IMG/VR virus record: IMGVR_UViG_3300028384_000522
Coordinates: 1-23,369 of that record
DNA length: 23,369 bases
DNA from: a virus
Direction: 5' to 3' (one strand)
Made by a program: the position numbers and the translations under genes. Positions 1 through 23,369 of this stretch are shown here, in pieces. A model generated the notes under the pieces. It was not told the origin of the DNA and did no database searches. It worked only from the letters and a program-made list of their open reading frames with translations. Each line of letters begins with the position of its first letter. The first letter of the stretch is position 1.

Positions 1-144
1 AGCCTCTCTGTAGATATCTCTACCTAAAGCCTCCCACTGATCTCCCTTTGCCCACATACACTCTTTAACGGCACGAGGTAGCCTTGTACCAGTTATTCTA
101 TTTTTTCTCTGATCATGCCATTCAGGTGTACCTTGCTTAATCAT
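1..144 (-). CDS. YqaJ-type viral recombinase / exonuclease, N-terminal 48 residues (partial)
   Basis: The reading frame starts with ATG at 144 and runs off the left window edge without a stop. The N-terminus contains QGTPEWHDQRKNRITGTRL, which matches the opening motif of YqaJ/lambda-type exonucleases (a Q-G-[ST]-x-E-W segment, then an arginine and a [IV]-T-[GA]-[ST] segment). These enzymes digest one strand of duplex ends in phage recombination. The start overlaps the last 8 nt of the ERF annealing gene upstream on the same strand, so the two are probably translationally coupled. An exonuclease next to an annealing protein is the standard two-component phage recombination pair. The catalytic residues lie outside the window, so the family call rests on the N-terminal motif and on context. 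Confidence 0.75.
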   Translation of the reverse strand, partial: MIKQGTPEWHDQRKNRITGTRLPRAVKECMWAKGDQWEALGRDIYREA

Positions 145-757
145 TCTTGTACACCTTTGTGAATGCTAAAACTAATTGTTTTTTTATTTCATCATCACCG
201 CTCAAGTTGGCAACCTTTTCATATTTTTTATATATTTCTTTGGCTTTTTCCTTGTTTGCACATGCCTTTATTTCTTTAGTAAAGTCATCAACCATTACAG
301 CAGACTCATCTACTTCTTCAGCGGGTGCTCCTTGATCAACTCCCTCAAGCTCTGGCTCTACAACACCTTCAAAAGGCACGCAGAAAGTTTCAAGTAAAGC
401 ATTACGATATGCAAAAGATCTTGCAGATTCTAAATCTTTACCTTGTTGTGATTTACTATGCCCAACATAAGACCTGTCTACATAAGACCCATCTTCAGTA
501 GAAATAAATCTCAAAGTTCCAACAACTCTTGTTAGTGTTGATCTTCCATCATCTAAGAATTTTGTTGATACTTTAAGATCTGGTTGGACCAAAGTAAGTA
601 TATTGTTATCGTGCAGTGGTTTAGAAAAAGATTGTATGATCTGATCAATCCCTCTGTACTTATATTTTTGAAATGTATTTACTCCCTCTTTTGCAATCGG
701 GTTTTGATACATATAGTTTTGCACATTTTTAAGTGCTGTATATATTTCTTTATTCAT
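137..757 (-). CDS. ERF-family single-strand annealing protein
   Basis: This 206-aa protein has the ERF superfamily pattern. A conserved KYKYRGIDQIIQSF segment lies near residues 31-44, followed by an annealing-core region with SKSQQGKDLESARSFAYRNALLETF around residues 101-125 (only partly conserved here). The acidic segment after residue 130 is likely a flexible linker before a small C-terminal domain. Members bind single-stranded DNA and anneal complementary strands in phage recombination or genome circularisation. The start ATG at 757 has a perfect AGGAGG at 763-768. It is the first gene of a leftward unit that continues into a YqaJ-type exonuclease, which supports the function. Confidence 0.88.
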   Translation of the reverse strand: MNKEIYTALKNVQNYMYQNPIAKEGVNTFQKYKYRGIDQIIQSFSKPLHDNNILTLVQPDLKVSTKFLDDGRSTLTRVVGTLRFISTEDGSYVDRSYVGHSKSQQGKDLESARSFAYRNALLETFCVPFEGVVEPELEGVDQGAPAEEVDESAVMVDDFTKEIKACANKEKAKEIYKKYEKVANLSGDDEIKKQLVLAFTKVYKND

Positions 758-774
758 ATAAACCTCCTGAATGA

Positions 775-803
775 ATTGTAAACTTTTAATAAATTAAAAA
801 CAA
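775..803 (-). promoter_or_regulatory. candidate sigma70-type promoter for the leftward recombination genes
   Basis: On the minus strand a TTGTTT box (798-803) and a TACAAT box (775-780) are separated by 17 nt of AT-rich DNA. Transcription would start near 768, leaving a very short leader that begins at or next to the AGGAGG ribosome binding site of the ERF gene. It lies back to back with a rightward candidate. This is a consensus match only. Confidence 0.45.
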
Positions 804-806
804 TAC

Positions 807-836
807 TTTACAATGATTTATATTTAAAGTTAATAT
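807..836 (+). promoter_or_regulatory. candidate sigma70-type promoter for the rightward replication operon
   Basis: TTTACA (807-812) and TAATAT (831-836) have an 18-nt AT-rich spacer. The start point would fall near 842, giving a leader of about 14 nt that is mostly the GGTGAGGG ribosome binding region before the ATG at 856. The -35 box lies only a few bases beyond that of the opposing promoter, so the two may interfere or share a regulator. Confidence 0.45.
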
Positions 837-855
837 ACGCAGGTGAGGGAAAAAT

Positions 856-1494
856 ATGTCGCTTGAATACATTACAAAAGTTTTACGGGTTGAAGTAAAT
901 TCAACACAGAAACTATTGCTAATTGTTTTAGCTAATTATTCTGATGAGTTTGGTACTTCATACCCCTCCCATAAAAAGTTGACTGAACTTACTGGGCTTT
1001 CCCTCACAGCTATCAAAGACAATCTAAAAAAACTAAAAGACATGGGTTATATAGATTGGGACCGCAGAGATAATACAAGCAATTTGTATAAAATATTAGG
1101 GGGGTCGGCAGACGGCTATGGGGGGTCGGCAGGTGGCTACAATACTAAAGCTTATACTAAAAATGAATTTATATTAGATATTGATTTGATAAATGAGATT
1201 TATAAAAGCAAATGTGATCAATCATTTTATGTACATTCACAAAATGCACACAAGTATGTTGTTCCATATAAAAAACTAAAAGAGATAGCCAAATCCAAGA
1301 AGGGTTATGTCTCCCCTAAAACGGGGAGAAAAATAGATTTTACATCAAAAGACTTTTGGGAAGCTTACTTTGATATAGCAAACTCAGAGGGTCACAAGAA
1401 ATGGATAAGATCTTTTTGGAATGGGAAGCCTACACTTGGAACCATGTTAGGCATAAATCAATTTGATGCAATTATAGAGAGGAGACATGGATAA
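856..1494 (+). CDS. phage replication initiator / helicase-loader-like protein with N-terminal winged HTH
   Basis: This is a 212-aa protein. Residues about 15-70 form a helix-turn-helix domain of the type found in phage replication proteins (YPSHKKLTELTGLSLTAI, then a recognition-helix region ending GYIDWDRR). Residues 82-95 are two glycine-rich units, GGSADGY and GGSAGGY, encoded by tandem 21-bp DNA repeats that look like origin iterons (separate entry). The C-terminal half (about 100-212) is unlike anything I can name; it ends with a tryptophan-rich segment near FWNGKPTLGTMLG that may contact the helicase. The gene overlaps the DnaB-type helicase gene by 8 nt. An initiator gene with an internal origin just before a helicase gene matches the lambda O/P type of replication module. 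DNA binding and helicase loading are inferred from this layout. Confidence 0.75.
   Translation: MSLEYITKVLRVEVNSTQKLLLIVLANYSDEFGTSYPSHKKLTELTGLSLTAIKDNLKKLKDMGYIDWDRRDNTSNLYKILGGSADGYGGSAGGYNTKAYTKNEFILDIDLINEIYKSKCDQSFYVHSQNAHKYVVPYKKLKEIAKSKKGYVSPKTGRKIDFTSKDFWEAYFDIANSEGHKKWIRSFWNGKPTLGTMLGINQFDAIIERRHG
1099..1140 (+). repeat. two tandem 21-bp GC-rich repeats inside the initiator gene, candidate replication origin iterons
   Basis: Units 1099-1119 and 1120-1140 are 21 bp each and share 18 of 21 bases, starting GGGGGGTCGGCAG. They are a sharp GC-rich island in AT-rich DNA. About 65 bp of very AT-rich sequence (1141-1205) follows directly, as expected for a DNA unwinding element. Iterons followed by an AT-rich stretch inside the initiator gene is the known arrangement of lambda-type origins. 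Origin function is inferred. Confidence 0.55.
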
Positions 1495-2806
1495 AGAAAT
1501 ATATGAGTTAGAGGCGAATCTACTTGGAGCAATGGTGCTAGATCATAAAAGGTTTATGAAAGCACAAGAGGATGGCTTGTTACCAGAAGACTTTGAAAAC
1601 AGTTCCTACAAAAAAGCTTATGAAGTAATGCTTGAAAATCAAGCGTCAGACATAGTGACTCTGAGAAGCAATATAAAGGATGACTTTGTATTTGATGATA
1701 TAAGACAGGCATCAGCCTATTGTATTAGCACTGCTGGATATGGTCACTGGATAAAAGCTATGCACAATAAAACAGCAAACAATAAATTGATGCAACTTTC
1801 TTTAAAAATACCAGAGATTGTAGATGATAAAATTACGATTGAGGAAAAGGTTGATCAAGTAAATCAATTGCTTATTGAAAACAAGATCACTAAAAATACA
1901 GAATCACCAAAAGCAGTTAAAGATATATTGTCTGTTGTTAAACAAGAACTGCAAGACGCAAACCTTATTGAACAAAAGTTAATCAAAACAGGGTTTGCAA
2001 ATATAGATACAAGGCTAAATGGATTTAAAGATGGTGACTTAATTATTGTTGCTGGTAGACCAGGAATGGGTAAGACAACATGGGCTCTTAACATTGCTAC
2101 AAACAATATTTTAAAAGGTAAAACTGTTCTAGTCTTTTCACTAGAGATGACAAACGAACAGCTTATTAAAAAAATAGTGAGCTCTGAGTCTGGATTATCA
2201 ATGAAGTCTTTACTCACAGGAAACCTTACTGCGGGTGAATGGGATAAATTTAATTCTATTGAGAAAACTTTATCAAAATCCAATCTATATGTTTATGACA
2301 AGTCACCAATCACAATAGAAACATTAGTTAATAAAACCAAAGCAATACAATCAATCAAAGATATAGACTTGATAGTGGTTGACTATCTACAATTACTTAT
2401 GACCTCTAACAAGGCACCTAGTAATTCTGATAGCCGAGCTGCTTCAATGACTTATATCTCCAATCTTCTGAAGGGGCTGGCTAAAGATGTCGGCTGTCCA
2501 GTAATCTCGTTGTCTCAATTAAATCGGGGTGTGGAAGCGAGAGTGGACAAACGCCCAGTCCTTTCAGATCTTAGGGATAGTGGCTCTATAGAACAAGATG
2601 CTGATATGGTTATCATGTTATACAGGGAAGAGTATTACGACTCCTTGAATACAGGATTAGCTGAAGTTATTGTTAGAAAAAATCGTCTTGGTGAAACAGG
2701 CGAATTTAATTTAGCCTTCGATGGTGCTACATCAAAATTTTTAGACCCTGAAGAGGAGGCATTCGGGAAAAAAGAAATAAGGAAAAAAGACTATGGAATC
2801 ATCTGA
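1487..2806 (+). CDS. dnaB: replicative DNA helicase, DnaB/DnaC-Cter family
   Basis: At 439 aa it is close to the usual size for phage DnaB-type helicases. Residues 1-110 form the helical N-terminal domain (MDKEIYELEANLLGAMVLD). The RecA-like motor domain follows: Walker A GRPGMGKTT at about 191-199, FSLEM at about 217-221, Walker B DLIVVDYLQLL at about 294-304, motif SLSQLNRGVE at about 341-350, and a C-terminal LRDSGSIEQDAD segment typical of the family. The hexamer unwinds duplex DNA 5' to 3' at the replication fork using ATP. The gene overlaps the initiator gene by 8 nt and the next gene by 14 nt. Separate primase and polymerase genes are not seen here, so they lie elsewhere or are supplied by the host. 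Confidence 0.95.
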   Translation: MDKEIYELEANLLGAMVLDHKRFMKAQEDGLLPEDFENSSYKKAYEVMLENQASDIVTLRSNIKDDFVFDDIRQASAYCISTAGYGHWIKAMHNKTANNKLMQLSLKIPEIVDDKITIEEKVDQVNQLLIENKITKNTESPKAVKDILSVVKQELQDANLIEQKLIKTGFANIDTRLNGFKDGDLIIVAGRPGMGKTTWALNIATNNILKGKTVLVFSLEMTNEQLIKKIVSSESGLSMKSLLTGNLTAGEWDKFNSIEKTLSKSNLYVYDKSPITIETLVNKTKAIQSIKDIDLIVVDYLQLLMTSNKAPSNSDSRAASMTYISNLLKGLAKDVGCPVISLSQLNRGVEARVDKRPVLSDLRDSGSIEQDADMVIMLYREEYYDSLNTGLAEVIVRKNRLGETGEFNLAFDGATSKFLDPEEEAFGKKEIRKKDYGII

Positions 2807-3128
2807 AAACTTTCATCAACAACTAAGAGATATAATACCTACCATATCAGAGGCAAGGGTAAATGTACTCAAGGCAGAAGTAAACCTTAAGAGGGTGTTC
2901 TGGGTAGAGTTATGCCAAGCCAAAGACGATGGAGAAAGATCATACAACGCACAGAAGTCTAAGGCTGAAGCAACAGAATCATACTACGAGGCATCAATGA
3001 TGGTGGCTAAGGCTAAGGCAAAGCTTGACGCATTACAAACAGAAAAGTCTGCTGTAGATATGCAGTTTGAGGAATGGCGAACTAAAATGGCTAACTTAAG
3101 AATGGAGAGAAACAGATATGGAGCATGA
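2793..3128 (+). CDS. hypothetical coiled-coil protein (111 aa)
   Basis: I do not recognise the family. The sequence is rich in Ala, Lys and Glu, with long helical stretches (SEARVNVLKAEVNLKRV, then AKAKAKLDALQTEKSAVD) that should form a coiled coil; there is no signal peptide, membrane segment or cysteine motif. It starts inside the 3' end of the helicase gene (14-nt overlap) and its own 3' end overlaps the next small ORF by 11 nt, so it is part of a tightly coupled early operon. A helicase accessory role is possible from position only. Confidence 0.75.
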   Translation: MESSENFHQQLRDIIPTISEARVNVLKAEVNLKRVFWVELCQAKDDGERSYNAQKSKAEATESYYEASMMVAKAKAKLDALQTEKSAVDMQFEEWRTKMANLRMERNRYGA

Positions 3129-3276
3129 CAACTTTAGAAATTTTTGTAAAATGATGTACGAAGAGTGCAAGTCTGAGAGAAGAAAGTATAATGAAGATCA
3201 AATTGATTTTGATGACTATCTTATTCAAAACAATAAATTTTTAGTTAAAGAATATGCAAGGCAGAACGCCAAATAA
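3118..3276 (+). CDS. small acidic/basic hypothetical protein (52 aa)
   Basis: A short ORF begins MEHDNFRNFCKMMYEECKSE and ends YARQNAK. It overlaps the upstream coiled-coil gene by 11 nt and the downstream Ref-like nuclease gene by 23 nt, and without it there would be a 125-nt gap in an otherwise gapless operon. The composition (charged, few hydrophobics) is like that of neighbouring proteins. AGAGAAACAG upstream offers a weak ribosome binding site, so coupling to the previous gene is likely. No function is recognisable. Confidence 0.6.
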   Translation: MEHDNFRNFCKMMYEECKSERRKYNEDQIDFDDYLIQNNKFLVKEYARQNAK

Positions 3277-3556
3277 AAAAGAAAAACAATGGATGGACTC
3301 TATATCTAACTTTGGTTGCATTGTGTGCAAACTTTTTTATCAATGCGATAGTCCAGCTGAGATTCATCACATAGATGGCAAGACAAAACCAGAGGCACAT
3401 CTCAAAACATTACCGCTTTGTTATAAGCATCACAGAGAAGGTGTCAATAATGACATGTATGTTTCCAGACATCCTTTTAAAAAAGAATTTGAAAAGAGGT
3501 ATGGCAAACAGTATGACTTATTGGAGAGATTGCAAGAACTTATAGAGAATGATTAA
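3254..3556 (+). CDS. Ref-like HNH recombination-enhancement nuclease
   Basis: This 100-aa protein has the compact layout of the P1 Ref nuclease core. A CIVC pair lies at residues 22-25, AEIHHIDGKTKPEAHL at about 35-50 contains the HH of the HNH site, LPLCYKHH at about 53-60 gives the second Cys/His cluster, and a histidine at about 73 precedes a helical tail (FEKRYGKQYDLLERL). In P1, Ref cuts DNA at RecA-coated D-loops. Such small nucleases are common in phage recombination and replication modules. Here the gene sits in the replication operon, on the other strand from the ERF and YqaJ genes. Target and RecA dependence are inferred from family membership. Confidence 0.8.
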   Translation: MQGRTPNKKEKQWMDSISNFGCIVCKLFYQCDSPAEIHHIDGKTKPEAHLKTLPLCYKHHREGVNNDMYVSRHPFKKEFEKRYGKQYDLLERLQELIEND

Positions 3557-3570
3557 ACCAAGGAGGTAAA

Positions 3571-3783
3571 ATGTCTGCAACTAAAAAACAGGTGGGTGGT
3601 ACTCACTACAAAAAATATAAAATACAACCAGTAGAATTTGCACAAGCTAATGAGCTTAACTACTGTGAATCAAACATAATAAAGTATGCTGTTAGACATA
3701 GAGACAAGAACAAAGCAGATGATGTTCGTAAGATTATACATTACGCTGAGTTGTTGCTTGAACTAGAATACTCTGATCAGTGA
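3571..3783 (+). CDS. DUF3310 family protein (T7 gp1.7-like small domain)
   Basis: The 70-aa protein is essentially one DUF3310 domain: GGTHYKKYKIQPVEFA at about residues 9-24, then NYCESNIIKYAVRHRDKNKADDVRKIIHYAE to about residue 61. This arrangement (HY...KIQP...N...C.G/S.NIIKY..R...K....D..K..HY) is diagnostic. The domain occurs in T7 gp1.7, described as a nucleotide kinase, although many members are annotated only as unknown. The AGGAGG at 3561-3566 supports the ATG at 3571. The stop overlaps the GTG start of the next gene (GTGA). The domain identification is strong; the biochemical role is borrowed from T7. Confidence 0.85.
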   Translation: MSATKKQVGGTHYKKYKIQPVEFAQANELNYCESNIIKYAVRHRDKNKADDVRKIIHYAELLLELEYSDQ

Positions 3784-4076
3784 AACACATTGATCAAACG
3801 GGTCAGATAGATACTCTTCGCTACGCCAACGAAATAAGTTTATTAAAAACTCACCAAGAGAGAGTTGACTATATGTCTGATATAGATGAAAACTTTCATG
3901 ATTTGGTGTATCTTCTAGGTATGCAGATGGCTATTCCTAAAACCATTGCCAGCCTTCCAACTCGGGAGGAAAGAAAGAAAGCATGGGAAGAATTGCCAGA
4001 ACATAACAGAACTATGAGAGGCATGAAAGACATGGTTTATCATAGAGTAATAAGAATATTTAAAAACAGGAGTTAG
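3780..4076 (+). CDS. hypothetical early protein (98 aa)
   Basis: It starts with GTG at 3780, overlapping the previous stop by 4 nt, so translation is probably coupled. The protein is helical and charged, with a short stretch FHDLVYLLGMQMAIPKTIASLP in the middle and a basic C-terminus (MVYHRVIRIFKNRS). There is no recognisable motif, signal peptide or membrane span. Function unknown. Confidence 0.75.
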   Translation: MKHIDQTGQIDTLRYANEISLLKTHQERVDYMSDIDENFHDLVYLLGMQMAIPKTIASLPTREERKKAWEELPEHNRTMRGMKDMVYHRVIRIFKNRS

Positions 4077-4078
4077 TT

Positions 4079-4162
4079 ATGCCAAGAGGAAAAGGAACAT
4101 ACGGATCAAAAGTAGGTAGACCACCTAAAAAGAAAATGAAAAAAAAGAAGCGTGGCAAGTAA
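4079..4162 (+). CDS. 27-aa lysine-rich microprotein
   Basis: The ORF reads MPRGKGTYGSKVGRPPKKK then MKKKKRGK. It has an upstream AGGAGT (4068-4073) and lies 2 nt after the previous stop. I recognise this sequence type as a recurring tiny protein of marine phages, usually annotated as hypothetical. The GRPPKKK element resembles an AT-hook (GRP core flanked by basic residues), so minor-groove DNA binding is plausible but unproven. It is the first of five basic small proteins in a row. Confidence 0.65.
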   Translation: MPRGKGTYGSKVGRPPKKKMKKKKRGK

Positions 4163-4337
4163 AAAGAAATCAACAGTAAATTCTGCTGGTAACTACACTA
4201 AACCAGCAATGCGTAAAAGGTTATTCAACCAAATCAAAGCTGGTTCTAAGGGTGGCAGAGCTGGTCAATGGTCAGCAAGAAAAGCACAAATGCTAGCAAG
4301 AAAATATAAAGCGAATGGTGGAGGTTATAGAAAATGA
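4152..4337 (+). CDS. small basic protein with GQWSARKAQ motif (61 aa)
   Basis: It starts at GTG 4152, overlapping the 27-aa ORF by 11 nt. After a short polar N-terminus it carries RKRLFNQIKAGSKGG then GQWSARKAQMLARKYKANGG, a conserved pattern seen in small proteins of marine phages and some giant viruses. About 30 percent of residues are Lys or Arg. It stops in an ATGA overlap with the next gene. Function is not established; nucleic acid binding is inferred from charge. Confidence 0.75.
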   Translation: MASKKKSTVNSAGNYTKPAMRKRLFNQIKAGSKGGRAGQWSARKAQMLARKYKANGGGYRK

Positions 4338-4477
4338 TTGGAAGATGGTTTGATAAATTTATTGAGTGGTCTTTGAACAGACAAGAGGCACACTTAACAA
4401 AAAAAACAACGCCAAAAAGAAAAACATCTAGAGTCAGAAGAAAGGCTAACGCAAGAAGAAGAACAAATAAAAAATAA
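4334..4477 (+). CDS. very basic 47-aa microprotein
   Basis: ATG at 4334 overlaps the previous stop (ATGA). The N-terminus is amphipathic and aromatic (MIGRWFDKFIEWSLNRQEAH), followed by an Arg/Lys-rich tail (KRKTSRVRRKANARRRTNKK). The layout, a short helix plus a protamine-like tail, suggests nucleic acid binding or a peptide that associates with a partner. No family recognised. Confidence 0.6.
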   Translation: MIGRWFDKFIEWSLNRQEAHLTKKTTPKRKTSRVRRKANARRRTNKK

Positions 4478-4495
4478 CTATACCTATTTAAGTTT

Positions 4496-4738
4496 ATGCC
4501 ATTAAAAAAATCACAAAAATCACTTAAAATGTGGACCAAGCAGAAGTGGCGAACTGCTAGTGGAAAGAAATCTAGTAAGACTGGCGAAGTCTATGCTCCA
4601 GCAAGGACAATAGCAAAACTTAAATCTACAGCTAAGGGTAGGAAGAAACTAGCCAAGGCAAATCGGGTAAAAAGAAAAGCAACTGCAAAGGGTAAACAGC
4701 ATGCTAGACACGGACTGCACAAAGGGAGAAAAAGATAA
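4496..4738 (+). CDS. basic protein with KWRTASGKKSSKTGE motif (80 aa)
   Basis: The protein starts MPLKKSQKSLKMWTKQKWRT and continues with GKKSSKTGEVYAPARTIAKL, then a Lys/Arg/Ala tail. The segment W-T-K-Q-K-W-R-T-x-S-G-K-x-S-S-x-T-G-E recurs in small uncharacterised proteins of marine phages and large eukaryotic viruses. About 36 percent of residues are Lys or Arg and there are almost no acidic residues. No convincing Shine-Dalgarno precedes ATG 4496. The stop overlaps the next start by one base (TAATG). Nucleic acid binding is inferred. Confidence 0.75.
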   Translation: MPLKKSQKSLKMWTKQKWRTASGKKSSKTGEVYAPARTIAKLKSTAKGRKKLAKANRVKRKATAKGKQHARHGLHKGRKR

Positions 4739-5082
4739 TGGCAACAACTAAAGACACAAAAAGAGTCTCAGGTGGTGTTATGTATCGAGGTAAGAAATAC
4801 CCAGGATTTAACAAGCCAAGAAGAAACACAGGATCAAGCAAGCACAAAATGGAAGTGCTAGCTAAAAAAGGTAATGAAATTAAAGTTGTCAGATTTGGGC
4901 ATAAAGATTATGGGCATAATTATTCTAGTAAAGCTAGGAAGTCTTATCTTGCACGATCCGCAGGAATCAAAAACAAATCAGGCGGGCTTACAAAGAATGA
5001 TAAGTTCTCTGCGAACTATTGGGCGAGGAAGAAGCTCTGGGCTGGATCGGGGGGAAGTAAAAAAACTCCACCTAAAAAATGA
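4738..5082 (+). CDS. basic phage protein with GHKDYGHNYSSKARKSYLARSAGI-type domain (114 aa)
   Basis: Residues about 45-103 form a conserved region: KVVRFGHKDYGHNYSSKAR, SYLARSAGI, GGLTKNDKFSANYWARKKLW. The pattern of a basic RK-S-[YF]-x-x-R core ending in an aromatic W-A-R-K-x-x-W resembles a domain of unknown function in many marine phages and nucleocytoplasmic large DNA viruses. I would check it against DUF6321 but do not assign it. The N-terminus (SGGVMYRGKKYPGFNKPRRN) and C-terminus are basic and disordered. It is coupled on both sides (TAATG upstream, ATGA downstream). Confidence 0.8.
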   Translation: MATTKDTKRVSGGVMYRGKKYPGFNKPRRNTGSSKHKMEVLAKKGNEIKVVRFGHKDYGHNYSSKARKSYLARSAGIKNKSGGLTKNDKFSANYWARKKLWAGSGGSKKTPPKK

Positions 5083-5252
5083 AGGTATACTATGGGTCAG
5101 TTACCCAAGACGACAAGACTCCCCAACAATTTCTAATTATCGCTGAAGATTCATACCAAGCTGAACAGATTATAGAAGACATAGGCTTAGACCTTATAGG
5201 TGAACTTAATGAGGTTTTGGTTTATCATGATCATGAGATAACTTATCATTAG
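5079..5252 (+). CDS. hypothetical protein (57 aa)
   Basis: ATG 5079 overlaps the previous stop (ATGA). The protein starts MKVYYGSVTQDDKTPQQFLI and is acidic, in contrast to the five basic proteins just upstream; it ends with a His-rich tail (VYHDHEITYH). Predicted secondary structure by eye is beta-beta-alpha-beta. Function unknown. Confidence 0.65.
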   Translation: MKVYYGSVTQDDKTPQQFLIIAEDSYQAEQIIEDIGLDLIGELNEVLVYHDHEITYH

Positions 5253-5256
5253 CACT

Positions 5257-5454
5257 ATGAACAAGAAGCAAGACTTGATCCAAAGATTTGAACAGCAAGG
5301 CTACGACAGAGTTAGCCTTCGATGGGTGCCAAAAAACCCCTATGGTAAAAAGCACAAAGTCAGTGGATGGATATATAAACTTCATGGAGATTCTGAGTGG
5401 TCAAAGCTTGGCAATAACTATGAAGATGCCTACAAAGAAATAGATTTAATATAG
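5257..5454 (+). CDS. hypothetical protein (65 aa)
   Basis: This is the last gene of the rightward early operon. It has an aromatic, polar sequence (YDRVSLRWVPKNPYGKKHKV, then SGWIYKLHGDSEWSKLGNNY) suggesting a small beta-sheet fold with a final helix. There is no known motif. Its last 9 bases overlap the convergent minus-strand gene ending at 5446, and no rightward terminator is evident between them. Confidence 0.65.
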   Translation: MNKKQDLIQRFEQQGYDRVSLRWVPKNPYGKKHKVSGWIYKLHGDSEWSKLGNNYEDAYKEIDLI

Positions 5455-5622
5455 ATTTACTATTGCGTCTGATACTGAAGCTATAGCAACCATAGCTTTC
5501 TTGATGTCGTCTTGATTAAGATCTTCTGGGTAGCCATTCAATAGATCATTATCAACAAAAGAGTTCTGCTCTTTGTCTTTCAAGTCTCTGGCTATTTTTA
5601 TTATTGCTTCTTTAACTAACAT
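5446..5622 (-). CDS. hypothetical helical protein (58 aa)
   Basis: The frame is open from a TTG at 5643, but ATG 5622 has GGAAAG 6 nt upstream and is the more likely start. The protein begins MLVKEAIIKIARDLKDKEQN and ends KKAMVAIASVSDAIVNLY; it is helical, without membrane span or motif. It lies downstream of the operon terminator at 5683-5710, so it is expressed by read-through or by a promoter I cannot define. Its 3' end overlaps the convergent gene by 9 nt. Confidence 0.55.
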   Translation of the reverse strand: MLVKEAIIKIARDLKDKEQNSFVDNDLLNGYPEDLNQDDIKKAMVAIASVSDAIVNLY

Positions 5623-5682
5623 GGGAACTTTCCATATTACCAAAAAGAAAAATTAAAAACAGTCTTGACATTTCAAAAAGAC

Positions 5683-5710
5683 AAAAAAAAGCGGAGTAAT
5701 TACCCCGCTT
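5683..5710 (-). terminator. rho-independent terminator of the leftward small-protein operon
   Basis: Read on the minus strand, AAGCGG pairs with CCGCTT, extended inward through a G-U pair and GTA/TAC, and is followed by eight U residues (A-run at 5683-5690). It lies 14 nt after the stop of the zinc-ribbon gene. In the plus direction the same hairpin has an A-C mismatch and a broken T-run, so it fits the leftward direction better. Confidence 0.8.
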
Positions 5711-5724
5711 CTTTGAATCATGGT

Positions 5725-5871
5725 TTACTTTTCTTTTTTATGCTCCTCCTCGTATGTAGTAAACCTTCTTTTGCATTCCAGACATTCACGCCTACGTTTA
5801 TTAACTGATCCGTCAACAAACTTGCGGACATCTACAACTCTGGAGTTGCCGCCACATTCTCTACACTTCAT
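5725..5871 (-). CDS. stand-alone NrdR-type zinc ribbon protein (48 aa)
   Basis: The protein reads [18 protein letters not shown] then [18 protein letters not shown]. Cys 3, 6, 30 and 33 form two CxxC knuckles, and the RRRREC-L-EC-x-RRFTTYE block is the hallmark of the N-terminal zinc ribbon of NrdR, the bacterial repressor of ribonucleotide reductase genes. The ATP-cone that follows in NrdR (full length about 150 aa) is absent, and a stop codon follows eight residues after the motif. GGAG precedes the start at proper spacing and ATGA overlaps the upstream gene, so this looks like an intact small gene and not a fragment. DNA binding is inferred; a nucleotide-sensing role is unlikely without the cone. 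Confidence 0.82.
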
Positions 5872-6149
5872 GACAGCTCCTTTGCTTCAGCTTCTTTTAA
5901 GCACTTAATAACCCAAGCTAAAGATTTTTTTTCAGCCTCCTCTTCAGTTTTTGACTCTTCATTAAAGTGGTCAACATAATGATCAGCCATCCACTCAATG
6001 CAATCCTGTTTGCTTCCTGACCATAGATTGCCATTGCTTAAATATTGAACTTCCCAGAAAGGTTTAAAGCCATCATAGTCAGTACGCATGCCATTGTGTG
6101 GCGTTCCTTTGTTAACAAAGTCTAATTCAAAACTTCCATCAATGATCAT
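5868..6149 (-). CDS. hypothetical protein (93 aa)
   Basis: AGGAGG lies 7 nt before the ATG at 6149, which overlaps the upstream stop (ATGA). The N-terminal two thirds look like a small beta domain ([20 protein letters not shown]), and the C-terminal third is an acidic helix ([20 protein letters not shown]). The pattern of short beta strands then W-x-x-x followed by a helix is common in small phage proteins of unknown role. No motif recognised. Confidence 0.75.
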
Positions 6150-6646
6150 GCAACATCCTCCTCTGGTTTATATTCCCACATATCAACATCACCAATAAGC
6201 TTTCTGGAAACAATATCTTTTAAGCTTTGTGTCATCCAGTAAGCATCAGACTGGACCCAGTCCGCATCCTCACAGGATTGATACCTGTAGCAACTGATCA
6301 TGCCGTAGAGCTCCTTCTTGTTAACTCTAGGATATCCCTTAGCCTTGGCTTGGCATTGATTAACAAAGAGCAGGATCATGCTCTCATCAAACTCATCATC
6401 CTTGCCTTCAGGATTCCATGTAAAGAAACCCTTCCAGCTATCTGGATATCTAGCCTGTAGGCTTTTGATGTTCTCTCTGGCTAATATCTCAGCCGCCTCC
6501 TGCGGGGAAGAAAAAGAAATCTTCTCCTTAGTCACCATGTTATAGGCATGAGTCACAAGATCATCACTAGCCATTGGCACGCTACCGTTGGCAAAGAACT
6601 TACTCATCTCACCTATGTGATCAGCATTACATAAAAACGCACTCAT
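6146..6646 (-). CDS. conserved phage/plasmid hypothetical protein (166 aa)
   Basis: The sequence starts MSAFLCNADHIGEMSKFFA and has ENIKSLQARYPDSW in the middle and ISCYRYQSCEDADWVQSDAYW near the C-terminus. I recognise this combination (MSAF-x-C-x-x-x-H-I, N-[IV]-x-S-[LV]-x-x-RYPD, YQSCE) from conserved hypothetical proteins of plasmids and phages; no function is attached to that family. The start and stop are both coupled to neighbours by ATGA overlaps. It is the largest protein of the leftward operon. Confidence 0.8.
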   Translation of the reverse strand: MSAFLCNADHIGEMSKFFANGSVPMASDDLVTHAYNMVTKEKISFSSPQEAAEILARENIKSLQARYPDSWKGFFTWNPEGKDDEFDESMILLFVNQCQAKAKGYPRVNKKELYGMISCYRYQSCEDADWVQSDAYWMTQSLKDIVSRKLIGDVDMWEYKPEEDVA

Positions 6647-6825
6647 GATTTCACCTCCTCTACTGAAGTCACAGTTTGTATTGCATCTCCATCAGAACCA
6701 TACATCCATGCTACCGCCTCAGCCTCTTCGTATGTTTTTTCATGTACTTCTATCTTGTAGGTTTTTGTAACTACAACCTCAAAGTCGTATCTTTTATAGT
6801 CTTTCATTGCTTCTTTTAAGTTCAT
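6643..6825 (-). CDS. small hypothetical protein, DpnD/PcfM-like fold possible (60 aa)
   Basis: After a short N-terminal helix (MNLKEAMKDYKR) comes YDFEVVVTKTYKIEVHEKTYEEAEAVAWMYG. The alternation of a beta hairpin with an EA-rich helix resembles small DpnD/PcfM-like proteins, but the similarity is of shape only. The start shares one base with the upstream stop (TAATG), and GGGAGGTG lies just before it. Confidence 0.7.
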   Translation of the reverse strand: MNLKEAMKDYKRYDFEVVVTKTYKIEVHEKTYEEAEAVAWMYGSDGDAIQTVTSVEEVKS

Positions 6826-6965
6826 TATTTCACCTCCCTTAGTGTTTCATGATCTTCTTCAGTTGATTCACCATCCAAGACTCTTGATAGAGCCTTGAGC
6901 TGGTCCGTGTTTAGATTATCCAATACATCTAAATTGAATATCTCTAAGTTATTAAATAGGTCCAT
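6825..6965 (-). CDS. acidic 46-aa microprotein
   Basis: The ORF starts MDLFNNLEIFNLDVLDNLN and ends HETLREVK. GGAGGTG precedes the ATG at 6965. Both ends share a single base with neighbours (TAATG junctions), which supports a real gene filling what would otherwise be a 137-nt gap. The sequence is leucine- and acid-rich and likely helical. Function unknown. Confidence 0.65.
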   Translation of the reverse strand: MDLFNNLEIFNLDVLDNLNTDQLKALSRVLDGESTEEDHETLREVK

Positions 6966-7147
6966 TATTCACCTCCCTGTGTTATTAAACCTTGTTCTAT
7001 TAAATTAATTGCAGTTCTACCAAACCAGCCTTGAAGTTGCCAAGCAAGACCAGTGTCAACTAAATGTTGCCATGCCTCTCTCACTTGATCCTCATGATCA
7101 GCTGGGATGAATCCCTCTGCAATACCTACAGCTGTGAAGTTATCCAT
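6965..7147 (-). CDS. small conserved phage protein (60 aa)
   Basis: The frame is open further upstream, but ATG 7147 is chosen because GGAGGG lies 8 nt before it and because it forms a TAATG junction with the microprotein upstream. The sequence MDNFTAVGIAEGFIPADHED then VREAWQHLVDTGLAWQLQGW and FGRTAINLIEQGLI is the AW-x-x-L-[IV]-DTGLAWQLQG-x-[FY]-GR pattern of a small conserved protein of many aquatic phages. Role unknown. Confidence 0.78.
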   Translation of the reverse strand: MDNFTAVGIAEGFIPADHEDQVREAWQHLVDTGLAWQLQGWFGRTAINLIEQGLITQGGE

Positions 7148-7254
7148 TATGATTGCCCTCCACTGCTTAAAGCTATTGCTAGTGCCATTGATAATACCAC
7201 TGGCACACATATTATGATTGCGAATAAGATGTAAGTAAGTCTATCTCTATCCAT
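7147..7254 (-). CDS. 35-aa single-pass membrane microprotein
   Basis: The ORF reads MDRDRLTYILFAIIICVPVV then LSMALAIALSSGGQS. Residues about 7-30 are an uninterrupted hydrophobic helix flanked by charged MDRDR at the N-terminus. GAGAGAGGTG lies upstream of ATG 7254, 2 nt after the previous stop, and the stop forms TAATG with the next gene. The charge pattern predicts an inner membrane protein with a short cytoplasmic N-terminus, though orientation is uncertain. It might be a superinfection or host-membrane effector; no family is recognised. Confidence 0.65.
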   Translation of the reverse strand: MDRDRLTYILFAIIICVPVVLSMALAIALSSGGQS

Positions 7255-7256
7255 AA

Positions 7257-7436
7257 TTACACCTCTCTCTTTAATGCAACCCATTCAAACTTGTATCCAA
7301 GTTTCTTGAGTAGATTTAGATCAAGATCAGAAAAGGTCTTGGTCCCTTTGAAAGATGCAAGCATCTTCCCTTGGTTACAAGCTGGATAAACCAACTCATT
7401 ACCAAATACGTTTTTAATTATTAGTTCAATTGTCAT
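7257..7436 (-). CDS. small conserved phage protein with IKNVFGNELVYPAC motif (59 aa)
   Basis: The protein starts MTIELIIKNVFGNELVYPAC and continues with KMLASFKGTKTFSDLDL and LKKLGYKFEWV. This order (K-N-V-[FY]-G-N-E-L-[IV]-YP-x-C, then T-K-T-[FL], then LGY) recurs in small phage proteins of unknown function. AAGGAGGG gives a strong ribosome binding site. The gene is the first downstream of the hammerhead at 7459-7512; if that ribozyme cleaves, its mRNA begins with a 28-nt leader and a 5'-OH. Confidence 0.78.
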   Translation of the reverse strand: MTIELIIKNVFGNELVYPACNQGKMLASFKGTKTFSDLDLNLLKKLGYKFEWVALKREV

Positions 7437-7458
7437 ATTCCCTCCTTTGGTATGTTTT

Positions 7459-7512
7459 GACTAAGACTCCCATTGCTGGGAGTTTCGCTCATTGAGAGCT
7501 CATCAGTTAGCC
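7459..7512 (-). ncRNA. type I hammerhead ribozyme (HHR-1)
   Basis: On the minus strand all catalytic core elements are present in order: stem I strand GGCTAA (7512-7507), CTGATGA (7506-7500), stem II GCTC/GAGC with loop TCAAT, GAA (7486-7484), stem III ACTCCC/GGGAGT with loop AGCAAT, the cleavage-site C (7465), and stem I return strand TTAGTC (7464-7459). Stem I closes with six pairs including one G-U. G10.1-C11.1, A15.1-U16.1 and C17 are as required. Cleavage is predicted between 7465 and 7464. It begins at the last base of the upstream stop codon and lies before the ribosome binding site of the downstream gene. No cleavage data exist here. Confidence 0.94.
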
Positions 7513-7895
7513 TAGCTGTGATACCACATATCCCACTTCTGCACGATCTCATAAACATCGTAGTTAGCATCGTTTTGGATGGCTTCTTTGAGATCACCAA
7601 AGACTGCTGATCTATAGTCCCATCTATCAGGCTTGTTGATGGTGTAGCCCTTGTCCATGAAGTAGGCATAGTCTTCAACCAGTCCATGATCCTTGGACAG
7701 TTCCTTGGTGATCCATTTCACCATGTCTTCCGCTTGATCATGAAACTGTTTTTTGAGCTCAACATATTTCAAGAAGTTGATGTGATTGGATTCAAACAAT
7801 TCCTCCTTATCAGCTCTTCCCATGATCTCAGTGGCAATAACCATTTCTTTTTCCCAAGTAACTTGAGCGTCTGTTTTTTTATCCAGTTTTGTCAT
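7512..7895 (-). CDS. hypothetical protein bracketed by two hammerhead ribozymes (127 aa)
   Basis: The frame is open to 7973, but ATG 7895 is the real start: TTAGGAGGG precedes it, and the upstream part of the frame is the ribozyme at 7916-7982. The protein starts MTKLDKKTDAQVTWEKEMVI, is helical and charged, and contains LVEDYAYFMDKGYTINKPDRW, then FGDLKEAIQNDANYDVYEIV. It has no recognisable enzyme motif, membrane span or signal. The TAG stop at 7514-7512 touches HHR-1. This ORF with its ribosome binding site is the only cargo of the 457-nt RNA that the two ribozymes would release. Its role is unknown. Confidence 0.8.
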   Translation of the reverse strand: MTKLDKKTDAQVTWEKEMVIATEIMGRADKEELFESNHINFLKYVELKKQFHDQAEDMVKWITKELSKDHGLVEDYAYFMDKGYTINKPDRWDYRSAVFGDLKEAIQNDANYDVYEIVQKWDMWYHS

Positions 7896-7915
7896 AGTCC
7901 CTCCTAATTTTGTTT

Positions 7916-7982
7916 GACTAAGACCATCTCGATTCGCGGGGAAAAAAGATGGTTTCGACCAATCAGGTCTCATCAGTTAGCC
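7916..7982 (-). ncRNA. type I hammerhead ribozyme (HHR-2)
   Basis: Minus-strand order: GGCTAA (7982-7977), CTGATGA (7976-7970), stem II GACC/GGTC with loop TGATT, GAA (7956-7954), stem III ACCATCT/AGATGGT with a 17-nt loop (7930-7946), cleavage-site C (7922), then TTAGTC (7921-7916). Core nucleotides and stem I are identical to HHR-1, whereas stems II and III differ but remain fully paired. This covariation is strong evidence for selected RNA structure. Predicted cleavage is between 7922 and 7921. The TGA stop of the 69-aa gene (7975-7973) lies within the catalytic CTGATGA. Confidence 0.95.
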
Positions 7983-8182
7983 TTAAAATAAGCATTATCA
8001 ATAAGCTCTTTTGCATCTGCTATAGTATCTGTAGCATCATGAGCTTCGTATGCATCATGAACATCACCACCTGTTGGTATCTTTGCTATATCCCACCTGT
8101 AAGTAGCACCTTTTATGTTTTTTATAGAATATCCTCTGTACTCGTAAAGTCCGTGTTCTATTCTTTTTACTTTGCTTGTCAT
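7973..8182 (-). CDS. hypothetical protein, first gene of the leftward operon (69 aa)
   Basis: The sequence IEHGLYEYRGYSIKNIKGAT, then YRWDIAKI and DTIADAKELIDNA, has the pattern I-x-x-GLYEY-[KR]-GY-x-I ... W ... T-[IL]-x-[ED]-AKE-[LM]-ID of a small family common in phages and bacterial genomes, with no assigned role. TAGGAGGG precedes ATG 8182, and a good promoter lies 41 nt further upstream. Its last codons (AAG GCT AAC) encode stem I of HHR-2 and its TGA stop is in the ribozyme core, so ribozyme cleavage 51 nt after the stop would leave the coding part intact but with a structured 3' end. Confidence 0.78.
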   Translation of the reverse strand: MTSKVKRIEHGLYEYRGYSIKNIKGATYRWDIAKIPTGGDVHDAYEAHDATDTIADAKELIDNAYFKAN

Positions 8183-8222
8183 ATTCCCTCCTAGGATGTA
8201 AACATTTCGTTAATTGATTACA

Positions 8223-8250
8223 AGTATAGCTATACGATATGTAGTGTCAA
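8223..8250 (-). promoter_or_regulatory. sigma70-type promoter of the leftward small-protein operon
   Basis: On the minus strand a consensus TTGACA (8250-8245) and TATACT (8228-8223) are separated by 16 nt. An AT-rich stretch with the tandem repeat GAAATTAATT (8261-8280) lies just upstream and could act as an UP element. Transcription would start near 8216, about 34 nt before the first ATG, and carry both hammerhead ribozymes. Confidence 0.75.
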
Positions 8251-8290
8251 GCATTTATTTGAAATTAATTGAAATTAATTTTTGGGGCTG

Positions 8291-8319
8291 TTGAGAATGA
8301 TCTGCAATTACTGTATCTT
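8291..8319 (+). promoter_or_regulatory. candidate promoter for the rightward lysis/packaging genes
   Basis: TTGAGA (8291-8296) and TATCTT (8314-8319) have a 17-nt spacer. It is divergent from the leftward operon promoter and sits 26 nt before the first rightward ORF. The -10 box is weak, so a phage or host activator may be needed. Confidence 0.45.
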
Positions 8320-8345
8320 TTGTATGAAACAAACTTAAAAGAACT

Positions 8346-8597
8346 ATGGAGCTACAAGCATTAGAAATGAGACTTGAGAACCTTGAACAAAAAATGTCTG
8401 AGGTTCATAAGCTAACCTCGATACTGCCAAGACTGGAAGAGAGAATGATTGCTCAAAAGGATGATCTACAGGATCATGAGTTTAGATTGAGAAGTCTTGA
8501 GCAGAGTCAACAAAAGGGTAATGTTTATATTGGCTGGATCGAAAGATTTGCATGGGCTGTTGTCGTTGCACTGGCTGGTAGTTCAATATTTTTTTAA
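8346..8597 (+). CDS. coiled-coil protein with C-terminal membrane anchor, XhlA/holin-accessory-like (83 aa)
   Basis: Residues 1-60 are heptad-rich (LEMRLENLEQKMSEVHKLTS, then LPRLEERMIAQKDDLQDHEF), followed by a short linker and a hydrophobic segment WAVVVALAGSSIFF at the very C-terminus. An N-terminal coiled coil plus C-terminal transmembrane helix is the layout of hemolysin XhlA-like phage proteins linked to lysis. It is followed one base later by a DUF5675 gene, another lysis-associated family. No clear Shine-Dalgarno precedes ATG 8346. The lysis role is inferred. Confidence 0.7.
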   Translation: MELQALEMRLENLEQKMSEVHKLTSILPRLEERMIAQKDDLQDHEFRLRSLEQSQQKGNVYIGWIERFAWAVVVALAGSSIFF

Positions 8598-8598
8598 T

Positions 8599-9027
8599 AT
8601 GTTTTTTGGTCAAAAAGAATACGATGCAGTCTTAGAAAGATTCGCATATTTACCTGAAGCCACCCTTGGCAAACTTACAGTCAAAGATCATGTATTTTGG
8701 ATCGCTGAACGCCCTTGGCGGGGAAATAAAAAAGAGGTCAGCTGTATACCAAATGGCACATATACTTGTAAGGCATACACAAGCAAAAGATTTGGAGAAA
8801 CCTTTGAGATCACAGAGGTACCAAACAGAACCTATATCCTGTTCCATGTAGGCAACTTCCCTGAGAAAGATTCTCATGGATGTCTGTTAGTAGGATCATC
8901 ATTGATGGCTGGCAAGCCAGCGGTGTCTGCAAGCAAGAATGCAATGGCTAAATTCAGAGAGGTCTTACAAGGTGTCGAAAGCTTCGATATCGAAATCAAA
9001 GACTCAACCCCATACGACTGGTCATAA
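8599..9027 (+). CDS. DUF5675 family protein, possibly peptidoglycan-acting or lysis-associated (142 aa)
   Basis: The open frame begins at 8497, but ATG 8599 is chosen since it lies 1 nt after the previous stop (coupled translation) and gives the family's usual length. The DUF5675 signature is clear: TLGKLTVKDHVFWIAERPW at about 17-35, VSCIPNGTYTCKAYTSKRFG at about 43-62, FEITEVPNRTYILFHVGN at about 65-82, then DSHGCLLVGSS at about 86-96. The His-x-Gly-Asn ... Asp-x-His-Gly-Cys arrangement resembles the active site of L,D-transpeptidase-like folds, and members often sit in phage lysis cassettes. Catalysis is not demonstrated for this family to my knowledge. Confidence 0.82.
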   Translation: MFFGQKEYDAVLERFAYLPEATLGKLTVKDHVFWIAERPWRGNKKEVSCIPNGTYTCKAYTSKRFGETFEITEVPNRTYILFHVGNFPEKDSHGCLLVGSSLMAGKPAVSASKNAMAKFREVLQGVESFDIEIKDSTPYDWS

Positions 9028-9484
9028 GTCCAGAGTATGTAGAACTTGCAATGTTCGCAAGGCAATAGAACGCTTCGAAATAACTAAAGGATATAGAGCT
9101 AGACAATGTCGCTCCTGCCGTCAAGCGGGGAAAAGAAAAAGAATGAGCGAAAGCCCATATGCTTATATGAACAACCTATACTCACAACTATCACATAGAC
9201 GTAAGAAGACACACGACTTCAACATAGACAAGGAATACCTACACAAGCTTTATGATCATCAGAAAGGACTCTGTCTATACACTGGTATAGCTATGACTCA
9301 CATCAAAGATGGAACAGGCTATCACTTACAGAATATCTCTATAGATCGCATTGATAACAATCAAGGATACGTAGAGGGAAACATAGCTTTGGTGTGTCTT
9401 GCTTGCAATATGATGAAGTACACGATGGAGTTAAAAGATTTGGTCAAATGGTGTAAACTTATAGCTAAACATAACGAGGATTAA
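8939..9484 (+). CDS. HNH endonuclease with zinc-ribbon N-terminus (up to 181 aa)
   Basis: Residues 34-60 hold two CxxC pairs (CRTC, CRSC) forming a zinc ribbon, as in many phage HNH proteins. The HNH fold covers about 104-160: LYDHQKGLCLYTG, then SIDRIDNNQGYVEGNIALVC and CNMMK, with the usual D-R-I-D-N, G-N-I and C-x-x-C-N elements. The first metal-site His of the canonical motif is not obvious, so it may be the SIDRID subtype. The start is uncertain: ATG 8939 gives an 89-nt overlap with the DUF5675 gene, and GTG 8972 is an alternative with AGAGG upstream. It lies 2 nt before terS. HNH enzymes near terminase genes can stimulate packaging cleavage; a homing nuclease is the other option. Confidence 0.85.
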   Translation: MQWLNSERSYKVSKASISKSKTQPHTTGHKSRVCRTCNVRKAIERFEITKGYRARQCRSCRQAGKRKRMSESPYAYMNNLYSQLSHRRKKTHDFNIDKEYLHKLYDHQKGLCLYTGIAMTHIKDGTGYHLQNISIDRIDNNQGYVEGNIALVCLACNMMKYTMELKDLVKWCKLIAKHNED

Positions 9485-9486
9485 TT

Positions 9487-9897
9487 ATGGCAATTAAAGA
9501 CAAGACAATGAAGCAAAGGAAAGAGGAATTTGTACAGCATTTCTTAGTGACAAAGAACGCTACTGAAGCCGCAAAAAGGTGTGGGTACTCTGAGAAGAGT
9601 TCTTATAATCAGGGGTACAGATTGATGAACGATGATGAAGTTTCTGAAATGCTTGCAAAAGAGTTATCTGAATCAAAAGAACGCAACCTGAGAGACCATG
9701 ACAGCATCATAGAGAGGCTCAAAGAAGAAGCCCTAGGTGATGTAGCAGGGCATACCGCAGGCTCTCGTGTCAAAGCCTTAGAGCTCCTTATGAAATACTA
9801 CCAAATGATTGATAGTTCTCAGAAGCTCGAGGTTTCAATGAAAGACTCTTGGTTTGAGACTATTGATTTAGACAATAAAGAGAATCACCTTAATTAG
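9487..9897 (+). CDS. terS: terminase small subunit
   Basis: The 136-aa protein has the Terminase_2 layout: QRKEEFVQHFLVTKNATEAA then RCGYSEKSSYNQGYRLM at about 10-47, a helix-turn-helix that binds packaging-site DNA. VSEMLAKELSESKERN and later AGSRVKALELLMKYYQM form the oligomerisation helices. TerS forms a ring that recognises pac or cos DNA and loads TerL. GAGGATTA precedes ATG 9487 and the gene is immediately followed by the intergenic segment and terL, as expected. Confidence 0.88.
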   Translation: MAIKDKTMKQRKEEFVQHFLVTKNATEAAKRCGYSEKSSYNQGYRLMNDDEVSEMLAKELSESKERNLRDHDSIIERLKEEALGDVAGHTAGSRVKALELLMKYYQMIDSSQKLEVSMKDSWFETIDLDNKENHLN

Positions 9898-10055
9898 GTG
9901 AGTGGCTCTAGATCAGGAATCCAAGACATGATAGTAAGTAGTCACTATCAGCCAAAGCCTTATAAATAGAAGGGGGGGAGTGCTGGACATGGTACCTCAT
10001 ATACATATATACCCATATACCCCTATGACCTTAGGGGGGGGATGTAATTTTACAA
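9898..10055 (+). other. 158-bp terS-terL intergenic segment with G-runs and hairpins
   Basis: This is the largest gap in the packaging region. It contains a 7-bp inverted repeat TGATAGT/ACTATCA (9929-9935 and 9944-9950), a run of seven G (9972-9978), a purine/pyrimidine stretch with repeated ATATAC, and a CCCCTA/TAGGGG hairpin (10020-10025 and 10032-10037) whose right arm runs into eight G (10034-10041). A 23-codon frame from GTG 9898 exists but has no support. The segment could hold a packaging site or a regulatory structure that masks the terL translation start; neither is demonstrated. Confidence 0.6.
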
Positions 10056-11630
10056 ATGCAAACTGAAAAATCTAAAATTCAAAAAATTATAAAAACCTTT
10101 AAGGCGAATCTCCCTCAATACGCCAAACATTGTTTAAAAATTATAGATAAGCAAGGTAAATTAATTAGCTTTGAGTTTAACGAAGCACAGAAACTATTAG
10201 ATAACCAGATTAATAAACAATTAAAAGAGCGTGGCAATGTCCGTATATTGATATTGAAGTCTCGTCAGACGGGTATATCTACTTATTGCCAGGCAAGAGG
10301 GTTCTGGAAAACAGTAAGTGCACAGAATCAAAACGCTGTTGTGGTATCCCATCTTAATGAATCCACTAAAGCTATCTTTAGTATGGTGAGAAACTTCTAT
10401 GATAATTTGCCACACCCAGTTGTTACACCCGAGTTAAAAGAATCGACAAGTAATTCAATGGCGTTTACTCACGGATCCCGTTGGAGAATCGCTACAGCCC
10501 GAACAGGTGAAGTCGGGAGGGGTTGGACCACCAACTATCTACATGGTTCAGAGGTAGCCTTCTATCCAAACTCAGATATTATTCCTGGTCTATTGCAGAC
10601 AGTCCCCGAAGCAGAGTCCGAGATATTATTAGAATCTACAGCCAACGGAGCAGGCGGTTGGTTTTATGATGCATGTATGCGTGCATTGCGTGGAGAGGGT
10701 GAGTGGGAGATATGTTTTATCCCGTGGTACATGATGCCCGATTACCGCAGGAAGGTAGATCCCTACTTTGAATTAGAACGCGAAGAAGAAGATGTAAAGA
10801 CTATGTTCGGCTTAGATGATGAGCAAATAATGTTTAGGCGTTTAAAGATACAAGAACTTGGTGGCGAAGATCTGTTCAGGCAAGAGTACCCGTCTACCCC
10901 GCAGGAAGCATTTTTAACAACAGGTAGATTATTTGTTGAGCCAAAGTTTATAGACCAAGCAGCAGTAGAATGCTTTACCCCGATTTCCCGATACGATGTG
11001 CGAGAGAGTGAGTTCGTCCCGCATGAAAAAGGGCTACTAAAAATTTTCGAGAATCCAAAGGATTCTCTAAGGTATTGTATAGGTGTAGATGTCGCAGAAG
11101 GCTTAGAGCACGGAGACTACTCTTGCATCCAGGTGTTGGATCATATGGGCTATCAAGTTGCGACCTGGTCTGGGCACGTTGACCCGTTTGACCTGGCGTA
11201 CATAGTTGCCAAGATTGGGCACTTCTACAATAAAGCCTGGACACTCATTGAGAGAAACAACCACGGACTTACCACCATCCGAAAAATACAAGAATTAAAT
11301 TATCCGAATCTCTATGTTGAGCAAAGTGTAGACGATGCGTATGTAGACCGCCTAACCAGGCGTGCAGGTTTTTTGACCACAAGCAAGACAAAGCCTTTAA
11401 TTATTGATAACTTAGTACACTTACTACGACAAGGAGAAAGTGGTATAGTAGACATGGAGCTCATTGACGAACTCAGAACATATGTCGTTGATGCTCGCGG
11501 AATAACAAATGCCCAGCATGGGTGTTTTGATGATAGAATAATGGCATATGCTATTGCTTTATTTGGATTGAACAGCATGCCAAGAAAACACAGGCAGAAC
11601 TTCAAGAGAGTAAAGAAACAATTTTTTTAA
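10056..11630 (+). CDS. terL: terminase large subunit (ATPase and nuclease)
   Basis: The 524-aa protein is full length for TerL. The ATPase domain has a deviant Walker A KSRQTGIST (about 68-76), a region YLHGSEVAFYPNSD with a Walker B-like acidic site, and the coupling motif LLESTANGAGGW. The RNase H-like nuclease domain begins near residue 340 with YCIGVDVAEGLEHGDYS (catalytic Asp about 346) and ends with FDDRIMAYAIALFG (catalytic Asp about 491-492). TerL translocates DNA into the prohead and cuts concatemers. No strong Shine-Dalgarno is near ATG 10056; upstream is a G-run hairpin. The stop is 6 nt before the portal start. Confidence 0.95.
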   Translation: MQTEKSKIQKIIKTFKANLPQYAKHCLKIIDKQGKLISFEFNEAQKLLDNQINKQLKERGNVRILILKSRQTGISTYCQARGFWKTVSAQNQNAVVVSHLNESTKAIFSMVRNFYDNLPHPVVTPELKESTSNSMAFTHGSRWRIATARTGEVGRGWTTNYLHGSEVAFYPNSDIIPGLLQTVPEAESEILLESTANGAGGWFYDACMRALRGEGEWEICFIPWYMMPDYRRKVDPYFELEREEEDVKTMFGLDDEQIMFRRLKIQELGGEDLFRQEYPSTPQEAFLTTGRLFVEPKFIDQAAVECFTPISRYDVRESEFVPHEKGLLKIFENPKDSLRYCIGVDVAEGLEHGDYSCIQVLDHMGYQVATWSGHVDPFDLAYIVAKIGHFYNKAWTLIERNNHGLTTIRKIQELNYPNLYVEQSVDDAYVDRLTRRAGFLTTSKTKPLIIDNLVHLLRQGESGIVDMELIDELRTYVVDARGITNAQHGCFDDRIMAYAIALFGLNSMPRKHRQNFKRVKKQFF

Positions 11631-11636
11631 AAATAT

Positions 11637-13640
11637 ATGAGCAAAGAGTTAGGACCCGAAGGAATCTCAGCAGCAGTAGAAGCTACTGAAGAAGAGTTAT
11701 ACGAACTAAATTCATTAGGCACAATACTTGAGTCTAAATACACCGAGTACAAAGATGCTCGTGATGATATTGAAGACGATTGGATTGAAGATCTAAGAGC
11801 ATTCATGGGTCAGTACGATCCAGAGGTTCTAGCCAAGATACAGTCTAAAGGTGAAAGATCACAGGTCTATGTAGGCTTGACCCGAACCAAGGTGCTCGCA
11901 GCCTTTTCAAGAATCACAGATTTATTATTCCAACCAGGACAAAAATTCTTTTCTATTGAACCAACACCAGTTTCCAAACAACCCCTTGTTGAACAACAAC
12001 TAACTGAACAAGCCGCACTTGAAATTATGCAAGCTGCCGAAGTAGTAGATCCTGGATTGGTAGATGATTTAATTGTTGCAAGAATGGACGAGCTCAAACA
12101 AGAAATAGAAGAAGAGACAGACAGAAGAGTAGACAACATGGAAGAAGCTATTCTTGACCAAGCTGTTGAAAGTAATCTTGAAGGCAAGATGAAAGATGCC
12201 ATTATGGAGCAAGTTATATTTGGTACTGGTGCAATGAAGGCTGGTACTTTAAGAATAGACAAAGATCATAAATGGATTAAAGGCGAAGAGGGTTTCCAAC
12301 TTATATACGAAGAAAGTGCATTCCCCGAAATGGAGGCTGTGTCAGTATTTGATTTATACCCCGACCCGCATGCGACAAGCATGGACGACCTAAGAGATTT
12401 ATTTAGAAGGCATATTATCTCAAGACAAGAGTTTAGAGATCTAAAAGATTTCCCAGGCTTTAATGAAGATTTAATTAATGAGTGTATACAGATGAACCCA
12501 GAGGGTAATCATGACGAAGCACAACACGAGAAAGACAGAAGACAGATTGCAAACGTAAATGACAGATCTGCTGAAACAAATAAGTTCGAACTTCTAGAAT
12601 ATTGGGGTTCATTAAATGGTTACGATTTACAAGACGCTGGAGTTGAGTTTGGTGAAGACGATGATCTTGCCCAAGAGTACCACGCTAACGTGTGGATAGT
12701 AGATGGTAAAGTAATTAAGGCACAGCTTAATCCTTTACCTGGTGGCATAATACCTTACTTTATATTCCCTTACGAAAAGAACCCTCACGCATTTTGGGGA
12801 ACTGGCGTACCTAGAATGATGAGAGACTCACAAGCTACCATGAATGCAGCTACAAGAATCTATTTAGATAACGTAGCCCTATCTTCTGGTCCTATGGTTG
12901 AGGTTAATACTGATATCATGGCTTCAGGAGAAGATCCAACGGAGTTATATCCTTGGCGTGTATTCTTGAGAGAGGGTGGAGATGGAAATCAGCCTATGGT
13001 TAGATTTTATCAACCGCAATCAAACTCCCCAGCACTTGTATCTGTTATAGAATTATTTAGAAGATTTGCCGATGAGACTACGGCACTGCCGTCCTATACC
13101 CACGGACAAACACAAAGTTCACTCAATAGAACTGCCACAGGTATTTCTATTCTTATGAGCAACGCAAACATAGTCTTGAAATCAGTTATTAAAAACATTG
13201 ATGACTACCTTACCAAACCAATGATACGCTCACTATATGATTGGAATATGACATGGAATGAAAATGAAAATGTTAAATCCGATATGCGTATTGTAGCTAA
13301 AGGATCCACAGCCCTTATACAGAAAGAAGTACAATCACAAAGATTGTTACAGTTCCTTTCTTTAATTAATAATCCAATGGACGCACAGATGGTTGATAGA
13401 GAAAAACTATTAACCGATATAGCTAAGTCTTTAGATATTGATCCAGAGGAAGTAATAAAATCGCAAAAGGAGATAATGGATGAGCAAGCATTACAACAAG
13501 CTATCATTGCCAGCCAGCAAGGCGGTCAAGTTGATCAAGTCCCAAATGGGGACGGAATGGTCGGTCCTGATGGACGAAATGGAGTCGCTCCGCCAAATGG
13601 AGCGGGACCAGTTGGAAATAACGGAGGACTACCGCTTTAG
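11637..13640 (+). CDS. portal protein
   Basis: At 667 aa and directly after terL this is the portal, consistent with podovirus-type or P22-like portals of 600-720 aa. The N-terminus has a long helical region with YKDARDDIEDDWIEDLRAFM. The middle includes GTGAMKAG, FDLYPDPHA, and the typical stretch IIPYFIFPYEKNPHAFWGTG then PRMMRDSQATMNAATR. TATGISILMSNANIVLK marks the crown-side helices. The C-terminal 50 residues are Gly, Pro, Asn and Gln rich, and disordered. The dodecameric portal is the channel for DNA entry and exit. Its tail end overlaps another small gene in a different frame. Confidence 0.92.
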   Translation: MSKELGPEGISAAVEATEEELYELNSLGTILESKYTEYKDARDDIEDDWIEDLRAFMGQYDPEVLAKIQSKGERSQVYVGLTRTKVLAAFSRITDLLFQPGQKFFSIEPTPVSKQPLVEQQLTEQAALEIMQAAEVVDPGLVDDLIVARMDELKQEIEEETDRRVDNMEEAILDQAVESNLEGKMKDAIMEQVIFGTGAMKAGTLRIDKDHKWIKGEEGFQLIYEESAFPEMEAVSVFDLYPDPHATSMDDLRDLFRRHIISRQEFRDLKDFPGFNEDLINECIQMNPEGNHDEAQHEKDRRQIANVNDRSAETNKFELLEYWGSLNGYDLQDAGVEFGEDDDLAQEYHANVWIVDGKVIKAQLNPLPGGIIPYFIFPYEKNPHAFWGTGVPRMMRDSQATMNAATRIYLDNVALSSGPMVEVNTDIMASGEDPTELYPWRVFLREGGDGNQPMVRFYQPQSNSPALVSVIELFRRFADETTALPSYTHGQTQSSLNRTATGISILMSNANIVLKSVIKNIDDYLTKPMIRSLYDWNMTWNENENVKSDMRIVAKGSTALIQKEVQSQRLLQFLSLINNPMDAQMVDREKLLTDIAKSLDIDPEEVIKSQKEIMDEQALQQAIIASQQGGQVDQVPNGDGMVGPDGRNGVAPPNGAGPVGNNGGLPL

Positions 13641-13749
13641 TCAAGGGCGTTGCGACATTCTTAAGTTTATAGTATCTTTAGATACAATTGCTGATAAAGT
13701 AATTAATTCGTTAGGTTCCCGAAAGGATACACCTAACATTTATAGTTAA
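13570..13749 (+). CDS. small hypothetical protein overlapping the portal gene end (59 aa)
   Basis: The frame is open from 13480; ATG 13570 gives MDEMESLRQMERDQLEITED then YRFSQGRCDILKFIVSLD. The E-D-Y-R-F-x-Q-G-R helix pair resembles small helical proteins encoded between portal and scaffold in marine podovirus genomes. About 71 nt overlap the portal frame, and the remaining 109 nt would otherwise be an unexplained gap. An earlier ATG at 13546 is possible. Neither start has a clear ribosome binding site, so coupling to the portal stop is likely. Confidence 0.68.
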   Translation: MDEMESLRQMERDQLEITEDYRFSQGRCDILKFIVSLDTIADKVINSLGSRKDTPNIYS

Positions 13750-13777
13750 TTCGATACCCCGATAAGGAACCGAAAAA

Positions 13778-14749
13778 ATGGAAAGAGAAAAAACTAAAGG
13801 CGAGAAAATCGCTGAAAAGCTTGAAAAAGAAGCTGATGAGATGTTGAAACAAATTCAAAGCTCTCAACAGGAATCTGAACCAGAAGCCAAAGGGTTAGCT
13901 ACCGAAGAGGCTGAAGAGCAAGACACCCCTGAAGAAGTGGTCGAAGATGTAGAAACTTTACCCGATGAATCTCAGGAAACTGAAGAAGCGTCTGATCAGC
14001 AAGAAGAAGAGATTCAGGAAGAAGAAACTAAATCCGATAAGGGTTTGTTATCTGCTGAACAGTGGGAAGAAAGGTACAAGAATGCTCAGGCACGAATGAC
14101 CAAGGCTACCCAGAGAGAGAAAGAACTTGAAGCCAAGATAGCTGAAATGTCTAATAAGATAACAGCGATTGAAAGCATGAAGTCTGAGGCTCGTATTGAG
14201 AAACAGAAGGAAGAGGTGAACATAGATCTAGGTGAGATTATGAAAGATTACCCAGAAATTGTTAAACCGCTTCAAAGTTATGTCGATGCTCGCATCGCGT
14301 CTGTGGATCAAAAAATGCAACAGGCTACAGAAGAGGTCTTGAAGTCTCAACAAGAAGAAGCAGATAGGAAGCATTATGCAGCTATTGCTGATGTGCATCC
14401 AGATTGGAAGTCTGTATCAGCTAGTGATGATTTCACTATATGGTTAGAAAGACAATCTAGAATGTGGCGTACTGCCGCATCCGATGGTGATGCCCAAGAC
14501 GTTGTAGCACTCTTATCAAAATATAAAGAAGATTTAGGTCTGGTTTCCAAAACAGTTTCCAAAAAGGAATTAGTGGAAAAGGCAAAACAAAATGTTGAAC
14601 CTTCACTCTCTAAAGCCAGGAAGCAAAACGTAGGTAGTAGTAAAAGAATTTGGACTGCCCAAGAAATTGGTAAACTTTCTGATAAAGAATTTAGAAAGCT
14701 TGAAAAAGAAATTGATCAGGCTTACACAGATGGAAGGGTTAGGACATAG
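13778..14749 (+). CDS. capsid scaffolding protein
   Basis: This 323-aa acidic protein sits between the portal and the coat protein, the scaffold position. The N-terminal 95 residues are Glu- and Gln-rich and disordered. Residues about 105-150 form a coiled coil (ARMTKATQREKELEAKIAEM), and a second helical region spans about 165-200. The C-terminus is basic (SKARKQNVGSSKRIW then EFRKLEKEIDQAYTDGRVRT), as in scaffolds whose C-terminal helix-loop-helix docks on coat protein. AAGGAACCG precedes the start. A protease domain is not seen. Confidence 0.82.
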   Translation: MEREKTKGEKIAEKLEKEADEMLKQIQSSQQESEPEAKGLATEEAEEQDTPEEVVEDVETLPDESQETEEASDQQEEEIQEEETKSDKGLLSAEQWEERYKNAQARMTKATQREKELEAKIAEMSNKITAIESMKSEARIEKQKEEVNIDLGEIMKDYPEIVKPLQSYVDARIASVDQKMQQATEEVLKSQQEEADRKHYAAIADVHPDWKSVSASDDFTIWLERQSRMWRTAASDGDAQDVVALLSKYKEDLGLVSKTVSKKELVEKAKQNVEPSLSKARKQNVGSSKRIWTAQEIGKLSDKEFRKLEKEIDQAYTDGRVRT

Positions 14750-14793
14750 GACATTACTGCTTAAAATAATTTTTTTATATTGAGGTAATTAAT

Positions 14794-15660
14794 ATGGCAT
14801 ATTCATCTTCAGGCGGAAGCTTTAGCTTCGCAGCTGGTGAACAACATTTTATACCTGAAGTATTCTCTAGAAAACTACAAGCTAAGTTTTATGCTCAGAC
14901 CATGTTGTCTGAAGTTACAACTAACGAGTACGAAGGAGAGATTTCAGGGTTAGGTAACAAAGTTAACATTAGAACAGTACCAGCGGTTTCGGTTGCTGAC
15001 TACTCAGGATCTATTTCCTATTCAGATGTTACTTCATCTACCATTGAGTTAAACATCGACAAAGCTAAAAGCTATGCTTTTAAAGTTGATGACATCCTAA
15101 AAGAGCAAGCCGATATCGACTTTCTAAATGAAGCAGCGGGTGACGCAGCTCAAAACATGAAGATCGCTATTGAGCAAGATGTGTTCGCTAACGTAGCCGC
15201 AGGTTCGTCTTTAACAGACATCAACGGCACTCCAGCAAACATTACATCAGCTAATGTTTTAGGACATATTCTCGATGCAGGACAGCAACTTGATGAAAAC
15301 AATATTCCTGAAGAAGGAAGATTTATGATCATCAACCCAGCTGTTGCTACATTGTTAAAACAGTCAGAACTCAGACAAGCATACTTAACTGGTGACAATG
15401 TTTCACCATTAAGAAATGGCTTCATCGGAACAGTTGATAGATTCAATATGTATGTATCTAACAACTTAAGTACAACATCAGGTGTTACATCTGGTCTGTA
15501 CGGACATCCAAAAGCTATTGCTTATGCTTCTCAAATGACTAACACTGAAACTGTAAGACTTGAGTCTTCATTCGGTGATGGCGTTAGAGGTCTAGCTGTT
15601 TACGGATACAAAGTTATCCTACCAACAGCGATTGGTGAATTTAAGTTACAAGTAGCTTAA
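14794..15660 (+). CDS. major capsid (coat) protein
   Basis: The 288-aa protein follows the scaffold and precedes a strong terminator, typical for a highly expressed coat gene. N-terminal AAGEQHFIPEVFSRKLQAKF and GLGNKVNIRTVPAVSVADYS are characteristic of HK97-fold coat proteins of podoviruses (E-loop region), with a middle helix of A-domain residues (AGDAAQNMKIAIEQDVFANV) and a C-terminal block ESSFGDGVRGLAVYGYKVIL. GAGG lies before ATG 14794. There is no signal of a pro-peptide or decoration domain. Confidence 0.92.
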   Translation: MAYSSSGGSFSFAAGEQHFIPEVFSRKLQAKFYAQTMLSEVTTNEYEGEISGLGNKVNIRTVPAVSVADYSGSISYSDVTSSTIELNIDKAKSYAFKVDDILKEQADIDFLNEAAGDAAQNMKIAIEQDVFANVAAGSSLTDINGTPANITSANVLGHILDAGQQLDENNIPEEGRFMIINPAVATLLKQSELRQAYLTGDNVSPLRNGFIGTVDRFNMYVSNNLSTTSGVTSGLYGHPKAIAYASQMTNTETVRLESSFGDGVRGLAVYGYKVILPTAIGEFKLQVA

Positions 15661-15670
15661 TTTAACTTGT

Positions 15671-15697
15671 GGGGGAGTTTCGGCTCCCCTTTTTTTT
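15671..15697 (+). terminator. rho-independent terminator after the coat gene
   Basis: GGGGAG (15672-15677), loop TTTCGG, CTCCCC (15684-15689), then eight T followed by G and seven more T. It lies 11 nt after the coat stop codon and would cap the packaging-head transcript. Confidence 0.93.
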
Positions 15698-15728
15698 GTT
15701 TTTTTCCCACTAGCTTGTACCCATGTTT

Positions 15729-15755
15729 TTGTGATAACTTAAGCATAGTTATAAT
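15729..15755 (+). promoter_or_regulatory. candidate promoter for the neck and tail genes
   Basis: A perfect TATAAT (15750-15755) follows the terminator, with a poor TTGTGA -35 box (15729-15734) at only 15 nt. Transcription would start near 15762, just before GAGG and ATG 15771. The location right after a terminator supports it more than the -35 match. Confidence 0.5.
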
Positions 15756-15770
15756 TAAATCGAGGTTACT

Positions 15771-16055
15771 ATGACAAAAGACGAACTTATTAAATCAGCA
15801 AAAGAGAACTACAATGTTTCTCTTAACCCAAAAGACAAACTAAAAGATTTAGAACTGCAATATGCATCTCTTGAAAGCAACGTAAGTGTTGAAGAGGAAG
15901 TTGTAGTTGAGTCAAACTCTAAAGATCCAATAGCTTCAAGAGGAGAGCACGGCAAAGTAGTTGCCTGGCATCCAATGCACAGATCAGATTTTTGGGAGTT
16001 TGTTTACGACAAAGGATCTTTGACAAAAGAAGAGAAGGAAAAACTAGGACTATAA
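15771..16055 (+). CDS. hypothetical small head/neck protein (94 aa)
   Basis: The first 30 residues (MTKDELIKSAKENYNVSLNP then KDKLKDLELQYASLE) look like a HeH/LEM-type small helical motif often attached to phage structural proteins. An acidic linker (NVSVEEEVVVESNSKD) follows, then a conserved-looking tail VVAWHPMHRSDFWEFVYDKG. The position after the coat gene suggests a head-associated or connector role. I cannot name the family. Confidence 0.75.
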   Translation: MTKDELIKSAKENYNVSLNPKDKLKDLELQYASLESNVSVEEEVVVESNSKDPIASRGEHGKVVAWHPMHRSDFWEFVYDKGSLTKEEKEKLGL

Positions 16056-16056
16056 A

Positions 16057-16722
16057 ATGGCAACAGTTAAAGTAATTGATCTTATAAATAGAGCAGAAGA
16101 GATTCTGCAAGACACGACTAATGTAAGATGGTCACAACAAACTTTATTGAACTATCTTAATGATGGTCAGAGAGAGATTGTGTTGTTTAGACCAGACGCA
16201 AATCCAGTCAACGCATCTTTTACTTTAACAGCTAACAGTGCAAAACAAACGCTTCCAAGTGCAGGACTTAGATTATTATCTATTTACAGAAACTCTGCAC
16301 CTACAACAAAACCAATAACAAACATTGAAAGAAGAGTCCTGGACGATCAAATAGAGGATTGGCATGGAACAACAGGTACGAATGTTGAACACTATGTTTA
16401 TGATCCTTTAGATCCAAAAGTTTTTTATGTCTATCCGCACACAACAGCATCAGATGCAACTATAGAAGTTGTTTATAGTTCAGCACCTACAGATATAACT
16501 ATCAGTGATTTTACATCATCAACCACAGTTATATCTCTAGACGATGTCTATGCTAATGCTATTTTAGACTTTATGCTATATAGAGCATACCAAAAAGATA
16601 CTGAATACGCTGGAGATCTACAAAGATCTGGAGTTTATTTACAGTCATTCCAAAACTCACTAGGAGTTAAAAACCAAGTTGATGCTGGATCTACTCCACG
16701 ACCATCAACACCAGCACAATAA
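16057..16722 (+). CDS. phage head-tail adaptor protein, DUF6682-like (221 aa)
   Basis: The N-terminal helices VIDLINRAEEILQDTTNVRW and LLNYLNDGQREIVLFRPDAN match the adaptor proteins that follow the coat gene in podoviruses. A beta-rich middle (SAGLRLLSIYRN, VFYVYPHTTASDATIEVVY) and the end helix VYANAILDFMLYRAYQKDTE complete the family layout. Adaptors bind beneath the portal and connect it to the tail. The gene starts 1 nt after the previous stop. The C-terminal Pro/Thr tail is disordered. Confidence 0.82.
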   Translation: MATVKVIDLINRAEEILQDTTNVRWSQQTLLNYLNDGQREIVLFRPDANPVNASFTLTANSAKQTLPSAGLRLLSIYRNSAPTTKPITNIERRVLDDQIEDWHGTTGTNVEHYVYDPLDPKVFYVYPHTTASDATIEVVYSSAPTDITISDFTSSTTVISLDDVYANAILDFMLYRAYQKDTEYAGDLQRSGVYLQSFQNSLGVKNQVDAGSTPRPSTPAQ

Positions 16723-16728
16723 TGAATA

Positions 16729-17406
16729 ATGGCAGTAGCAAAAAAGATAGAATCATTAGTTCCTAAAGTAAAAAGAGAAGCACCAAGCTGTCCATCATTT
16801 ATTGCTGTCGAAGAATTAAGAAACACTATAATTGATTTTTGTGTTAACACAGATATTTATCTATCAGAACTTACCCTATTTCAAACAGTTACAGGCATCA
16901 ACGAGTACGAAGCTGCCGACTTAGATATTCCAACAGGAACTGAGCTAAACCATATAATAGATTTTTATTGTGAGCGTGGTGAATCAAACGATCAGTTATC
17001 GGAAAAGAGCTTGGCAAGATTAGAGCCGAAGTCTTTGATTGGTACACCATCATTGATAGATGCATACGGCAAAGGCAAGCCAAAATATTATGCACAAAGA
17101 AATCAAGAGATTATTTTATTCGCTCCCACCCCCGAAAAAAACTATTCGCTCTATGCGTTATATAGTTTAAAACCTACAGCGACAGCAACAACAATTCCTA
17201 ATATAATTGTTAATGAGTACCAGGAAACTATTATTCATGGTGCTTTGTATAGACTGCAAATGATGAAAGATAGCCCATGGAGTGATGTCCAGGCAGCAGA
17301 CCTTAATAAAAGAATGTATGATAAGGGAGAGGCACAGGCAGTCAGAAAATCCAAGTATGGATTAGTTGGTGCACCTCTTACAGTTAGATATCAGGAGTTT
17401 ATGTAA
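16729..17406 (+). CDS. virion neck/tail structural protein (225 aa)
   Basis: The protein combines N-terminal helices (EELRNTIIDFCVNTDIYLSE), a beta region with GTELNHIIDFYCERGESND and PKYYAQRNQEIILFAPTPEK, then NEYQETIIHGALYRLQMMKD and a basic end. The alternating strand pattern and YQETIIHGALYRL helix parallel the preceding adaptor, so this is probably a second connector or tail-tube-like protein. The stop shares a base with the next start (TAATG). The family name is not recognised. Confidence 0.72.
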   Translation: MAVAKKIESLVPKVKREAPSCPSFIAVEELRNTIIDFCVNTDIYLSELTLFQTVTGINEYEAADLDIPTGTELNHIIDFYCERGESNDQLSEKSLARLEPKSLIGTPSLIDAYGKGKPKYYAQRNQEIILFAPTPEKNYSLYALYSLKPTATATTIPNIIVNEYQETIIHGALYRLQMMKDSPWSDVQAADLNKRMYDKGEAQAVRKSKYGLVGAPLTVRYQEFM

Positions 17407-17780
17407 TGGCATATTCAACAACAATTAAAGTAGTAGTTGGGGATACACATCCAGAGCTAAACTTTACCTTAACAGATTCAAATACAGCAGCTACTGGGAA
17501 AACACTAGACCCAGAAGATCCGACAACTTTTGCTCCAATAGACCTTACAGGATCTACAACAAGAGTAAGAATAAGAAAGATAGGAACAACGGCTATTGTT
17601 GATACTATTGTTTGTTCTATAACAGATGCAACCGCAGGTAAGTGTGCAATGGTGTTTACTAATTCTACTTTTACCGAAGCAGGGTTTTACGAGGGAGAAA
17701 TAGAAATAACCAAATCAGATGGCAACATTCAAACAGTTAATGATCTAATTAAGTTTAATGTGAGAGATGACTTTGACTAA
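17406..17780 (+). CDS. BppU N-terminal domain-like tail/baseplate protein (124 aa)
   Basis: The pattern VVVGDTHPELNFTLTDSNTA, IDLTGSTTRVRIRKIGTTAI, then AGKCAMVFTNSTFTEAGFYE and GEIEITKSDGNIQTVND is that of the BppU N-terminal (DUF2479-type) immunoglobulin-like beta domain. That domain often attaches fibres to the baseplate or adds a collar. It is only one domain long, and is coupled to the next gene (TAATG). The neighbours suggest it is a fibre-complex component. Confidence 0.7.
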   Translation: MAYSTTIKVVVGDTHPELNFTLTDSNTAATGKTLDPEDPTTFAPIDLTGSTTRVRIRKIGTTAIVDTIVCSITDATAGKCAMVFTNSTFTEAGFYEGEIEITKSDGNIQTVNDLIKFNVRDDFD

Positions 17781-19006
17781 TGGCTATAAGATTAGTTGTA
17801 GAGTATCCGAACCTACAAGTAAGTGTAAAGACCCAAGAGGTTTCTCTTACAGTAGAAGCAGCACAATCTAACTCACCCTCTTTACAAACCTCTGTATTAA
17901 ATCCTAACCTTGGTGTTCAAACATCTGTTATTGCACCTATATCAGGAATACTATTAGACTTTGTTCAGCCCAATTTAGCGGTTACTAGTCTTAACTTATT
18001 TGCTGATATTCTAGTAGACCCAGATACCAAGAATCTTTATTTCAATAAAGGTAATCCAAACGCAGTTATTGTTAATATGTTAGAGGAGTTAGCATACTCT
18101 GTTAACAAACCATTCACTGATTCTTTTTCTTTTACAGACGAACAGGCACTTGATGTTAGTAAGGGTTTATCAGACTCAACAAGCGTAACTGAATCTATTG
18201 ATATCTTATTAGAGTTCTTAAGAGAATTTAGCGATAGTTATACACTTTCTGATCAACCAGCTCTCTTTTTTGAGAGACCTGTTGCAGATGACAACTTTAA
18301 CTTTAGCGATGATCAAACATTCGCTGTTGGTAAAAATATACAACACTCTGTTTTAATATTTGAAGATGCAGACTTTGCTGTTGGTAAAAATGTAAGCGAT
18401 AGCTTTGGAATTACAGAAGATTCTATATTTAACTTAGGTGTTAATAAATCAGACTCTTTATCTGTAGCCGAAACAGATGCTAAAGACTTAAGCTTGTCTA
18501 AGTCAGATACCTTAAGCATGACTGAGGCACCAGCTTTATTATTTGAAGCCCCGCACTCTGATTCTGTTTCTATAAGTGAGTCATTCAGCAGAACAGTTGC
18601 TTTTGTTAGATCTTTCTCTGATACATTTAGCCTGGATGATGTTGCAAGCGTAGATGATCCATTGCAGACAGATGTAAGCTCAGAAAAAACCAATGTGGCA
18701 TTCTTGTCAGAGGATAGCGTCTTTAGTTTTAGCAAACCATTAACAGATACGACAAACATTACTGAACAACTTGCTCAGTCAGTTAGTAAACCTTTCTCTG
18801 AGAGTGTTGCAGTCAGTGAGCTTTTAGCCCAATCTAACAGCCTTACCAAAGCAGATAGCCTTTCCATATCTGATCAAGATGTGATATCTTTTGACAAAAG
18901 TATTGATGACACTTTAACAATGTCCGAAAGCATTAGCTTAAAGGTTATTGTCAGTTCTAAGAGTGTTTTAAATACTGCTGCACTTAATACAAGTGCTCTT
19001 AATTAG
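17780..19006 (+). CDS. repetitive Asp/Ser-rich tail structural protein (408 aa)
   Basis: After an N-terminal region of short NPNLGVQTSV-like repeats (1-75) and an LVDPDTKNLYFNKGNPNAVI segment, residues about 110-390 consist of roughly 22-32-residue repeats. The core is DSxSxTE/DE followed by a hydrophobic triplet and K/S-rich spacing, for example DSFSFTDEQALDVSKGLSDS, then SESVAVSELLAQSNSLTKAD. The C-terminus ends AALNTSALN. The repeats likely form a long beta-solenoid or thread, and I recognise similar DS-rich repeat proteins among marine phage tail genes. Serine-rich acidic repeats might bind calcium; that is speculative. Confidence 0.75.
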   Translation: MAIRLVVEYPNLQVSVKTQEVSLTVEAAQSNSPSLQTSVLNPNLGVQTSVIAPISGILLDFVQPNLAVTSLNLFADILVDPDTKNLYFNKGNPNAVIVNMLEELAYSVNKPFTDSFSFTDEQALDVSKGLSDSTSVTESIDILLEFLREFSDSYTLSDQPALFFERPVADDNFNFSDDQTFAVGKNIQHSVLIFEDADFAVGKNVSDSFGITEDSIFNLGVNKSDSLSVAETDAKDLSLSKSDTLSMTEAPALLFEAPHSDSVSISESFSRTVAFVRSFSDTFSLDDVASVDDPLQTDVSSEKTNVAFLSEDSVFSFSKPLTDTTNITEQLAQSVSKPFSESVAVSELLAQSNSLTKADSLSISDQDVISFDKSIDDTLTMSESISLKVIVSSKSVLNTAALNTSALN

Positions 19007-19014
19007 GAGTAAAA

Positions 19015-19446
19015 ATGATAGTTGATAATTTTAAACTAACAGGTAAGTTAAAAATTGAGCTTAACGATGAGGTGGTTGCCTATGTTCCAAACATAGTTGT
19101 TAGTGACGGAAAAGACTTTGTAGCATCTAGAATGAAAGATACTTCAGACTCTGCAATGTCGCACATGGCAATTGGTACAGGATCTACAGCAGCTGCGGCT
19201 TCAGACTCCGCACTAGGTTCTGAGTTATCAGGAAGCAGAACAGCACTAACCTCAACCACAGTTACTGGCAATGACATTGTTTATGTTGCTACTTTTGGTG
19301 CAGGTACAGGCACGGGTGCGGTCACAGAGGCAGGCATATTTAATGCTTCATCAAGTGGCACAATGTTATGTAGAACAGTTTTTTCAGTTGTAAATAAAGG
19401 ATCTGCTGACTCAATGACAATTACCTGGACAGTTACAGTTAGCTAA
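19015..19446 (+). CDS. tail fibre-associated structural protein (143 aa)
   Basis: The segment MSHMAIGTGSTAAAASDSAL then GSELSGSRTAL, IVYVATFGAGTGTGAVTEAG and SMTITWTVTVS is a conserved block found in phage proteins next to tail fibres; it has the pattern of a small beta-sandwich with a glycine-rich tip. AGGAG precedes ATG 19015. The next gene is the large fibre. It is probably a small distal or collar protein; no biochemical role is known. Confidence 0.72.
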   Translation: MIVDNFKLTGKLKIELNDEVVAYVPNIVVSDGKDFVASRMKDTSDSAMSHMAIGTGSTAAAASDSALGSELSGSRTALTSTTVTGNDIVYVATFGAGTGTGAVTEAGIFNASSSGTMLCRTVFSVVNKGSADSMTITWTVTVS

Positions 19447-19460
19447 AAAAGAGGTATTAA

Positions 19461-22400
19461 ATGGCAATTGTCTTTAGTAATAATGCAAGGACAACACTTG
19501 CCAGTAATATAAGCAACAGTGCTACAACAATCACAGTTGCAGATGGATCAGTTTTCCCATCACTTACTGGCGGTGATATTTTTTATTGCACCATAGATGA
19601 TGGAACAAATAATGAGATAATAGAGGTTACAGCTATAAGCAGTAACACGCTTACAGTTGTAAGAGCTCAAGACAATACCACAGCCAGGTCATTCGTATCA
19701 GGCGACTTAATAGAGCTTAGATTAGTTGCTAGGGTTCTAGAAACATTTCCACAAGTAGAAACAGGAGAGCTCACAGCAGACGAGTTTATCGGAGATCTTC
19801 GTGGTGCAGTTATATTTAAAGCCAAGGCAGGTGAAGCTGTTTCCAAGGGCGATGCTGTTTATGTATCAGGTATATCTGGTAATACTCCAGTAATCGCTTT
19901 AGCAGACGCAGATTTTGCAAGTAAAATGCCAGCCTTCGGTTTGGTGTTAACAGCAGCCTCAACCAATGGGTCTACTGAAGTTGTAACCTTTGGTACTATT
20001 TCAGGGGTTGATACTTCTGCGTTTAGTGTTGGTGATACTTTATATATTTCTACAACCGCAGGTGCATTAACTGACTCTAAGCCAACAGGCGAAGGATCTT
20101 TAATACAGAACATAGGTAAAGTCCAAAGATCTCATGCATCATCAGGATCTATTAAGGTGGGCGGTGCGGGGAGAACAAATGATGTTCCAAACCTTAATGA
20201 CGGCAACATCTTTATAGGTAACGCATCTAACCAAGCAACAACAGCATCCTTAAATACTAAGATAGAAGACTATTTAGATGCCAACGGCACAACCTTCCCA
20301 GACAGCGTAAAGGCTCAATTTGGTTCAAGTAATGATTTACAAATCTACCATGATGGTAGTCATAGCTATATACAAGATAGTGGCTCAGGTAATTTAAGAA
20401 TTTTAGTTGGTGATATGCAAATTAGAAATTATGGCACTAACGAAAATATAATTACATCAACAGCAAATGCAGAAGTTGCTCTTTATTATAATGCTTCAGA
20501 AAAACTAGCCACAAGCTCAACGGGGATAAACGTGGCAGGAACGGTAACAAGTGATGGTTTGACTGTTGATGGTACTTCTATTTTAGATAGCGAAACAAAC
20601 TTTGTAGCAAATTCTACAGCAAGTAATAAATCTTTAGTTCTTGCTTCTACAGGGGCAACTGGTGGAACTGGTCAATATGGTGCTTCACTAGCTTTTAGTA
20701 GGATTAATACTGATAGTCCAAGAGCAGCTATTGCAGCAGTAAATACAGATAGTAATTACGAAAGAATGGGATTATCTTTTTGGACACACCCAACTAACAC
20801 AGTTGGTAATATGGTTAAAAGGATGCAAATTGACCATGACGGAGACATATCTTTCTATGAAGATACAGGAACTACAGCTAAGTTCTTTTGGGATGCTAGT
20901 GCTGAGAGTTTAGGTATTGGAACGACTAGTCCAGCTACAACTTTAACTGTAGAAGGTTCTGGAGCAAATGGTATTGAATTAAATCGCAATGGTGCAGATG
21001 CTTCACAAAGTGCAAGATTGTTTTTTGATAGTTCCACAAGCGGTTATGCATTAATGAATGTTGCAGGTTCTTTAACCTTCAACTCAGGCTCAACTGCAGG
21101 TGCTTCAAGCGGAACAGAACGCATGAGAATCACATCATCAGGCGAGTTATTACTAAACAAAACTTCAGCATCAGTAGGTACAGATGGCGTACAGTTAAGA
21201 CCATCTAGCTATTCAGGATTCTCAGCTACTTCTAATACAGCATTATTTGTAAACAGAAATACAGATGATGGTGATGTTGTTGAGATTGGTAAAAATGGTG
21301 TGAAAGTTGGAAGTATTGGTACTGTTAGTTCAGGCGATTTATATATTGCAGACGGGCGGAATGCGGGTATTAAATTAGATGGCGGTAATAATCAAGTTCT
21401 GCCTGTAACTTCTACTGGCTCACCATTAGATGCTACTCTTGATTTAGGTAACTCAGGTGTTAGATTCAAAGACCTCTACCTTTCAGGAACAGTAACAGCC
21501 ACAGGTGGTAACTCTACTAACTGGAATACTGCTTATGGATGGGGTAATCATGCAAGTGCTGGATATCTTGCTTCCTCTTCATACACAGCAGCCGATGTAC
21601 TTACTAAGATTAAGACAGTTGACGGCTCTGGTTCAGGACTAGATGCTGACTTGCTAGATGGCTATCATAAAGAAAGATATCATAGGTCTGCATTATCAAC
21701 TTTTACTTCTGGGGATTGGAACAACCTAACAACACACGGAACTGTAAAAATTCAACATAGTAATTTTAACAGTGATACAAACCCACCACCCGCTTCATAT
21801 GCTTATGGCATAGCAGAAACTCTAGAGGCTGAAGTTGGGGGAGAAAACAGAACACTTCAAATTTATTATCCGCACAGCAACGGTGACAGAGCTCATTACA
21901 TTAGAATGTTTAATAGCTCTAGCTGGACAGATTGGAGAACTGTTCCTCATACTGTAAGTGGTGCACAAACTGTCTGGCATTCTAACAACGATGGTAGTGG
22001 TTCAGGTTTGGATGCTGACTTACTTGACGGTCAACATGGTTCTTATTACCTAAATTATAATAACTTTACCAACACTCCTACAATACCAACAAACAATAAC
22101 CAGCTCACAAATGGAGCTGGATATATAACATCGTTTGACATAACAACACAAACAGATCCAAAGTATCTGAGAAGCGATACTTCTGATGAAATAACTGGAA
22201 CACTTACAGTAGATTCTGGTACATCAATGGGTATTAGAATTGAACATGATTCTTTTGGACAAGCATTAGAGTTACATAGAGAAGATACCTCTAATTCAGC
22301 TTCAATTAAATTTTCAAACAATTCTGGAACCTCTGGAATTTTATTTGCAATACATTCCGAAACAGACCCTTTTTGGAGGCAGGGGACAGGCACAGTAAAC

Positions 22401-22538
22401 CATAGAATATGGCATGCAGGTAATGATGGTACAGGAAGTGGCTTACATGCCGATTTACTTGACGGTCAACATGGATCTCACTACTTAGATTACAATAATT
22501 TTACTAACACTCCTACAATCCCATCCCGTTACAAATAG
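19461..22538 (+). CDS. large tail fibre protein, interrupted at its 3' end by an apparent frameshift (1025 aa)
   Basis: An N-terminal attachment domain (MAIVFSNNARTTLASNISNS, VADGSVFPSLTGGDIFYCTI) lies at about 1-95, then a beta domain with GDAVYVSGISGNTPVIALAD. A long repetitive stem of fibre-type strand motifs follows (LQIYHDGSHSYIQDSGSGNL, TGINVAGTVTSDGLTVDGTS, TTSPATTLTVEGSG). Near the C-terminus GSGLDADLLDG occurs twice and once as GSGLHADLLDG, the last two followed by YNNFTNTPTIP. The last copy ends abruptly as PSRYK-stop, while fibre-like sequence continues past it in the +1 frame. The protein probably serves in host recognition; trimerisation is inferred from fibre families. Confidence 0.88.
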   Translation: MAIVFSNNARTTLASNISNSATTITVADGSVFPSLTGGDIFYCTIDDGTNNEIIEVTAISSNTLTVVRAQDNTTARSFVSGDLIELRLVARVLETFPQVETGELTADEFIGDLRGAVIFKAKAGEAVSKGDAVYVSGISGNTPVIALADADFASKMPAFGLVLTAASTNGSTEVVTFGTISGVDTSAFSVGDTLYISTTAGALTDSKPTGEGSLIQNIGKVQRSHASSGSIKVGGAGRTNDVPNLNDGNIFIGNASNQATTASLNTKIEDYLDANGTTFPDSVKAQFGSSNDLQIYHDGSHSYIQDSGSGNLRILVGDMQIRNYGTNENIITSTANAEVALYYNASEKLATSSTGINVAGTVTSDGLTVDGTSILDSETNFVANSTASNKSLVLASTGATGGTGQYGASLAFSRINTDSPRAAIAAVNTDSNYERMGLSFWTHPTNTVGNMVKRMQIDHDGDISFYEDTGTTAKFFWDASAESLGIGTTSPATTLTVEGSGANGIELNRNGADASQSARLFFDSSTSGYALMNVAGSLTFNSGSTAGASSGTERMRITSSGELLLNKTSASVGTDGVQLRPSSYSGFSATSNTALFVNRNTDDGDVVEIGKNGVKVGSIGTVSSGDLYIADGRNAGIKLDGGNNQVLPVTSTGSPLDATLDLGNSGVRFKDLYLSGTVTATGGNSTNWNTAYGWGNHASAGYLASSSYTAADVLTKIKTVDGSGSGLDADLLDGYHKERYHRSALSTFTSGDWNNLTTHGTVKIQHSNFNSDTNPPPASYAYGIAETLEAEVGGENRTLQIYYPHSNGDRAHYIRMFNSSSWTDWRTVPHTVSGAQTVWHSNNDGSGSGLDADLLDGQHGSYYLNYNNFTNTPTIPTNNNQLTNGAGYITSFDITTQTDPKYLRSDTSDEITGTLTVDSGTSMGIRIEHDSFGQALELHREDTSNSASIKFSNNSGTSGILFAIHSETDPFWRQGTGTVNHRIWHAGNDGTGSGLHADLLDGQHGSHYLDYNNFTNTPTIPSRYK

Positions 22539-23199
22539 TATTGCTACTAAAATGCCACTTGCTGGTGGAACCTTTACAGGTGGAACAACATATAATGTTA
22601 GTGGAGACGCAATAACAATCTCCAGTGGAGCTCCACAGATAAGATTTAATGACACTACATCAGGTGCAGATGATTTCTGGATTCATGTTAATTCGGATAG
22701 ATTTTATGTTCTCGCAGATAGAGCAGATGATGGCTCATGGGAAACACCTCACCCATTAGTACTTCATGCTGGAAGTACTAATATAGGTTATATTTTTGGT
22801 CAGAGAGCATTTACAGAAGCTTATCACCCAAATGCAGATGCATGGACAACAGCAAGAACAATCACTTTAGGTGGAGACCTTTCAGGTAGTGTAAGTATAA
22901 ATGGTAGCTCAAACGTTACTCTTACAGCTACAGTTGCAGACGATAGTCATAACCACGTAATATCAAATGTCGATGGACTACAAACTGCTTTAGATGCAAA
23001 AACAGAGATAAATGCAAGCGGATATAATGGAACTTATAATATCCCAATATATACAGGGGGATCACTTTACACAAATCCTAATGCAGGAGGCGTTACAATA
23101 ACAGGATCTACAGGACAAATCACTACTCCTAGTCATGGCAACTCTAGTCAATGGAATACAGCATACGGCTGGGGTAATCATGCAAGTGCTGGATATCTT
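21540..23199 (+). repeat. dispersed fibre module repeats
   Basis: The 30-nt stretch at 21540-21569 is repeated identically at 23170-23199 (start TGGGGTAATCATGCAAGTGC), encoding WGNHASAGYL. A 98-bp unit at 21990-22087 is repeated with moderate divergence at 22425-22522, encoding DLLDGQHG then YNNFTNTPTIP. A third, shorter copy of the GSGLDADLLDG unit is at 21621-21668. These modules can exchange by recombination and may explain fibre diversification. Confidence 0.8.
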
Positions 23200-23369
23200 A
23201 CTTCAGTTCCTAATCATTCTGCTACTTTAATTACTTCAGGAAACTTAGCAAACGCAAGAATGTCAAGTGAATACTTGGCAACCCAATTAGGAAATACCAC
23301 AAATCCGCTAACAAATTTAAACACTACAGCCCTTTGGTCAAAACCTTCTGGTTACCAAACAATGGTAAG
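22552..23369 (+). CDS. tail fibre continuation in the +1 frame (partial, runs off the window)
   Basis: The frame is open to the window end with no stop. From ATG 22552 it reads MPLAGGTFTGGTTYNVSGDA, then DDFWIHVNSDRFYVLADRAD, ITLGGDLSGSVSINGSSNVT, and the WNTAYGWGNHASAGYL module shared with the upstream fibre ORF. Immediately upstream in the same frame comes GTT ACA AAT AGT ATT GCT ACT AAA, which reads VTNSIATK and joins naturally to the preceding NTPTIP. So this is most likely the same fibre gene, displaced by one extra base in the CCC run at 22525-22527. A separate protein starting at ATG 22552 is the alternative, but no ribosome binding site is visible. Confidence 0.75.
   Translation, partial: MPLAGGTFTGGTTYNVSGDAITISSGAPQIRFNDTTSGADDFWIHVNSDRFYVLADRADDGSWETPHPLVLHAGSTNIGYIFGQRAFTEAYHPNADAWTTARTITLGGDLSGSVSINGSSNVTLTATVADDSHNHVISNVDGLQTALDAKTEINASGYNGTYNIPIYTGGSLYTNPNAGGVTITGSTGQITTPSHGNSSQWNTAYGWGNHASAGYLTSVPNHSATLITSGNLANARMSSEYLATQLGNTTNPLTNLNTTALWSKPSGYQTMV

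Follow-up and report, generated by a model that had tools for sequence, protein, structure and literature searches.

What do two hammerhead ribozymes (HHRs) on the same strand, one before and one after a single small gene, do for a phage? The question is raised by a phage contig of 23,369 bases (IMG/VR record IMGVR_UViG_3300028384_000522, positions 1-23,369), the whole of which is the window analysed here. That two such elements, HHR-2 and HHR-1, bracket a 127-aa ORF can be seen directly in the sequence, in agreement with the original prediction. The same prediction went on to propose a circular or end-capped mRNA or a mobile ribozyme-bracketed cassette. The analysis below points to another role: HHR-2 and HHR-1 probably punctuate an operon that runs from its own promoter to a terminator and consists of small genes open to exchange, cutting the RNA at gene boundaries.

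Structure of the two hammerheads

Both elements have the invariant core CUGANGA...GAAA...UH around three helices. On the minus strand, HHR-2 (7982-7916) reads GGCUAA CUGAUGA GACC-UGAUU-GGUC GAA A(stem III, 8 bp)U C^UUAGUC, and HHR-1 (7512-7459) reads GGCUAA CUGAUGA GCUC-UCAAU-GAGC GAA A(stem III, 7 bp)U C^UUAGUC. The core and stem I are common to the two, and stems II and III differ. Stem I is an open helix through which the 5' and 3' ends exit, with loops closing stems II and III, and both HHRs are assigned to type I because stem I is open. For both elements the minimum free energy (MFE) structure coincides exactly with the hammerhead fold, a three-way junction, at -20.3 and -20.8 kcal/mol (z of -3.3 and -2.5). 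Run on both strands of 300 shuffled versions of the window with dinucleotide content preserved, a looser-core descriptor (CTGANGA, short stems) found 0 matches. The curated (gathering) threshold of Rfam was not reached by HHR-2 (20.1 bits versus 34), and HHR-1 gave no match at E<=10; because core and fold are intact in both HHRs, and because the threshold does not define a hammerhead biochemically, this miss is read as a limit of the Rfam model.

Cleavage at the two predicted sites would yield a minus-strand RNA of 457 nt, from 7921 to 7465, with one ribosome-binding site and one complete ORF, as originally proposed. The 5'-OH and 2',3'-cyclic phosphate ends expected of such a released monocistronic RNA are likewise supported by the sequence.

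The operon and its genes

HHR-2 and HHR-1 are intergenic points in a leftward operon that runs from a promoter at about 8250 to a terminator at about 5685 (Table 1). Each HHR begins at the stop codon of the preceding gene and ends approximately 25 nt before the next start codon; the last base of the TAG stop of the 127-aa ORF is also the base with which stem I of HHR-1 begins. The promoter is inside a promoter-leader block that is 99% identical in two other loci (L106 and L129), where a different gene follows, and the leader that HHR-2 cleavage would leave is also present in L014 and L097, ahead of another gene.

Table 1. Features of the window that bear on the operon and its ribozymes.
Feature	Position	Strand	Basis or remark
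Sigma-70-like promoter, TTGACA-N16-TATACT	8223..8250	-	11/12 consensus match only; before the first gene of the leftward operon
First operon gene, 69 aa	7973..8182	-	TGA stop inside HHR-2 core
HHR-2, type I hammerhead	7916..7982	-	Predicted cleavage between 7922/7921; descriptor, fold, shuffles
U16.1 and C17 of HHR-2	7922..7923	-	From hammerhead consensus; predicted cleavage 3' of C7922
Leader left after HHR-2 cleavage	7896..7921	-	Reaches to the start codon; has the UUAGUC arm, an A-rich stretch and GGAGG
127-aa ORF (cassette gene c1/g1)	7512..7895	-	GGAGG ribosome-binding site; predicted all-helical
HHR-1, type I hammerhead	7459..7512	-	Predicted cleavage between 7465/7464; descriptor, fold, shuffles; alignable with relatives
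59-aa gene (c5/g5) after HHR-1	7257..7436	-	First of the plain downstream genes
48-aa protein gene, NrdR-like zinc ribbon alone (PF22811)	5725..5871	-	Last gene before the terminator
Intrinsic terminator, operon end	5685..5714	-	Sequence prediction
RecA-dependent nuclease, Ref type (PF16786)	3254..3556	+	Same phage as the ERF recombinase
ERF-family single-strand annealing recombinase	140..757	-	Pfam PF04404, E=4.5e-9

Profile searches identified a terminase, an SU10-like portal, a capsid protein and a DnaB helicase in the window, and gave no family match for the 69-aa first gene. The ERF gene is present in six of six related phage contigs, and the gene for the NrdR-like 48-aa protein is found in many relatives. 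The closest named terminase, that of Roseobacter phage CRP-7, is too distant (35.5% identity) to name a host. A strict HHR pattern matched once in a genome collection of 84,980 species, in a Daejeonella MAG.

Values of dN/dS for the 127-aa gene (0.11-0.47 overall; 0.12-0.24 between the window and relatives) indicate that it is under purifying selection. Its product, predicted to be all-helical, has no useful match in Pfam, PHROGs or PADLOC and one weak phage match, and the AlphaFold model (pLDDT 85.6) has no fold match.

Relatives of the 127-aa gene

Relatives of the 127-aa protein are encoded at 26 viral loci. The original expectation that related phages keep the bracketed layout is borne out by the 16 close relatives (65-90% identity), in which one HHR lies about 26-30 nt upstream of the gene and another immediately at the stop codon, as judged where the contig reaches (L137 ends inside the gene). 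Altered HHRs occur in three of the 16: the upstream HHR of L126 is a chimera of two HHRs, and the downstream HHRs of L133 and L134 carry a one-base insertion, from which it appears that loss of one HHR site is tolerated. The upstream core of L125 and L127, CTGAAGA, fits the CUGANGA consensus. ORF homologues without the paired ribozymes had been named in advance as evidence against the original prediction, and this turned out to be half the case: there is no HHR near the gene in ten distant homologues, nine of them 45-52% identical (tblastn) and one, L147, a short-fragment match only. No HHR remnants are found near these HHR-free genes either.

In L126 (4905-5007; the same contig as L151), two HHRs are fused at GAG/CGAAAC. 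To judge by its sequence, this chimera records an event in which HHRs recombined or a template switch joined them, and it may still be able to fold, with an enlarged stem II. The insertion in L133 and L134 follows CTGATGA; it leaves the gene intact and probably inactivates the downstream ribozyme, which makes these two loci a natural test case for losing one site.

Among 17 HHRs of the family, 98.2% of cells are paired, with 34 double-change cells versus 10.8 in shuffles, and the covariation score was matched by none of 500 shuffles. The compensatory changes are in stems II and III, stem I being nearly invariant among these HHRs. Contigs of 25-55 kb from the family have two or three HHRs of the window type each, all within the operon described here.

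A conserved joint between exchanged genes

A 93-bp block comprising HHR-2 and the leader to just past the ATG is 100% identical in three other loci (L097, L126 and L128), in which the genes before and after it are unrelated to those of the window. Near-identical joints have unrelated flanks on both sides in 62 of 145 pairs. With g1 denoting the 127-aa gene and H an HHR, the gene order of the window is g22-H-g1-H-g5, and relatives have the orders g12-H-g9-H-g1, g7-H-g1-H-g5, g9-H-g1-H-g16-H-g5, g11-H-g16-H-g1 and g26-H-g7-H-g5. Two types of stem II and three types of stem III occur in all six combinations, and because of this it is probable that recombination also passed through the HHR itself.

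The idea of HHR junctions as hot spots where genes are exchanged was rejected: distinct gene junctions number 23 of 54 at HHRs and 61 of 132 at plain junctions. Because gene order is equally variable at plain junctions, HHRs do not mark unusual exchange; on these comparisons they are conserved joints in a variable region.

Patterns across phage hammerheads

Three viral pattern scans for HHRs each returned at least 120 viral stretches, and Rfam missed both HHRs of the window at its thresholds; for these reasons HHRs of this kind are judged to be common and probably under-annotated. Among the matches listed, 267 non-redundant phage HHRs favour the placement found in the window: 79% are at the stop of an ORF of at least 50 codons (random, 9%), 46% have a start codon with a Shine-Dalgarno sequence 8-58 nt downstream (random, 12%), and 38% combine a stop with a nearby start and ribosome-binding site (random, 1%).

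Stem I sharing was assessed on loci fetched without any stem I constraint beyond the first base pair, with related contigs merged and stem II as the control. In 18 of the 33 independent groups of neighbouring HHRs (permutations gave a mean of 2.8 and a maximum of 9), a full cross stem can form between the 3' arm of one HHR and the 5' arm of the next one downstream, and stem II compatibility of adjacent HHRs is at chance (6 versus 6.1 expected in the 33 groups). HHRs of one contig that are separated by more than 2.5 kb, a small sample, share stem I in 15% of cases, versus 55%. Neighbouring HHRs resemble each other in both arms of stem I, in some of stem III and in the leader's first bases, with no similarity over stem II or the upstream gene.

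One locus, L414, contains a same-strand series of at least eight HHRs, approximately 320-900 nt apart and with varied stem I. Among the matches listed, the base just before stem I is A in 307 of 328 HHRs and the two bases just after it are AA in 233 of 328, and loop II of phage HHRs is often UNNAU; these recurrent bases suggest that a tertiary contact of loop II with the end of stem I is common to these HHRs.

Alternative explanations

The original prediction took the matching ends of the 457-nt RNA as a sign of a possible special mRNA, circular or end-capped, in which the 5' UUAGUC would pair with the GGCUAA of HHR-1. HHR reversal or a host RtcB would then ligate the ends and yield a stable circular mRNA. 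The complementarity is real (6 bp, with one G.U) and arises because both HHRs have the same stem I; the end chemistry is right for RtcB, and neighbouring HHRs share stem I far above chance. However, the ends are unpaired in the MFE structure of the 457-nt product, and among 72 adjacent pairs cross-pairing is found 39 times in the circle direction and 41 times in the reverse direction, which is useless for circles. With no excess in the circle direction, shared stem I as a sign of selection for circles was rejected. Being symmetric and running into the leader, which is common to neighbours along with the arms, stem I sharing is explained, as far as sequence comparison goes, by common descent or by exchange of the joint. 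A full cross stem is missing from about 45% of adjacent pairs, the eight-HHR array of L414 mixes stems, and, by established chemistry, ring closure would restore an active HHR, which would open the ring again. No RtcB, RNA_ligase or reverse-transcriptase (RVT_1) gene was found in six related phage contigs of 25-55 kb, which would leave the ligation to RtcB of the host, and Perreault et al. 2011 (PMC3088659) state that no circular product was found. A circular or end-tethered mRNA is thus very unlikely. The freed arm UAGUC can pair with a GACUA by the start codon in the 457-nt MFE structure (7921-7895, minus strand), probably by chance, as the match is absent from most other leaders.

The retrozyme-like cassette also proposed for this locus, a mobile element with an RNA intermediate, would account for the same joint being found with different genes across phages and for cassettes in differing orders. 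Its likelihood is close to nil, however: all copies are in one operon of one phage family, at two or three HHRs per contig, with no dispersed copies seen and no reverse transcriptase in the related contigs, and HHR-free homologues of the ORF have no HHR remnants. Persistence of the HHR blocks mainly as DNA homology for recombination, with cleavage incidental, fits the conservation of joint and leader between unrelated genes, the reassortment of stems II and III, the chimeric HHR of L126 and the presence of ERF in all relatives examined (6/6). It is nevertheless unlikely, because compensatory changes keep all the helices, which homology does not need and which lower it, and because HHR junctions are no more variable than plain ones. 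The broken HHRs of L126, L133 and L134 and the distant homologues without HHRs could be taken to mean that the ribozymes are decaying relics without present function, but the cores are perfect, the helices covary, both elements of the window fold exactly, and nearly all close relatives are intact, so that decay is highly improbable.

Relation to known systems

The original prediction knew of no such layout in phages, but HHRs around phage genes have been known since 2011, and the window joins the arrays already described. Clustered HHRs that flank single prophage genes, such as a triple array around ardA in Agrobacterium tumefaciens, were reported by Perreault et al. 2011 (PMC3088659); the arrays tested there cleave in vitro, and one in E. 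coli, circular or spliced products were sought and none was found, and the role proposed was the cutting of long transcripts to single-gene mRNAs. HHR arrays that flank single, variable, small phage genes are also described in PMC6155905, where the role of HHRs in phages is named as an open question, and PMC10085705 describes bacterial HHRs as enriched near each other and near Mu-like phage genes. As in the arrays of Perreault et al., individual phage genes of varying identity are flanked by multiple same-strand HHRs, and the window has at least two of these around one gene in a phage genome. In contrast to those arrays, the window represents a phage family known from metagenomes (IMG/VR), whose HHRs are of type I and have a common stem I, and relatives here reveal gene exchange around a conserved HHR-leader joint. 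No description of a shared stem I or of a conserved HHR-leader joint was found in the literature searched, a partial collection.

The core and three-helix layout are those of Rfam Hammerhead_1 (RF00163) and RAGATH-1 (RF03152), to which HHR-2 is a sub-threshold match, but scores in the window are far under the thresholds and the upstream hairpin of RAGATH-1 aligns only with unpaired bases. Retrozymes and viroid-like satellite RNAs resemble the window in having two HHRs per transcript, matching stem I and an excised unit-length RNA; they differ in that the window has no reverse transcriptase or dispersed repeats and its unit is coding and occupies one genomic position. The comparisons among related phages and across phage HHRs speak against a circular RNA, the interpretation to which the matching ends at first seem to point.

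Proposed role of the hammerheads

The punctuation model brings together what was observed: sequence, fold, covariation, placement, the exchange of genes on either side of a constant joint, and stem I sharing. Each HHR would cut the polycistronic RNA during transcription, so that stems II and III would remain as hairpins at the 3' end of the upstream mRNA, and the mRNA downstream would begin with a short standard 5'-OH leader with a ribosome-binding site. Gene ends would thereby become independent of their neighbours, a form of insulation. RiboJ, an engineered ribozyme insulator derived from a satellite RNA, provides a constant 5' leader and insulates genes in synthetic circuits; as a functional comparison only, the HHRs of the window likewise stand between upstream sequence and a ribosome-binding site and would produce a constant 5' leader. 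The block of DNA containing the HHR and leader stays in place while neighbouring genes are replaced, plausibly by homologous recombination helped by the phage ERF. Of the three helices, only stem I has its two strands in two adjoining cassettes, so that a common stem I would keep any combination cleavable; circularisation would be unnecessary.

A broader reading is offered tentatively, as a possibility that falls well short of the punctuation model in likelihood: phage HHRs may be interchangeable joints, with stem I held in common and stem II diverging, such that any gene with standard arms could be inserted by recombination and excised as an insulated single-gene mRNA. The placement at stop codons, the survival of the HHR-leader block and the sharing of stem I but not stem II now put the role of HHRs in phages in a testable form.
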